Source: Bacteroidaceae bacterium (GTDB taxonomy: Bacteria > Bacteroidota > Bacteroidia > Bacteroidales > Bacteroidaceae). From it: a stretch of DNA of 55,063 nucleotides. Location: positions 1 through 55,063 of the forward strand of contig JAFNXL010000022.1 of NCBI GenBank assembly GCA_017379075.1, written 5' to 3'. Position numbers and translations under genes: made by a program. Below the pieces are notes generated by a model. That model was given only the letters and a program-made list of their open reading frames with translations, searched no databases and was not told where the DNA came from. Shown here one piece after another: positions 1-55,063 of the stretch (position 1 is the first letter of the stretch; each line of letters opens with the position of its first letter).

Positions 1-1002
1 ACGGTTTCCCATGGTGCGACCCAGATGCCGGTAGGCAAGTTCTGTGACTTCTCTTCCGCGTGGAGTACGCTTTATGAATCCTTCCTTGATAAGGAACGGT
101 TCGTATACTTCCTCCACGGTTCCGCCGTCCTCACCGATTGCTGTGGCAATGGTGTTGATTCCAACAGGTCCGCCCTTGAACTTGTCAATGATGGTCAAAA
201 GTATCTTATTGTCAATCTCGTCCAGTCCGAAGCGGTCAATATTAAGTGCTTCCAACGCATATTGAGAGATTCCTAAATCAATATAGCCGTTTCCTTTTAC
301 TTGTGCAAAGTCGCGAACACGGCGTAACAAGGCATTGGCGATACGTGGCGTACCTCGGCTTCTGCCTGCGATTTCTTTTGCCGCCTGAGACTCTATGGGC
401 AAGCCCAAGATGCCCGCAGAGCGTGTGATGATACGTTGCAAGGTGTCGCTATCGTAATATTCCAGATGTAGGTTGATTCCGAAACGGGCGCGGAGAGGGG
501 CAGTGAGTAAACCGCTTCGTGTGGTTGCTCCAATCAGAGTGAATGGATTCAGATCTATCTGGATACTGCGTGCACTGGGGCCTTTGTCTATCATGATGTC
601 GATACGGTAGTCCTCCATGGCACTGTACAGGTATTCTTCCACGATGGGGGACAGACGGTGTATCTCGTCTATGAAAAGTACATCGTTCGGCTCCAGACTG
701 GTGAGGATACCGGCCAAATCCCCTGGTTTATCCAGCACTGGTCCGCTGGTGAGCTTGAAACCGACTCCCAATTCGTTGGCTATAATATTACTCAGTGTGG
801 TTTTACCAAGTCCGGGAGGTCCGTGCAGCAGGGTATGGTCTAAGGGCTCTCCACGGTATTTGGCCGCTTCCACAAAAACGCAAAGGTTGTCCACCACTTT
901 TTGCTGACCGCTGAAGTCATCGAATCTGAGTGGACGCAAGGCGTTTTCAAAGTCTTTCTCCTTTTGACTGGATTGCCTTCTTATATCGAAATCGTCTTCC
1001 AT
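1..1002 (-). CDS. ruvB: Holliday junction branch migration ATPase RuvB (3' end cut by window edge)
   Basis: The minus-strand frame is open from the ATG at 1002 to the window edge (334 codons), so only the last few residues should be missing for a family of about 340. The N-terminus has the RuvB pattern: a leader, then [12 protein letters not shown], Walker [10 protein letters not shown], Walker B as DEIHRL, the GATTRSG sensor 1 region and the [18 protein letters not shown] sensor 2 helix, followed by the winged-helix domain with [17 protein letters not shown]. RuvB is the hexameric motor that, with RuvA, moves Holliday junctions during recombinational repair. Its start overlaps the 3' end of ybeY by 22 bases, which suggests coupled translation. 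It is the last gene seen of a minus-strand housekeeping run. Identification is secure. Confidence 0.96.
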
Positions 1003-1406
1003 AATGCTAATGCTTTGTTTTCGGCGGCCTCCATGATTTTGCGTTCTCCCGGTCCTTTGTCATCAATGCCGCAAAGGTGAAGGATGCCATGTATGATTAC
1101 ACGGAGAAGCTCTTCTTCATAGGTGGCGTCCACTTGTTGGGCATTGGTTCTGACTGTGTCCAGACTGATGAACAGGTCACCGCTGATAACGTCCTCTTCG
1201 CTATAGTCAAAGGTGATAATGTCTGTATAATAATCGTGCTGGAGGTATTGTTTGTTCACTTCCAGTATTTTTTCATCATCAACAAAAATATATGCGATGT
1301 CGCCAACCTTTTTCCCATAACATTCTGCTACGGCTTTAATCCAATTGTTGTTGGCGCGCTTCTTGATGGCGGGCATCTTTACACCGTCCGTGTTGTAACT
1401 GATCAT
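981..1406 (-). CDS. ybeY: Endoribonuclease YbeY (16S rRNA maturation)
   Basis: A 141-residue protein of normal YbeY length. The zinc-binding signature is [16 protein letters not shown] near residue 110; in Bacteroidetes the third His of the classical HGxLHLxGxDH motif is replaced in this way, so the motif looks intact for the phylum. The central segment [15 protein letters not shown] is also typical. YbeY is a metal-dependent single-strand RNase needed for 16S 3' maturation and ribosome quality control. The start chosen gives [17 protein letters not shown]; the internal Met at residue 11 is a possible alternative. It lies 8 bp after the ctpA-like gene and overlaps ruvB by 22 bp. Confidence 0.93.
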
Positions 1407-1414
1407 GTCTGTTT

Positions 1415-3028
1415 TTATTTGGCGGTCAGCAACTCAATGGCTTTTAATACCATTTCATCATCTTCGTATATTACGGCGAAGTATTCGCTCATGTCCCAAA
1501 GGTCGCGGGCGATGAGGCCTTTGAGGATGCGCTGGATGTTTTGTACAGTCTTTACGCGCTCAGCCTCGTCTGCTGGCTTTATCTTTTCTTTCGCTCCTTG
1601 TGCCAGAATCTCATCAATGAGAGACTGTGGAACGCTGAACTTTTTATTGAATGCCGAGAAGTTGGGATATTGCTTAACCAATTTTGCACGGTTCTTGTCC
1701 ATATACTTCAAATTGGCATTGATGATGAAGTTTTTGGCAGAAAGTTCGCGATAGCATTTGCTGTATTTGGTTGTGTCCAATGGAACAAAATAGTCGGGCA
1801 TGATGCCACCGCCGCCATAAACCGTACGTTTTTTTCGTAAAGTCTGGTATCTCAAAGAATCGGGGAAATGTATGCTGTCCGCATGAGTCAGCTCACCTTT
1901 GTTGTATCTGTTAATTACGTCCTTTGCGTAACCCAACTTATCTCCCTTTTCATAGGGCTTTTGGATGCATCGTCCACTGGGAGTGTAATATTTTGAAACG
2001 GTAAGGCGAATCATGCTGCCGTCCGGCATGTCAATGGGACGCTGTACAAGTCCTTTTCCGAATGTGCGTCTGCCGACAACAATTCCACGGTCTTGGTCTT
2101 GAATGGCTCCTGCAAGAATTTCAGAAGCGGAAGCACTATATTCGTCTACAAGTATGGCAATTTTCCCTTCAGTGAAAAGACCACCACCGGTACTTCTAAA
2201 CTCCTGGCTTGGAGCTCTGCGACCACGGGTATACACAATCAAATCGTTCTTTGGCAAAAATTCGCTGGCAATTTCTGCAGCTGCCTGCAGATAACCGCCT
2301 CCGTTTTGCTGAAGATCTATGATAAGATCCTTCATGCCTTGTGCCTGTAGCTTTTTTATGGCTTCCACAATCTCCTTGTGAGTTGTTTGTGCAAAATTAT
2401 TGAAACGTATCAGACCGATAGTCGGAGTGACCATATATGCAGCGTCTACGGAATTTACGGGTATTTTGTCTCGTATGACATCGAATTTCAGCAGGTCCTT
2501 GATGCCTTGACGCTTGATTCCCAGATGGGCTGTGGTTCCTTTGGGACCTCTAAGGCGGCGCATGATTTCTTCGCGGCTCATCTTCACGCCAGCAATGGAT
2601 GTGTCATTGACGGTTACAATGCGGTCGCCGGCAAGGATGCCCACTTTTTCACTTGGTCCTTTGGGAACAGGCTGTATGATGAGCAATGTGTCTTCCAACA
2701 TGTTAAACTGGACGCCGATTCCTTCAAAACTTCCGGCAAGCGGCTCGTTCATTTTCTTTGTCTCTTCCGGATTGGAGTATGCTGAATGAGGATCCAGTTT
2801 AGACAACATGCCGTTAATGGCATCTTCAACCTGTTTTTTACTGCTAACACTGTCTACATAATAATTGTTTATCATTACGGTAGCCATGACAAGCTTTCGA
2901 ATGTCCTCTTCAAAAGGGTCTGTTTTTCTGGGTGCCGGCGTGTTGAAAAATTGTACGCTTGCATATACTGTGCAGGCAACACCTATACCGATAAGGCTGG
3001 GGAGTAATCTTTTCATCATTGTTTTCAA
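1415..3028 (-). CDS. S41-family C-terminal processing peptidase (Ctp/Prc-like)
   Basis: A 537-residue exported serine protease. A hydrophobic N-terminal segment (about residues 7-25) is a signal or anchor for the periplasmic side. A PDZ domain spans about residues 95-180 and binds substrate C-termini. The peptidase core follows, with the SASASEI serine region near residue 300 and the general-base Lys of TFGKG near 325, which form the Ser-Lys dyad of family S41. Ctp proteases trim or degrade envelope proteins from the C-terminus. About 160 residues follow the catalytic core. It sits between coaD and ybeY in the minus-strand run. Substrates cannot be told from the sequence. Met4 or Met5 are possible starts. 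Confidence 0.92.
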   Translation of the reverse strand: MKTMMKRLLPSLIGIGVACTVYASVQFFNTPAPRKTDPFEEDIRKLVMATVMINNYYVDSVSSKKQVEDAINGMLSKLDPHSAYSNPEETKKMNEPLAGSFEGIGVQFNMLEDTLLIIQPVPKGPSEKVGILAGDRIVTVNDTSIAGVKMSREEIMRRLRGPKGTTAHLGIKRQGIKDLLKFDVIRDKIPVNSVDAAYMVTPTIGLIRFNNFAQTTHKEIVEAIKKLQAQGMKDLIIDLQQNGGGYLQAAAEIASEFLPKNDLIVYTRGRRAPSQEFRSTGGGLFTEGKIAILVDEYSASASEILAGAIQDQDRGIVVGRRTFGKGLVQRPIDMPDGSMIRLTVSKYYTPSGRCIQKPYEKGDKLGYAKDVINRYNKGELTHADSIHFPDSLRYQTLRKKRTVYGGGGIMPDYFVPLDTTKYSKCYRELSAKNFIINANLKYMDKNRAKLVKQYPNFSAFNKKFSVPQSLIDEILAQGAKEKIKPADEAERVKTVQNIQRILKGLIARDLWDMSEYFAVIYEDDEMVLKAIELLTAK

Positions 3029-3052
3029 TTCTTAAATAGTGTATATATCACA

Positions 3053-3514
3053 TTATATATTATTATATTGTAGCCCTTGTGGGATAAGGGAATGTATTTC
3101 ATGTCCGAAACCGGCAAGTTCGCGGACAACACTGCTGCTGATGCTTGCAATCTCTGGGCTGGCCAGCAGAAGGACGGTTTCTATTCCGGAAAGTTTGCGG
3201 TTGATGTCGGCAATGTCCAATTCGTATTCATAGTCCTTTACACTTCGTATGCTTCTCAGTATAAAGTCCGCTTCTTTTTTCTTGGCAAAGTCGATGGTCA
3301 AGCCACAGTATTCTTCAACACTGACTCTGGACTCTTCCTTATAAAATTCTTTAACGGCACGTACTCTTTCTGCTGTGGGAATCCATGAATTCTTTTGTGT
3401 GTTGTATCCTACAGCAATCACAATATGGTCAAAAAGGAGCAAGCCGCGCTTTACGATGTCAGCATGGCCAATGGTAAATGGGTCGAATGAACCAGGGAAT
3501 ATTGCCTTTTTCAT
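3053..3514 (-). CDS. coaD: Phosphopantetheine adenylyltransferase
   Basis: A 153-residue protein that matches CoaD in length and motifs. [20 protein letters not shown] holds the nucleotidyltransferase GSFDP and the TIGH-type ATP motif, and [10 protein letters not shown] near the C-terminus is the usual ISS(S/T)xVRE segment. The enzyme transfers AMP from ATP to 4'-phosphopantetheine to give dephospho-CoA, the penultimate step of coenzyme A synthesis, in the cytoplasm. Its ATG overlaps the parE stop by 4 bases, so the two are probably co-translated. Identification is secure. Confidence 0.96.
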
Positions 3515-5514
3515 GCTTTTGCGGGGTTTGCTAGTTCTTCTTGCATCTCTTCTTCTGTTCTGTCTTCCTCAACAATCAGGTTGTCAATGATGAAGTTCTG
3601 GCGCTCCATGGTGTTTTTTCCCATGTAATATTCCAATAGTCCGGCCACTTGGTCACTCTTGTTAAGGGTTACTTGTTCCAGTCTGATGTCTTCACCGATA
3701 AAATGGCGGAATTCGTCAGGACTGATTTCTCCAAGACCTTTGAATCGCGTGATCTCGGGGTCAGGCCCTAAATCTTCAATGGCTTGTTTGCGCTCCGCTT
3801 CCGAATAACAATATTGTGTGATGAAGTCGGCCGATGCACTGATTTGCCGGTTGTGCTTCTTGTCTGTTTCCTCTACTGCTGCTTGCATCATTTTCAGTTT
3901 TGCTTTTCCGATTTTTGATTTTCGTCCTCGTACACGGAACAAGGGGGTTTGCAGAATGTAGACATGTCCTTTCTTGATAAGTTCGGGGAAAAACTGTAAG
4001 AAGAAAGTGATCATGAGCAATCTGATGTGCATTCCGTCCACATCGGCATCGGTTGCAACAATGACTTTGTTGTATCGCAGTCCGTCTATTCCGTCTTCAA
4101 TGTTTAATGCGGCCTGCAACAGATTGAATTCTTCATTTTCATAGCATACCTTTTTCGTCAGTCCGAAACAGTTTAACGGTTTTCCTCTCAAACTAAATAC
4201 GGCCTGCGTATTTACGTTGCGGCTTTTAGTGATGCTTCCACTTGCAGAATCTCCCTCAGTAATGAAAATACAACTTTCTTCCTGAAGGTTTCCTCTGGCG
4301 TCGTTCAAGTGTACACGGCAGTCGCGCAACTTGCGGTTGTGCAGGTTCGCTTTCTTGTTGCGTTCACGCGCAACCTTTGCCAGGCCGGCCATTTCCTTGC
4401 GCTCCTTCTCGTTGTCGCTGACCTTTTTGAGGATGATTTCTGCAACAAGCGGGTTTTTATGAAGGTAGTTGTCCACTTGTGTTTTGACAAAGTCGCCAAT
4501 GAATTTGTCAATGCTGATACCTCCTTCCGGCGCTGTGGATAACGAACCCAGTTTGATTTTTGTCTGGCTCTCAAACATGGGTTCCTGTATGTTGATGCTT
4601 ATGGCGGCCACAATGCCATTTCTGATATCGCCGTATTCAAAACTTTTTCCGCTGAACTCCTTGATGGCTTCGGCGATATATTTTTTGAATGCGGCTTGGT
4701 GTGTGCCTCCAAGGGTGGTGTGCTGTCCGTTTACAAAGGAGTAGTACTCCTCTCCGTTCTGGTTGCTGTGCGTGAAAGCTATTTCTATGTCTTCTCCCTG
4801 CATGTGGACAATCTCGTACAAAGGATTGTCGGTCATGCGGTCTGTCAGCAAATCGCTCAAACCATTGCGGCTTAGAATGCGCCTGCCGTTGAACATAATC
4901 GTTAGCCCGGTGTTGAGGTAAGTGTAGTTCCTGAGCATTGTTTCCACAAATTCGTTACGGAAACAATAATGTTTAAACAACGTGTTGTCTGGTTCAAAAT
5001 AGATATAGGTTCCGTTTTCGTCCTGAGTTTCTTCGGTGATGTCTGATTGCAGGATACCTTTTTCAAAGCAGGCTTTTCGCACTTGTCCGTCACGGAAACT
5101 GTGCGCCTCAAAGTGCAGGCTAAGTGCATTCACAGCCTTTAGACCCACACCGTTCAGTCCGACACTTTTCTTAAAAGCATTACTGTCGTATTTCGCTCCG
5201 GTATTAAGCATGCTTACGGCTTCCACCAGCTTGCCCAAGGGAATACCTCTTCCGTAGTCTCTAACGGATACTCTCAGGTTTTCATCAATGTTTACTTCAA
5301 TTCGCCTTCCGGCATTCATCTTGAATTCGTCAATACTGTTGTCTATGACTTCCTTCAAAAGCACGTAGATGCCGTCTTCGGCCTGCGAGCCGTCACCCAA
5401 TCTTCCGATATACATACCGGGACGGGTGCGTACATGTTCCATGTCCGAGAGGTGTCGTATGTTGTCTTCCTGATAGTCTGTCTGTAGCAGAAGCTGGTCG
5501 TTGTTGTCCGTCAT
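3511..5514 (-). CDS. parE: DNA topoisomerase IV subunit B (GyrB/ParE type IIA ATPase subunit)
   Basis: A 667-residue type IIA topoisomerase B subunit. It has the GHKL ATPase start ([13 protein letters not shown] and [11 protein letters not shown]), the GRGIPLG loop and the [14 protein letters not shown] lid, then the TOPRIM domain with EGDSASGSI near residue 420 and [10 protein letters not shown] near 490. It supplies ATP hydrolysis and Mg binding for chromosome decatenation with ParC. The length and short insert-free C-terminus fit the ParE-like branch found in Bacteroidetes better than GyrB, but GyrB cannot be excluded by eye. No ParC/GyrA lies in the window. The gene follows the acetyltransferase-like gene by 31 bp and overlaps coaD by 4 bp. 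Confidence 0.88.
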
Positions 5515-5545
5515 GATGGAGGTAATGAAACTGTGTGGTTAATTG

Positions 5546-6706
5546 TCAGAATAAAGTTTTCTGGTAGGCGCAGCGCTTTTTGTGGATGATGCAGTCCAGA
5601 TTCTTCCATTGAGTCTGGCTCTTGTCATTGTCTTCCAATTGGTGGTGTGTCTCTGCCCATTCGTATCCGTCTTTGGAACCTTCGGGGATAAGGTCCGCAA
5701 AAATTAAGGCATTGGCACCCTTGTCCTGGTATTCGGGTAAGACTCCTACCAATAGCATATCCAAAATTTGTGGGTGTTTGGTAAACCAAAGGGCTTTTGC
5801 CAAATGGAACCAACCAAATGGGAACATCTTAGCTTTGGCTTTTTGAATGGCTCTGCTCAGGCTGGTGATGCAGATGCCCATACCGATAACTTCGCCTTCC
5901 GCGGTTTCAACGACGCTAAGATAACGCTTGTCCAGGAATGGAAGGTATTGTTCAGCATAAGCCATCATCTGCTTCTCGTCCATTTCGCTGTAGCCGTATA
6001 GGTTGGCATAGGCTTTGTTTACCACGTGCAGAACTTTTTGGATATATCCGCCTTCTTTGATTTCCTTCTTGCTCTTGAATTTGTGGATTCTGAAACCGTA
6101 TCTCTTCTGTACCAGTTCCGCAATCTTGAAATACTTTTCCTTGTTGGCCTCGTGTCCGGTTCCTGCTTTGGGTACAAAAACCTTGCGTTCTACCCATCCC
6201 ACTTCTTTGGTGTATCCCAACTTGAGCATGTGGTCGTTGTAGTAGGGGTAGTTGTAGATGCTGTTCATGGTGCTCAACTGGTCAAAACCTTCGGTGAGCA
6301 TACCTTCCAAGTCCAAGTCAGTAAAGCCCATTGGCCCCACAATTTTGTTCATTCCGCGTTCCGCACCCCATTTTTCAACGGCATCCAATAACAGACGGCT
6401 TACTTCAATGTCATCAATAAAGTCAATCCATCCGAATCGCACGGTTTGTTTCTTCCAGGTCTCGTTTGCGCGGTTGTTGATGATAGCAGCTACGCGGCCG
6501 ACTATTTTTCCGTTTCGTTTGGCCAGGAAAAATTCGGCTTCGCAAAAGTTGAATGCCGGATTCTTTTGGGGGTTAAATGTGTCAAGTGTGTCTTCCAGCA
6601 GGTCGGGTACGGCATAGGGACAATCCTTGTACAGCTCGTAGTTGAATCTGACAAACGCTTTGAGCTCTTTCTTGGTTTTGACGGTTGAGATTGTGATATC
6701 TGACAT
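5546..6706 (-). CDS. GNAT-like N-acetyltransferase domain protein, function unknown
   Basis: A 386-residue cytoplasmic protein without signal peptide. The first half has features of a GNAT fold: an N-terminal KELKAFVRFNYELYKDCPYAVPDL, then EFFLAKRNGKIVGRVAAIIN, which resembles the acetyl-CoA-binding beta-strand and loop. The second half has a further VIGMGICITSLSRAIQKAK region and a typical GNAT-like LVGVLPEYQDKGANALIFADL, where a family R/QxxGxG/A loop would be. Similar proteins occur widely in Bacteroidales, often labelled only as acetyltransferase-like. Substrate is unknown. It is the first gene of the minus-strand run, and a -7-like box lies at 6745-6752 upstream. Confidence 0.75.
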   Translation of the reverse strand: MSDITISTVKTKKELKAFVRFNYELYKDCPYAVPDLLEDTLDTFNPQKNPAFNFCEAEFFLAKRNGKIVGRVAAIINNRANETWKKQTVRFGWIDFIDDIEVSRLLLDAVEKWGAERGMNKIVGPMGFTDLDLEGMLTEGFDQLSTMNSIYNYPYYNDHMLKLGYTKEVGWVERKVFVPKAGTGHEANKEKYFKIAELVQKRYGFRIHKFKSKKEIKEGGYIQKVLHVVNKAYANLYGYSEMDEKQMMAYAEQYLPFLDKRYLSVVETAEGEVIGMGICITSLSRAIQKAKAKMFPFGWFHLAKALWFTKHPQILDMLLVGVLPEYQDKGANALIFADLIPEGSKDGYEWAETHHQLEDNDKSQTQWKNLDCIIHKKRCAYQKTLF

Positions 6707-6744
6707 GTCTTGGTAATATATTTTAATCTACATTATTTTGGATA

Positions 6745-6779
6745 CAAAGTTAATAATTATTAGGGAAATTGCATTCAAA
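6745..6779 (-). promoter_or_regulatory. Candidate promoter of the 6706-1 minus-strand run
   Basis: On the minus strand TAACTTTG (6752-6745) fits the TAnnTTTG -7 box. The nearest TTTG upstream (6779-6776) is 23 bp away, longer than the usual 19-21, so the -33 part is uncertain. Confidence 0.45.
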
Positions 6780-6833
6780 AATGACATTATAATTAAATTC
6801 TTATTGTTAAAAAGAAAAAAAACGTCATTTTTC

Positions 6834-6864
6834 TTGGTCATAAATGTAAAGAATGTTACTTTTG
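6834..6864 (+). promoter_or_regulatory. Promoter of first OmpA-type gene
   Basis: TTG at 6834-6836, 20 bp, then TACTTTTG at 6857-6864. This is the Bacteroidetes primary sigma pattern. It puts the transcript start near 6871 and therefore supports the ATG at 6892, not the upstream in-frame ATG at 6853, which lies within the promoter. Confidence 0.8.
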
Positions 6865-6891
6865 TCCACTACAACCAAAATAAGTATCGTT

Positions 6892-8052
6892 ATGAGAAAA
6901 TTTTACAAGTTAATCGCAGCCATAACATTGGCTTATGGTTTTGCACCGACCGCTTCTGCGCAAAAGGCAGAAAAGGATTATGAACCGTACCCTCACATGT
7001 TTGTAGGCGTACAGGGTGGAGTACAGAACACGTTCAATAACAGTTTTAACAACTGGAAGACCTTTACTCCCACTGCAAGCCTCAGCTTTGGTGGTTACTT
7101 CAACAAGATTGTGGGCTCTCGTTTGCATTTCAATGGTATTTGGGACAAGGGTAGCGCTCAGTATCTCAGCCTTAAGGAGAAACCCTATTCAGGCAAGTTT
7201 GACTACAAGTATTTGACAACCAGTGCTGATGTTCTGGTGAACCTTTGCACTCTTTTTGGCAACAAAGACAGCTATCCCGTAAATTTGATTTACATCATGG
7301 GATTGGGCGCTAACTATGCTTGGGACAATGATGGAGCTTTGGCTCTGGCAACAGGAACTCCTGCAGTTAGAGGTATGGAATATGCAGCCAATGACAAACG
7401 TTGGGCTTTCAATGCCCGTGTAGGATTGGGCTTGGATATTCCTGTTCACAAGAATGTTAGCGTCAACCTTGAGGCAGACCTCAATCATATTATTCCCGGT
7501 GACAACCACAAGTTCGTAACAGACAATCTGCAGTTTACCGGTCAGGTGGGTGTTAACTTCAAGTTTGGTTACAAGAAGAAGGCTGTTGAAGAAGAATGGG
7601 TAACCCGCGTAGATACCATTTGGTATGACGATGTGGCCTACACTCCCCGTGTTGAGGATGGAACTCTCACTTGGAATGTGTTCTATGAGATTCGTGAGAG
7701 TGACTTCAATGATCCCGATGCTCAGTTGCGCGCTATCGGTGCCTTCTTGGCGGACCACCGCGAGTGTAAGGTTACCATCAAGTCTTACGCAGACGTACAG
7801 ACTGGTAACCCCAAAATCAACATGGGTTACAGTCAGCAGCGTTCAGAGAAGGCTGTAAAGGCTTTGGTTGATGCGGGTGTAGATCCTTCAATCATCAAGG
7901 CCGAATACTTCGGTGACACTGTACAGCCTTTCGCAGAGAACGACAAGAACCGTGTGTCTATTATTACAGCTACCGGCTTGAAGGACGTTAAGGACAAGTA
8001 CACTGTCAAGAAGTACCGCACAAAGGAGGTTCGTGAGTTGAAAAAAAAGTAA
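6892..8052 (+). CDS. OmpA-family outer-membrane protein (copy 1)
   Basis: A 386-residue outer-membrane protein. Residues 1-23 (MRKFYKLIAAITLAYGFAPTASAQ) form a signal peptide. An N-terminal region of about 200 residues is rich in alternating aromatic and polar residues and GLG/GVNFKFGYKKK strands, as in an eight-stranded beta-barrel. The C-terminal domain (about 235-380) is OmpA-like: a span with the peptidoglycan-binding pattern YSQQRSEKAVKALVDAGVDPSIIKAEYFGD and NDKNRVSIITA. It probably links outer membrane and cell wall. The last ~190 residues are almost identical to copy 2 at 9738. Start chosen from the promoter and the signal peptide. A terminator follows at 8068. Confidence 0.88.
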   Translation: MRKFYKLIAAITLAYGFAPTASAQKAEKDYEPYPHMFVGVQGGVQNTFNNSFNNWKTFTPTASLSFGGYFNKIVGSRLHFNGIWDKGSAQYLSLKEKPYSGKFDYKYLTTSADVLVNLCTLFGNKDSYPVNLIYIMGLGANYAWDNDGALALATGTPAVRGMEYAANDKRWAFNARVGLGLDIPVHKNVSVNLEADLNHIIPGDNHKFVTDNLQFTGQVGVNFKFGYKKKAVEEEWVTRVDTIWYDDVAYTPRVEDGTLTWNVFYEIRESDFNDPDAQLRAIGAFLADHRECKVTIKSYADVQTGNPKINMGYSQQRSEKAVKALVDAGVDPSIIKAEYFGDTVQPFAENDKNRVSIITATGLKDVKDKYTVKKYRTKEVRELKKK

Positions 8053-8067
8053 GAAAGTTACAGACAT

Positions 8068-8100
8068 AAAGCCTCGGGGTAATGATGCCTCGGGGCTTTT
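8068..8100 (+). terminator. Rho-independent terminator after OmpA copy 1
   Basis: The arms around the loop AATGAT pair over about 13 bp, allowing G-U pairs, from AAAGCC to GGCTTT, followed by a T-run. The arms also contain the direct repeat GCCTCGGGG. Confidence 0.8.
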
Positions 8101-8182
8101 ATGTACTTAAAGATGTGCGGTTTCACTTTTTGGTTTGAATCAGCTTATCTGACAAATAATAATTAACCTAAAATGTTTTATT

Positions 8183-9496
8183 ATGACAAGAAGAGACTTC
8201 ATCTACAGGTCTGCCATTTTGGGCGCAGGCGCATCTTTGAGCCCCATGCTTGTGCGTGCAAGTGGTAAACAAGTGGGTGCCAACGATAAGATAAGAATTG
8301 GTCTGATCGGATGCAATGGCATGGGATTCAGTAACCTTACGTCTTTCCTCCGCAATTCAGAAGTGGAATGTATCGCTTTGGCTGATATTGATCAGGGCGT
8401 GCTGGACAGGCGTGCGGCAGAAGTGGAGAAAATACAAGGAAAGAAACCAAAGGGACTTTATAAAGACTGGCGTCATCTGATAGACAATAAGGATGTGGAT
8501 GTGGTCATTGTCGGCACTCCTGACCATTGGCATTGCCTTCAGATGGTTGCTGCTTGCGAGGCCGGTAAGGACGTATATTGCGAGAAACCTTTAGGCAACA
8601 GCATTGAAGAATGCAATATCATGATTCGTGCGGCAGAAAAATATAATAGTGTGGTTCAGGTGGGCCAATGGCAACGTAGCGACCCGCATTGGCAGGATGC
8701 TATGAATTTTCTGCATAGCGGCCAGATAGGAAAGGTTCGTACGGTGCGTGTCTTCTCTTATCAGGGATGGTGTCCCTCAATTCCGGTTAAGCCCGATGGC
8801 TCTGTACCTCCTGGTGTAGATTATGACATGTGGCTGGGCCCTGCCCCCAAGCGTCCTTTTAATCCAAACCGTTTCCACTTTACCTTCCGTTGGTTCTGGG
8901 ACTATGCCGGTGGTCTGATGACAGACTGGGGTGTGCATTTGCTTGATTACGCACTTTATGGCATGAATGTAACCGCTCCGCAGTCCATTATGGCATCTGG
9001 CGGAAAGTTCGGTTACCCCGATGACGCATGCGAAACTCCTGACCTTTTGCAGACAGTCTATACCTTCAAGGACTTTACCGTTATGTGGGATCATGCTATT
9101 GGAATTGACGATGGCGCCTACGGTCGTACTCATGGTTTGGGATTTGTGGGCGAAAACGGAACGCTGGTAGTAGACCGCGGCGGTTGGGAGGTAATTCCCG
9201 AACGAGTGGGGGGCAAGGCACGCATGGAGCCGGTTGAACTTCACAGAGCTTATGGAGAAGGCGGCCTGAACCTTCATGTAAAGAATCATCTGGAATGCAT
9301 CAAGAACCGTACACCAGAAAAATGTGCGGCCAACATCCATATCGGAGCGCATATCGCCAAGTTCGCCCATTTGGGCAATATCGCATACCGCACCGGCAAG
9401 AAACTGACTTGGGATGGAAAGTCTTTCCATGACCGCGAGGCAGACTCTTATCTGTGCAAGGAATACCGCAAGCCTTGGAAATTGCCAAAGGTTTGA
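8183..9496 (+). CDS. Gfo/Idh/MocA-family oxidoreductase with Tat-type signal
   Basis: A 437-residue NAD(P)-dependent oxidoreductase. The N-terminus MTRRDFIYRSAILGAGASLS has a twin-arginine motif followed by a hydrophobic stretch, so it is probably exported folded through Tat. A Rossmann start follows (RIGLIGCNGMGFSN), then DVVIVGTPDHWHCLQM and the EKPLG motif that marks this family (YCEKPLGNSIEECN), with the substrate domain after it (YAGGLMTDWGVHLLDYAL). Such exported members in Bacteroidetes act on sugars or sugar derivatives; some are glycosidase-like through a redox mechanism. The substrate is not visible. It stands alone between the two OmpA copies. Confidence 0.9.
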   Translation: MTRRDFIYRSAILGAGASLSPMLVRASGKQVGANDKIRIGLIGCNGMGFSNLTSFLRNSEVECIALADIDQGVLDRRAAEVEKIQGKKPKGLYKDWRHLIDNKDVDVVIVGTPDHWHCLQMVAACEAGKDVYCEKPLGNSIEECNIMIRAAEKYNSVVQVGQWQRSDPHWQDAMNFLHSGQIGKVRTVRVFSYQGWCPSIPVKPDGSVPPGVDYDMWLGPAPKRPFNPNRFHFTFRWFWDYAGGLMTDWGVHLLDYALYGMNVTAPQSIMASGGKFGYPDDACETPDLLQTVYTFKDFTVMWDHAIGIDDGAYGRTHGLGFVGENGTLVVDRGGWEVIPERVGGKARMEPVELHRAYGEGGLNLHVKNHLECIKNRTPEKCAANIHIGAHIAKFAHLGNIAYRTGKKLTWDGKSFHDREADSYLCKEYRKPWKLPKV

Positions 9497-9509
9497 TTCT
9501 CTCTTTCAT

Positions 9510-9541
9510 AAGCCCCTTCAGAATATTTTCCGAGGGGCTTT
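9510..9541 (+). terminator. Rho-independent terminator after Gfo/Idh/MocA gene
   Basis: AAGCCCCT pairs with AGGGGCTT across a 15-base loop, and the right arm runs into TTTTT. Confidence 0.85.
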
Positions 9542-9673
9542 TTCATGGATAATGTACTTCTTTTCTCAAAAGGGGAAAACATAATGGAAATGCGTTAACA
9601 ATGTGAAAAAAGTAAAGTTGAGTAAGCATTTGGAGTAAAAAATAACTAAAAAGCGAAAAAAACGAACATTTAT

Positions 9674-9705
9674 TTTGTCCAAATAAATAAAATATTCTAC
9701 TTTTG
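9674..9705 (+). promoter_or_regulatory. Promoter of second OmpA-type gene
   Basis: TTTG 9674-9677, 20 bp, TACTTTTG 9698-9705. Same box sequence as the copy 1 promoter (TACTTTTG), in a very A/T-rich leader. Confidence 0.85.
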
Positions 9706-9737
9706 TTCAAAATTATTAATAATTGAGATTTACAGAC

Positions 9738-10871
9738 ATGATGCAATTCAAAAATGTTCTCGCCGCTGCAGCTCTTGCACTTGGCGTATCAGTGCCTGCC
9801 GGTGCGCAGACAACTGAAGATGATGGACTGGATTACAAGCCCTATCCCCACATGTTCGTTGGTGTTCAGGGTGGTGCTCAGACCACATTTACCAACTATG
9901 ACAATTTGAAGTTGATAACCCCCACCGCCAGCGTTAGCTTCGGTACGTTCTTTACGCCTGTTGTAGGTGCGCGTCTGCACTTCAACGGATGGCAGAACAA
10001 GGGTGGTTTCAAGGATGCAACCCAGGACTTCAAGTATGATTACAAGTATGCTACTTCAGACCTGGATTTGATGCTGAATCTTTCCACTCTTTTCGGTAAG
10101 AAGAACTACTATCCTTTAAATGTGTACCTGATTGGTGGTATCGGTCTTAACTATGCTTGGGACAACGATGATGCTTATGCCAACAAGAACCTTATGCCTC
10201 TTGCATACAAGAATGACAGACTGAGCCACAATGCTCGTGTTGGTGCAATGTTGGACTGGAACCTGATGAAGAACCTCAGCCTGAACTTGGAAGTAAACGC
10301 CAACAGTTTGGGTGACCGTTACAACAGTAAGACCAACGGAAAGGACGACTGGCAGCTTAATGCACAGGTCGGTTTGGCCGTGAAGTTCGGTTACAAGAAG
10401 AAGGAAGTGAAGGAAGAGTGGGCAACCCGCGTAGATACCATTTGGTATGACGATGTGGCTTACACTCCCCGTGTAGAGGACGGAACCATCACTTGGAACG
10501 TATTCTATGAGATTCGCGAGAGTGATTTCAATGATCCCGACGCACAGTTGGCAAACATCGGTGCTTTCCTCAAGGATCACCGCGAGTGTAAGGTTACCAT
10601 CAAGTCTTACGCTGACGTACAGACCGGTAATCCCAAGATTAACATGGGCTACAGCCAGCAGCGTTCAGAGAAGGCTGTAAAGGCATTGGTTGATGCCGGT
10701 GTAGATCCCTCTATCATCAAGGCAGAATATTTCGGTGACACTGTACAACCTTTCGCTGAGAACGACAAGAACCGTGTATCTATCATTACCGCTACTGGTT
10801 TGAAGGATGTTAAGGACAAGTACACCGTTAAGAAGTATCGTACAAAGGAAGTACGTTACCGCGTAAAGTAA
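9738..10871 (+). CDS. OmpA-family outer-membrane protein (copy 2)
   Basis: A 377-residue paralogue of the 6892 gene. Signal peptide MMQFKNVLAAAALALGVSVP ending near AGAQ; barrel-like N-terminal region beginning DYKPYPHMFVGVQGG as in copy 1; then the OmpA C-terminal domain. From about residue 215 to the end the two proteins differ at only a handful of positions, while the barrel regions are clearly diverged. An in-frame ATG at 9723 exists, but only about 12 bases from the expected transcript start; 9738 gives a cleaner signal peptide. Role inferred: outer-membrane porin-like or structural protein bound to peptidoglycan. Own promoter and own terminator. Confidence 0.87.
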   Translation: MMQFKNVLAAAALALGVSVPAGAQTTEDDGLDYKPYPHMFVGVQGGAQTTFTNYDNLKLITPTASVSFGTFFTPVVGARLHFNGWQNKGGFKDATQDFKYDYKYATSDLDLMLNLSTLFGKKNYYPLNVYLIGGIGLNYAWDNDDAYANKNLMPLAYKNDRLSHNARVGAMLDWNLMKNLSLNLEVNANSLGDRYNSKTNGKDDWQLNAQVGLAVKFGYKKKEVKEEWATRVDTIWYDDVAYTPRVEDGTITWNVFYEIRESDFNDPDAQLANIGAFLKDHRECKVTIKSYADVQTGNPKINMGYSQQRSEKAVKALVDAGVDPSIIKAEYFGDTVQPFAENDKNRVSIITATGLKDVKDKYTVKKYRTKEVRYRVK

Positions 10872-10898
10872 TTACGAAAGTAACATTTAAGCATACTG

Positions 10899-10920
10899 AA
10901 GCTCGGCAAAAGCCGGGCTT
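10899..10920 (+). terminator. Rho-independent terminator after OmpA copy 2
   Basis: AAGCTCGGC and GCCGGGCTT pair over 9 bp (one G-U) around loop AAAA, followed by TAGTTTTTT. Confidence 0.9.
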
Positions 10921-10933
10921 TAGTTTTTTGAAG

Positions 10934-11177
10934 ATTTGTCAAAAAACAGGAAAATGCATTTTTGAATGAGATACACAAATGGTGTTATGTTGTAATATGC
11001 AGATAATCAAGTGTATATAAAATTGTAAGAAGTGGTCTTAAAACATCTTAAAAAAACACTTAAGTGTTTCTTGAGTTTTACTTAAGTATTTCCTGAAAAA
11101 CACTTAACTGTTTCCGCAGAAACACTTAAGTGTTACTTTTCCCCGATTTTTGTGTAAAGATTTTTTTATTTGCTTTG
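10934..11177 (+). repeat. 244-bp intergenic repeat, copy A, with four ACTTAAGT boxes every 22 bp
   Basis: Aligns with 41234-41477 without a net gap (offset exactly 30,300). ACTTAAGT boxes start at 11058, 11080, 11102 (here ACTTAACT) and 11124. Similarity is strongest from 11041 on, about 80 percent identity by eye. The -33 box of the next gene overlaps its right end. Confidence 0.85.
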
Positions 11178-11204
11178 TGAAATCAGACGAGTTTTATACT
11201 TTTG
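11174..11204 (+). promoter_or_regulatory. Promoter of VanX-like gene
   Basis: TTTG 11174-11177, 19 bp, TACTTTTG 11197-11204. It lies downstream of the in-frame ATG at 11170, so the gene must start later, at GTG 11227. Confidence 0.8.
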
Positions 11205-11226
11205 CATAAAAGAAAGAGGAAAAGGA

Positions 11227-11910
11227 GTGAGAAGAAAAGCACTTTTTTCAGTATTTGCGCTCTCTATGCTTATGGGTGGCCCGATTGTTCGGGCGCAGAA
11301 AAGCACGACTGCATTGCAAATGGAGAAACTGGGCTATGTGGATGTCCTGGATGTGGATTCCGCATTGCGCGTAAGTCTGATGTATGCCCGTGCGGACAAT
11401 TTTATGGGTCGTGTGCTTTATAAAGATTTGCGCGAGGCTTATCTGCATCCCGAGGCAGCAAAATCTCTCTCCCGTGCCCGTAAAATTTTGCAAGCGGAAC
11501 ACCCGCATTTAGGCATCATCGTTTATGATGCCGCCCGCCCCATGCACATACAACAGCAGATGTGGAATGCGGTGTCGGGAACACTTAAGAGAATTTATGT
11601 CTGCAATCCAAAGAACGGAGGGGGACTGCACAATTATGGAATGGCGGTGGATGTCTCCTTATATAATATAAATAGTGGTGATACATTGGACATGGGAACT
11701 CGGATTGATTTTCTGGGTAAGCAGGCTCATATCAGCGAGGAAGACAATCTGGTGGCTCAGGGCATCATCAGTTCCGAGGCCCGTGAGAACCGTCTAATTT
11801 TGCGCAATGTGATGCGACGGGCTGGATTCACCCCGCTGAAAACCGAATGGTGGCATTTCAATTATATATCCCGTGCCAAGGCAAAGGCACATTATAAACC
11901 TATTCCATGA
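11227..11910 (+). CDS. D-alanyl-D-alanine dipeptidase, VanX/DdpX family (peptidase M15D)
   Basis: A 227-residue zinc dipeptidase with an N-terminal signal peptide (about residues 1-23, ending VRAQ). Zinc and catalytic residues are all present: H135 and D142 in GGLHNYGMAVD, E207 and H210 in EWWHFNY, and the family arginine in YDAARPMHIQQ near 104. The enzyme cleaves D-Ala-D-Ala. In organisms without a vancomycin cluster it usually serves cell-wall turnover or D-Ala recovery, which is the likely role here since no vanH or vanA is nearby. The promoter at 11174 rules out the ATG at 11170, so GTG at 11227 is chosen. It overlaps the next gene by 4 bases. Confidence 0.88.
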   Translation: MRRKALFSVFALSMLMGGPIVRAQKSTTALQMEKLGYVDVLDVDSALRVSLMYARADNFMGRVLYKDLREAYLHPEAAKSLSRARKILQAEHPHLGIIVYDAARPMHIQQQMWNAVSGTLKRIYVCNPKNGGGLHNYGMAVDVSLYNINSGDTLDMGTRIDFLGKQAHISEEDNLVAQGIISSEARENRLILRNVMRRAGFTPLKTEWWHFNYISRAKAKAHYKPIP

Positions 11911-13085
11911 CCAACGAAGAATTTATCCGTCTGCATCGTGGAGAAGACACCTCTGCCCTGGCGCTGAAGCGAGTGCCCGAGGGGGTGGATCTCAAGTTCT
12001 GCCTGGAACAGATCAAGAGCCGTCAGAAGGCCGAACGCAAATTGCCCCGTTGGGCGGCAGTTGAAGGATTGTTGTTCCCGCCTGCGCTTTCCATGGAGCA
12101 ATGTTCTTCACAGGAAACGGCACATTACAAGCAGCGTTTGGTGGAACGTATTTTGCCACCACAGGAAAGGAATGCCATGGTAGACCTGACCGCCGGTTTT
12201 GGTGTGGACTTCAGTTATCTGGCCATGCTGTTCAAACAGGCTGTCTATGTGGAGCAGCAGGCAAACCTGTGCGAAATCGCACATCACAACATGCCACTTT
12301 TAGGTCTTGGGCATGCGGAAATCTGCTGTGCCCGTTGCGAGGAATATTTGCAGGAATCCGGTTGTGCCGATCTCATTTTTATGGATCCGGCACGCCGTGA
12401 CGGAGCCGGCAGAAAAACCGTACTGCTGGAAGATTGTACGCCGTGTGTTACCACTATGCTTACGGACTTGCTCGGCCGTTGCCGCTATCTTTTGCTGAAA
12501 CTTTCGCCCATGCTGGATATTCATGCTGCATTGAAGACGTTGAAGAATGTGTGTGAAGTGCATGTGGTAAGTGTGGACGGAGAATGCCGTGAACTGCTCC
12601 TTTTGCTTGAAGCCAGGGAATGTCGGCAGGTTAGCTTCCATTGTGTAAACTTGGGTCGCAAGCCTAATTGTTTTGTGGTGGAGGATATGAACCATGTGGT
12701 TTCGGTGGCGGTGGATGGTCCTTCGACATATTTGTACGAACCAAACGCTTCGGTGCTGAAGGCGGGGGTACAGGATGCGCTTTGTGGGCGTTTTGGCGTG
12801 GAAAAACTGCATCGCAACAGCAACCTTTTCACCTCTGTCCAATTGGTGGAGGATTTTCCCGGTAGGGCATTTTGTGTCCGGTCGTGTTTCGACTTTTCAA
12901 AACAGAGCTTGAAAGCGTTGCAGTTGCAGGTTAGGAAGGCCAATCTTACTGTGCGCAATTTCCCTTCCACGGTAGACCAGCTTCGCAAACGCCTCAAACT
13001 TAAAGAGGGAGGTGATGTGTATCTCTTCGCCACCACGCTGGCGGATGAAAGCCATGTGCTGGTGCAGTGCGAGAAAGCAGAATGA
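11907..13085 (+). CDS. Class I SAM-dependent methyltransferase with THUMP-like domain
   Basis: A 392-residue cytoplasmic protein. SAM-binding motif I is DLTAGFGVDFSYLA near residue 95 and a DPARRDGAGRK motif near 155 resembles the DP-P-type catalytic loops of RNA and protein methyltransferases. The C-terminal ~80 residues with LKLKEGGDVYLFATTL resemble the THUMP-like tail seen in this Bacteroidetes family. An RNA base target is plausible but not shown. Start overlaps the VanX-like stop by 4 bases (ATGA), so translation is likely coupled although the functions seem unrelated. Length agrees with the family as known from Bacteroides. Confidence 0.82.
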   Translation: MTNEEFIRLHRGEDTSALALKRVPEGVDLKFCLEQIKSRQKAERKLPRWAAVEGLLFPPALSMEQCSSQETAHYKQRLVERILPPQERNAMVDLTAGFGVDFSYLAMLFKQAVYVEQQANLCEIAHHNMPLLGLGHAEICCARCEEYLQESGCADLIFMDPARRDGAGRKTVLLEDCTPCVTTMLTDLLGRCRYLLLKLSPMLDIHAALKTLKNVCEVHVVSVDGECRELLLLLEARECRQVSFHCVNLGRKPNCFVVEDMNHVVSVAVDGPSTYLYEPNASVLKAGVQDALCGRFGVEKLHRNSNLFTSVQLVEDFPGRAFCVRSCFDFSKQSLKALQLQVRKANLTVRNFPSTVDQLRKRLKLKEGGDVYLFATTLADESHVLVQCEKAE

Positions 13086-13122
13086 ATTAAAATGATGTAT
13101 AATAAAAAACAAATAAACGAAG

Positions 13123-13875
13123 ATGAAGAATGTATACCTTAAGGTGGTTTTAGCCGTATTCCTGTTTTGTCTAGTACAGGGCATTGTCAGTATAGTAGTG
13201 TCTTTTTGCATTGGACAGACGTTTAATACACAGATGCTTGCTCTTGCACTTATCGGTTCAGGTCTGCTGAGTTGCTTGATTCTTGCCGGAATGAAGATGA
13301 TACGTCTGCCTGGGGCGTTCAGTTGCGGACATTCGCCGTTGAAAATGTCTGTCATTTCCTATTTGGCAGCAGTGTTCGGCGTATTTGCAATGGATTTGCT
13401 GGGCGAAAAGATGGATTTGCCCGATATGATGGGAAAGGAGTTCCTGTCCATGTCGCACAACCTATGGGGCATCCTGGCACTTGCTGTGGTGGGGCCTATT
13501 ACGGAAGAATTGGTTTTCCGCGAGGGTATTCAGGGTTTTATGCAACGAAAAGGAGTCTCATGTTGGACTGCCATCATCATAAGTGCTTTGTGCTTTGGAG
13601 TCATTCACTTTAATCCTGCACAGATTCCTTTTGCCTTTGGCATAGGACTGATTTTGGGCATCATTTATTACAAGACGGGCAATGTTCTGCTTACCTCCCT
13701 GATACACATAACCAACAACAGCATGGCGGTATTGGAAATGCGCATTTTGGGAGAGGACATAGAGACGTTCAGCTATGAACAGGCATTGGGCGGCTCTCTC
13801 TTGTCATGGGTGCATATCGCTGTTGCTGCTATGGTCAGCGTGTTCTTGCTTTGTCATTATTGGAAAAAAGCGTAA
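13123..13875 (+). CDS. CPBP family intramembrane glutamic endopeptidase
   Basis: A 250-residue integral membrane protein with about seven hydrophobic segments. It has the family signature: the EELVFRE motif (E128, E129, R133) in GPITEELVFREG, then FGVIHF with the second-motif His near 161, and the LTSLIHITNN motif with His and Asn. CPBP (Abi/Rce1-like) proteases cleave membrane-bound or CAAX-like substrates; bacterial members act in protein export or self-immunity, but no bacteriocin gene lies here. It follows the methyltransferase by 37 bp and precedes the porin by 6 bp, so it is inside an operon. Confidence 0.92.
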   Translation: MKNVYLKVVLAVFLFCLVQGIVSIVVSFCIGQTFNTQMLALALIGSGLLSCLILAGMKMIRLPGAFSCGHSPLKMSVISYLAAVFGVFAMDLLGEKMDLPDMMGKEFLSMSHNLWGILALAVVGPITEELVFREGIQGFMQRKGVSCWTAIIISALCFGVIHFNPAQIPFAFGIGLILGIIYYKTGNVLLTSLIHITNNSMAVLEMRILGEDIETFSYEQALGGSLLSWVHIAVAAMVSVFLLCHYWKKA

Positions 13876-13881
13876 ATAAAA

Positions 13882-15135
13882 ATGGTCAAAACAAGCGTAA
13901 AGAAATATCTGCAAGTATTCTGTGGCCTGACAATGCTGCTGCCTTCTGTGGCCATGGCTCAGGAACAGAAGGAATGGAAGGGGTTTTCCATTTCCGATGC
14001 CGATGAACTGATGGAGCAGGTACGCAATATGCCTTTTGTAGAGGTGGGTAAGGGCGTATCCTTTACTCCCAAGAACAAGTTGTTCAAGATGACAATACGG
14101 TTTCGCATGCAGAACCAGTTGGCCATGGACTTTGATGATGATTTTTCGTTGGAGGAGACACAGGCCCAGGTGAAGCGTCTTCGCCTCCGTCTAGATGGTT
14201 TTCTTTATTCGCCCAAACTGCTTTATTGCATCCAGCTTGGCTTTACGCCTTATGACACGAAGGTATTGCCTAATGGCAACAATAACTTTATACGTGATGC
14301 TGTTGTCTGTTATCGCCCCTCAGACACTTGGAACATCGCCTTTGGACAGACAACCGTCAAGTCGAGCAGAGAGAATATAAAGTCGTCAAGCGCAATGCAG
14401 TTTTCCAACGCCAGCATTGTGAACTCCGAGTTCAACCCCGATCGCGACTTTGGCTTCTTTGGTGAATATTACAAACGCCTTTTCGGCAACTTCAATGTGA
14501 CGGCAAATGCCGCTGTCACTTTGGGCGAAGGACGCAATTGGGTGGCGAGCAAAAGTAAAGGTTTTGCCTATACTGGGCGAGTGGAACTTTTCCCGCTGGG
14601 GCGTTTCAAGGCGTCTGGAGAAGTGATAGAGGGTGATTTTCTACGCGAGCAGTCGGTAAAACTGATGCTGGCGGGTGCGTTCTCCTACAATGACCGGACC
14701 ACTCGCGTGCATGGCCAGTGTGGCTCGCAACTTCCCGATGGCGTAATGACCAGCATGAAGCAGTATTACCTCGATTTTGTTCTCAAATATCGGGGCTTTG
14801 CCTTTTGTGCAGACTTTATGGGTCGCATTTGCGACAAGCCACTCTATTCTGGCGACTTGTTCACCTATGCAGGAAAGGGTGTGAATGCACAAACCAGTTA
14901 TATCTTTAGAAAGAATTGGGAGGTGGCCTTGCGCAATTCCACGCTTCTCCCCGATGCAAAGGTTCGTCCGATGGTGGGGTACAGCGGTTTCAACCAGACA
15001 ACGTTTGCCGTTACGAAATATCTTATTGGGCACAGCTTGAAGGTGCAGGCGGATGCCTCGTACAATCACCGCACAGAGGCACTCAATGCCTATAACCGTT
15101 GGCAGCTTCGCTTTGTTCTGGAGGCCGGTCTCTAA
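13882..15135 (+). CDS. Phosphate-selective porin O/P-like outer-membrane protein
   Basis: A 417-residue exported protein. A signal peptide covers about residues 1-27 (ending VAMAQ). The rest shows alternating strands typical of a 16-stranded porin, with LKRLRLRLDGFLYSPKLLYCIQLGF, a segment common in the OprO/OprP-like family of Bacteroidetes, and NPDRDFGFFGEYYKRLFGNFN. The last residues (WQLRFVLEAGL) form an outer-membrane beta-strand. Anion specificity cannot be judged by eye. It is the last gene of the 11227-15135 operon; the GH16 gene that follows has its own promoter. Confidence 0.82.
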   Translation: MVKTSVKKYLQVFCGLTMLLPSVAMAQEQKEWKGFSISDADELMEQVRNMPFVEVGKGVSFTPKNKLFKMTIRFRMQNQLAMDFDDDFSLEETQAQVKRLRLRLDGFLYSPKLLYCIQLGFTPYDTKVLPNGNNNFIRDAVVCYRPSDTWNIAFGQTTVKSSRENIKSSSAMQFSNASIVNSEFNPDRDFGFFGEYYKRLFGNFNVTANAAVTLGEGRNWVASKSKGFAYTGRVELFPLGRFKASGEVIEGDFLREQSVKLMLAGAFSYNDRTTRVHGQCGSQLPDGVMTSMKQYYLDFVLKYRGFAFCADFMGRICDKPLYSGDLFTYAGKGVNAQTSYIFRKNWEVALRNSTLLPDAKVRPMVGYSGFNQTTFAVTKYLIGHSLKVQADASYNHRTEALNAYNRWQLRFVLEAGL

Positions 15136-15173
15136 AAAATACGCTTTGTGCGCTGGTTTTCTTTGTGCCCTTG

Positions 15174-15204
15174 TTGCACAATTGGGGCAAATGAACTACC
15201 TTTG
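15174..15204 (+). promoter_or_regulatory. Promoter of GH16 gene
   Basis: TTG 15174-15176, 20 bp, TACCTTTG 15197-15204. Supports the ATG at 15231 over the in-frame GTG at 15204. Confidence 0.8.
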
Positions 15205-15230
15205 TGGTTGTATTATTAAATTTATGCAGA

Positions 15231-16016
15231 ATGAAAGCACATCGTTGTCTTCTTGTTTCCGCGCTTATGTTGATGGCCGCTTCCACGTTTGCCGGACAGC
15301 CAAAATACAAACTTGTTTGGAAAGAGAATTTTCGGGGAAACCATTTCAATGAAAAGTCCTGGAGCAAGATTCCCAGGGGAACATCCGACTGGAACCGCAG
15401 AATGTCCGACCATCCTTCGTTGTACAAGGTGGAAAAGGGTAGGTTGGTACTGAGGGGCGTGGTCAACGACGGACTTGTGCCCGATGATCCGGTTCCTTTT
15501 CTAACTGGAGGTGTGTACACCAAGAACAAGAAGACCATCACTTATGGCAAGGTAGAGGTGCGTGCCAAACTTCATGCCGCCAAAGGCGCATGGCCAGCCA
15601 TCTGGATGCTGCCTAATGACAAAGGATGGCCCGATGGCGGTGAAATAGACATCATGGAACGTTTGAACGGCGATTCCATTGCTTACCAGACGGTACACTC
15701 CTATTACACTTATGTACTCAAGCAGGAAACCCCGCGCAAAGGGGCAACCGGTCCCATAGACCCAGACGGATATAATGTCTATGCCGTAGAAATATTGCCA
15801 GACAGTCTGGTCTTTTCCATCAACGACCGCCGCACCTTCTCCTATCCGCGTATCCAGACAGACAAACCCGGACAATATCCTTTTGGCACTCCGTTCTATC
15901 TGTTGATTGACATGCAGATTGAGGGACAGTGGGTAGGAAAGGCAGATCCCAAGGATTATCCCGTGGAAATGTGGATAGACTGGGTAAAGATGTATGAATT
16001 GAAAGAGAATCGATAA
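15231..16016 (+). CDS. Glycoside hydrolase family 16 beta-glucanase (laminarinase/lichenase type)
   Basis: A 261-residue exported enzyme. Signal peptide is about residues 1-22 (MKAHRCLLVSALMLMAASTF then AGQ). The GH16 catalytic motif ExDxxE is GGEIDIMERLNG, with nucleophile E138, D140 and acid/base E143. The jelly-roll fold is supported by FTGGVYTKNK-type strands before it and MWIDWVKMYEL at the end. GH16 enzymes split beta-1,3 or mixed-linked beta-glucans; the spacing ExDxxE (not ExDxE) points to the laminarinase side of the family, an inference. No SusC/D pair lies nearby, so it is not in a classical polysaccharide locus. Confidence 0.9.
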   Translation: MKAHRCLLVSALMLMAASTFAGQPKYKLVWKENFRGNHFNEKSWSKIPRGTSDWNRRMSDHPSLYKVEKGRLVLRGVVNDGLVPDDPVPFLTGGVYTKNKKTITYGKVEVRAKLHAAKGAWPAIWMLPNDKGWPDGGEIDIMERLNGDSIAYQTVHSYYTYVLKQETPRKGATGPIDPDGYNVYAVEILPDSLVFSINDRRTFSYPRIQTDKPGQYPFGTPFYLLIDMQIEGQWVGKADPKDYPVEMWIDWVKMYELKENR

Positions 16017-16047
16017 AGAATAATACCAAGTAAAACAAGATTTGAAA

Positions 16048-17316
16048 ATGAGAAGACTTTGTACTTTGTTGTTTTTGGCAGGAACACTGGGCCTTATGCT
16101 TGTGGGCTGCCAGTCTGGAGAGAAAAAGAGAAAGACGCTTTTTGTCATAGTAGATGGTGTAACGGTAGATAACATCGAGCGCATTGCACCGGCCACAATC
16201 TTTGACATTGCTTCTGTAGGAGGATATTCCAGAGGCTATTGTGGCGGTAAGGTGGGACAGTATTCCCAAACGCCCACAATTTCGGCCGTGGGGTATAACA
16301 ACATCCTCACCGGAACATGGGTAAATAAGCATAATGTAAGTGGAAACACAAACCAGAACCCCAATTACAATTACTGGAGTATCTTCCGTATAGCCAAGGA
16401 GCAGAAAGAGGATGTAAAGACCGCGCTTTATTCCAGCTGGACAGATAATCGCACCGTACTATTGGGCGAGGGAAAACCGGAAACAGGTGGACTTAAGATT
16501 GATTATGTCTTTGATGGATATGACATTGATGAAAAGGCTTTCCCGAAACGCAAGCACGACCTGCACATCTTTGAAATAGATTCTTTTGTATGCGAGCGTG
16601 CGGCAGAATGTATCACTAAGGAGGCACCGGACTTGAACTGGGTTTACCTGTGGTATACCGATGATGCTTACCACCTTTTCGGTGACGGAACTTTCTCGGA
16701 TAAATATGTACACAAGACCGATTCCATGATTGCAAAGTTGTGGGAAGCGGTAAAGTATCGTGAACAGAACCATAATGAGGAATGGATGGTAATTGTCTTG
16801 ACAGACCACGGTCGTGACGAGATGGGTTATGGCCACGGAGGACAATCGGACCGTGCGCGTGCCATCTGGATGTCTACCAACATCAAGGAGGTGAACGGAC
16901 AGTTTGCAGAACCTTATCTCTCTCATGCCGATGTGAACCCCACCATCTGCAAGTTCATGGGCTTTGAGGTGCCGCGCGATGTGGCTTTTGAATCGGATGG
17001 TAGTAGTTTTTATGGCCCTCGCGACATTTATGCGCTCGAATCACGCAATTACGACAACAAGGTGGTGCTGACTTGGAAGGTGGATCAAGGAAAGGGTACA
17101 GCTCGTGTGTTTATGGCCAGTGAAAACAATTTTGCCAAGGGACAGCCGGACGACTGGAAAGAAGTGGCCACAGTGCCTGTAACCGATGGCGGATGTACAG
17201 TGGACCTGGGTGCGGTAGATTCCGATTTCTATAAGTTTGCCGTCCAGACAGAGAACACGGTTCTTAATCTGTGGAATCCCCGAAAGAAGAATCAACCCTA
17301 CAAGCCAGCCGAATGA
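16048..17316 (+). CDS. Alkaline phosphatase/phosphodiesterase-superfamily lipoprotein
   Basis: A 422-residue lipoprotein: MRRLCTLLFLAGTLGLMLVGC gives a signal with lipobox LVGC. The fold is alkaline-phosphatase-like (nucleotide pyrophosphatase/phosphodiesterase branch): TLFVIVDGV with the first metal Asp, SQTPTISAVGYNNILTGTW with the likely catalytic Thr, WYTDDAYHLFG, and VLTDHGRDEMGYGHGG with Asp-His metal ligands. The C-terminal ~90 residues look like a beta-sandwich. Substrate is unknown; a phosphodiester or glycerophospho-substrate is possible. The ATG at 16048 was chosen over the upstream TTG at 16042. It lies 31 bp after GH16 and may share its transcript. Confidence 0.8.
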   Translation: MRRLCTLLFLAGTLGLMLVGCQSGEKKRKTLFVIVDGVTVDNIERIAPATIFDIASVGGYSRGYCGGKVGQYSQTPTISAVGYNNILTGTWVNKHNVSGNTNQNPNYNYWSIFRIAKEQKEDVKTALYSSWTDNRTVLLGEGKPETGGLKIDYVFDGYDIDEKAFPKRKHDLHIFEIDSFVCERAAECITKEAPDLNWVYLWYTDDAYHLFGDGTFSDKYVHKTDSMIAKLWEAVKYREQNHNEEWMVIVLTDHGRDEMGYGHGGQSDRARAIWMSTNIKEVNGQFAEPYLSHADVNPTICKFMGFEVPRDVAFESDGSSFYGPRDIYALESRNYDNKVVLTWKVDQGKGTARVFMASENNFAKGQPDDWKEVATVPVTDGGCTVDLGAVDSDFYKFAVQTENTVLNLWNPRKKNQPYKPAE

Positions 17317-17372
17317 TTGGGTGGTGTAAAAGTGTATATATAATAATGTATTAGATAAACGTCTTTATTTCT

Positions 17373-18968
17373 ATGTTTGCACAATTGTTACAATCGTCCT
17401 ATTTCTCGTTATTCCTGATGGTTGCGCTTGGCTTTATGTTGGGCCGCATCAAGGTTAAGGGACTTTCTCTCGATGTATCGGCCGTGATTTTCATAGCCTT
17501 GCTTTTCGGGCACTTTGGTGTGTTCATTCCCAAGGAACTGGGTAATTTCGGATTGGTGCTTTTCATCTTTACCATTGGCATACAGGCCGGCCCAGGTTTC
17601 TTTGATTCTTTCCGCAGCAAGGGAAAGGCGCTCATTGTCATTGCCATGCTCATTATCGCCTCGGCGTGTGTGGCGGCTGTCGGTTTGAAGTTTGCTTTCG
17701 GCATGGACACTCCCAGTATTGTGGGACTGATTTCCGGAGCGCTAACCAGTACGCCCGGTCTGGCTGTGGCCATTGATTGTACCAATTCACCTTTGGCTTC
17801 TATTGCCTATGGTGTGGCCTATCCCTTCGGTGTAATCGGTGTAATACTCTTTGTCAAACTGATGCCCAAGATGTGGCGTGTTGACTTGCAGAAGGAAGCG
17901 GAGCGCCTGGAAGCGGAACGCAGAGGACAGTATCCCGAACTTGCAACCTGTATGTTTATGGTTACGAACCAATTGGCATTCGGAAAGAGCTTGCGCCAGA
18001 TTAACGTGCGCTCCATGACCGGTGCTGTGGTTTCGCGCCTTAAGCATGGAGATGACATTGTTATTCCTCAGGCAGACTCTGTTCTGCACGAAGGTGATAT
18101 CATTCAAGCTGTCGGAAGCGATGAGGCTTTGAAGCAGATGGAACTGCTTATCGGAAAACGATTGGAAGGCGAACTGCCTTTGCACCATACGCAGGAGGTG
18201 GTTTCCTTGTTGCTCACGAACAAGCATGCGGTAAACAAAATGTTGGGAGAACTCAACTTGCAGTATCGTTATAGCTGCACCGTAACTCGTGTTCGCCGAA
18301 GCGGAATTGACATTGCTCCCTCGCCCAATCTGGTGCTGAAATTCGGTGATAAGCTGATGGTAGCAGGAGAGAAGGAGGATTTAGAGGATGTGACCAAACT
18401 TCTGGGCAATGATGCCAAGAAGGTTTCCGATACAGACTTTTTCCCCATTGCCATGGGTATTGTTCTTGGTGTGCTTTTCGGCAAGTTGTCCATTTCCTTC
18501 TCTGATAGTTTCTCATTCTCCCCAGGACTGACCGGCGGTGTGCTCATTGTGGCTTTGATTCTTGGCGCGGTGGGAAAAACTGGCCCTGTGCTGTGGACTA
18601 TGTCTGGAGCGTCCAATCAGTTGCTCAGACAGTTGGGTCTGCTCCTTTTCCTTGCGGAGGTAGGAACCTCTGCCGGAAAGAATCTGGTGGAGACCTTCCA
18701 GGAAAGTGGTTTGCTGATGTTTGGCGTGGGTGCTATTGTAACTCTTGTGCCTATGTTCTCGGCCATGCTGGTGGGCAGATACTTGTTGAAAATCAGTCCG
18801 CTTGACATGTTGGGTGCCATCACAGGAGGTATGACCAGTACGCCGGGTCTAGTGGCGGCGGATTCTATGGCAGACAGCAACGTGCCCAGTGTGGCATACG
18901 CCACGGTTTATCCCATTGCCATGGTCTTCCTCATTTTGTTTATTCAGATTATCAGCATGTTCTTCTGA
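17373..18968 (+). CDS. AspT/YidE/YbjL-family transporter with two RCK_C (TrkA_C) domains
   Basis: A 531-residue inner-membrane protein. Two membrane halves, each about five to six segments, carry the twin signature GALTSTPGLAVA (near residue 130) and GGMTSTPGLVAAD (near 490) of the aspartate:alanine exchanger family. Between them lie two cytosolic TrkA_C-type domains (about 195-275 and 280-365). The length fits YidE/YbjL. E. coli members have no firmly proven substrate; Tetragenococcus AspT exchanges aspartate for alanine. Here only a dicarboxylate or amino acid exchanger role can be guessed. A strong bidirectional hairpin follows. Confidence 0.88.
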   Translation: MFAQLLQSSYFSLFLMVALGFMLGRIKVKGLSLDVSAVIFIALLFGHFGVFIPKELGNFGLVLFIFTIGIQAGPGFFDSFRSKGKALIVIAMLIIASACVAAVGLKFAFGMDTPSIVGLISGALTSTPGLAVAIDCTNSPLASIAYGVAYPFGVIGVILFVKLMPKMWRVDLQKEAERLEAERRGQYPELATCMFMVTNQLAFGKSLRQINVRSMTGAVVSRLKHGDDIVIPQADSVLHEGDIIQAVGSDEALKQMELLIGKRLEGELPLHHTQEVVSLLLTNKHAVNKMLGELNLQYRYSCTVTRVRRSGIDIAPSPNLVLKFGDKLMVAGEKEDLEDVTKLLGNDAKKVSDTDFFPIAMGIVLGVLFGKLSISFSDSFSFSPGLTGGVLIVALILGAVGKTGPVLWTMSGASNQLLRQLGLLLFLAEVGTSAGKNLVETFQESGLLMFGVGAIVTLVPMFSAMLVGRYLLKISPLDMLGAITGGMTSTPGLVAADSMADSNVPSVAYATVYPIAMVFLILFIQIISMFF

Positions 18969-18987
18969 TTCACATGATATAATACGA

Positions 18988-19023
18988 ATGGCCGCAGATT
19001 GGAGAAACCAGTCTGCGGCCATT
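18988..19023 (+). terminator. Bidirectional terminator between convergent transporter and DUF362 genes
   Basis: AATGGCCGCAGA and TCTGCGGCCATT pair perfectly, extended by four inner pairs (one G-U), around loop AGAAA. It lies between convergent genes and can serve both. Confidence 0.85.
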
Positions 19024-19045
19024 TGTGATATAATGGTGAGAGTGT

Positions 19046-20173
19046 TTATTTCACCAATTCATATTCACGGCTTCCGATACCAATTTTTTCGGCATGTTCC
19101 AGGCAAGATTTCCATTCCGATTCGGGGGTTGAATTCTTGAAGTGGTCGTGATGGTCATGGAAGTCGGGACGATGCATGCGATCGTAGAGCTGGCTTCCCG
19201 GCATCGGAGTGGCTGCAAGGCAGGCGTCCACACAAGCCTGGTCAAGCGCCAGCGGATCTTTTGAAACGAACATTCCGATGTTGGGTAGGATGGGGGCGTC
19301 GTTCTCTGGGTGGCAGTCGCAGTTTGGCGAGATGTCCAGTACCAGAGAAATGTGGAAGTGGGGACGTCCGTCAATGACTGCCTTGGCGTATTCTGCCATC
19401 TTGTAGTTCAGAAGCTGAGGCGCATGATAGTCTGTTGATGAGATGGCGTCGAAGTTGCAGGCGGCAATGCAGCGGCCGCAACCAACACAATTGTCCGTAT
19501 TCACCGACATTTTCTTGTTCTCCTCGTCAAATACAAGGGCATTGTTGGCGCATTGAGCAAGGCAATGCTTGCAGCCGCGACACAGATCCTGGGCAATCTC
19601 GGTCTTTCCACTGATGTGCTGCTCGCACTTTCCGGCACGCGAGCCGCATCCCATACCAATATTCTTGATGGCACCGCCGAATCCGGTCATTTCATGACCC
19701 TTGAAGTGGTTCAGACTGATGAATACATCGGCATCCATTACAGCACGGCCAATTTTGGCTTTTTCCACGTATTCGCCTCCCTCTACAGGCACTTCCACGT
19801 CGTCTGTGCCCTTCAGGCCATCGCCAATGAGGATGGGACAACCCACGGTGAGCGGTGTGAAGCCATTTTCCCAGGCACAATAAAGATGCTCCAGTGCATT
19901 CTTACGGCTGCCGGGATAGAGCGTGTTACAGTCGGTAAGGAAAGGCTTTCCGCCCAGTTCCTTCACCACATCCACCACTGCACGGGCATAGTTGGGGCGC
20001 AGATAGCTGATGTTGCCCATCTCGCCGAAGTGCATCTTTATGGCCACAAACTTGCCTTCCAGGTCAAGGTCGGCAATACCTGCCTTTCGGATAAGCTTCT
20101 TCAGTTTGGTGGGCAGGCCGTCGCCGTTGGCTTTTGTGCGGAAATCGGTAAAATATACTTTTGCTTTTTCCAT
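19046..20173 (-). CDS. DUF362 domain protein with two 4Fe-4S clusters
   Basis: A 375-residue cytoplasmic protein. The DUF362 core covers about residues 1-180 (KMHFGEMGNISYLRPNYARAVVDVVKELGGKPFLTD and SLNHFKGHEMTGFGGAIKNIGMG). Then come two ferredoxin motifs, LCRGCKHCLAQCANN and NCVGCGRCIAACNFD (Cys patterns CxxCxxCxxxC), near 198 and 227, and a DUF362 C-terminal part. Several members in gut Bacteroidetes and clostridia are annotated only as iron-sulfur proteins. A redox role is likely, the reaction unknown. It starts 8 bp downstream of the META lipoprotein stop, so the two may be co-transcribed. Confidence 0.85.
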   Translation of the reverse strand: MEKAKVYFTDFRTKANGDGLPTKLKKLIRKAGIADLDLEGKFVAIKMHFGEMGNISYLRPNYARAVVDVVKELGGKPFLTDCNTLYPGSRKNALEHLYCAWENGFTPLTVGCPILIGDGLKGTDDVEVPVEGGEYVEKAKIGRAVMDADVFISLNHFKGHEMTGFGGAIKNIGMGCGSRAGKCEQHISGKTEIAQDLCRGCKHCLAQCANNALVFDEENKKMSVNTDNCVGCGRCIAACNFDAISSTDYHAPQLLNYKMAEYAKAVIDGRPHFHISLVLDISPNCDCHPENDAPILPNIGMFVSKDPLALDQACVDACLAATPMPGSQLYDRMHRPDFHDHHDHFKNSTPESEWKSCLEHAEKIGIGSREYELVK

Positions 20174-20181
20174 TGCTTTAT

Positions 20182-20586
20182 TTACTTTTTCAGGGTCATA
20201 ATAACTTTTCCCTCCTCGTTCAGTATGGTGGCGGTGCTGTCCTTTACCTCAATGGTGGAAATGGCGTTCAGGGCTTCCGTAACGGCCATCTCAACCTCCA
20301 TGCTGGCTCCCATTCGGCGTGTCATGCCGATGTTCTCAAGCACCAGTTTGCCATCTTTTAATGCATATTGTCCGAAGAAGTTATTTACGCTGGTGCAGCC
20401 GGTCATTTCTCCGTTCTCGCCAAAGTTGATGAAAGCTTGGGCTTCGCCTTCTGCTGTACTTTGTCCGCAAGCGGATTCAATGTTCCATTGTCCGGCAATG
20501 TCCTCCAGAGTGGTTTCCTTCTGAGAAGTGCATCCGGGCAGTACGATGGTGCTGATTAACAGGAAATTCTTGATGATTGTCTTCAT
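20182..20586 (-). CDS. META-domain lipoprotein (HslJ-like)
   Basis: A 134-residue lipoprotein. MKTIIKNFLLISTIVLPGC gives a signal with lipobox LPGC and lipidated Cys19. The META domain begins EDIAGQWNIESACGQ and has FINFGENGEMTGCTSVNNFFGQY and IGMTRRMG, as in HslJ-type proteins. Such proteins sit in the outer membrane or periplasm and are linked to stress tolerance; here the role is inferred only. The ATG at 20586 was chosen because it starts the signal peptide; the longer frame adds 19 polar residues. It has a long leader (about 145 bases) after the promoter at 20739-20770. Confidence 0.82.
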   Translation of the reverse strand: MKTIIKNFLLISTIVLPGCTSQKETTLEDIAGQWNIESACGQSTAEGEAQAFINFGENGEMTGCTSVNNFFGQYALKDGKLVLENIGMTRRMGASMEVEMAVTEALNAISTIEVKDSTATILNEEGKVIMTLKK

Positions 20587-20738
20587 AGGTCTTTTCTCCT
20601 TTCTGTTGTTTAGTGAGATTTTTTGTTCGCTTGTGCTTGGCATGATGACCAGACGTCCGGATAAAAAAGAAGGCTGTCATCACGACAACCACTCCTTTTC
20701 ATTAACCTTAAAAATCTAATACCATGAAAAACACGATG

Positions 20739-20770
20739 CAAAATTAGTGGTTTTCTCGTTTACGTGCAAA
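20739..20770 (-). promoter_or_regulatory. Promoter of META lipoprotein transcript
   Basis: On the minus strand TTTG (20770-20767), 20 bp, TAATTTTG (20746-20739). The leader of about 145 bases contains an imperfect hairpin built from GATGAC (20674-20679 area) and GTCATC, of unknown role. Confidence 0.8.
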
Positions 20771-21047
20771 CCCTACACTCCTTTTTTCGTATTTTTCCGC
20801 TTTTTATTGACTTATGTCAAGAATGTTGCCGCATTCTTATGAAAAACAGCCTCATTGTTGCTTGGATGACGCTGCATGCAGCCTTTGGTGAATAGGTGTG
20901 AAAGGGATGTGTTTTCGGGCAATCTATAATCTCTGTTTATCTGTACACTTGTGACATTCCTGAAACATAGTGCTTAAAAAGTTGTAGGACAGTGCTATAA
21001 AAGTTCTTTCTCTGAGGCAAAAGTTTTGTTCCAAAGTTTGAAACGTA

Positions 21048-21078
21048 CATCCCAAACCTTGGGATGAACTTTTTATCG
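21048..21078 (+). terminator. Orphan terminator-like hairpin
   Basis: CATCCCAA (21048-21055) pairs perfectly with TTGGGATG (21059-21066), followed by AACTTTTT. No gene or plus-strand promoter is visible upstream in 20771-21047, a 280-bp A/T-rich stretch that otherwise only shows a doubled AGTGCT(T/A)(A/T)AAAAGTT motif near 20970-20995. Confidence 0.45.
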
Positions 21079-21200
21079 TTGACAAAAAACTTTTTCAGTG
21101 TGGCTAAAAAACAAATTCATTATAGCCGCCAAACAATTTTGATGTATTTGTTCTTCAATTCCGCTGAACCTATATATCCAAGCGTGTACAGGCCACCAAT

Positions 21201-21399
21201 TAAGGGTGGTTCTAAAAATTATGCCGGGTTGATTTTCGTTCTATTTTCGTGTGTGCTTTTGTAAGTTGAAGAAGGAGCATAGCGAGCTATGTGACTGATG
21301 AGGCTTGACAAAATGACACCGAAAGAGACGAAAAGCGGCCGAAACGGAGAACACCAGAAAAGGTAAAACCTAAATTCAGAATTTTTAGAACCACCCTTA
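21201..21399. mobile_element. MITE-like element with 19-bp perfect terminal inverted repeats
   Basis: AAGGGTGGTTCTAAAAATT at 21202-21220 is perfectly inverted at 21380-21398. The repeats are bracketed by TA, which would suit a TA-targeting transposase (IS630/Tc1-like), though TA is self-complementary and so weak evidence. The ~160-bp interior has no credible ORF and holds a CATAGC/GCTATG hairpin near 21278-21291. The element ends 20 bp before the tRNA-Leu terminator. Confidence 0.65.
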
Positions 21400-21418
21400 T
21401 GTCTTAGGAATACAAAAA

Positions 21419-21449
21419 AAGCGGAGAGGTTTTTCAACTCTCTCCGCTT
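21419..21449 (-). terminator. Terminator of tRNA-Leu
   Basis: AAGCGGAGAG pairs with CTCTCCGCTT; read on the minus strand it is followed by a run of seven T. Confidence 0.85.
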
Positions 21450-21452
21450 CTG

Positions 21453-21534
21453 TACCCAGACCCGGGATCGAACCGGGATGGGTTGCCCCACTGGTGTTTG
21501 AGACCAGCGCGTCTACCGATTCCGCCATCTGGGC
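21453..21534 (-). tRNA. tRNA-Leu (anticodon CAA)
   Basis: Read on the minus strand: acceptor GCCCAGA pairs with TCTGGGT (one G-U), D-arm with GGCGGAATCGGTAGACG as in class II leucine tRNAs, anticodon stem CTGGT/ACCAG with loop containing CAA, a variable arm (TGGGGCAACCCA), and T-arm CCGGTTCGATCCCGG. Discriminator A73; CCA is not encoded. 82 nt. Confidence 0.95.
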
Positions 21535-21545
21535 TTTTTGCGCTG

Positions 21546-21577
21546 CAAAGGTAGATGTTTTTGCTGAATTGACCAAA
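21546..21577 (-). promoter_or_regulatory. Promoter of tRNA-Leu
   Basis: On the minus strand TTTG (21577-21574), 20 bp, TACCTTTG (21553-21546), ending 12 bases before the tRNA. Confidence 0.85.
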
Positions 21578-21643
21578 TGTTTTAATTGTTTTTTTGCTAA
21601 AGAGGTCGCATTTTAGTGAAATCCGGTTGTATTGTCATTATAA

Positions 21644-21675
21644 AGGCTGGACATTGCAATTGTAATGCCCAGCCT
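21644..21675 (-). terminator. Terminator of flotillin operon
   Basis: AGGCTGG and CCAGCCT pair perfectly and the inner ATT/AAT extends the stem; on the minus strand it is followed by TTTATAAT. Confidence 0.7.
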
Positions 21676-21698
21676 GTAAAAACGTGATTCTCAGTTTT

Positions 21699-23075
21699 TT
21701 ATTCTTCTATCTCTGCTGTTTCTATAGATGCGTTCTCTTCTTTCTTCTTTGCCAAATATTCAGGAAGCGACATGCCTGCCTGGTCAAAAAGATCATTCAA
21801 GGGAGGGATACTTTTCATCAGACCGGAGAGGAAGTTGGCGGTATTGGTCTTTCCATCTGCGGTGCCTCCGTTGTCCCAAACGGTAACCTTGTCTATGTTG
21901 ATTCCCTTTATGGCTTCTACCTGGGTCTTTACCAGTTCTGGCAGTTTTTCCAGGAGCAGCAATGAGTATGCCTTGGTGGCATCACCTCCTGCGGCCTGTA
22001 TCATCTTGTCATAACCAGCAGCCTGCTTGGCCAGCATTTCATACAGACCCTTGGCTTCGGCTTCCATCTTGGCATAGATGGCGTCGGCCTCACCCTTTGC
22101 GTTTACGCGCTTCTGTTCAGCCTCGGCTTCCGCTGCAAGTACAAGTCTTTGCTTCTCAATTTCTTGCGCTACGATTACATTGGCGGTTTGGGTGGAGCGT
22201 TCACGGTTGGCGCGTGCCTCTTCGGCCTTTTGCTCGGCTGCGTAGGCTTCTTCGAGTGCTTGTGCCTGTGCCACCTTTTCGGCTGCAGTGGCCTTTCGCT
22301 GTGCTTCGGCTTCTTTCTCGCGACGGTTGGCCTCGCTATTTGCAATGGCAATTTTGGCTTCGTTTTCTCCTCTAACGGCTTCAGCATTGGCTTCTGCGGT
22401 GCGGATGCGGGTTTCTCTGACAGCCTCGGCCTTACCGATTTCTCCCACCTTTTCCTGTTCAGCCACGCGCACCTTGGCTTCGTTTATGGCCTTGGCGGCA
22501 GCTTCTTGTCCAAGTGCTTCGATATAGCCGCTCTCGTCCTTAATGTCTGTTACGTTTACATTGATAAGACGCAAGCCGATTTTCTTCAGTTCTACTTCCA
22601 CATTGGCACTGATGGCCTCCAGGAACTTGTCGCGGTCAGAGTTAAGTTCTTCAATGCTCATTGTGGCAATGACCAGACGCAATTGTCCGAAGAGGATGTC
22701 TCGTGCGAGCTCCTGAATCTGCTGGGCGGTCAGCCCCAACAGGCGCTCGGCTGCGGCCAGCATACTTTCGGGGTCTGTGCTGATACCCACGGTGAAACGG
22801 CAAGGTACGTCCACACGGATGTTCTGTCGGCTGAGGGCGTTGGTCAGATTGGCGTCAATGCTGATGGGGGTCAGGCCCAGATAGGCGTAATCTTCTATGA
22901 TGGGCCATACGAACGCACCTCCTCCATGCACGCACTTGGCGCTCTTATTGGTGCCTTTACTGCCATAGATAACCAGAATCTTGTCTGAAGGACAACGACG
23001 ATAACGATTGATAAGTGCTATAAAAAGAAAGACAAGCACTATGACTCCAATCACGATAAAATACAATGGAAACAT
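21699..23075 (-). CDS. Flotillin-like SPFH-domain membrane protein (FloT/YuaG type)
   Basis: A 458-residue protein. One N-terminal membrane segment (about residues 3-23, FIVIGVIVLVFLFIALI) is followed by the SPFH/band 7 domain (about 30-190, with RQNIRVDVPCRFTVGISTDPESMLAAAERLL). A long Glu/Ala-rich coiled coil with EANAEAVRGENEAKIAIANSEA-type repeats spans about 190-360. The C-terminal part (AKQAAGYDKMIQAAGGDATKAYSLLLLEKLPEL) is the oligomerisation end seen in flotillins. Flotillins form scaffolds in membrane microdomains. The NfeD-like gene upstream in the same direction is the classical partner, which strengthens the call. Confidence 0.9.
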   Translation of the reverse strand: MFPLYFIVIGVIVLVFLFIALINRYRRCPSDKILVIYGSKGTNKSAKCVHGGGAFVWPIIEDYAYLGLTPISIDANLTNALSRQNIRVDVPCRFTVGISTDPESMLAAAERLLGLTAQQIQELARDILFGQLRLVIATMSIEELNSDRDKFLEAISANVEVELKKIGLRLINVNVTDIKDESGYIEALGQEAAAKAINEAKVRVAEQEKVGEIGKAEAVRETRIRTAEANAEAVRGENEAKIAIANSEANRREKEAEAQRKATAAEKVAQAQALEEAYAAEQKAEEARANRERSTQTANVIVAQEIEKQRLVLAAEAEAEQKRVNAKGEADAIYAKMEAEAKGLYEMLAKQAAGYDKMIQAAGGDATKAYSLLLLEKLPELVKTQVEAIKGINIDKVTVWDNGGTADGKTNTANFLSGLMKSIPPLNDLFDQAGMSLPEYLAKKKEENASIETAEIEE

Positions 23076-23141
23076 GATGTTGAACAGATTAAATGGTTTT
23101 AATTACTTTAGATGTAGTCTCTTCTCTTTTTTTGATGCTTT

Positions 23142-23738
23142 TCAAATGGGCTCAACCAGCAGCGTGTTGTCATCAATGACCTGGATAACCCTGACACGGG
23201 CACCTGTGGGAATAAAAGTACCATCGGTCATGGCGGAGATTTCCTGTACACTTCCATGCAGGCTGATTTGCACCTTGCCCTGTCCTTCGCGAGCGGCGGG
23301 AATGCGTAAATATACCGGACAGACCATGCCCACGCAGTCCTGGATACGGAATGCCCCATTGCTTTCCAGTTTCTTCATTTGCCTGAACATGAAGAGGAAC
23401 ATGGCAACGAAAACGCTTCCGCACAAAATGGCTACGATGGCCAGCAAAGGACGAAGCGGAATGACACTCCAAAAACAGACGCCTCCCCATCCAATACCCA
23501 AGAGGAAGTTTATCAGATTGCGGATGGTGAACAATTGCATGGCGCCTCCGGTGTCCAGTGTGTCGCCATCGGGGATGTCCGTTGCGTCGGGCATAGACAG
23601 GTCTGCATCGTGGTCGCCGATGCCAATGAAGGTGAGTGTCATTTGGATGATGAAAACCAAAGATGCGGCAATGGCAATAGTCCAATACACGCGCAATGTG
23701 GGGTCGAGCGATTCGTACCAAATAGTGATTGTGTCCAT
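23142..23738 (-). CDS. NfeD/YqiJ-like membrane protein, flotillin partner
   Basis: A 198-residue protein. Three hydrophobic segments (about residues 18-40, 75-95, 97-118) are followed by a C-terminal OB-fold-like beta domain (about 125-198: QDCVGMVCPVYLRIPAAREGQGKVQISLHG through RVRVIQVIDDNTLLVEPI). NfeD proteins are encoded next to SPFH proteins and interact with them; the gap to the flotillin start is 66 bp on the same strand. The missing protease domain makes it a short NfeD1b/YqiJ-like form. Family assignment by fold pattern and context. Confidence 0.78.
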   Translation of the reverse strand: MDTITIWYESLDPTLRVYWTIAIAASLVFIIQMTLTFIGIGDHDADLSMPDATDIPDGDTLDTGGAMQLFTIRNLINFLLGIGWGGVCFWSVIPLRPLLAIVAILCGSVFVAMFLFMFRQMKKLESNGAFRIQDCVGMVCPVYLRIPAAREGQGKVQISLHGSVQEISAMTDGTFIPTGARVRVIQVIDDNTLLVEPI

Positions 23739-23807
23739 AATCAGAGTAATATATTCAAGTTAATATCAACAAAGGTAATGAAAAAATGAAAAGAAATTTT
23801 ATAATGA

Positions 23808-23838
23808 TTGGAAAAATGATAAAAAAAATGTATGTTTG
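23808..23838 (+). promoter_or_regulatory. Promoter of NUDIX gene
   Basis: TTG 23808-23810, 20 bp, TATGTTTG 23831-23838. The in-frame ATG at 23832 is inside the -7 box, so the start must be 23859. Confidence 0.75.
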
Positions 23839-23858
23839 CACACAAATATAAAGCAAAG

Positions 23859-24410
23859 ATGACAAAATGCAAAGATAAACCCCATCCTTTGGGCATATTT
23901 CGGTATTGTCCCGTTTGTGGCAGCCCGAATTTTGTGACAAACAATGAAAAGAGCAAGCGCTGTGCCGATTGCGGATTTGTCTATTTTTTCAATCCTAGCG
24001 GAGCCACGGTGGCGGTGATTGTGAACGAACGCGATGAACTGCTTGTGGTGAGGCGGGCGAAGGAACCTGCCAAAGGGACGCTGGACCTTCCTGGCGGCTT
24101 TTTGGATTGTGCGGAAACGGCAGAGGAGGGAGTTGCCCGCGAGGTATTTGAGGAAACTGGGCTTGAGGTGGAGCAGTGTGACTACCTGTTTTCCATCCCC
24201 AATATTTATCCTTACAGCGGGTTGGATGTGCACACAATGGACCTTTTTTTCCTTTGCAGGGTAAAGGGGACGCAAGAGGCCAAGGCAATGGATGATGCGG
24301 AGAGCCTGGCCTGGATTCCTTGGGAGCAGATAATGCCTCAGGAGTTTGGCTTGCTTTCTGTCCGCAAGGGTGTAATTCGTTTGAAAATGATGTGGACTAA
24401 TAAAAAATAA
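23859..24410 (+). CDS. NUDIX hydrolase with N-terminal zinc ribbon
   Basis: A 183-residue cytoplasmic protein. The N-terminal zinc ribbon has CPVCGSPNF and CADCGFVYF (two CxxC pairs). The NUDIX box GX5EX7REUXEEXGU is present as GGFLDCAETAEEGVAREVFEETGLEV near residue 85, with all catalytic Glu residues. The layout resembles the NudC/NADH pyrophosphatase relatives and the NUDIX-with-zinc-ribbon family; substrate is a nucleoside diphosphate linked to X, unspecified. Start 23859 is chosen because the promoter lies over the upstream ATG. The gene precedes topA by about 70 bp; topA seems to have a -7 box of its own. Confidence 0.88.
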   Translation: MTKCKDKPHPLGIFRYCPVCGSPNFVTNNEKSKRCADCGFVYFFNPSGATVAVIVNERDELLVVRRAKEPAKGTLDLPGGFLDCAETAEEGVAREVFEETGLEVEQCDYLFSIPNIYPYSGLDVHTMDLFFLCRVKGTQEAKAMDDAESLAWIPWEQIMPQEFGLLSVRKGVIRLKMMWTNKK

Positions 24411-24444
24411 TGATATAAATAATGTGTAACAAATATTTTTGCAT

Positions 24445-24452
24445 TATCTTTG
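24445..24452 (+). promoter_or_regulatory. Candidate -7 box of topA
   Basis: TATCTTTG lies 29 bases before the topA ATG. No good -33 TTTG is seen at the usual distance, so only the -7 element is claimed. Confidence 0.45.
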
Positions 24453-24481
24453 CGCCCAAATCATAAATTAAATAAGACCTG

Positions 24482-26824
24482 ATGAAGCAAAATCTTGTGA
24501 TAGTGGAGAGCCCGGCCAAGGCTAAGACAATTGAAAAATTCCTGGGTTCGGATTATAAGGTGCTTTCAAGTTACGGCCATATCCGTGACTTGAAGAAAAA
24601 GTCGTTCAGCCTGGATCCGGAAACTTTTGATCCCCAATATGAGGTGCCTTCAGACAAAGCTCGTGTGGTGGCGCAATTGAAAAAAATGGCATCAGAATCG
24701 GAAACCGTCTGGCTGGCATCCGATGAAGACCGCGAAGGAGAGGCCATCAGCTGGCACTTGTATGAGGTACTCGAACTGAAGCCCGAAAACACAAAGCGAA
24801 TCGTATTTCATGAAATTACCAAACCAGCCATTCTGGAGGCTATACAACATCCGCGCGATATTGACTTGAATCTGGTAAATGCCCAACAGGCCCGCAGAGT
24901 CTTGGACCGTATTGTTGGTTTCAAGTTAAGCCCTGTATTGTGGCGCAAGGTAAAGCCTTCGCTCAGCGCAGGTCGTGTGCAGAGTGTGGCAGTGAGGCTG
25001 ATTGTGGAACGCGAACGGGAAATCCAGAATTTTGTAGGAGAAGACGCTTATAGAGTAACGGCGCTTTTCATGACAAAAGACGGAAACGAAGTGAAAGCAG
25101 AACTGAACCGCCGCTTTTCCACGGAACAGGCGGCAAACGAGTTCCTTGAAAAGTGTGTGAAGGCTAATTTCACAGTGCAGGACGTGACCACGAAACCCCA
25201 GAAGCGTATGCCTGCAGCTCCTTTTACCACCAGTACCTTGCAGCAAGAGGCAGCCCACAAATTGGGATTTACTGTGGCGCAGACCATGATGGTTGCCCAG
25301 CATCTTTATGAAAACGGACGCATCACGTATATGCGTACGGATAGCGTGAATCTGAGTAGTCTGTGTCTGGGCGCAAGCAAGAAGGTGATTTGTGAGCAGA
25401 TGGGTGAGGAATATGTTAAGACCCGCCAGTATACGACTCATTCCAAGGGCGCGCAGGAAGCTCACGAAGCCATCAGACCTACTTACATGGACCAGATCCA
25501 GATAGAGGGAACTGTTCAGGAGAAACGCCTTTATGATCTGATTTGGAAACGTACAATCGCCAGCCAGATGGCAGATGCGGAAATAGAGAAGACCACTGTC
25601 ATGATATCGATTGACGGGATGGAAGATTTCTTTGTGGCCAATGGCGAGATCGTGAAGTTTGACGGTTTCCTCAAGGTTTATAAGGAAACACAGGAAGAGG
25701 GAATGGCAGAGGAGGACAGTGCGCAACTGCCCGTGATGAAGGTTGCTGATAAATTGCAGTACAACCAGATTGTGGCAACCCAACGCTTTGCGCAGCGCCC
25801 TTTGAGATATAACGAAGCAAGCCTGGTTCGTAAATTGGAAGAGTTGGGTATTGGACGCCCCAGTACCTATGCGGCAACCATTACAACCATCCAGCAGCGC
25901 GAATATGTGATGAAGGGTGACAAGCCAGGAGAGGAGAGAAATTATCAGACGCTGACGTTGGCAGATGGCCAGGTAGCGGCTGAGACGCGCCAGATAACCG
26001 TTGGCGCTGAGCGTGGAAAATTGCTTCCCACGGATACCGGTATTGTAGTCAATGATTTCTTGTTGGCAAATTTCCCTGACATCATGGATTACAACTTTAC
26101 CGCTGATGTGGAGAAGAAATTTGACGACATAGCCGAAGGCAATGCCGAGTGGAAGAACGTATTAAAGGATTTTTATGCCGATTTTGAGCCTCTCGTGGAT
26201 AAGTCTATCAATACCCACAGCGAGCACAAGGTGGGCGAGCGCTTGCTTGGTAATGATCCCAAGACTGGACAGCCGGTAATGGTCAAGATTGGCCGTTTTG
26301 GCCCGGTAGCCCAGATTGGCAGTAGCGATGCTGTGGTCAAACCTCGTTTTGCCCAGTTGAAGAAGGGTCAGAGCCTGGAGACAATCACATTGGAAGAAGC
26401 CTTGGAGCTCTTCAAACTGCCCCGTGTAATGGGCGAATACGAAGGAAAGACTGTGATTGTGGGTGCGGGTAAGTTTGGTCCTTACGTATCACACAACGGC
26501 ATGTATGTTTCCATTCCCAAAACGCTTGATCCCCTGAAAATGACATTTGAGGAAAGCGTGATTCTGTTGCATCGTCATCATCTGGCTGAGAAGGAACGCC
26601 ATTTGAAACAATTCGAGGAAGATGCTGAATTGGAAGTACTCAATGGCCGTTATGGCCCCTATCTGTGCTATAAGGGAGCCAATTACAGACTGCCCAAGAG
26701 TATGCATGAACGTGCCCGTGAATTGCAATATGAAGAGTGTATGGCTATTGTTAATGGTCAGCAAGAGGAAGATACTGCCGAGGGCGCTGTTGTAAAGAAA
26801 AGACGCTATACAAAGAAAAAGTAA
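24482..26824 (+). CDS. topA: DNA topoisomerase I (type IA)
   Basis: A 780-residue type IA topoisomerase. TOPRIM motifs are VIVESPAKAKTIEKFLG at the N-terminus and SDEDREGEAISWHL near residue 80. The catalytic tyrosine is Y283 in RITYMRTDSVNLS. LSAGRVQSVAVRLIVERERE, HEAIRPT and GIGRPSTYAATI are the other core motifs. The C-terminus has no Cys zinc fingers but three repeats of the type GRFGPVAQIG, GKFGPYVSHNG and GRYGPYLCYKG. It relaxes negative supercoils by single-strand passage and keeps superhelicity balanced with gyrase. aroK follows after 31 bp. Identification is secure. Confidence 0.97.
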   Translation: MKQNLVIVESPAKAKTIEKFLGSDYKVLSSYGHIRDLKKKSFSLDPETFDPQYEVPSDKARVVAQLKKMASESETVWLASDEDREGEAISWHLYEVLELKPENTKRIVFHEITKPAILEAIQHPRDIDLNLVNAQQARRVLDRIVGFKLSPVLWRKVKPSLSAGRVQSVAVRLIVEREREIQNFVGEDAYRVTALFMTKDGNEVKAELNRRFSTEQAANEFLEKCVKANFTVQDVTTKPQKRMPAAPFTTSTLQQEAAHKLGFTVAQTMMVAQHLYENGRITYMRTDSVNLSSLCLGASKKVICEQMGEEYVKTRQYTTHSKGAQEAHEAIRPTYMDQIQIEGTVQEKRLYDLIWKRTIASQMADAEIEKTTVMISIDGMEDFFVANGEIVKFDGFLKVYKETQEEGMAEEDSAQLPVMKVADKLQYNQIVATQRFAQRPLRYNEASLVRKLEELGIGRPSTYAATITTIQQREYVMKGDKPGEERNYQTLTLADGQVAAETRQITVGAERGKLLPTDTGIVVNDFLLANFPDIMDYNFTADVEKKFDDIAEGNAEWKNVLKDFYADFEPLVDKSINTHSEHKVGERLLGNDPKTGQPVMVKIGRFGPVAQIGSSDAVVKPRFAQLKKGQSLETITLEEALELFKLPRVMGEYEGKTVIVGAGKFGPYVSHNGMYVSIPKTLDPLKMTFEESVILLHRHHLAEKERHLKQFEEDAELEVLNGRYGPYLCYKGANYRLPKSMHERARELQYEECMAIVNGQQEEDTAEGAVVKKRRYTKKK

Positions 26825-26855
26825 CATTGTGTCATAAAGAAAACACACTGAAAGT

Positions 26856-27383
26856 ATGGTGAGAATAGTATTATTAGGATTCATGGGTGCGGGCAAGACC
26901 ACCGTAGGCCACCAGTTGGCGGCCTCTTTGGGGGTGCCTTTCTATGACCTGGACTGGTACATACAGATGCGCTTTCACCGTACTGTGGAACAACTATTTG
27001 AGGAACGTGGTGAGGAAGGCTTCCGAGAAATAGAACATAATATGCTACATGAAGTGGCTGAGTTCGAGAATGTGGTGCTTTCATGCGGTGGAGGTACACC
27101 TTGTTTTTTTGACAATATGGAATACCTCAATTCTAACTCGGAAACCGTCTATTTGAAGGCAGAACCTGAAGTCCTGGCCATGCATCTGAAAATGGGTAAG
27201 GTAGTCCGTCCCCTCATAAAAGGAAAAACAGAAGAAGAGCTGATAGACTTTATCCGTGAATCATTGGAGAAACGTGAGAAGTATTATCTGCAGGCCAAGC
27301 ACGTGCTTGATGTGAGTTTATTAGATAATTACGATAAAATAAAAACAAGTGTGGCATTGCTGCGCAAAGAATTAGGCTTATGA
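26856..27383 (+). CDS. aroK: Shikimate kinase
   Basis: A 175-residue kinase of normal AroK length. Walker A is GFMGAGKTTVG near residue 8, substrate-binding DLDWYIQ replaces the common DxD, EIEHNML stands for the FRxxE helix, and VLSCGGGTPC is the GGG shikimate-binding motif. VVRPLIKG contains the lid arginine. It phosphorylates shikimate in chorismate synthesis. Its stop overlaps the start of speA by 4 bases (ATGA). Identification is secure. Confidence 0.95.
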   Translation: MVRIVLLGFMGAGKTTVGHQLAASLGVPFYDLDWYIQMRFHRTVEQLFEERGEEGFREIEHNMLHEVAEFENVVLSCGGGTPCFFDNMEYLNSNSETVYLKAEPEVLAMHLKMGKVVRPLIKGKTEEELIDFIRESLEKREKYYLQAKHVLDVSLLDNYDKIKTSVALLRKELGL

Positions 27384-29272
27384 AAAAATGGCGTATTGAA
27401 GATTCGGAGGAACTGTACAACATCAAAGGATGGGGTGTAAACTACTTTGGCATCAATGAGAAAGGCCATGTGTTTGTTACTCCCAAGAAAAATTGTATCC
27501 AAGTAGATTTGAAAGATGTGGTGGACCAGTTGGCCACAAGACATGTTACGGCTCCGGTTTTGCTTCGATTCCCTGATATCCTTGATAACCGCATTGAGAA
27601 GACAGACGAATGTTTTCGCAAAGCGGGTAAGGAGTACAACTATAATGGAGAGCATTTTATAATCTTTCCTATCAAAGTAAATCAAATGCGTCCAGTGGTG
27701 GAAGAAATCATCAGCCACGGCAAACGCTACAACCTGGGTCTGGAGGCTGGTTCAAAACCCGAACTGCACGCTGTGCTGGCGACGAATATGGACAGCGACA
27801 GCCTCATTATCTGTAACGGACACAAGGACCAGAACTTCATCGAACTGGCACTTTTAGCGCAAAAGATGGGTAAGCGAGTGTTCTTGGTGGTGGAAAAACT
27901 TCCGGAACTGAAGATTATTGCCGAGACTGCAGAGAAACTTGGCGTGCGACCTAATCTGGGTATACGAATCAAACTGGCCAGCAGCGGAGCCGGAAAGTGG
28001 AGCGAGAGCGGTGGAGATGCCAGCAAGTTCGGACTGAACTCATCCGAACTGCTCATGGCTTTGGAATTGCTTGACGAAATGGGGTTGCGTGATTGTCTGA
28101 AACTGATTCATTTCCATATCGGAAGCCAGATTACAAAGATTCGCAGAATCAGTACTGCATTGCGAGAGATTGCACAGTTCTATGTCCAATTGCACGCTAT
28201 GGGCTTCAATATCGAGTTTGTCGATTGTGGAGGCGGACTGGGTGTCGATTATGACGGAACGCGAAGCAGCAACAGCGAGAGCAGTGTGAACTATAGTATT
28301 CAGGAATATGTGAATGACTGTGTCTATACGTTGGTGGAAGCGTCGGACAAATGTGGAATACCTCATCCTAATATTATTACTGAGGGTGGACGCTCATTGA
28401 CGGCTCATCATAGTGTGCTTATTCTGGATGTGCTGGAAAGTGTAACGGCACCGAAGATGCCTGAGGATTTCCAACCCTCGCAGGATGACCATAAACTGGT
28501 ACATGACCTGACTGAGATCTGGGACAAGCTGAGTGGCCGTTCCTTGTTGGAAGATTGGCACGATGCAGAGGATATTCGTGAAGAAGCCTTGGACCTTTTC
28601 CGTCACGGCATAATTGACCTGAAGACGCGCGCCCAGATAGAAAGCCTATACTGGGCAATCAGTCACGAAGTGGCAGAATTGGCGCATCACCAGAAGCATG
28701 TTCCCGATGAGTTGCGTCAGTTGGATAAACGAATGTCAGACAAGTATTTCTGTAATTTCAGCCTTTTCCAAAGCATGCCCGATTCTTGGGGTATTGACCA
28801 GCTGTTCCCCATTATGCCTATTTCACGTCTTTCGGAAAGGCCCGACAGAAGCGCGACGCTTCAGGATATCACTTGCGATTCGGACGGAAAGATTACAGCC
28901 TATGTGAACGGCGGACAGCAGACCAGCTATCTGCCTTTGCACAAGGTTGAAGCAGGAGAGCATTACTACATTGGTGTCTTCCTAGTGGGTGCTTACCAAG
29001 AAATTATGGGAAATATGCACAACCTTTTTGGAGACACCAACGCTGTGCATATCTCTGTGGATGAAAAGGGCTACAAGATAGACCAGGTGATTGATGGAGA
29101 AACCGTGGCTGATGTGCTGGAATATGTTCAGTATGATCCAAAGAAACTGGTACGTCGTCTTGAAATCTGGGTCAGCAAGGCAATAAAGGACGGAAAGATC
29201 ACTGCTGCGGAAGGCAAGGAGTTTATCAGCAATTATCGTGCAGGCCTTTATGGTTATACCTATTTGGAATAA
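27380..29272 (+). CDS. speA: Biosynthetic arginine decarboxylase
   Basis: A 630-residue PLP enzyme of fold type III. The PLP lysine lies in FPIKVNQMRPVVEEI near residue 95; LGLEAGSKPELHAVLA, LIHFHIGSQITKIRR and FVDCGGGLGVDYDG are conserved SpeA segments; the active-site Cys region is NFSLFQSMPDSWGIDQLFPIMPISRL. It makes agmatine from arginine, the first step of the agmatine route to putrescine or spermidine. It overlaps aroK by 4 bp and precedes argB by 12 bp, so one transcript carries an arginine-using and an arginine-making enzyme. Identification is secure. Confidence 0.96.
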   Translation: MKKWRIEDSEELYNIKGWGVNYFGINEKGHVFVTPKKNCIQVDLKDVVDQLATRHVTAPVLLRFPDILDNRIEKTDECFRKAGKEYNYNGEHFIIFPIKVNQMRPVVEEIISHGKRYNLGLEAGSKPELHAVLATNMDSDSLIICNGHKDQNFIELALLAQKMGKRVFLVVEKLPELKIIAETAEKLGVRPNLGIRIKLASSGAGKWSESGGDASKFGLNSSELLMALELLDEMGLRDCLKLIHFHIGSQITKIRRISTALREIAQFYVQLHAMGFNIEFVDCGGGLGVDYDGTRSSNSESSVNYSIQEYVNDCVYTLVEASDKCGIPHPNIITEGGRSLTAHHSVLILDVLESVTAPKMPEDFQPSQDDHKLVHDLTEIWDKLSGRSLLEDWHDAEDIREEALDLFRHGIIDLKTRAQIESLYWAISHEVAELAHHQKHVPDELRQLDKRMSDKYFCNFSLFQSMPDSWGIDQLFPIMPISRLSERPDRSATLQDITCDSDGKITAYVNGGQQTSYLPLHKVEAGEHYYIGVFLVGAYQEIMGNMHNLFGDTNAVHISVDEKGYKIDQVIDGETVADVLEYVQYDPKKLVRRLEIWVSKAIKDGKITAAEGKEFISNYRAGLYGYTYLE

Positions 29273-29284
29273 AACCTTTTGTAT

Positions 29285-30055
29285 ATGAAGAAAGTTGTTG
29301 TGATTAAGGTGGGCGGAGCCATCTTGGAAAACGAAGAGTCGCTTTGTCGTTTGTTGGACGATTTTGCGGCATTGCCAGGAAACAAGGTGCTTGTGCATGG
29401 TGGCGGACGTGCGGCAACCCGTATAGCAGCAGACCTTGGCATAGAAAGTCAGATGATCAACGGTCGGCGTGTAACCGACGAAAAGATGCTTGACATCGTG
29501 ACTATGGTATATGGCGGTCTTGTCAACAAACATGCGGTAGCCGGCTTGCAGTCAAGAGGTGTGAATGCATTGGGACTGACCGGAGCTGATATGAACGTAA
29601 TACAAGGCCATAAACGTCCGGTCAAGGATGTGGATTATGGTTGGGTTGGCGATGTGGATTGTGCCGATGGTCATGCATTTAAAACACTCTTAGAACAAGG
29701 CGTGGTGCCGGTAATGGCACCGCTGATTCATGATGGAAAGGGACACATGCTCAATACTAATGCAGACACCATTGCCAGCCAGGTGGCTTGTGCGCTGTCC
29801 GAGTTTTACGATGTTACGCTGACTTTCTGTTTTGAAAAGCCCGGTGTACTGAGTGATGCTGATGATGACAATAGCGTGATTTCCCATATCACAAAAGAAA
29901 AGTTTCAGCAACTGGTGGCCGATGGTGTAATTTCAGGTGGAATGTTCCCAAAGCTGGAGAATGCTTATGACGCCATCAATAAGGGCGTCGCTCGTGTAAT
30001 GATAACCAGGGCGGATAATTTGGATGGTTCGAATGGTACTCTAATCAGTGAATAA
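29285..30055 (+). CDS. argB: Acetylglutamate kinase
   Basis: A 256-residue amino acid kinase. The N-terminal KVGGAILE, the VHGGGRAATRIAADLGIESQMINGRRVTDEKML substrate loop and the ADNLDGSNGTLI C-terminus fit ArgB. NTNADTIASQVACAL and GVLSDADDDNSVI are the nucleotide-binding region. It phosphorylates N-acetylglutamate, the second step of arginine synthesis. The ATG at 29285 is chosen over the TTG at 29279. It shares the run aroK-speA-argB. The absence of a long N-terminal helix suggests a form not clearly feedback-inhibited by arginine, an inference. Confidence 0.95.
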   Translation: MKKVVVIKVGGAILENEESLCRLLDDFAALPGNKVLVHGGGRAATRIAADLGIESQMINGRRVTDEKMLDIVTMVYGGLVNKHAVAGLQSRGVNALGLTGADMNVIQGHKRPVKDVDYGWVGDVDCADGHAFKTLLEQGVVPVMAPLIHDGKGHMLNTNADTIASQVACALSEFYDVTLTFCFEKPGVLSDADDDNSVISHITKEKFQQLVADGVISGGMFPKLENAYDAINKGVARVMITRADNLDGSNGTLISE

Positions 30056-30117
30056 TAAGATGTAGTTTGCCTCTGTTTCCAAAAATATATTTGAAAATCA
30101 ATAAAATCGAATACAGT

Positions 30118-33100
30118 ATGATACGACAAACAATCGCGGCTTTATGCCTGATGGCTTCAGTTTGTTCTCAAGCACAAAATGAGGCACTGCAAGGTTTTAA
30201 GTATGGAGTTCAAGAAAGTCCTGCCGGTACGGAATGGCAATCCCCCGAGCAACTTTCGCTAAACAAGGAACAACCCCAAGCCTATATGTTCCACTTTGCC
30301 ACGCAGGAACAGGCCCGTAATGTATTGCCCGAAGCGTCCACTTACCATCAGACGCTTGATGGTACATGGAAATTCCATTGGGTGGCATCGCCAGACAAAC
30401 GCCCTGTAGACTTTGCAAAACCGGAATTCGATGTTTCTGCCTGGGATGATATTGCGGTGCCCGGATGCTGGAATGTGCAGGGACTTCGTCCAGATGGAAC
30501 CATGAAGTATGGCTTGCCTGTATATGTAAACCAACCAGTTATTTTCCAACATCGCGTAGCTGTTGATGACTGGAAAGAAGGTGTGATGCGTGTGCCCACA
30601 GACACTCGCTATACCACTTATAAATACCCCAACGAAGTGGGTTCTTACCGTCGTGCGTTTACAGTGCCCGCAGATTGGAAAGGCCGTCAGGTATTTATCA
30701 ATTTTGATGGTGTGGACAGTTTCTTCTATCTGTGGATAAACGGCAAGTATGTCGGATTCAGCAAGAATAGCCGCAATACAGCCCAGTTCAACATCACTCC
30801 GTTCCTGAACGAAAAGGGTGAGAATATTGTGGCGGTTGAGGTTTACCGTAGCAGCGATGCTTCATTCTTGGAGTCACAGGATATGTTCCGCCTGCCCGGT
30901 ATTATCCGCAGCACATACCTGACCAGTACTCCTGAGTTGGAAATCCGTGATTTGGCCGTACGCACACGCACACTGGTAGCTAACCAGGCCACAATTACGG
31001 TGGATGCTGAAGTGCGCAATATGGGCAAGAAAGCTGCGAAGGGATATAAGATGGAGTATTCTGTTTTCCCGGTTGAACTTTACGCAGACGCCACTTTTGC
31101 TGCAGTAAAGAGCGCACAGAATGCCTTGGATGAAATTGTAAATGGAAAGAAGGTACTTAACCATACAGAATTTTCGGTTGATAATCCCAAACTTTGGAGT
31201 GCGGAAATGCCATATCGTTATGTGTTGGTGGCCGAACTGAAAGACAAAAAAGACCGTGTTATTGACCGTACCAGTACATATTTCGGAATTCGTACAGTGG
31301 AAATCCGTCAGACGGCGGCTCAGGATGATGAATTCGGACTGGCCGGACGTTATTTCTACGTGAATGACAAGCCTATCAAGATGAAGGGAGTAAACCGTCA
31401 TGAGACTAATCCCAGCCGTGGACATGCCATTACCCGCGAGCAGATGGAGAAGGAGGTATTCCTGATGAAGCAGGGCAATATCAACCATGTCCGCAACAGC
31501 CACTACTGCAACGATCCTTATTGGTACTATTTGGCAGACAAGTACGGATTGTACCTCGAGGATGAGGCTAATATTGAGAGTCACCAGTATTATTATGGCG
31601 ACGCCTCTCTTTCTCATCCCAAGGAATGGCGTGCCGCACACGTTGCGCGTAACGTAGAAATGGTACGCACGCATGTGAACAGTCCCGCCATTGTGATTTG
31701 GAGTTTGGGTAACGAAGCTGGTCCCGGTGACAACTTTGTTGCGGCTTATCAGGCCATTAAGGACTATGACGGAAGCCGTCCCGTACAATACGAACGTAAC
31801 AACAATATTGTGGATATGGGCTCTAACCAGTATCCCTCTGTGGCTTGGGTTCAGCATGTCGCAACGGGTAACGCAAATGTGAAGTATCCTTACCATATTT
31901 CTGAATATGCCCACTCTATGGGTAATGCAGCCGGAAACCTGATTGACTATTGGACGGCAATGGAAAGTACCAACTACTTCTGCGGTGCTGCCATTTGGGA
32001 CTGGGTAGACCAGGCAATTGACACTTATACTCCTGATGGATACAAGTATTTTGGTTATGGTGGCGACCACGGCGACTGGCCCAATGACGGTATGTTCTGT
32101 ATGAATGGAATCATGTTGCCTGACCTTAGCCCCAAACCCCAATACTTTGAGGTGAAGAAGGTTTATCAGAATGTAGGTGTGAAATTGGTTGATGCCGGCA
32201 AATGCCAGATTGAAGTGTTCAACAAACACTATTTCATACCGCTGAACCATGATGTGGTGTACAAGGTGCGCCAGGACGGCAAGATTATAGAAGAAGGTCC
32301 TGTACAGGGCATTTCCGGACTTGCTCCCCGCACTGCCAAGAAGGTACAGCTTCCCGTCAAGATACTCAGCCAGCAGGGATGGGACAATGTGACCGTTGAC
32401 ATTGAATTCCTCCTTCCCCGCAATATGCCTTGGGCAAGGAAAGGCTACGTGCAAATGGCGGAACAGTTTGAATTCCGCAGCGGTGTGGATTCTCCTTACA
32501 AGAATATAACCGAGGTGGCCACAAATGGTGCAGCTCTCAAGGTTGTTCGTGGTGGAACGGAAACAGATATACAAGGAAGCGATTTCCATGTCTCTTTTGA
32601 CGACACCAATGGTAGTATCAATACATTGGTCTATAAGGGGAAAACTGTGATTGAAGCAGGAAACGGCCCCAAGATTGACGCATTCCGCGCTCCTGTGGAT
32701 AATGACAACTGGGCTTGGAGACAATGGTTCCACAATGGGCTTTATAACCTGAAGCATCGCACCACCGCAGCCCCCATTGTTATCAATGAAAAGGACGGCA
32801 GCATCAGTATTATATATAATGTAGTGAGCCAGGCTTCTCATAAGGGACAGGAAGTGTATCGTCCAGGAAAGGCCGGTAATCCCATTCTGGAAGTGAAGAA
32901 CGGTCCCGAAATGAAGGCGGATGACTTCCATTTCACCACAACCCAGCGTTATACCGTATTCCAGGACGGCAGCATCAATGTGGTGAGCAGTATTGTGTCC
33001 AGTGATCCCAGTATTTCACTGCCTCGCTTGGGTTATGCCATGAAGCTGCCTTTGCAGTATAACCAGTACACCTATTACGGACGCGGTCCCAACAACAACT

Positions 33101-34194
33101 ATGCCGACCGCAAGACAGGTTCGTTCATTTCTTTGTACAAGAGTGCCGTAAAGGACCAGTTCATCAATTTTGCCAAGCCTCAGAGCATGGGTAACCGCGA
33201 AGACGTAAGCTGGTGTGCTCTGACAACCAAGAAGGGCGATGGTGTACTCTTTGTGGCCGATTACGAACAGCGCATGAGCACATCCGCACTGCCTTGGAGT
33301 GCCTTGCAGATGACATTGGCATCCCATCCCCACGAATTGCCCAAGACAGACGGAACTTATCTGCATTTGGATTGCCAGGTAACCGGTTTGGGCGGCAACA
33401 GTTGTGGACAGGGCGGTCCCCTGGAGCACGATTGTGTGAAGGGTGCGCTCCACCAGATGAGTTTCGTTATCCGTCCTGTTTTTGAAGGCCAGGATGTGGT
33501 TGAGCGTTCTCATGTTCTCACCGCTTATCGTTGCCCTGTAACCATCGTTCGCGACCGTGCTGGTAATGCAACCATCACAGGCGACCTCAATGTTGACACT
33601 GGTGATGGAATCATGTATACTGTGCAGACTCCCGAAGCCAAGAAGCCCGCTAAGCCTCAGAAGTATGAAGAGGGTCAGGCCATTCCTTTGCGCGATGGCG
33701 GAATTGTAACAGCATGGTATGTGGGCGAAGAGCAGGTTAAGACAACTGCAACCTTCGAGAAGATTGAGAACGTTCCCGTTGTTGTTTCGTATGTTAGCAG
33801 CGAGGAAGGACCCGCTGGCGAGGTGGCTAAAAACCTCGTAGACGGAAATCCCAGTACCATTTGGCATACCATGTACAGCATCACCGTACCCAAGTACCCC
33901 CACTGGATAGACTTTGATTGCGGAGAGGCCAAGACACTTAAAGGATTCACTTATCTGCCCCGTCAAGACGGAAGTTCCAATGGTAACATTAAGGGATATA
34001 AGATTGAGGTGAGTCTTGATGGAAAGACATGGTCGGCACCAGTTTGTCAGGGCGAATTCTCCGCAGACGCCAAGGAAAAGAAAGTGCTCTTTGACAAGAG
34101 CCAAAAGGCGCGTTATCTCCGTTTCACGGCATTGAACAGCCATGGCGGTAACGACTTTGCCAGTGGCGCAGAGTTCGGGGTGTTAGCCGAGTAA
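30118..34194 (+). CDS. GH2 beta-galactosidase with C-terminal F5/8 type C (discoidin) domain
   Basis: A 1,358-residue exported enzyme. Signal peptide is about residues 1-19 (MIRQTIAALCLMASVCSQA). GH2 sugar-binding and immunoglobulin domains come first (DGTWKFHWVASPDKRP, VPGCWNVQG), then the TIM barrel with acid/base E533 in WSLGNEAGPG and nucleophile E596 in HISEYAHSMGNAAG, plus GAAIWDWVDQAID. The LacZ-type beta-sandwich domain (YYGRGPNNNYADRKTGSF) follows. The last ~140 residues form an F5/8C-like carbohydrate-binding domain (SEEGPAGEVAKNLVDGNPSTIWHTMY, then KARYLRFTALNS). It likely removes terminal beta-galactose outside or in the periplasm. Its stop overlaps ribF by 12 bases on the other strand. 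Confidence 0.92.
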   Translation: MIRQTIAALCLMASVCSQAQNEALQGFKYGVQESPAGTEWQSPEQLSLNKEQPQAYMFHFATQEQARNVLPEASTYHQTLDGTWKFHWVASPDKRPVDFAKPEFDVSAWDDIAVPGCWNVQGLRPDGTMKYGLPVYVNQPVIFQHRVAVDDWKEGVMRVPTDTRYTTYKYPNEVGSYRRAFTVPADWKGRQVFINFDGVDSFFYLWINGKYVGFSKNSRNTAQFNITPFLNEKGENIVAVEVYRSSDASFLESQDMFRLPGIIRSTYLTSTPELEIRDLAVRTRTLVANQATITVDAEVRNMGKKAAKGYKMEYSVFPVELYADATFAAVKSAQNALDEIVNGKKVLNHTEFSVDNPKLWSAEMPYRYVLVAELKDKKDRVIDRTSTYFGIRTVEIRQTAAQDDEFGLAGRYFYVNDKPIKMKGVNRHETNPSRGHAITREQMEKEVFLMKQGNINHVRNSHYCNDPYWYYLADKYGLYLEDEANIESHQYYYGDASLSHPKEWRAAHVARNVEMVRTHVNSPAIVIWSLGNEAGPGDNFVAAYQAIKDYDGSRPVQYERNNNIVDMGSNQYPSVAWVQHVATGNANVKYPYHISEYAHSMGNAAGNLIDYWTAMESTNYFCGAAIWDWVDQAIDTYTPDGYKYFGYGGDHGDWPNDGMFCMNGIMLPDLSPKPQYFEVKKVYQNVGVKLVDAGKCQIEVFNKHYFIPLNHDVVYKVRQDGKIIEEGPVQGISGLAPRTAKKVQLPVKILSQQGWDNVTVDIEFLLPRNMPWARKGYVQMAEQFEFRSGVDSPYKNITEVATNGAALKVVRGGTETDIQGSDFHVSFDDTNGSINTLVYKGKTVIEAGNGPKIDAFRAPVDNDNWAWRQWFHNGLYNLKHRTTAAPIVINEKDGSISIIYNVVSQASHKGQEVYRPGKAGNPILEVKNGPEMKADDFHFTTTQRYTVFQDGSINVVSSIVSSDPSISLPRLGYAMKLPLQYNQYTYYGRGPNNNYADRKTGSFISLYKSAVKDQFINFAKPQSMGNREDVSWCALTTKKGDGVLFVADYEQRMSTSALPWSALQMTLASHPHELPKTDGTYLHLDCQVTGLGGNSCGQGGPLEHDCVKGALHQMSFVIRPVFEGQDVVERSHVLTAYRCPVTIVRDRAGNATITGDLNVDTGDGIMYTVQTPEAKKPAKPQKYEEGQAIPLRDGGIVTAWYVGEEQVKTTATFEKIENVPVVVSYVSSEEGPAGEVAKNLVDGNPSTIWHTMYSITVPKYPHWIDFDCGEAKTLKGFTYLPRQDGSSNGNIKGYKIEVSLDGKTWSAPVCQGEFSADAKEKKVLFDKSQKARYLRFTALNSHGGNDFASGAEFGVLAE

Positions 34195-35064
34195 AAGTTC
34201 AGCAGATACGGCATCTTGGCGGAGTTGCAGCTGCAACTCTTCCAAGGAGCCGAAACGATGTTCGTCGCGCACTCTGTTGCCGAACAGAAGCCTCAAGGGT
34301 TGGTTGTATAAGTCGCCCTTGAAATGCAACAGATGCGCTTCTATGGAAATACCGTCCCCGTTGTCCAGCGTGGGGCGGTTTCCTATATTAAGCATGCCTT
34401 TGTAGCGGTCTCCGTTGGGCAATATTACCCAAACTGCATACACACCAGGGGCTGGAATCAGTTTCCCCTTTTCCGGACAAAGGTTGGCCGTGGGGAAACC
34501 AATTGTGCGGCCCACTTTATAGCCGTCCACCACGTTGCCGCACAATTCGTATGGTCGGCCAAGCAGTTTGGCGGCCTTTTCCACGTTACCTTGAAGCAGA
34601 AGTTTGCGTATGGCACTGCTGCTGACATATTCGCCCGAAAAAGCTTCCATCTGCAACACTTCTATGCCCAGTTCTTTTCCCCATTCCCTATATTGCTCCA
34701 TTGTGCCGCCACCATGTCCGAAACGGTGGTCATAACCCATTACCAGGCAGTCTATACCCAGTTTCTCATGCAGAATCTGTTCCATGAAATCTCGGGCAGA
34801 CAAACGGCTCATTTCCTTGTCGAACTGCAATACCTCCACCTTGCTGATTCTGGTCTTTTTCAGCAAGTTCAGTTTTTCGTCAAGTGTAGTCAGCAATTGG
34901 GGTTGGAACCCGGGCTGCACAATGGCACGAGGGTGCGGATACATGGTCACGATGAGGCTTTCTGCCCCATTTTTCTGTGCTATATCCAGTACTTGCCCTA
35001 TAAGGAACCGGTGTCCAAGATGTACTCCGTCAAAAAAACCTATGGTTGCAATTCGTCTGCTCAT
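34183..35064 (-). CDS. ribF: Bifunctional riboflavin kinase / FAD synthetase
   Basis: A 293-residue bifunctional enzyme. The N-terminal FMN adenylyltransferase has IATIGFFDGVHLGHRFLIGQ (GxFDGxHxGH motif) and SSSAIRKLLLQG; the C-terminal riboflavin kinase has GRTIGFPTANLCPEKGKLIPAPGVYAVW and GMLNIGNRPT. It makes FMN and then FAD from riboflavin. The ATG at 35064 is fixed by the N-terminal motif. The promoter at 35074-35105 places the transcript start only a few bases before this ATG, so the mRNA may be nearly leaderless. No FMN riboswitch is seen. Convergent with the GH2 gene. Confidence 0.95.
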   Translation of the reverse strand: MSRRIATIGFFDGVHLGHRFLIGQVLDIAQKNGAESLIVTMYPHPRAIVQPGFQPQLLTTLDEKLNLLKKTRISKVEVLQFDKEMSRLSARDFMEQILHEKLGIDCLVMGYDHRFGHGGGTMEQYREWGKELGIEVLQMEAFSGEYVSSSAIRKLLLQGNVEKAAKLLGRPYELCGNVVDGYKVGRTIGFPTANLCPEKGKLIPAPGVYAVWVILPNGDRYKGMLNIGNRPTLDNGDGISIEAHLLHFKGDLYNQPLRLLFGNRVRDEHRFGSLEELQLQLRQDAVSAELLLG

Positions 35065-35073
35065 TTCGGAGTG

Positions 35074-35105
35074 CAAAATTAGGTAATTATTATCTGAAGT
35101 CCAAA
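35074..35105 (-). promoter_or_regulatory. Promoter of ribF
   Basis: On the minus strand TTTG (35105-35102), 20 bp, TAATTTTG (35081-35074). The -7 box ends 10 bases before the ribF ATG. Confidence 0.8.
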
Positions 35106-35120
35106 TTTTTCACCTTTACA

Positions 35121-35152
35121 TTTGCATAATTCATTGGAAAGACCTACCTTTG
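35121..35152 (+). promoter_or_regulatory. Promoter of tRNA (CAT)
   Basis: TTTG 35121-35124, 20 bp, TACCTTTG 35145-35152; the tRNA begins 38 bases later. Confidence 0.85.
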
Positions 35153-35190
35153 CACACGCAAAAACCTTTTTAGGGTAATTCCTTTGCATT

Positions 35191-35264
35191 GGACTTGTAG
35201 CTCAGTTGGTTAGAGCAACAGACTCATAATCTGGAGGTCCTTGGTTCAAGCCCAAGCTGGTCCA
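35191..35264 (+). tRNA. tRNA with CAT anticodon (elongator Met or lysidine-type Ile2)
   Basis: A 74-nt cloverleaf: acceptor GGACTTG/CTGGTCC, D-arm GCTCAGTTGGTTAGAGC, anticodon stem CAGA/TCTG with loop CTCATAA, T-arm CTTGG-TTCAAGC-CCAAG, discriminator A. CCA is not encoded. Pair 6-67 is T·T (T at 35258), a mismatch; the displaced 3' copy at 38081 has A (38117), which would restore the pair. Met and Ile2 identity cannot be separated by eye; initiator Met is unlikely because position 1-72 pairs G-C. The 3' half is the integration site of the following island. Confidence 0.9.
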
Positions 35265-35318
35265 CTTTAAAAATCAAGCAGTTACGAAATTTCGTAACTG
35301 CTTTTTTCTTTATCTGCG
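35222..35318 (+). repeat. att-like direct repeat, left copy (tRNA 3' half plus terminator)
   Basis: 97 bp, repeated at 38081-38177 with no gap and three mismatches (acceptor T/A; one C/T in the hairpin; one T/C in the T-run). This is the pattern left by site-specific integration into a tRNA 3' end. Confidence 0.9.
35277..35306 (+). terminator. Terminator of tRNA (CAT)
   Basis: AGCAGTTACGAAA and TTTCGTAACTGCT form a perfect 13-bp inverted repeat followed by a T-run. The copy at the right end of the island has a single G-U change. Confidence 0.9.
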
Positions 35319-35347
35319 TAAACAATGCGTAAACATTTTATTTCAGT
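35313..35347 (+). repeat. 35-bp direct repeat inside island, left copy
   Basis: Contains GCGTAAACAATGCGTAAA and recurs at 37943-37977 with one mismatch. GCGTAAA is itself doubled 11 bp apart, as in recombinase binding sites. Confidence 0.75.
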
Positions 35348-35391
35348 CTCCCCTTTTCGGGCACCAAGTATCATAGAGTATCTATGATGCA

Positions 35392-35420
35392 TTTTTGCTA
35401 GAAGTTAAAATAGCAAAAAG
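35392..35420. other. Hairpin in island, 35392-35420
   Basis: TTTTTGCTA and TAGCAAAAA pair perfectly around a 10-base loop. No T-run follows on either strand, so a terminator role is uncertain. It lies beyond the end of the noncoding RNA gene. Confidence 0.5.
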
Positions 35421-35472
35421 AGGATTTTGTAGTAAATAACCTTAAAATTCAACAGCTTGTTTTGCTCCTTTT

Positions 35473-35524
35473 AATAAAAACAACTGCGTTTGACCATTGT
35501 CGAAGCAATAATCAAAGGCAGCTG
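35473..35524 (-). terminator. Terminator of the island noncoding RNA
   Basis: On the minus strand CAGCTGC-C-TTTGA pairs with TCAAA-C-GCAGTTG (12 pairs, one G-U, one C·C mismatch), extended inward by six more pairs around a loop with TTCG, followed by TTTTTATT at 35480-35473. Confidence 0.8.
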
Positions 35525-35866
35525 TGCAATCTCGGTCTCTTCTGTCGCTGTATGATAACCGGGCTTATGCTAATCGGTCCCAATCCCTGAAGAGTCTCTC
35601 GTGTGAAGTTAGGTAGAGTAATGTCCGACTATACTCCTTCCGCACATTGATCCATCGGAATGAATTTTTACCAGTCCACGTTCTGGTGAGCAGACTCACT
35701 TTGACTTCGTCTTATTCCCTCACGACTCGACATAATTGATGCAAACATCATTCTGTTCTCGCTGCTCTGTCATTTCCTGTCAAAACAAGAAGAACAACAT
35801 TTCGTTCTTGCCTAAGCAAGCGTCTCCTTATGTCGCCGAGCGCATGGCCCACTCTAATTGCTAATG
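35474..35866 (-). ncRNA. Unrecognised ~390-nt structured noncoding RNA gene
   Basis: No ORF of 60 codons exists on either strand here, yet the stretch is less A/T-rich than its surroundings and bounded by transcription signals: TATCTTTG (-7 type) at 35879-35872 and a strong terminator at 35524-35473, all on the minus strand. Internal perfect hairpins include CTTGC/GCAAG (loop TTAG), GTGAG/CTCAC (loop TCTG), GATG/CATC and GAC/GTC. I compared it by eye with tmRNA, RNase P RNA, 6S and SRP RNA and found none of their conserved segments (no tag reading frame, no RNase P P4 core). Ends are inferred from the signals. Degenerate former coding sequence is the main alternative. Confidence 0.6.
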
Positions 35867-35871
35867 CGATG

Positions 35872-35879
35872 CAAAGATA
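35872..35879 (-). promoter_or_regulatory. -7 box of the island noncoding RNA
   Basis: TATCTTTG read on the minus strand. A clear TTTG -33 box is missing at 19-21 bp; only GTTC-like sequence is there. A second TATCTTTG faces the other way at 35925-35932, also without a good -33. Confidence 0.55.
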
Positions 35880-36093
35880 CAACAATTTCCCCAATGGAAC
35901 GTAATAGCCTGGCAGAAAATAGAGTATCTTTGAGCATCTTTAACTATCATACTTGGATTGAGTATGAAAATAACACTAAAAAAAGAGCAATAATAATTTG
36001 TTTATAAGTATGTAAAAAACAAAATATTTTTCTGTTGTTTTTGTGATATACTCAACTTGTTGTGACCGAAATAATATTTTTACACACTTTTTT

Positions 36094-36359
36094 TATTGCT
36101 GTCCGGTAAAAATCATGAAGCGTTTCAAAAACAACATTTCCCCGGACAGCCGATATGTTTGGTATACATACAAGCCATTTTAGGGGGAAAAGTGCAGGAT
36201 AAAGCTTAAAATGGGAAATAACAATCATATATGATTTGTCTGTTCTCATCTATCAAAGAGATTTTTACCGGACAGCCGTTAATCCCCTTTCAAGGGGGGC
36301 TTGTAAAGCAAGAAAATCAGTGATTGTAGTCCCTTGCACATGTTTACCGGACAGCAATA
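36094..36359. mobile_element. MITE-like 266-bp element with 17-bp perfect inverted ends and 8-bp target duplication
   Basis: TATTGCTGTCCGGTAAA at 36094-36110 is perfectly inverted at 36343-36359. Both sides are flanked by ACTTTTTT (36086-36093 and 36360-36367), which looks like an 8-bp target duplication, though it is low in complexity. Two further end-like copies lie inside: CCGGACAGC at 36142-36150 and GATTTTTACCGGACAGC at 36260-36275; the latter is a perfect 17-base complement to 36098-36114. No ORF. Hairpins CCCCTT/AAGGGG (near 36283) and CCATTTTA/TAAAATGG (36176-36215 area) lie within. Confidence 0.6.
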
Positions 36360-36375
36360 ACTTTTTTCATAATAA

Positions 36376-36407
36376 TTTGCTAGAGTCAAAATAAAAACGT
36401 AAATTTG
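36376..36407 (+). promoter_or_regulatory. Promoter of island operon
   Basis: TTTG 36376-36379, 20 bp, TAAATTTG 36400-36407; 44 bases before the first ATG. The -33 box is only 8 bp from the right target duplication of the MITE-like element. Confidence 0.85.
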
Positions 36408-36451
36408 CAATCGAAAAGTATCCCGACAAAAGTAATCAATACGAAAGGAAT

Positions 36452-36682
36452 ATGAAATTTTCATTAAGCAATGATTCTCGCACATTGATACAACAGTCAA
36501 CAGGCTTGGATTATGCGCATCAGCGCTCTACTGCTATTTCCAATGTCAACACAAAGGTATATGGCAATAGTGCCTACAAGATTAAAGATTCGCGGGATGT
36601 GGCTCCTCGCGGCTCGATCTATCTTCAGATGGGTCGCATTATGTCGTTGCACAAAGTCAAGTCTTATTTGAAGAGAATTTAA
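36452..36682 (+). CDS. Hypothetical 76-residue protein, first gene of island operon
   Basis: A small basic protein without signal peptide or membrane segment (starts MKFSLSNDSRTLIQQSTG, ends with GSIYLQMGRIMSLHKVKSYL and KRI). I do not recognise a family. The gene is credible because a consensus promoter lies 44 bases upstream and the next gene starts 5 bp after its stop, so it is operonic. No DNA-binding helix-turn-helix is obvious; an antitoxin, regulator or small structural role cannot be told apart. Base composition is A/T-rich like the rest of the island. Confidence 0.65.
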   Translation: MKFSLSNDSRTLIQQSTGLDYAHQRSTAISNVNTKVYGNSAYKIKDSRDVAPRGSIYLQMGRIMSLHKVKSYLKRI

Positions 36683-36687
36683 GTTGC

Positions 36688-37320
36688 ATGCATCCGCAGA
36701 TATCAGTATTATACAGCAAATATAATAATACATTGCGCCCTCTGGTCTCCGAGATTGAAGGGCGCAATGAGCATTTTGAAGAACCCCTTCTTCTTAATGT
36801 TGCCTCAATGTTTGATTCTATAGCACTTAGCGAAGCTGACACGGATGCAAACAGCCGTGAGTCCCAAGTTAGTCAAGCAATGTCATTTCTAGACATAAGC
36901 ATAAGTCAAAGTTATCAATATTTGATTAAGAATCTCGACGAAAAAATGATTGCATTTGAAAAAAAGTGTAATGTCTCAGATCGTAGGATTCTAGCTAGCG
37001 GTCAATTTATCGGTAAGTACAATTCACTAAGAAGTCAAGCAAAAGAATGTGTAAGAAGAGGTCGTAACAAAGATGACCTTCATTCGTTAGAAGATTATGA
37101 ATCTGCATATAAGTACTATTCTAAAATTGAAAAGTTGATTGATAGAGAATTACCTGTCCAAGTAATGCAGAACACCAGAAGAAATTCTCATCGTTGGACT
37201 GTCATAGGTTGGTTTTCAAGCATTTTTATTTCTGTCGTAGTTGGCCAAATTGTTAATAATTATAGCGAGTCGATAATTTCATTTTTTAAGGAATGGATGA
37301 ACGTATTGCAGACATATTGA
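36688..37320 (+). CDS. Hypothetical protein with C-terminal membrane anchor (paralogue 1)
   Basis: A 210-residue protein. Residues 1-160 are polar and predicted helical (SVLYSKYNNTLRPLVSEIEG; later a YNSLRSQAKECVRRG and EDYESAYKYYSKIEKLI helix pair resembling a TPR-like hairpin). One hydrophobic segment near residues 174-192 (WTVIGWFSSIFISVVVGQIV) is followed by a short tail, so it is probably tail-anchored with the bulk in the cytoplasm. It aligns along its length with the next gene product (YxxTL/VRPLxxxI; YxxA...YxxA...Y...E motifs). The 3' end overlaps the next gene by 28 bases. Family unknown. Confidence 0.7.
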   Translation: MHPQISVLYSKYNNTLRPLVSEIEGRNEHFEEPLLLNVASMFDSIALSEADTDANSRESQVSQAMSFLDISISQSYQYLIKNLDEKMIAFEKKCNVSDRRILASGQFIGKYNSLRSQAKECVRRGRNKDDLHSLEDYESAYKYYSKIEKLIDRELPVQVMQNTRRNSHRWTVIGWFSSIFISVVVGQIVNNYSESIISFFKEWMNVLQTY

Positions 37321-37898
37321 AAAATTATAGAGATACGGTAAAACCGCTACTTGCTGACATCCAAGCAAGGAGGTCTGATGACAAGCTACCAGACAACTTC
37401 TTGAATGAGATAAGAGCATTAAATGACCATATTGCGCGTTGCTACCGTAATGACATCTCTGACGGACACTTCATAGACTCCGAGTTGACGAAGGCAGAGG
37501 GACATCTGAGGAGACTAATATATGATTGCTTCAAGCAATTGAATATATATATCAGTGACACGTTGGAATACAAAGAGAAGAAATACTATAGTGAGATGTG
37601 GTTGACTCATAAAAAGGGGGTATTTTGGACAAGTTATTCTAAGTACAGAAAATATGCTCAGCAATATGTGATTGATGCAAAAAAATCAGAGTCAATAGAT
37701 TCTGACAGGGCAATGGCTCTATATGAGAAAGCATTTCAAAGTTACCGTGGAGCAGAAGAATTACTATTAGAAAACCAAACCATGCTAAAGTTGTCATTTG
37801 TAAACAAACATTTACTCAAAGCTGGTCACTTTGGGTGGTGGTTTTTCATAACAGTTATTCTTTCTGTTATTAGTGCCCTTATTGGTCTTTTTTGCTAA
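37293..37898 (+). CDS. Hypothetical protein with C-terminal membrane anchor (paralogue 2)
   Basis: A 201-residue paralogue of the preceding product. It begins ADILKNYRDTVKPLLADIQA, matching the N-terminus of paralogue 1, and has the middle hairpin YSKYRKYAQQYVIDAK with DRAMALYEKAFQSYRGAEELL. The hydrophobic C-terminal segment (about 178-200, FGWWFFITVILSVISALIGLF) ends almost at the C-terminus, so the protein is tail-anchored. The 28-base overlap with paralogue 1 means tight coupling and suggests the two act together, perhaps as a heteromer. No enzymatic motif is seen. The pair might be a membrane-acting effector or a sensor; this is inference. Confidence 0.7.
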   Translation: MDERIADILKNYRDTVKPLLADIQARRSDDKLPDNFLNEIRALNDHIARCYRNDISDGHFIDSELTKAEGHLRRLIYDCFKQLNIYISDTLEYKEKKYYSEMWLTHKKGVFWTSYSKYRKYAQQYVIDAKKSESIDSDRAMALYEKAFQSYRGAEELLLENQTMLKLSFVNKHLLKAGHFGWWFFITVILSVISALIGLFC

Positions 37899-37942
37899 TA
37901 TACTACAAAACGAACAATAGTTATAGGAGTATGGATCCTGTT

Positions 37943-37977
37943 TCTGCGTAAACAATGCGTAAATATTTTATTTCAGT
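37943..37977 (+). repeat. 35-bp direct repeat inside island, right copy
   Basis: Matches 35313-35347 with one mismatch. Further right, CTGATATTCAGA occurs twice (near 37993 and 38030) and GGAATATCAT twice in tandem (near 38053 and 38063), as expected for recombinase arm sites beside an attachment site. Confidence 0.7.
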
Positions 37978-38080
37978 TAGGGGTATTTTCTGATATTCAG
38001 AGAAAGTCACATTTTTATAAGACGCTGATATTCAGAATACTTTCAGAACAAGGGAATATCATGGAATATCATTTTGCGAT

Positions 38081-38177
38081 ACTCATAATCTGGAGGTCCT
38101 TGGTTCAAGCCCAAGCAGGTCCACTTTAAAAATCAAGCAGTTACGAAATTTTGTAACTGCTTTTTCCTTTATCTGCG
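38081..38177 (+). repeat. att-like direct repeat, right copy (displaced tRNA 3' half)
   Basis: 97 bp homologous to 35222-35318. It begins in the anticodon loop (ACTCATAATCTGG) and includes the terminator. Here the acceptor strand reads CAGGTCC, which pairs fully with GGACTTG; by the usual logic of tRNA integration this copy is the original chromosomal 3' end. Confidence 0.9.
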
Positions 38178-38209
38178 CTGTATCTTATCGAACCACATTG
38201 CATAATATG

Positions 38210-39527
38210 GGTTCATCCGGTAAATGCGTATTTTTTCTCATGCATAGCTAGTATTTTGAGTTCAAAGAACTTCTCATCTCTATATCCGTAGGCTTGCCTT
38301 TTCATTGTTTTGATTTTATTGTTTATTCCTTCCAACTTAGCCGTTGAGATGTGGTAGTCATACCATGCAAGTATTCCACTTCTGTGAGCCATAAGCGTAT
38401 TTGCGAACTTGATTAGCAGTGGAACTTTGGAGTCCTTTGCCTGCCGTCCCCAATCGCATAGGACTTTTTCTGCTTGCTCCTTGTCTACCTGCATCCATAT
38501 TTCACGGAGCGCCTCCTTCAAATAATATCCCTTCATAAGCGGAGCGTTCATTTCCAGTGCATTTTCAAGCCTGTTCTTGTGATATGAATCGTAAATATCC
38601 TCGCCATTGCACAACAAAAGCCATCTGGTACCTTTGAGTACCTTTCGCTTCATCAAATCCGCTTCTTGGTTATATGCCAGTCTTCTGAGTTTGTCTAAAG
38701 TGTCGTTCATTAACTTCACCACATGAAAATGATCAAAGACCAAGGCTGCATCTGGGGCATTCTCCATTACAGAGGATATGAATGCGGCGGAAAGGTCTGT
38801 AGCTACGGCCTTAATCCGGGCCTTGGCTTTACATACTTTCTTCCAGAACTTATCCAAAGCATCCGCCCCCTTGCCATTACCGACATATACTACCTGACCA
38901 TTTTGGAGATTCACGACTATAGTCTTGTATACATGGCCCTTGCGGACTGCAAACTCATCGATACCGATATATTCCAGAGTGCTCAAGTCGGGATTGCTAT
39001 AGTGACGTTGAAGATAACGTTTCTGTATATCCTTGACTGTATCCCATGAAAGATTTAAGAACTGAGCGACATCCTTGATTGTCCCTATGCGAGACAAATC
39101 CACAACATATCTGGCAAACTTATTGGTGTAACAGCGTTTACCAGTCACGAAGTGAAGCTTCTCCTGGCGGACACATCCACATTCCTTACACTCAAGGCGT
39201 TGAACCTTAATGCGTAATATGGTCTCTCTATGACCGACAGGAACGCATCTTATATCGCGGAAAATGCAACCAGAACGGATAACATGCCGGCTATTGCATT
39301 CAGGGCAACGTAATTTATCCTTGCGAGTTTGGATGTAGTGAATATTTTGATTACCTTTGAACTCTGTTTTAGTGCATTCGTGATGGCGTACGCCGAAAGC
39401 ATGATACAGATAGCTGGGATTCATAACACGATACTTTAGTTTGGACAACCAAAGATAGTGAGATAATCTTAGCTATCTTCTTTTATGACAAATAATCATA
39501 TACGCCTACGCATTTGTCGGATGAACC
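38210..39527 (-). mobile_element. Intact ISL3-family insertion sequence, 1,318 bp
   Basis: Ends are GGTTCATCCG-(2 mismatches)-AAATGCGTA at 38210-38230 and its inverse at 39507-39527 (21 bp, 19 identical). ATAATATG flanks both sides (38202-38209 and 39528-39535), an 8-bp target duplication as typical for ISL3. The single transposase gene fills the element; its stop codon lies within the left end. Confidence 0.92.
38213..39424 (-). CDS. ISL3-family transposase
   Basis: A 403-residue DDE transposase. The N-terminal zinc-finger region has CPECNSRHVIRSGC and, further on, CKECGC (C40, C43 and C79, C82), followed by a helix-turn-helix around TIKDVAQFLNLSWDTVKDI. The ISL3 catalytic core begins with YIGIDEFAVRKGHVYKTIVV (first Asp), continues with KAVATDLSAAF (second Asp region) and ends with STAKLEGINNKIKTMKRQAYGYRD, which carries the Glu in LEG. 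The frame is uninterrupted. The ATG at 39424 was chosen over a TTG at 39448. It moves the element between DNA sites by cut-and-paste or related chemistry. Confidence 0.93.
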   Translation of the reverse strand: MNPSYLYHAFGVRHHECTKTEFKGNQNIHYIQTRKDKLRCPECNSRHVIRSGCIFRDIRCVPVGHRETILRIKVQRLECKECGCVRQEKLHFVTGKRCYTNKFARYVVDLSRIGTIKDVAQFLNLSWDTVKDIQKRYLQRHYSNPDLSTLEYIGIDEFAVRKGHVYKTIVVNLQNGQVVYVGNGKGADALDKFWKKVCKAKARIKAVATDLSAAFISSVMENAPDAALVFDHFHVVKLMNDTLDKLRRLAYNQEADLMKRKVLKGTRWLLLCNGEDIYDSYHKNRLENALEMNAPLMKGYYLKEALREIWMQVDKEQAEKVLCDWGRQAKDSKVPLLIKFANTLMAHRSGILAWYDYHISTAKLEGINNKIKTMKRQAYGYRDEKFFELKILAMHEKKYAFTG

Positions 39528-39570
39528 ATAATATGGCGGAAACATACTGGCATTCATCGGCAATAACATC

Positions 39571-39592
39571 CCTTAAGTGTTTCTTGAGTTTT
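39571..39592 (+). repeat. Single-unit copy C of the ACTTAAGT repeat
   Basis: From 39572 it matches 21 bp of copy A exactly (the first unit, 11059-11079), then diverges. It lies 36 bp right of the ISL3 target duplication and upstream of the retropepsin gene. Confidence 0.7.
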
Positions 39593-39640
39593 CTCATGTG
39601 AAATATCCCTTCAAAAGGAGTGATTTCCAATAATTTTTGG

Positions 39641-39648
39641 TATCTTTG
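39641..39648 (+). promoter_or_regulatory. Candidate -7 box of retropepsin gene
   Basis: TATCTTTG, 32 bases before the ATG at 39681. No clear -33 TTTG at normal spacing. Confidence 0.5.
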
Positions 39649-39680
39649 CAATAAATATTTAGGATTTTAGGATAAAGAAG

Positions 39681-40958
39681 ATGCGTAAATTAGTCTTTAT
39701 ATTAATAGCATACTGCCTTCCTTTAGTAGTGAATGCACAAGAGGCTGATATGCGAATAAGCGAGTTGATCAATACTTCAAATTGGTTCGCATTGGAGAAA
39801 GAGTATCCTTTATTGAAGGATTCCATTCAATATGACTTTGTTGGTTTAATGGCGGAAGCAATGATTGCACAGAACTTCAATAAAGAGAAAGAGGCTATTG
39901 GTATGTTCCGGACATTAATAAATTCGCATCAGCAGCAAATAGGTAGCGGTGCGGCTCTAAGTTTGGCTGAAATGGCTTTGGGGAATTACGAACGTTGTGG
40001 AATGTATCGCTTGGCTGCAGATAAAGCTAATGGTTTAATTGATCAGATAAAAACGTCTGGCGCCCCAATTGATTATACCAAACTGCTTGATATACATAAA
40101 AGGAATAAGGCATTGTCAAAATATGATTCAACAATAGTGATTCATCGCAATACAAAGGATATGATAGTTCCGTTTACGATGAATAATTCTGATGTATTGT
40201 TTGACAAACAAACTCCGGTTTCAAACAGGTATTATATACCGGTAACGATTCATGGGGTTGCGTATCAATTTATGTTTGACACTGGAGCAACTACAACCTA
40301 TCTGTCAAAAAGATTAGCTGACCGTATAGGAGTAGAATATATTGATTATAGTTCTCAATATGGTAGTTTGGCTTATTTGGATAGTATGCAATTGGGTGAT
40401 GTGACCTTCAAAAATGTAATAGCATTGGTACATAACGGAACACCTTTAGATAGTATATGTAATATAGATGCAGTTTTAGGGATGGACCTTGTGCGTCAAT
40501 TGGATGAATTGCGGATAGATAATAAGAATAATCAAATAACATTGCCTGTTAAAAAATCAAAGAAGCCCGAATGTGGTCGAAACCTTAGATGTACTAATCA
40601 ATTCCTATTTGTGGATGTGATGGATGAAAAAGGTTCGTTGGTCGCATTACTTGACAGCGGGGCTGAGACCGGATTTACTTATAATTATTTCCTTAAGCAT
40701 CAAAGTGAATTCAGTCAACTCCGTGGAACTAAAGAGATTGTTACGGGGAACGTTGATGGGTTTCAATCCACGATGGCAATACATGTTCCTTCTATAAATA
40801 TGACAATTTGTGGTCATGAATTAAATATGAAAGATGTGTATGTGCCATATATGAAAGCTAAAAATGAAAATAATGACATCGTACTTGGCATAGATTTCTT
40901 TAGGAAATATAACTATGTCACCTTAAATTTCAAAGATATGTTTATAGTGTGTGAGTAA
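39681..40958 (+). CDS. Exported protein with two retropepsin-like aspartic protease domains
   Basis: A 425-residue protein with a signal peptide (MRKLVFILIAYCLPLVVNA). An N-terminal helical region, TPR-like, covers about residues 25-150. The first retropepsin domain has FMFDTGATTTYLS (D200-T-G) and closes with IDAVLGMDLV near 262. The second has ALLDSGAETGFT (D325-S-G) and closes with NDIVLGIDFF near 405. Each thus has the catalytic D-(T/S)-G and the hydrophobic-G psi-loop motif. Retropepsins normally act as homodimers; two domains in one chain could form an internal dimer as in pepsin. Substrate unknown. Base composition is A/T-rich compared with flanking core genes. Confidence 0.82.
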   Translation: MRKLVFILIAYCLPLVVNAQEADMRISELINTSNWFALEKEYPLLKDSIQYDFVGLMAEAMIAQNFNKEKEAIGMFRTLINSHQQQIGSGAALSLAEMALGNYERCGMYRLAADKANGLIDQIKTSGAPIDYTKLLDIHKRNKALSKYDSTIVIHRNTKDMIVPFTMNNSDVLFDKQTPVSNRYYIPVTIHGVAYQFMFDTGATTTYLSKRLADRIGVEYIDYSSQYGSLAYLDSMQLGDVTFKNVIALVHNGTPLDSICNIDAVLGMDLVRQLDELRIDNKNNQITLPVKKSKKPECGRNLRCTNQFLFVDVMDEKGSLVALLDSGAETGFTYNYFLKHQSEFSQLRGTKEIVTGNVDGFQSTMAIHVPSINMTICGHELNMKDVYVPYMKAKNENNDIVLGIDFFRKYNYVTLNFKDMFIVCE

Positions 40959-41129
40959 ACTTCCAATCTTTATTCAAAGGACGAGAAGATGTATTTGCCG
41001 GGAAATGGTTTGGTCGGACAACAGGGGTGTGGCTTGTTTGTGTGAACGAATGGCGATATGGAATTTGCGACAAGAAGAGGTTTAAATATGCATAGAATCT
41101 CCCCACAGAAACTTCGCTCGATAAAACAT

Positions 41130-41177
41130 ATTACTCGGCTAAATCAGGTGTATGTTTGTATGGTTTAGCCAAGTAAT
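41130..41177 (+). other. Inverted repeat after retropepsin gene
   Basis: ATTACTCGGCTAAA (41130-41143) and TTTAGCCAAGTAAT (41164-41177) are inverted with one mismatch; no T-run follows. The rest of 40959-41233 shows nothing I can name. Confidence 0.5.
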
Positions 41178-41233
41178 AATCCAAATCGATAGAAAGAGCA
41201 ACCGTTTTGAATTGCAGGACGATGGTGGCTGTA

Positions 41234-41477
41234 ATTTGTCAAAAAACAAGAAAAGGGGATTTTAAGCTGAGGGGAGAATGTGAGTAAAAGTGCAATTTGC
41301 TTATAATCAAGTAAATGCGGAGTGGTGAAAGATGACTCAAAAATATACGAAAAAAAGACTTAAGTGTTTTTCGAGTTTTACTTAAGTCTTTCCGGAGTAA
41401 CACTTAAGTGATTTTGCAGAAACACTTAAGTGTTATTTTGGACCCGTTTTTGTGTAAGGATTTTTTACTTTGCTTCG
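41234..41477 (+). repeat. 244-bp intergenic repeat, copy B, with four ACTTAAGT boxes every 22 bp
   Basis: Boxes start at 41358, 41380, 41402 and 41424, each exactly 30,300 bp from those of copy A. All four are intact ACTTAAGT here. Its right end covers the last codons and the stop of the minus-strand gene at 41465. Confidence 0.85.
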
Positions 41478-41887
41478 TTGTGCCGAAGGTCCGCAAGGAT
41501 TTTGCCGTCGGCCAGTTCCAGGCATTGTGTGATGAGGGCAATGGTGCTGGCACTCATCAGAACGGCAATGGCAATGAAGGAGGTGGTGCGGAAATGTTCT
41601 TGCAGAAAGACAAGGGAAGCGGGCAGCAGACTGAATGTGGGCATCGTCTGTTCCGCTGGAGTGGTCCAGATGATGGAGAACAATATGCCACTGGTTATCA
41701 TGCCGAGGGCGAAGGTGGCCAGCAGTCCGTAGCGATAGAGGCGGAGTTGTTTTTCCTGCCTTTGCTTGATGAATTCCACCGCATCCAGTTTGTGGTTGAG
41801 GCGGTCCATGAAATCGGTCTTGTCATTGAATTCCGGAGAGAAGTCGTTGAAGAGTTGGGCCAGGGTGTCGTCTTTTTCCGTCATCAT
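41465..41887 (-). CDS. Small membrane protein, putative partner of ECF sigma factor
   Basis: A 140-residue protein. The N-terminal 45 residues are acidic and cytosolic-looking (DDTLAQLFNDFSPEFNDKTDFMDRLNHKLDAVEFIK), followed by two hydrophobic segments (about 53-74 and 100-120) and a short tail. It overlaps the sigma gene by 4 bases. Position and topology suggest an anti-sigma factor, with the N-terminal helix binding sigma, but no zinc-binding ZAS motif or known anti-sigma domain is visible. Its stop codon lies inside repeat copy B. Confidence 0.7.
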   Translation of the reverse strand: MMTEKDDTLAQLFNDFSPEFNDKTDFMDRLNHKLDAVEFIKQRQEKQLRLYRYGLLATFALGMITSGILFSIIWTTPAEQTMPTFSLLPASLVFLQEHFRTTSFIAIAVLMSASTIALITQCLELADGKILADLRHNEAK

Positions 41888-42363
41888 CTTTTTATCTTTT
41901 GTTTCAGGTGGTCGCGTCCGCGCGAAAGTTGTTTCTTTACCGCATCTTCGCTACAGTCCACAATGCGGGCAATTTCCTTTATGGAATATCCCTTCATGTA
42001 GAACAGGAGCAAGGAGGTGCGTTCCTTGTAGGGGAGGGTGTGCAGGGCCATGTATAGGTCTTGGTAGCGGAAGTTGCTGTCTGCCGCCTGTGCATTGTCC
42101 GTCAGGGCGCAGGCTTCGTCCAGCGGATTGAGGCTCTTTTCCTTGCGTTTGTGGTCGAGAAAGGTGTTGTGGGCAATCCTGTAGAGCCATGCCACAAAAT
42201 GTCCCTGCTCCTGATAGCCGGCACAGGAAAGATAGGCCTTCACCAGCGCTTCCTGGGCGATGTCGTCTGCCAAGAAACGGTCTCCGCAGCAAAGGGCAAG
42301 CAGGAATCGCCGTAGCTCTGCCTGCTCCCTTTCCACAAGTTTGGTAAATTGTTCCCGGTTCAC
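41884..42363 (-). CDS. ECF-type RNA polymerase sigma factor
   Basis: A 159-residue sigma-70 family protein with regions 2 and 4 only. Region 2 is FLADDIAQEALVKAYLSCAGYQEQGHFVAWLYRIAHNTFLDHKRK, including the core-binding and -10-binding helices; region 4 is LPYKERTSLLLFYMKGYSIKEIARIVDCSEDAVKKQLSRGRDHLK with a helix-turn-helix. It overlaps both neighbours by 4 bases. The gene order is DUF6249-like, sigma, membrane protein, so the sigma and its likely membrane controller are made together. The stimulus is unknown. Autoregulation is common for ECF operons but no motif could be tested. Confidence 0.93.
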   Translation of the reverse strand: MNREQFTKLVEREQAELRRFLLALCCGDRFLADDIAQEALVKAYLSCAGYQEQGHFVAWLYRIAHNTFLDHKRKEKSLNPLDEACALTDNAQAADSNFRYQDLYMALHTLPYKERTSLLLFYMKGYSIKEIARIVDCSEDAVKKQLSRGRDHLKQKIKR

Positions 42364-42821
42364 TTTTCCAAAGCCTTTTTCTCTTCTGCTTCTATTTCCT
42401 TTGCCAGCATCCGTTTGCTAATGAAGAAGACCGCAACGAAGGAAATACCAATCAGCAATAAGCAGCCGCTTCCGCTGTAAATGGGAAAATAATCCAAGGC
42501 TGCCCCTCCTTGGTAGTCCTGGTAAAGGGCGGAGAGCAGTAAGCTTGTGCCAATGGCAATAAAGACCAGTCCCCATAGCAGTCGGCCCATGAGTCGTTCC
42601 TTTGTGGTTTTGGACTTGGGGTTCATCTTTCTGATGAGATCCTCCATGTCCAGATCGGGGTTCTTCTCTATAACCGCCAGCAGCACTTCGGTGCGCCTGT
42701 TTGTTTCGTTGGTCTTGCGGCGCATAATAAGCCATACAATGATGATGGGCAAGATAACGCAAATGCCGATGGGTACAATTGTTTCTTCTGCAAAGTCTAA
42801 AATTAGTTCTAATGAATCCAT
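42360..42821 (-). CDS. DUF6249-like membrane protein, first gene of ECF operon
   Basis: A 153-residue membrane protein. Hydrophobic segments lie at about 15-33 (VPIGICVILPIIIVWLIM), 80-98 (LLWGLVFIAIGTSLLLSAL) and 117-136 (SGCLLLIGISFVAVFFIS). Between the first two is a basic cytosolic stretch with RTEVLLAVIEKNPDLDMEDLIRKMNP, a pattern found in proteins labelled DUF6249 in Bacteroidetes. It starts the sigma operon and overlaps the sigma gene by 4 bases. Its role may be as a second membrane partner or as an output of the sigma. No consensus -33/-7 promoter was found upstream. Confidence 0.78.
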   Translation of the reverse strand: MDSLELILDFAEETIVPIGICVILPIIIVWLIMRRKTNETNRRTEVLLAVIEKNPDLDMEDLIRKMNPKSKTTKERLMGRLLWGLVFIAIGTSLLLSALYQDYQGGAALDYFPIYSGSGCLLLIGISFVAVFFISKRMLAKEIEAEEKKALEK

Positions 42822-43033
42822 AAATTATAACCTTTCTTTAAATGTTTATATATAATCCGTTGTTTTCTCTTGAGCTTGCTCACACTATAATAACGGAACG
42901 GAGGGCGGAAAAGTGACAAGGACGCGCGTTTTTCTTTTGTTTTTGATGTCTTCATTCCGTCTGGATCTGATTATTGTCAACTATTTTCGGGAACATGCTG
43001 TTTTGCGGCATTCGTGCTTTTGCAAACGGCGTC

Positions 43034-43148
43034 GGGAGGAAAAAATATTTTCCTCGCCATGCAGAAAATTTTTGCACGGCATGAAGCGGAGCGGACGGGT
43101 TGACCGTGTAAACTTTTTTGCATTTGCAAATTTGCAAATGCAAAAAAG
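43034..43148. terminator. Hairpin-rich intergenic region with 36-bp perfect palindrome
   Basis: In the 388-bp gap (42822-43209) no gene is seen. GAGGAAAA/ATTTTCCTC-type pairing near 43036-43055 is followed by a perfect 36-bp palindrome at 43113-43148 (arms CTTTTTTGCATTTGCAAA). Read on the minus strand it lies 60 bp downstream of the symporter stop and has T-runs in its arms, so it can terminate that transcript. The remainder of the gap holds nothing identifiable. Confidence 0.55.
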
Positions 43149-43209
43149 GAGAGGGGGGAAAGGATGTAAGTTCCGAGAGATGTGGCTTTGACACAATCTG
43201 CTGCAGAGC

Positions 43210-44640
43210 CTATTCTTCATCCAAACGGTTGTTCCATAGATATTTGCGGGTTTCGCCCACCAGCACGCCAGAGAGGAAGAGCAGGCAGAGCAGGTTAGGG
43301 ATGGCCATGAGGGCGTTGAAAATGTCGGCCAGGTTCCATACAATGTCCAGGCTGACAACGGAACCCAGGTAAACGGTGATGAGAAACACCACCCGATAGG
43401 TGTTTGTGGCCTTCTTTGTGCAGCGTTCTTTAAAGCCGGCGTCTTGTCCTTTGCTGCAGTGCAAAGTGAACTTGTCGGCCAGATACTCAATGCCGCGCTC
43501 GCCGTACAGACCCCATCCCAGGATGGTGGAGAAAGCAAACGTGAGCGAGCCGAAGGCCAGCAATGGCTCGCCAATGTACGGAATTTTGGAGAACGCCATC
43601 TTGGTGAGTACGCCTCCGTCGCTGGCGCTGATGTCGGGATATGCCACAATGGAAGACACAATGGCCAGCCCGGTGAGGGCGCAGATGATTACGGTGTCCC
43701 AAAAGGTGGCCGAGGAGGATACAAGTGCCTGGCGTACAGGATTCTTGGTTTGCGCAGAGGCGGCAATGATGGGGGCGGAACCCAAGCCCGACTCGTTGGA
43801 GAAAAGACCGCGGGCAATGCCGTAGCGTGCGGTAATCATGATGCTGGAACCCACCATCCCGCCTCCAGCCGCAGAGGGGTCAAAGGCTGACTGCACAATC
43901 AGCTCCAATGCCGGCAAAAGGTATGCGCCATTGATGAAGAGAATGGCAAGGCATCCTATAATGTAGACTCCGGCCATAAAAGGAACCAGCATCTCGCAGC
44001 AGCGGGCAATGCTCTTTACACCGCCCATTATGACAGCTGCGGCCAGGATGGTGACAATGCCGCCGATGACTACGGGAGGGATGCCACAGACCTCGTAGCC
44101 CAGTGTGGAGATGGCATTGGCCTGAACCGTGGAGCCGATTCCGAAGGTGGCAAGGGCGGTAAAGAAGGCAAAGGCTGCGGCCATCAGCTTCCAGAACCAT
44201 CGGAAATGGGTGTTTGGGCGGTTTGCCAATCCGTTTTCAATGGCATACATGGGTCCGCCCAGCATGCGGCCGTTGGAACTGATGCGGTATTTTACGGCCA
44301 GCAGCCCTTCGCCGTATTTGGTGGCGATGCCCAAGATTCCGGTAAGCCAGCACCAAAGCACCGCTCCCGGTCCGCCCAAGGCAATGGCGGTGCCCACTCC
44401 CACAATGTTACCGGTACCAATAGTAGCGGCCAAGGCGGTGGCCAAGGCTCCGAATTGTGAAACTTCGCCGGTGGCGTTGCCGTCTTTCTGTACAGACAGG
44501 CGGATGGCTTTGAAGATATGACGCTGGGGGAAGCGCAGACGGATGGTGAGCAGAATGTGTGTGCCGAGGAGCAGGGCAATCATGGGCCATCCCCACAGCA
44601 TGCCGCTGACCTCGGTCAAAAGTTCGTTGGTTTCTTCCAT
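43210..44640 (-). CDS. Sodium:alanine/glycine symporter family (AgcS) transporter
   Basis: A 476-residue inner-membrane protein with about eleven hydrophobic segments. The AgcS signature is clear: ALAATIGTGNIVGVGTAIALGGPGAVLWCWLTGILGIATKYGEGLLAVKYR (residues about 67-117), FSNESGLGSAPIIAASAQTKNP and the SSATFWDTVIICALTGL segment. It imports alanine or glycine with Na+. It follows the GH26 gene by 18 bp on the same strand, so the two are likely co-transcribed, though a functional link between mannanase and amino acid uptake is not evident. Confidence 0.94.
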   Translation of the reverse strand: MEETNELLTEVSGMLWGWPMIALLLGTHILLTIRLRFPQRHIFKAIRLSVQKDGNATGEVSQFGALATALAATIGTGNIVGVGTAIALGGPGAVLWCWLTGILGIATKYGEGLLAVKYRISSNGRMLGGPMYAIENGLANRPNTHFRWFWKLMAAAFAFFTALATFGIGSTVQANAISTLGYEVCGIPPVVIGGIVTILAAAVIMGGVKSIARCCEMLVPFMAGVYIIGCLAILFINGAYLLPALELIVQSAFDPSAAGGGMVGSSIMITARYGIARGLFSNESGLGSAPIIAASAQTKNPVRQALVSSSATFWDTVIICALTGLAIVSSIVAYPDISASDGGVLTKMAFSKIPYIGEPLLAFGSLTFAFSTILGWGLYGERGIEYLADKFTLHCSKGQDAGFKERCTKKATNTYRVVFLITVYLGSVVSLDIVWNLADIFNALMAIPNLLCLLFLSGVLVGETRKYLWNNRLDEE

Positions 44641-44658
44641 AAATTCTAAACAGGTTTT

Positions 44659-45621
44659 TTATTTGGCGGACTGCAGTTCGTCCAGGGTAATTACATCGGG
44701 GTGGTTGTAAATGCGTCGGAGCTCGGCCTTGTCATGTTGCTGTACATGCTGGGTGTGCCAGAGCATCCACCAAAGCCATTGCGTGCCGTTCTGCTTGCAT
44801 TCTTCGGGGCTGGGCAGTGTGCCGCACTCGTGAAGGGGTATCATGTTGCCCTTTCCGTACATAGACTCAATATCATAGTACAACCCTTGCTGTGCTTCTT
44901 TTGAATAGGTGTCCGGACCGCAGATGTCGAAGTATTTTTTATCCACAATGAAGGTTTTGTCCAGTTCTCCGCTGTGGCAGAGCACCCAGATAAGATTGTT
45001 CAGTTTCCTTTCTTTGGTGAAATAGTCGTACATGGTGGTCCATAATTTTACGAACAACTCTCCGCCACCTTTTCCGTACCAGAACCATTTGCCGTCAAAT
45101 TCGTGCATAGGCCGCCACAGTACAGGCACTTTTGCGTCCCGAAGTATGGTGAGCCAGTCGGCCACACGCTTCAGGTCGGCCCACATTGCGGCATGTTCGG
45201 GCGTGCCCTCCACAAAGCATTGAACCACATCTATGGTCATTTTGCTCTGCTCGTAGCCTTCGCCTTTGGTGGGCGCGCCCCAGTGCCACATAAGGGTGGG
45301 GATTCCGCCTTTGCGATACCATTCGATAAGCAGGTCAATCTCGCGCTTGTTGCTGCGGTCGTGGATGAGGTCGTGTCCGCGCACGGCTGGATATTTTCCG
45401 GTTTCTCTGTACACAAAGTCAATTTCATCAATACTCCACGGTGCCCACATCTGTCCAGAAAGCATTTTCCCCTGGGCATGATATTGTTGCAGGACCTTGT
45501 ACAGCTTTCGGGCTTCCTTGCTGGCTTTGGGATTGGATAGTTTGGAAGTTTTTGCGGATATGGTACTGAAGGCGCATCCGAACATCAGTAGGACGGTGGC
45601 GATAAATGTGGCCTTTCTCAT
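44659..45621 (-). CDS. Glycoside hydrolase family 26 endo-beta-mannanase
   Basis: A 320-residue exported enzyme. Signal peptide is about residues 1-23 (MRKATFIATVLLMFGCAFST then ISA); a Cys at 16 lies in LMFGC, so a lipoprotein form is possible. GH26 motifs: acid/base E174 in WRPMHEFDGKWFWYG and nucleophile E265 in IPLHECGTLP, with GQMWAPW and MWHWGAP in the barrel. Near-normal length for a single catalytic domain, no binding module. It should cut beta-1,4-mannan or glucomannan. It lies between the CotH-type protein (69 bp upstream) and AgcS, all on the minus strand. Confidence 0.92.
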   Translation of the reverse strand: MRKATFIATVLLMFGCAFSTISAKTSKLSNPKASKEARKLYKVLQQYHAQGKMLSGQMWAPWSIDEIDFVYRETGKYPAVRGHDLIHDRSNKREIDLLIEWYRKGGIPTLMWHWGAPTKGEGYEQSKMTIDVVQCFVEGTPEHAAMWADLKRVADWLTILRDAKVPVLWRPMHEFDGKWFWYGKGGGELFVKLWTTMYDYFTKERKLNNLIWVLCHSGELDKTFIVDKKYFDICGPDTYSKEAQQGLYYDIESMYGKGNMIPLHECGTLPSPEECKQNGTQWLWWMLWHTQHVQQHDKAELRRIYNHPDVITLDELQSAK

Positions 45622-45690
45622 ACTTTAATTTCGTTAGGTGTTGATTGTGACTGGTTTTATGTGATATGGGGCCTCTATAGACCGGAAAGC

Positions 45691-48600
45691 TTATCGCGTT
45701 ATTTTTCTGACAATGGTGTGTCCGTTCTCATAAATGGTTTTCAGCATGTACACTCCAGACACGGGTCGGCTTATCTGTTGTCCGTTTGTGTTGTAGAATG
45801 TATTGGAAACGATTCGCGAGCCGGCCGATGTGGGGACATGTATGCCGTCACCGCCCAATGTGAACCGGAATGGCTCTTTTCTGCTGCCCCACACCGTCTC
45901 TGTGGCAAGGGCGAGCGTCTGGGTTATCTGGTGCTGCTGGCCCTCTTCGTCAATGAGGCGGAAGGTAATCTGTTCGCCTCCATTTCCATGTATATTCAGA
46001 TAGAGCAGGCCGTTCAGATGCTGTGCCACGCCACGGCATTCGTCTCCGCAGAATGCGCCAATGGTATAGTTGCCGTTGCTTGCCGGCGCATCGTTGATGT
46101 CAAGTGTGGCAATGACGCTTGTTACGTTGGGGTGGGCATGGATGTCCACGTTCCACGGCGCATCAGCAGACGTTTCGGCAACAGGAGCCTTGTAACGGCG
46201 CGTCCTGCTTGTGGGCGCGGAAAGAGAATTCCAGTGGAATGACTGGGCGGTTCCGCATTTTACCATGTAGGCTTGTCCGGGGGAAATAGAGGTGAGCGTG
46301 CCTTCCCACTTGCCGTCCTCGTATGTGGCAAAGGCGTCCAGCCCGATGATGGCATCGCCCTCGGTGGGAGTGTAGTCGCTCATGGCTGCTTCTATGGTGG
46401 TTGCGTTATACAAGGGACAGCCCAGCCAGTTCCAGCCTTGTTGCAGGCTGACGGTCTCTTTGACGTCGAAGAGCTTGCCGCGCAAGGTGATGTCGGCTTG
46501 TGAATCCATCTTAATCTTATATCCGGTTGCGGTTTTGATGGTGTTGAGTGAACCGCTCCAGCCTAGCGTGCTGTCTTTTACATAGGATTCCTGTTGTCCC
46601 AGGATGCTTTGCGCATAACCGGTAAAGCGGCTTCTGTGGGCATCTTCTGACAGATTGTGTGATACCCAATTCCATCCTTGTGCCATTTCCAGGGTTATGG
46701 CCATTTCGCCGCTGTCCCATTCTTCAGCATTCTCCTTGTTGAAGTCATAAGTCCCCATCACGTTAGGAAGCGCGATGGTCGGTTGGCTCAGATGTGATGT
46801 GTGGTTTCCTCCGTCGGGATACCGTCCGTAAGTTTGCCATCTATCCTGTGCAAAATACTCCATTTCATCGGCCCATGTACCGTCTTCTGCCTGCAAGGAT
46901 ATGTATGCGCCATCTGCGTTGTCCAGCTTGAATGAAGAGTGAAGTTGGCTGATGGGGTCAAGCTTGTCACACCACACAATCAGTTTGCCATGGGCGGGAA
47001 TGATGGTGGTTGCGGTGCTGTTGCCTGCATGGATTTGGTACTTCTGCGGATTGCTGCGGCTGTCGCTCAGATACATGCCTGCCACATCAATGTCCTGGTC
47101 GGTGGTGTTGTACAGCTCAATCCAGTCGTTTCTTTTGAAGTAGTCATTGATGTAGATGCTGTTTCCGGCGCTAACTTCGTTTATCCGAATGGGAGAGGCT
47201 CCAGCTTCCATGAGTTTGAGCGGATCTTTTATCTCTTCGTACACGGACGTCAGATGATAAATGCTGTTGTCTACTTCATCATTAAGGGTGATGGTCTCCT
47301 TGTTGCCCAGGAAAGTGGTCTTGAACTTGGCTTTTTCCACTTTGGCGTCGAAGAATATGTCGCTGCTGGTGAAACTGGTGTTGTGCACCTCAACGGTGAT
47401 GACATTGCTGCCTTTCTGCAAGACTGTAGCAGGGATTTCAATTGTACCATAGGCTGCTGTGTTTCCTTCGTGGGTTGTACTGAAATCGTCATAGGAAACT
47501 CCGCTGTTGCAATGGTAGCCGCCCACTTCGGTGCCGTTGATGTAGAAGAGTGCGCCATCGTCCAGATAATAATGTATATAGAAGCGGTCTTCGTAGGATG
47601 GCTCTTCTGTCAGTGTAAATGTCTTGCGGAAATAGTATGTGGGACGTTTCTTGTTGGGGTCGCCGCCATAGTCTATGGTGGTATAATAGTCGGCGGCGTT
47701 GGCCGTGGTGCCCACTGTGCCATACCCAAAGGGGGCCTTTCCGCTTTTCCAGTTGCTGGCCGTATATCCTTGTGCATTCCAGCCTGTGCCGTCCAATGAA
47801 CCCTTGTCATAATATTGCCATGTGCTTCTGAACGGAATCAGTGCGTTCTGCTCAGCCGAGTTGGAAATGAGGTTCCATCCTTTGAACACATAGCCGGCAG
47901 GCGCCTTGGCGGTGATATTAGCCTTTCCGAAGATGATGCCGTCAAACTTCCGGGTTGGGATTTCCTGACCGTCCAAAAGCAGTCGTGCCTCTGGTATGTT
48001 GCTTTCAAGTCTGACTTTATATTCTTTTTTGAGGTTAAAGAATGCTTTCAGATTGTTTCTGCGTGTACTCCTTTCTCCTTCGTTGGCAATGCGGTTGTAG
48101 AGCCAGGACGCCGAACCGCTGGGATCGTTTCCTTCCAATGCCAATGCCTGTTTGGTATAAGCGCTCATTTCATCGATGATTTTTCTGCATCTTTCGGGTT
48201 CCATCACACTTCCGTCTACAATGGAAAAGGCATGGATGAACTGTTGTTTGAACGGCTCGTATTCCAACATATTGAAAAAGATTTCCGTCAGATAGTTCTT
48301 ACCGCTGTTGTCGGAAAAACGGCCATCGTTGTTTTGCAGCATATCATAGATTGACGCAATCATATTGTTGTTGTTGAATGCAGCGTCTGTGTCAAACATC
48401 ATCATGTGGAACTTTCCGTTGTCTGTCCTGCTTCGAAAGCCTTTGATGTTGTTGCAGTTTGTGAGCCAGTCTGTGCTGCCTATATAGCATTCTGCGGCCA
48501 TGTAGTTGCAGTATTCGTCAATGTCCACCAGCTCGCAAATTTGTGTCCAAATTTCTTTGTCGTTCGGGTTTGCGGCAATCTGCTTGCTGAGCGTCAGCCA

Positions 48601-50544
48601 TTGCCAGAAGGCTTCCCTGTCACCTGCTTTCTGTTCGTATCCTACCACTCCGTTCAGCTCGAACTGGTCTATTTCATCCGTGTCAATTCCGTATCCGCTG
48701 TCGCCGTAATGCTTGTTGTTGTTCTCTCTGATGTTGAGCAAACCAAGATATTCTCCGTTGAAGAAGACATGGCAGGGCTGGGAGGCCTGACAGTCCAGAT
48801 AGAAGCCGGAACTGCGGAAAATCTCGTGCAAAGCTTGGTCCAGGAAGCGGGCATAAGTGTCGTTGCCGCCGTTGCGCACTTGAAGTGTCTTGTACTTGTT
48901 GTAGTCTTTCTTGCCTGCGAAAATCGGATAATCAAACGAGTTTTTCCCTTCGTACACCTTGCCGCTCTTCAGACGGAAAGACGATTTCATCGGCCAGCCG
49001 TTGCCGCCGCCGTAAGCGCGTGACCATCCGCCTGCAATCTTGAACTCGGCTTCCTGGTTGAGGACGGGGCGGTAACCGTTTTCCTCTTTTATTAGATATT
49101 CCACATTCACGGGGCGGTCCCAGTCCATGTTCCAGTTGCATGGGGAGTCCTGCCCGTTTCCTGAGATTCCATTGGTGCCTTTGGTGTAGACACCGATGAT
49201 GTCGTCATACAGATTGTCCGGATGTGTGGAGATGCTGAGAACGGGCAGTTGCAGGCCGTTCTCGTCCTTGATGAAGGTGCGTGTAATCACTTGACTCGGC
49301 AGTTTGTCATCCGCAATCAGAACAAAACGGAAGATTTTTGTAGAGTAAGTGGTGAACGAACCGTTTGTGGACGTGATACCGTGTGTGGCAGTAGGGGTGG
49401 AGCCGTCAGTCGTATAACGCAACTTGGTGCCTGCTGGAATCCTTACATTAAAACTGATGTTGTTGGTGAACAGGGTGGATTCCTTGTCAATGACAGGCGC
49501 TTCCAGGCGGTCTGTCGCGAATACACTCTGGTTGTTGCTCGCATTTGGCGAGGCCGTTCCAGTCCAGCCCCATGTGTCTCCGCCGTCTGTAGTGCGGGCG
49601 TAAGAACACCGTGCGATGGATGGGGGATAGTTGATTTGGTCTACGGTTGTTCCGTTTGCGTCAATCAGTTCCAGCGTACCACCGTCCGGGTCCATCTTGA
49701 ACGGAATCTGCTGGTGGGATTTTCCACCGAAATTGCCGTCCGCGCTGTTATGGTCGAACCACAAACATGTAAATCCGTTGCTTTTGAGCAGCCCGTGCCC
49801 CATGTCCAGAACTTGTTCCTCAACGATACCGTCAGCGTCGGTATGACGTATTCTGGCTTTGTCAAGCGCATGCAGTGCAGAGGATGTGTTGTATAGCTCT
49901 ATCCATCCACCGTAATTGAAGGAATTATCGATGAATTGGTCGATATTTGCTACATGGATTTCATTGATGCGGACATTGGAAAGGTCGTTGCTGAATTCAA
50001 ATTCCTCACTGAGGTGATACAATTGTAGCTCGGCGGCATGCCAGAATTTTCTAAATCCGCTGCTTGCGCCTTGACAGTCTGTAACCGTAAGACGTATGTG
50101 GCTGACGGGTTCCCGTATGGCCCAGGGTATGGAGTTCACACCGGAAAATCCGTGATAAGGCAGCTCTATGTGGGCTATATTTGTCCAGGATGTTCCGTTT
50201 TTGCTTCCGCTGACTGTTATCTTTGTCGGGTGGTCGTTGGATGCGTTTCTTCGGTGCATGTACAGGTAGACAAGTCCAGTAACGGGCTTGTTCAGCGCAA
50301 TCTGTATCCAATGTTGGTTTCCGCTGGTTTCGCTGTGCCAGTCGCTGTGCCAGAATGTACCAATATTTCCGTCAATCAGCGCTCCGATATCTTTCCCTTC
50401 CTGGGAGTCGCTGTATGGACTGCTTAATTGTGACACATTTGTAATAAGAGGAACGGGTTCGCCCGATGCGTCTTGTGCCTGGGCGTTTGCAGTTATGATG
50501 CCAGCCACAAAAGCCAGCAAACAGAGGAACTGTGTTTTCAACAT
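45691..50544 (-). CDS. Giant secreted CotH-kinase/lamin-tail protein with T9SS-type C-terminal signal
   Basis: A 1,617-residue protein with signal peptide MLKTQFLCLLAFVAGIITAN. Domains in order, by eye: F5/8C-like domain (about 30-180, GALIDGNIGTFWHSDWHSE and KFWHAAELQLY), lamin-tail domain (about 190-330, VRINEIHVANIDQFIDN), a chitobiase-like strand domain (TKLRYTTDGSTPTATHG), CotH spore-coat-kinase-like domain (about 450-830, with GGWSRAYGGGNGWPMKSSFRL, FFNGEYLGLLNIREN and MMMFDTDAAF), a beta-sandwich, a second lamin-tail domain (IRINEVSAGNSIYINDY), and a C-terminal sorting signal (NGQQISRPVSGVYMLKTIYE then KITR). It is probably sent to the cell surface by T9SS. ATG 50544 starts the signal peptide. 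Confidence 0.88.
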   Translation of the reverse strand: MLKTQFLCLLAFVAGIITANAQAQDASGEPVPLITNVSQLSSPYSDSQEGKDIGALIDGNIGTFWHSDWHSETSGNQHWIQIALNKPVTGLVYLYMHRRNASNDHPTKITVSGSKNGTSWTNIAHIELPYHGFSGVNSIPWAIREPVSHIRLTVTDCQGASSGFRKFWHAAELQLYHLSEEFEFSNDLSNVRINEIHVANIDQFIDNSFNYGGWIELYNTSSALHALDKARIRHTDADGIVEEQVLDMGHGLLKSNGFTCLWFDHNSADGNFGGKSHQQIPFKMDPDGGTLELIDANGTTVDQINYPPSIARCSYARTTDGGDTWGWTGTASPNASNNQSVFATDRLEAPVIDKESTLFTNNISFNVRIPAGTKLRYTTDGSTPTATHGITSTNGSFTTYSTKIFRFVLIADDKLPSQVITRTFIKDENGLQLPVLSISTHPDNLYDDIIGVYTKGTNGISGNGQDSPCNWNMDWDRPVNVEYLIKEENGYRPVLNQEAEFKIAGGWSRAYGGGNGWPMKSSFRLKSGKVYEGKNSFDYPIFAGKKDYNKYKTLQVRNGGNDTYARFLDQALHEIFRSSGFYLDCQASQPCHVFFNGEYLGLLNIRENNNKHYGDSGYGIDTDEIDQFELNGVVGYEQKAGDREAFWQWLTLSKQIAANPNDKEIWTQICELVDIDEYCNYMAAECYIGSTDWLTNCNNIKGFRSRTDNGKFHMMMFDTDAAFNNNNMIASIYDMLQNNDGRFSDNSGKNYLTEIFFNMLEYEPFKQQFIHAFSIVDGSVMEPERCRKIIDEMSAYTKQALALEGNDPSGSASWLYNRIANEGERSTRRNNLKAFFNLKKEYKVRLESNIPEARLLLDGQEIPTRKFDGIIFGKANITAKAPAGYVFKGWNLISNSAEQNALIPFRSTWQYYDKGSLDGTGWNAQGYTASNWKSGKAPFGYGTVGTTANAADYYTTIDYGGDPNKKRPTYYFRKTFTLTEEPSYEDRFYIHYYLDDGALFYINGTEVGGYHCNSGVSYDDFSTTHEGNTAAYGTIEIPATVLQKGSNVITVEVHNTSFTSSDIFFDAKVEKAKFKTTFLGNKETITLNDEVDNSIYHLTSVYEEIKDPLKLMEAGASPIRINEVSAGNSIYINDYFKRNDWIELYNTTDQDIDVAGMYLSDSRSNPQKYQIHAGNSTATTIIPAHGKLIVWCDKLDPISQLHSSFKLDNADGAYISLQAEDGTWADEMEYFAQDRWQTYGRYPDGGNHTSHLSQPTIALPNVMGTYDFNKENAEEWDSGEMAITLEMAQGWNWVSHNLSEDAHRSRFTGYAQSILGQQESYVKDSTLGWSGSLNTIKTATGYKIKMDSQADITLRGKLFDVKETVSLQQGWNWLGCPLYNATTIEAAMSDYTPTEGDAIIGLDAFATYEDGKWEGTLTSISPGQAYMVKCGTAQSFHWNSLSAPTSRTRRYKAPVAETSADAPWNVDIHAHPNVTSVIATLDINDAPASNGNYTIGAFCGDECRGVAQHLNGLLYLNIHGNGGEQITFRLIDEEGQQHQITQTLALATETVWGSRKEPFRFTLGGDGIHVPTSAGSRIVSNTFYNTNGQQISRPVSGVYMLKTIYENGHTIVRKITR

Positions 50545-50566
50545 ATTAATATTACATATTTTAGTG

Positions 50567-50574
50567 CAAAGATA
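50567..50574 (-). promoter_or_regulatory. -7 box upstream of CotH gene
   Basis: TATCTTTG on the minus strand, 22 bases before the ATG. A TTTG -33 box is not clear. Confidence 0.5.
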
Positions 50575-50719
50575 TGTTTTTTGTAATGAAAACGGGTAGA
50601 AAAGCATGGAAAATAGAGTGGTTGAGACTTATTTTAACTATAATTTGAATGTGAAGCCAGCTTTTCCTGTCATACATTATATTATATGGCTAATGAAACA
50701 GCATTAAAACAAGATAAAA

Positions 50720-50751
50720 TTTGTGTGGATAAATGAAAATAGTTAATTTTG
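50720..50751 (+). promoter_or_regulatory. Promoter of coiled-coil gene
   Basis: TTTG 50720-50723, 20 bp, TAATTTTG 50744-50751, 31 bases before the ATG. Confidence 0.85.
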
Positions 50752-50782
50752 CGAGCAGTTAAAATCTATTAAGTAACCAAAA

Positions 50783-51145
50783 ATGCGTGTGATGATGAAA
50801 AAAGCATTTGTGATGGCTCTGTTTGCCATAGGCATTATGGGCAAGAGTGAGGTTCATGCGAACTCTCATGAATATCTGGTGGCAGACACGTTGAGCAGCG
50901 AGGCGTTTTCCAAGCAGCTTGATGCGGTTTCCGTTGAAATCAAAAAGGCTGAAGTGGAAGTTAAAAATGCAAAGAAAACGGCAAAGGACGCGTCTGACAA
51001 GGTAAAGGCTGCCAAGCAAGTGGAAAAGGAAGCCAAGGCCGCTTTGAAAGAGGCTCAGACAAAACTGAAACAGCAGAAAGATAAGGAGAAGGCTTTGAAG
51101 AAGGCCCTGAAACTTCAGAAGGCAGGTGAAAAGTTGAAGAAATAA
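50783..51145 (+). CDS. Small exported Lys/Ala-rich coiled-coil protein
   Basis: A 120-residue protein. Residues 1-27 form a signal peptide (MRVMMKKAFVMALFAIGIMG; cleavage after VHA near 26). The mature part from about 45 onward is one continuous heptad-like helix, extremely rich in Lys, Ala and Glu (KKAEVEVKNAKKTAKDASDK through LKKALKLQKAGEKLKK). No family recognised; it resembles small periplasmic coiled-coil or histone-like proteins only in composition. It has a consensus promoter and precedes the SGNH hydrolase by 26 bp. Met4 or Met5 could be the start. Confidence 0.75.
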   Translation: MRVMMKKAFVMALFAIGIMGKSEVHANSHEYLVADTLSSEAFSKQLDAVSVEIKKAEVEVKNAKKTAKDASDKVKAAKQVEKEAKAALKEAQTKLKQQKDKEKALKKALKLQKAGEKLKK

Positions 51146-51171
51146 TATTCTATATTTAAATAAAAAACATT

Positions 51172-51864
51172 ATGAACAAGAAAATCCTATTTTTGCTGAT
51201 GCTCGTATTTTGCATCAGTGGAGTGAAAGCTCAGAAACATGAGTTTGCCAACTGGAGACGTTATGAAAAGGCCAACAAAGAGTTGGGTGAGCCTGGCCGC
51301 AAAGAAAAACGTGTGGTGTTGATGGGTAACTCCATCACAGACGGATGGCCCGGAACCCGCCCCGACTTCTTCAAGAAGAACAAGCTCATTGGCCGTGGTA
51401 TCGGTGGTCAGACCAGCTATCAGTTCTTGCTCCGTTTCCGTCAGGACGTGCTTGACCTCAAGCCCAAGGTGGTTGTCATCAACTACGGTACCAACGACAT
51501 CGCAGAGAACACCGGTCCATACGATGAGGACAAGACTTTCGGCAATGTGGTTTCTATGGTGCAGCTGGCACAGGCAAACAAGATCAAGGTGATTCTGGCT
51601 TCTTGTCTTCCTGCAGGTGGTTTCGGCTGGCGTCCAGAAATCAAGGATGCAATGGCGAAGGTCACCAAGTTGAATGCCCGTGTAAAGGAATATGCCGACA
51701 AGAACAAGATTCCCTATGTAGACTATTTCAGCGCATTGGTTTCAGCCGACGGCAAGGAAATGAATCCCGATTACGCCACCGACTATCCTGCAATACACCC
51801 CAATGCAAAGGGCTACGAGGTAATGGAAGGCCTGTTGCTTCCCGTAATTAAGAAAATGCGCTAA
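51172..51864 (+). CDS. SGNH/GDSL-type esterase (exported)
   Basis: A 230-residue enzyme with a signal peptide (MNKKILFLLMLVFCISGVKA). SGNH blocks: VVLMGNSITDGW (block I, Ser nucleophile in GNSITDG), GRGIGGQTSYQFL (Gly block), INYGTNDIAENTG (Asn block) and YPAIHPNAKGYEVM with the catalytic Asp and His (DYPAIHPN, variant of DxxH). Length is normal. Likely a carbohydrate esterase, such as acetylxylan or other acetyl-glycan esterase (family CE3-like or CE-unassigned), by its close similarity in motif to such enzymes; the substrate is not proven. The EFR1 gene follows after 6 bp. Confidence 0.88.
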   Translation: MNKKILFLLMLVFCISGVKAQKHEFANWRRYEKANKELGEPGRKEKRVVLMGNSITDGWPGTRPDFFKKNKLIGRGIGGQTSYQFLLRFRQDVLDLKPKVVVINYGTNDIAENTGPYDEDKTFGNVVSMVQLAQANKIKVILASCLPAGGFGWRPEIKDAMAKVTKLNARVKEYADKNKIPYVDYFSALVSADGKEMNPDYATDYPAIHPNAKGYEVMEGLLLPVIKKMR

Positions 51865-51870
51865 GAAAAA

Positions 51871-52632
51871 GTGATATACTATTTCAGCGGCACTGGAAAC
51901 AGCCGCACAGTGGCACACTGTCTTGGACAGTTGCTCGAATGCGACGTGGCGGACATGAGTGCTACGCAACAGATACCAGACTTGGGCTTTACCAAAAGCC
52001 TGGGTCTGGTTTTTCCAGTCTATGCCTGGGGGCTTCCCAATGTCGTGGAGCAGTTTGTCAGCCGTCTGCACCTGCTTGCCGATGATGTTTATGTATGGGC
52101 GGTGATGACGTGTGGCGATGACATGGGCTATGCCGACACCGTTTTGGACAAATGCCTGTATCGGGCATCGGGTCGGCATGTGCAGTCCGTCTACAGCGTG
52201 CCCATGCCCAATACCTATGTCTGCCTGCCGGGTTTTGATGTGGATGCCCCCGAAGTGGCCTCGGCAAAAGTGGAGCATACCCGAAACTTTTTGCCAGCTA
52301 TTGCCCGCGGCATCCATTTGCAGACCAAGGAATGCAATGTGGTGCGGGGAGCCTTTCCCTGGCTAAAGACCTATGTGCTTAGGCCTTTGTTCAACCGTTT
52401 CCTGCTTACCGACCGTTATTTTTATGCCGATTCCCGCCTGTGTGCCCGTTGTGGCTTGTGTGTCAAGCAGTGTCCAACAGGCAACATCCGCCTTTCGGAA
52501 AACGGCGTGCAGTGGGGCAAATCGAAATGCGCGGGTTGCTTGGGCTGCTATCATTCCTGCCCCCACAGAGCGATAGAATGGGGCAGTGCCACCAGGGGGA
52601 AGGGACAAAAGCAGACCAAGAATCTGTTTTGA
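51871..52632 (+). CDS. EFR1-family flavodoxin-ferredoxin fusion protein
   Basis: A 253-residue cytoplasmic electron-transfer protein. The flavodoxin-like N-terminus starts IYYFSGTGNSRTVA (FMN phosphate loop), with VFPVYAWGLPNVVEQFV. The C-terminus has two ferredoxin motifs, LCARCGLCVKQCPTGN and KCAGCLGCYHSCPHRA, each CxxCxxCxxxCP for a 4Fe-4S cluster. GTG at 51871 is the start: it puts the flavodoxin strand at residue 1 and lies 6 bp after the SGNH stop. Redox partner unknown. Confidence 0.9.
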   Translation: MIYYFSGTGNSRTVAHCLGQLLECDVADMSATQQIPDLGFTKSLGLVFPVYAWGLPNVVEQFVSRLHLLADDVYVWAVMTCGDDMGYADTVLDKCLYRASGRHVQSVYSVPMPNTYVCLPGFDVDAPEVASAKVEHTRNFLPAIARGIHLQTKECNVVRGAFPWLKTYVLRPLFNRFLLTDRYFYADSRLCARCGLCVKQCPTGNIRLSENGVQWGKSKCAGCLGCYHSCPHRAIEWGSATRGKGQKQTKNLF

Positions 52633-52748
52633 GGGATGTTCTAAAAAACGATAAAAAACCTAATTATCGTTAATAGATTTGCTCATCTCGTGAAAAATGG
52701 CTAACTTAGCGGTATCAAATAACCCAATATACATTAATCTTGAACACT

Positions 52749-53810
52749 ATGGACAACAGGTATTGCCTAATTTTAGCCGGTGGAAACGGAAGCCGTTTAT
52801 GGCCGATAAGCCGTACTACTTTGCCGAAGCAATTCATGGACTTTTTTGGAACTGGACGTACAATGCTTCAGCAGACCTACGACAGAGTGGCACGCTTTAT
52901 TCGTCCCGATCACATTTATATATCCACTAACGTACAGTATCTACCCCTTATCTATCAGCAACTTCCGCAGGTTCATGACGAACAGATTCTTGAAGAGCCT
53001 GTGCGCCGTGGAACGCTGGCGTCTGTGGCTTGGGGAACGGTGGTGATTGCAAAGGCCAACCCCCACGCCAATGTCTTTGTTACTCCTGCCGACCATGTGA
53101 TACAGAACGAAGACGCTTATCAGAGCGACATATTGAAAGCATTGGAGTTTGTGCAGGATAATCAGGGCCTGCTGGTGACGGGCATCCGTCCTGGCCGACC
53201 CGAGACCGGATATGGATACATCCAGATGGACGACCGTCACGAGGTGGCTGCGGACATCTATCCCGTAAAGTCCTTTACAGAGAAACCCAATGCCGACTTT
53301 GCCGAAATGTTCATTCAGGAAGGTGATTTCCTGTGGAACTCAGGATTGTTCTCTTTCAATGTCAATGTAATGCTGAGCAATCTGTACAGCCTGGTTCCCG
53401 AATACCAGGAAGAGATTCCCCGTATGATGGCCGAGGCCGAGAGCGCCATACCGACCCTTGTGCCCGAATTCTTCAACAGTCTTCCCAACCGTAATGTGGA
53501 CGTAAGCATTCTTGAACGCAGCGACCATGTCTATGTGCAGCAAGGCCATTTCGGATGGGCCGATATGGGCACATGGGCAAGTCTCTATGAGGATGCGCCG
53601 GCAGATACGCAAGGCAATGTCTTGCTCAATACCAGGGCGTTCTTGTATGATTGTGCAGACAATATCATCCGCCTTCCGGACGGCCGCACCGCAGTGGTAA
53701 AGGGACTGAAGGATTATGTCATTGCCGAAGAAGGGGAAATTCTGATGATTTGTCCCCGCAAGGAAGTGGCGGCCATGCGCAAGATGCACACCGATACAAA
53801 GTTCTCATGA
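52749..53810 (+). CDS. Mannose-1-phosphate guanylyltransferase
   Basis: A 353-residue nucleotidyltransferase. The signature is ILAGGNGSRLWPISRTTLPKQF at residues about 8-29; FVTPADHVI is the metal-binding Asp region and FTEKPN the substrate lysine loop, followed by FLWNSGLFSF. It makes GDP-mannose from mannose-1-phosphate and GTP for glycan and GDP-fucose synthesis. There is no phosphomannose isomerase fusion (length about 350, single domain). The ATG at 52749 is used; the frame opens with a TTG at 52740. No consensus promoter was found; a TAACTTAG sequence near 52700 is only a partial match. Confidence 0.92.
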   Translation: MDNRYCLILAGGNGSRLWPISRTTLPKQFMDFFGTGRTMLQQTYDRVARFIRPDHIYISTNVQYLPLIYQQLPQVHDEQILEEPVRRGTLASVAWGTVVIAKANPHANVFVTPADHVIQNEDAYQSDILKALEFVQDNQGLLVTGIRPGRPETGYGYIQMDDRHEVAADIYPVKSFTEKPNADFAEMFIQEGDFLWNSGLFSFNVNVMLSNLYSLVPEYQEEIPRMMAEAESAIPTLVPEFFNSLPNRNVDVSILERSDHVYVQQGHFGWADMGTWASLYEDAPADTQGNVLLNTRAFLYDCADNIIRLPDGRTAVVKGLKDYVIAEEGEILMICPRKEVAAMRKMHTDTKFS

Positions 53811-53830
53811 CCTAATTGCGTTTTTTACCG

Positions 53831-54814
53831 ATGAAAGCAGTAAAATTTATCTTTCTCTCCATCTTTCTTTTCGTTGCTTCTGCCCTCTTTGCCAACGAAC
53901 CCCGGATGATGTTCGGCGACACTTCTCGCAAAGGTGTGCCCTTTTCCAAGGACCCCCATGTGGTCAGTTTTGGTGGACGGTACCTGATGTATTTCTCCAT
54001 TCCTCCCCATAAGGACAAGCCTGCGGGCGGATGGAACATTGGCATTGCCGAAAGCAAAGACTTGATAAACTGGCAGAAGGTGGGAGAGATAAATCCCGAA
54101 GCGGAATACGAGCAGAAAGGCCTTTGTGCGCCCGGAGCATTGGTGCGCGACGGCAAGGTGCACCTCTTTTATCAGATTTATGGCAACGGACGCAAGGATG
54201 CCATTTGTCATGCCGTTTCTGCTGACGGCATCCATTTCCAGCGCAACGCCACCAATCCCATCTTCCGTCCCACGGGCGAATGGAATTGTGGACGTGCCAT
54301 AGATGCCGAAGTGATATTCTTCAAAGACAAGTATTTCCTCTATTTTGCATCCCGCGACCCAGAATATAAGAAACAGATTTTGGGTGTGGCCATCGCACCG
54401 GCCGATACCGACTTCAACCGCGAGGACTGGACCCTGGCGGCCGATTCGTCCATCCTCTATCCCGTTTTGCCCTGGGAGGGCGAGTGCATAGAGGGTGCAT
54501 CAGTTATCCGCAGGGGACGCAAACTCTATATGTTCTATGCCGGAGCCTATAACAACTGGCCCCAGCAGGTGGGCGTGGCGGTAAGCAAGGATGGCATACG
54601 CTGGGAGCGCATGAGCGACACACCTTTCCTTCCCAACGGAAAGGAAGGCGAGTGGAACAGCAGCGAATCCGGGCATCCGCATATCTTTACGGCAGATGAC
54701 GGTCGCACCTTCCTGTTCTTCCAGGGTAATAATGATAAGGGAAAGACATGGTACATCTCCAACCACGAAGTTTTGTGGCGTAAGGGCAAGCCCCAGCTAA
54801 AACCTGCTTTTTGA
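53831..54814 (+). CDS. GH43-like five-bladed propeller glycosidase (exported)
   Basis: A 327-residue exported protein with signal peptide MKAVKFIFLSIFLFVASALF then AN. Propeller repeats are FSKDPHVVSFGGRYLMYFS, APGALVRDGKVHLFYQIYG, DAEVIFFKDKYFLYFASRD, EGASVIRRGRKLYMFYAGAY and HPHIFTADDGRTFLFFQGN. The three acidic positions expected for GH43-type catalysis could be the Asp in KDPHV, the Asp in IDAEV and the Glu in ECIEGAS. It might also belong to the related GH117 or GH130 propellers. The ATG at 53831 is 20 bp after the guanylyltransferase stop, so it may share its transcript. Confidence 0.78.
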   Translation: MKAVKFIFLSIFLFVASALFANEPRMMFGDTSRKGVPFSKDPHVVSFGGRYLMYFSIPPHKDKPAGGWNIGIAESKDLINWQKVGEINPEAEYEQKGLCAPGALVRDGKVHLFYQIYGNGRKDAICHAVSADGIHFQRNATNPIFRPTGEWNCGRAIDAEVIFFKDKYFLYFASRDPEYKKQILGVAIAPADTDFNREDWTLAADSSILYPVLPWEGECIEGASVIRRGRKLYMFYAGAYNNWPQQVGVAVSKDGIRWERMSDTPFLPNGKEGEWNSSESGHPHIFTADDGRTFLFFQGNNDKGKTWYISNHEVLWRKGKPQLKPAF

Positions 54815-54873
54815 CGGCCTGTTCCCGACATTTTTGAGCGGTGAGCCGTGAGTGATGAGTAGTGAGAGGGTAG

Positions 54874-55063
54874 GGACGTTGCGTGCAGCGTCCGAAGAGA
54901 TAATCTCACGGATCTCGCAAATTTTGCTCTAAGCCTTTGGCGGGATTGGCGCGATTTGCGTGATTGAAACAAATCTCAATCCCCATAGCAGTAGTACTGC
55001 GTTGCCCGTTTAAGATATACTTCTACTGCTGATGCAGTATATCTGCATCGGCACTTGCAGTAT
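54874..55063. repeat. Repeat-like noncoding end of window
   Basis: After the GH43-like gene there is no ORF. GGACGTTGC/GCAGCGTCC (54874-54893) and GATGCAG/CTGCATC (55031-55049, loop TATAT) are hairpins. CTCGCAAA and TTTGCGTGATT-like stretches at 54905-54965 recall low-complexity intergenic repeats of Bacteroidales. The window ends inside the pattern. Confidence 0.45.

Follow-up and report, generated by a model that had tools for sequence, protein, structure and literature searches.

A structured RNA of Bacteroidaceae mobile elements, probably the leader switch of a tyrosine integrase operon, and a copy left without its integrase

We analyzed 55,063 nucleotides of DNA from a Bacteroidaceae bacterium (contig JAFNXL010000022.1, positions 1 to 55,063; hereafter the window). 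Within the window, a small island lies at a tRNA-Met gene, and the 3' part of this gene is repeated at the far end of the island together with the hairpin that follows it (Table 1), which bears out the tRNA-bounded island of a preliminary description of this DNA. Inside each end of the island (35222-38177) is a copy of a motif that we label arm-like, and the same or a similar motif occurs near the att-like repeats of two other genomes, G040 and G212. No window ORF between the two att repeats matches an integrase, and the assembly (92% complete) holds no relative at E ≤ 1e-10 of the family integrase described below. Flanked by att direct repeats at a tRNA, with no integrase inside, the island is CIME-like. 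Its cargo is three small ORFs without a Pfam, NCBIfam or PADLOC match. By eye, two of them (36688-37320 and 37293-37898) look like paralogs, each with a hydrophobic stretch close to its own end. For the 210-aa ORF, 139 genomes of the genus contain a single further relative (in G029), and the RNA that is our subject is absent from the locus of that relative (L195). A motif around ACCGGACAGC recurs in both orientations at 36093-36360, between the RNA and the cargo ORFs. Just past the far att repeat is an ISL3-family transposase gene (38213-39448), followed by an aspartyl-protease-like gene (39681-40958).

Table 1. Features of the tRNA-Met island and of the RNA within it (window coordinates).
Feature	Coordinates	Strand	Remarks
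tRNA-Met (CAT), integration target	35191..35265	+	ARAGORN
att direct repeat, copy 1 (3' part of tRNA-Met and hairpin after it)	35222..35318	+	97 bp, 97% identity to 38081-38177
att direct repeat, copy 2	38081..38177	+	Far end of 2.86-kb island; 97% identity to copy 1
Arm-like motif TTTACGCATTGTTTACGCAGA, copy 1	35313..35333	-	"Arm" is a label given here
Arm-like motif, copy 2	37943..37963	-	
Three small ORFs (76, 210 and 201 aa)	36452..37898	+	Mini-island cargo
Structured leader-type RNA, predicted transcript of 390 nt	35476..35865	-	168 bits with model R1 at 35518-35772; 50/56 model pairs kept
Promoter box TATCTTTG, Bacteroidetes -7 type (presumed)	35872..35879	-	Just outside the end given in the preliminary description
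Terminator hairpin and T-run (stem 2:3 of leader model)	35476..35524	-	Stem conserved in relatives
Segment 1 CAGCGACAG, 5' strand of pseudoknot Ph	35542..35550	-	Kept in 30 relatives
Segment 2 GCACAGCTGC, common to Ph and terminator	35518..35527	-	
Hairpin Pg, loop GACCGATTAGCATAAGCCCGG	35554..35587	-	Loop is most conserved
Insert 1, ~36-nt dispersed repeat	35807..35842	-	L117, which has the integrase, carries a similar insert there
Insert 2, 73-nt dispersed repeat	35700..35772	-	Missing from most relatives; L111 and L128, which have the integrase, carry a similar insert there

The RNA is encoded on the minus strand and points away from the small-ORF operon, bounded by a promoter box and a terminator, all as first described. 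We named the box by what we take to be the consensus of the Bacteroidetes -7 type, and we place the predicted 5' end (~35865) about 7 nt beyond it. The claims that this stretch lacks an ORF and stands out in composition also hold: no ORF longer than 49 aa (ATG, GTG or TTG starts) overlaps 35474-35866, and its G+C content is 0.451 for 35476-35865, higher than in the flanking parts of the island (0.316 on the left, 0.357 on the right). At gathering thresholds Rfam 15 returned nothing over the RNA, and permissive matches were at chance level (E 4.3 or worse). Neither the window copy nor six clean relatives gave a credible covariance-model match over the RNA to GOLLD, ROOL or HEARO, the large RNAs from which it had been set apart by eye, or to int-alpA or any other Rfam 15 family; in the permissive scans of these relatives, a microRNA model came up near the RNA of L058 with E 1.3. 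Across the whole window, the gathering scan matched only tRNA and FopS. The latter, BTncRNA_FopS (a Bacteroidetes family of paralogous sRNAs), lies at 20660-20734 on the minus strand and scores 74 bits against a gathering threshold of 56. Single-sequence folding of the window RNA is unremarkable (z = -1.53), so the window sequence alone does not prove structure, and the perfect hairpins noted in it by eye do not serve as proof; the proof comes from relatives.

Such relatives, for which a nucleotide search had been suggested, were found in several genera. An exact 25-base pattern identified 37 loci in a collection with one genome per species, among them Bacteroides, Phocaeicola, Prevotella, Alloprevotella, Palleniella, Marseilla, unclassified Bacteroidales and one metagenome-assembled genome titled Bacillota. 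The last (L123) has an RNA of the Bacteroides type, and its integrase shares 90% identity with that of L085, a case of either binning error or transfer. Phocaeicola barnesiae DSM 18169 and Bacteroides finegoldii DSM 17565, the latter lacking the terminator hairpin, are laboratory strains among the carriers. Viral contigs held no exact pattern, and blastn of one relative, L113, found nothing in phage records and a single match in plasmid records, in a stretch without listed genes of a Phocaeicola massiliensis record. Within the 139 genus genomes, DNA search gave matches in 49, nearly all of them short pieces and mostly of two dispersed repeats; a near full-length relative was found only in G040 and a longer part in G009. 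A search with the core of G040 gave hits in 40 of 399 family genomes; in a good share of these, short pieces alone matched, from the 5' end or elsewhere. Model R1 matched 2 of 393 order-level genomes, the window's own (G000) and G150, in a scan that scored at most five candidates per genome under strict filters and may miss weak relatives. A TAnnTTTG box lies upstream in 37 of the 41 copies examined, and two of the other four loci start too late to show one.

Both inserts in the window RNA are dispersed repeats that are missing from the RNA of G040, and the core is therefore ~280 of the 390 nt; the ~390 nt originally reported includes both inserts. Similar inserts occur in leaders that precede an integrase (L117, L111 and L128), and we rejected the idea that the inserts are marks of decay. 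The two short repeat families (~36 and ~73 nt) are present in many genus genomes, including matches in L003-L030. As a partial check of insertion in protein genes, 4 of 30 repeat matches lie within a frame open for at least 50 aa on both sides.

To ask what is conserved in the RNA, we aligned 30 distinct insert-free copies (alignment A1) from 41 candidates, leaving out the window copy, the insert-bearing copies L111, L117 and L128, the deleted, truncated or cut copies L120, L118, L100, L101, L104 and L124, and the duplicate L132. Most of the helices come from visual inspection of the very sequences on which the pairs were then counted. For the 44 pairs so drawn, 93.2% of cells are paired versus 87.3% after shuffling and 34.8-40.5% in slid controls, and 23 pairs have changed on both sides versus 11.7±1.6 in shuffles. 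RNAalifold adds two helices, Pi (for example, GUUGCUUC/GAAGACAAC against GGCUCUUC/GAAGAUGCC) and Pj, and does not return PK2 or Ph, helices that cross others. With Pi and Pj included, 56 pairs have 93.8% of cells paired versus 79.3±2.4% in 300 tree-aware simulations and 28 both-sided changes versus 12.3 simulated, with neither value reached in any simulation, and 34 double compensatory changes can be reconstructed on branches. By percentage paired, Pa, Pf and Pi each exceed all 300 simulations and Pg all but one, while PK1, PK2, Pe and Ph show no clear excess (reached by 19, 25, 46 and 15 simulations); Pe does exceed the simulations in both-sided pairs. Pj is not judgeable on its own against the simulations, and Pc, which adjoins PK1 and has no single register for both lineages, was excluded from the counts, as was most of Pb. 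When column pairs of the 30 relatives were tested for covariation without an assumed structure, against a tree-aware null, none was significant by itself. Because no single-pair score exceeds the null, the support is for the helix set as a whole: homologs do carry compensatory changes, as the preliminary description anticipated, but no individual pair is significant. Against this set, the window copy retains 50 of the 56 pairs, the G212 copy 51 and the others 50-54, except for the divergent L112 with 42; the window copy is nearly intact, at the low end of pair retention.

The same relatives bear on whether the stretch is a decayed protein-coding gene, an outcome named at the outset as fatal to an RNA reading. 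One antisense frame is free of stops in 7 of the 30 relatives, as a decayed gene might leave behind. None of the 30 has an open sense frame, no ORF looks conserved, and 98 of 100 internal indels, counted against reference L113 and not independent events, are not multiples of three and break the frame. On present data this idea, to which we give next to no weight, is already refuted. Based on the comparison among relatives, we conclude that this is a real, conserved, pseudoknotted structured RNA that is absent from the Rfam library.

The genes around the relatives place the RNA in a consistent context. In 32 of the 37 pattern loci, a tyrosine integrase gene follows on the same strand, 94-198 nt downstream of the anchor motif. 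In the other five, L104 and L121 end too soon, L105 has an integrase-like N-terminal remnant (by eye), and L097 and L100 have none. The view of the window RNA as an orphan gene class does not survive at the level of the family; the rest of that first reading, a structured RNA on mobile DNA, does. For instance, at L085 the genes after that of the integrase (Phage_integrase and SAM-like domains) encode DUF6043, DUF3853 and a VapE-like protein and, further on, a NikA-like protein and then a relaxase; judged by these genes, L085 is an integrative mobilizable element. Cargo upstream of the RNA varies among relatives; genes resembling HipA, SIR2 and AbiEii were read there by eye, without a search. 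We also compared integrase loci from 24 of 301 family genomes. The RNA is present at 11 of 12 loci whose integrase has at least 56.7% identity, the exception (L176) being matched only from residue 92, and at none of 17 loci of 30-53% identity. Model R1, run on 20 of the 30 distant integrase loci collected, gave nothing credible (best 10.2 bits, E 0.082). Six sister leaders that we read (L175, L177, L179, L181, L183 and L189; integrases 37-53% identical) are without such an RNA, and in all six int directly follows a tRNA-like att sequence. Five of the six carry doubled GTTTTCGCA/GTTTTCCCA-like motifs.

We next examined the region between the RNA and the integrase start. The stretches that precede the int start have more stable predicted folds than their mononucleotide shuffles (mean z of -3.0 for 36 related sequences). 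The start could be read in 33 leaders; three identical ones were dropped, and the remainder fall into 14 Prevotella-type and 16 Bacteroides-type leaders; L096, in which the terminator hairpin is deleted, was left out of the latter, so that 15 are counted. L112 has no comparable hairpin. The shuffles used for these stems ignore relatedness. In the Prevotella-type leaders, the terminator is 99.2% paired with two both-sided pairs, a modest result that 38 of 500 shuffles reach, and the antiterminator is 100% paired with one both-sided pair, which is not unusual (226/500). The start-codon stem is 92.3% paired and has both-sided changes at 7 of its 12 pairs, a number reached by none of 500 shuffles. 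At the columns common to antiterminator and start-codon stem (74/108/148), five leaders have T-A-T, four C-G-C, two T-G-C and three C-G-A, the last being a broken start-codon pair in 3 of 14; the five T-A-T leaders may be one clade and reflect one event. In the Bacteroides-type leaders, the terminator is 99.5% paired without a both-sided change and the hairpin adjoining the AUG 99.2% paired without a both-sided pair. The antiterminator is 97.9% paired with three both-sided pairs (5/500 shuffles), and the start-codon pairing CAUUGCA/UGCAAUG is 95.2% paired, also with three (9/500). By comparison, then, the family has a structured domain in the integrase leader at 32 of 37 loci, presumably cotranscribed with the gene, and mutually exclusive stems that include an intrinsic terminator, of which the window keeps the terminator only.

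These data also address whether the palindromes are a DNA feature, that is, binding sites for the integrase or an excision factor in the att region, with no RNA structure. The position of the RNA upstream of int, and in the window near the end of the element with arm-like repeats close by, is what such sites would predict. In structures chosen on these same sequences, though, G.U is accepted far above A.C, with 139 versus 20 cells in the domain and 71 versus 8 and 47 versus 4 in the other two counts, pointing to an RNA of the minus strand. Changes at pseudoknot pairs and at shared columns are coordinated, and the RNA lies between a promoter box and a terminator. We regard a DNA feature as very unlikely.

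Given its place before the integrase and the stems that link the two, we propose that the RNA is probably the 5' leader switch of a tyrosine integrase operon in integrative mobilizable elements of Bacteroidaceae, and that the window copy is a leftover without its integrase. Five segments would form a chain of mutually exclusive stems: pseudoknot 1:2, terminator 2:3, antiterminator 3:4 and start-codon stem 4:5. In the ON state the domain would hold pseudoknot 1:2, so that segment 3 pairs with 4 and the start codon in segment 5 is open. In the OFF state 2 would pair with 3 to form the terminator, 4 would pair with 5 and the start codon would be closed, shutting off transcription and translation together. 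The domain and the overlapping stems come from comparison, whereas we infer the logic that combines 1:2 with 3:4 and 2:3 with 4:5. The choice between states would depend on an agent that binds the conserved domain or alters its fold.

The window retains the promoter box, RNA and terminator and lacks segments 4 and 5 along with the integrase operon. Its RNA would for this reason always end at the terminator, giving a transcript of ~390 nt that stands alone, and the att-bounded element would be movable only with an integrase supplied in trans. A second such case is G212 (L075 and L097, one record), where att-like repeats and motifs surround the RNA and two large ORFs without an integrase, and where no intact tRNA was found. 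Since the break after the terminator lies at a different site in G212 than in the window, loss of the integrase beside the RNA has probably happened more than once. That box, RNA and terminator are kept in two integrase-less elements means that the RNA could have a role of its own.

This persistence, together with the RNA's own promoter box and strong hairpin with T-run, is also what would be expected of a self-standing, trans-acting noncoding RNA that merely lies upstream of the integrase with its own terminator and serves, for example, in mobilization control or in excluding related elements. There is a precedent in SGI1, a mobilizable island of other bacteria, which is described as requiring a self-encoded sRNA for its transfer (PMC9299015). 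We nevertheless consider this unlikely: the stems beyond the terminator extend as far as the integrase start codon, with which they covary, no such RNA was found upstream of sister integrases, and four other copies without an adjacent intact integrase (L072, L079, L094 and L100) are incomplete.

The time at which mobile elements of gut Bacteroidaceae enter or leave the chromosome depends on how their integrases are controlled. If the leader switch is correct, gating of the integrase by a structured RNA would be an added regulatory layer, and the RNA possibly a new signal-binding one. The window suggests in addition that, after integrase loss, a switch can outlive the gene it once controlled. 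More tentatively, and against the odds in our own estimate, the family could be a new riboswitch-like class in which the pseudoknotted domain senses a signal (candidates are a metabolite, a protein of the element or of a helper, or the excised or integrated state), the four-stem chain gates integrase transcription and translation, and solo copies act in trans, for example by soaking up the signal to influence a helper element. A covariance model, an explicit pairing scheme and named genomes are available for the family, which makes it directly testable.

Among the matches listed in the open-access literature, none describes this RNA or an integrase leader switch in Bacteroidaceae. Riboswitches and attenuator leaders are the general class of RNAs with a choice between terminator and antiterminator. 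The RNA resembles them in having a structured 5'-leader domain followed by mutually exclusive stems, one of which is an intrinsic terminator; it differs in its putative control of a mobile-element integrase, in its four overlapping stems that end in the start codon, and in having no credible Rfam match. The sgm-sRNA of SGI1, as described, is derived from the 3' end of a primary RNA encoded between mpsA and oriT (PMC9299015). It is likewise an RNA of an integrative mobilizable island, with a primary transcript and a terminator-like sequence near a promoter, whereas the RNA here is an integrase leader in Bacteroidaceae; this comparison is with the description of sgm-sRNA and not with its sequence. 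The int-alpA RNA motif, an Rfam name (PMC12370729), is tied to integrases by that name but is not among the Rfam matches of the RNA here. From human microbiomes, one survey mentions 28 candidate structured RNAs near integrase, sortase or phage domains, and also a palindromic 109-bp Bacteroidetes motif close to a phage integrase domain (PMC8040213); these too lie near integrase domains, and at the level of that description an overlap with the RNA here is possible. Lastly, in ICEKp1 the int promoter is described as switching in a state-dependent manner (PMC13023037). Integrase transcription is gated in both systems, by promoter choice in ICEKp1 and, we propose, by an RNA leader in Bacteroidaceae.
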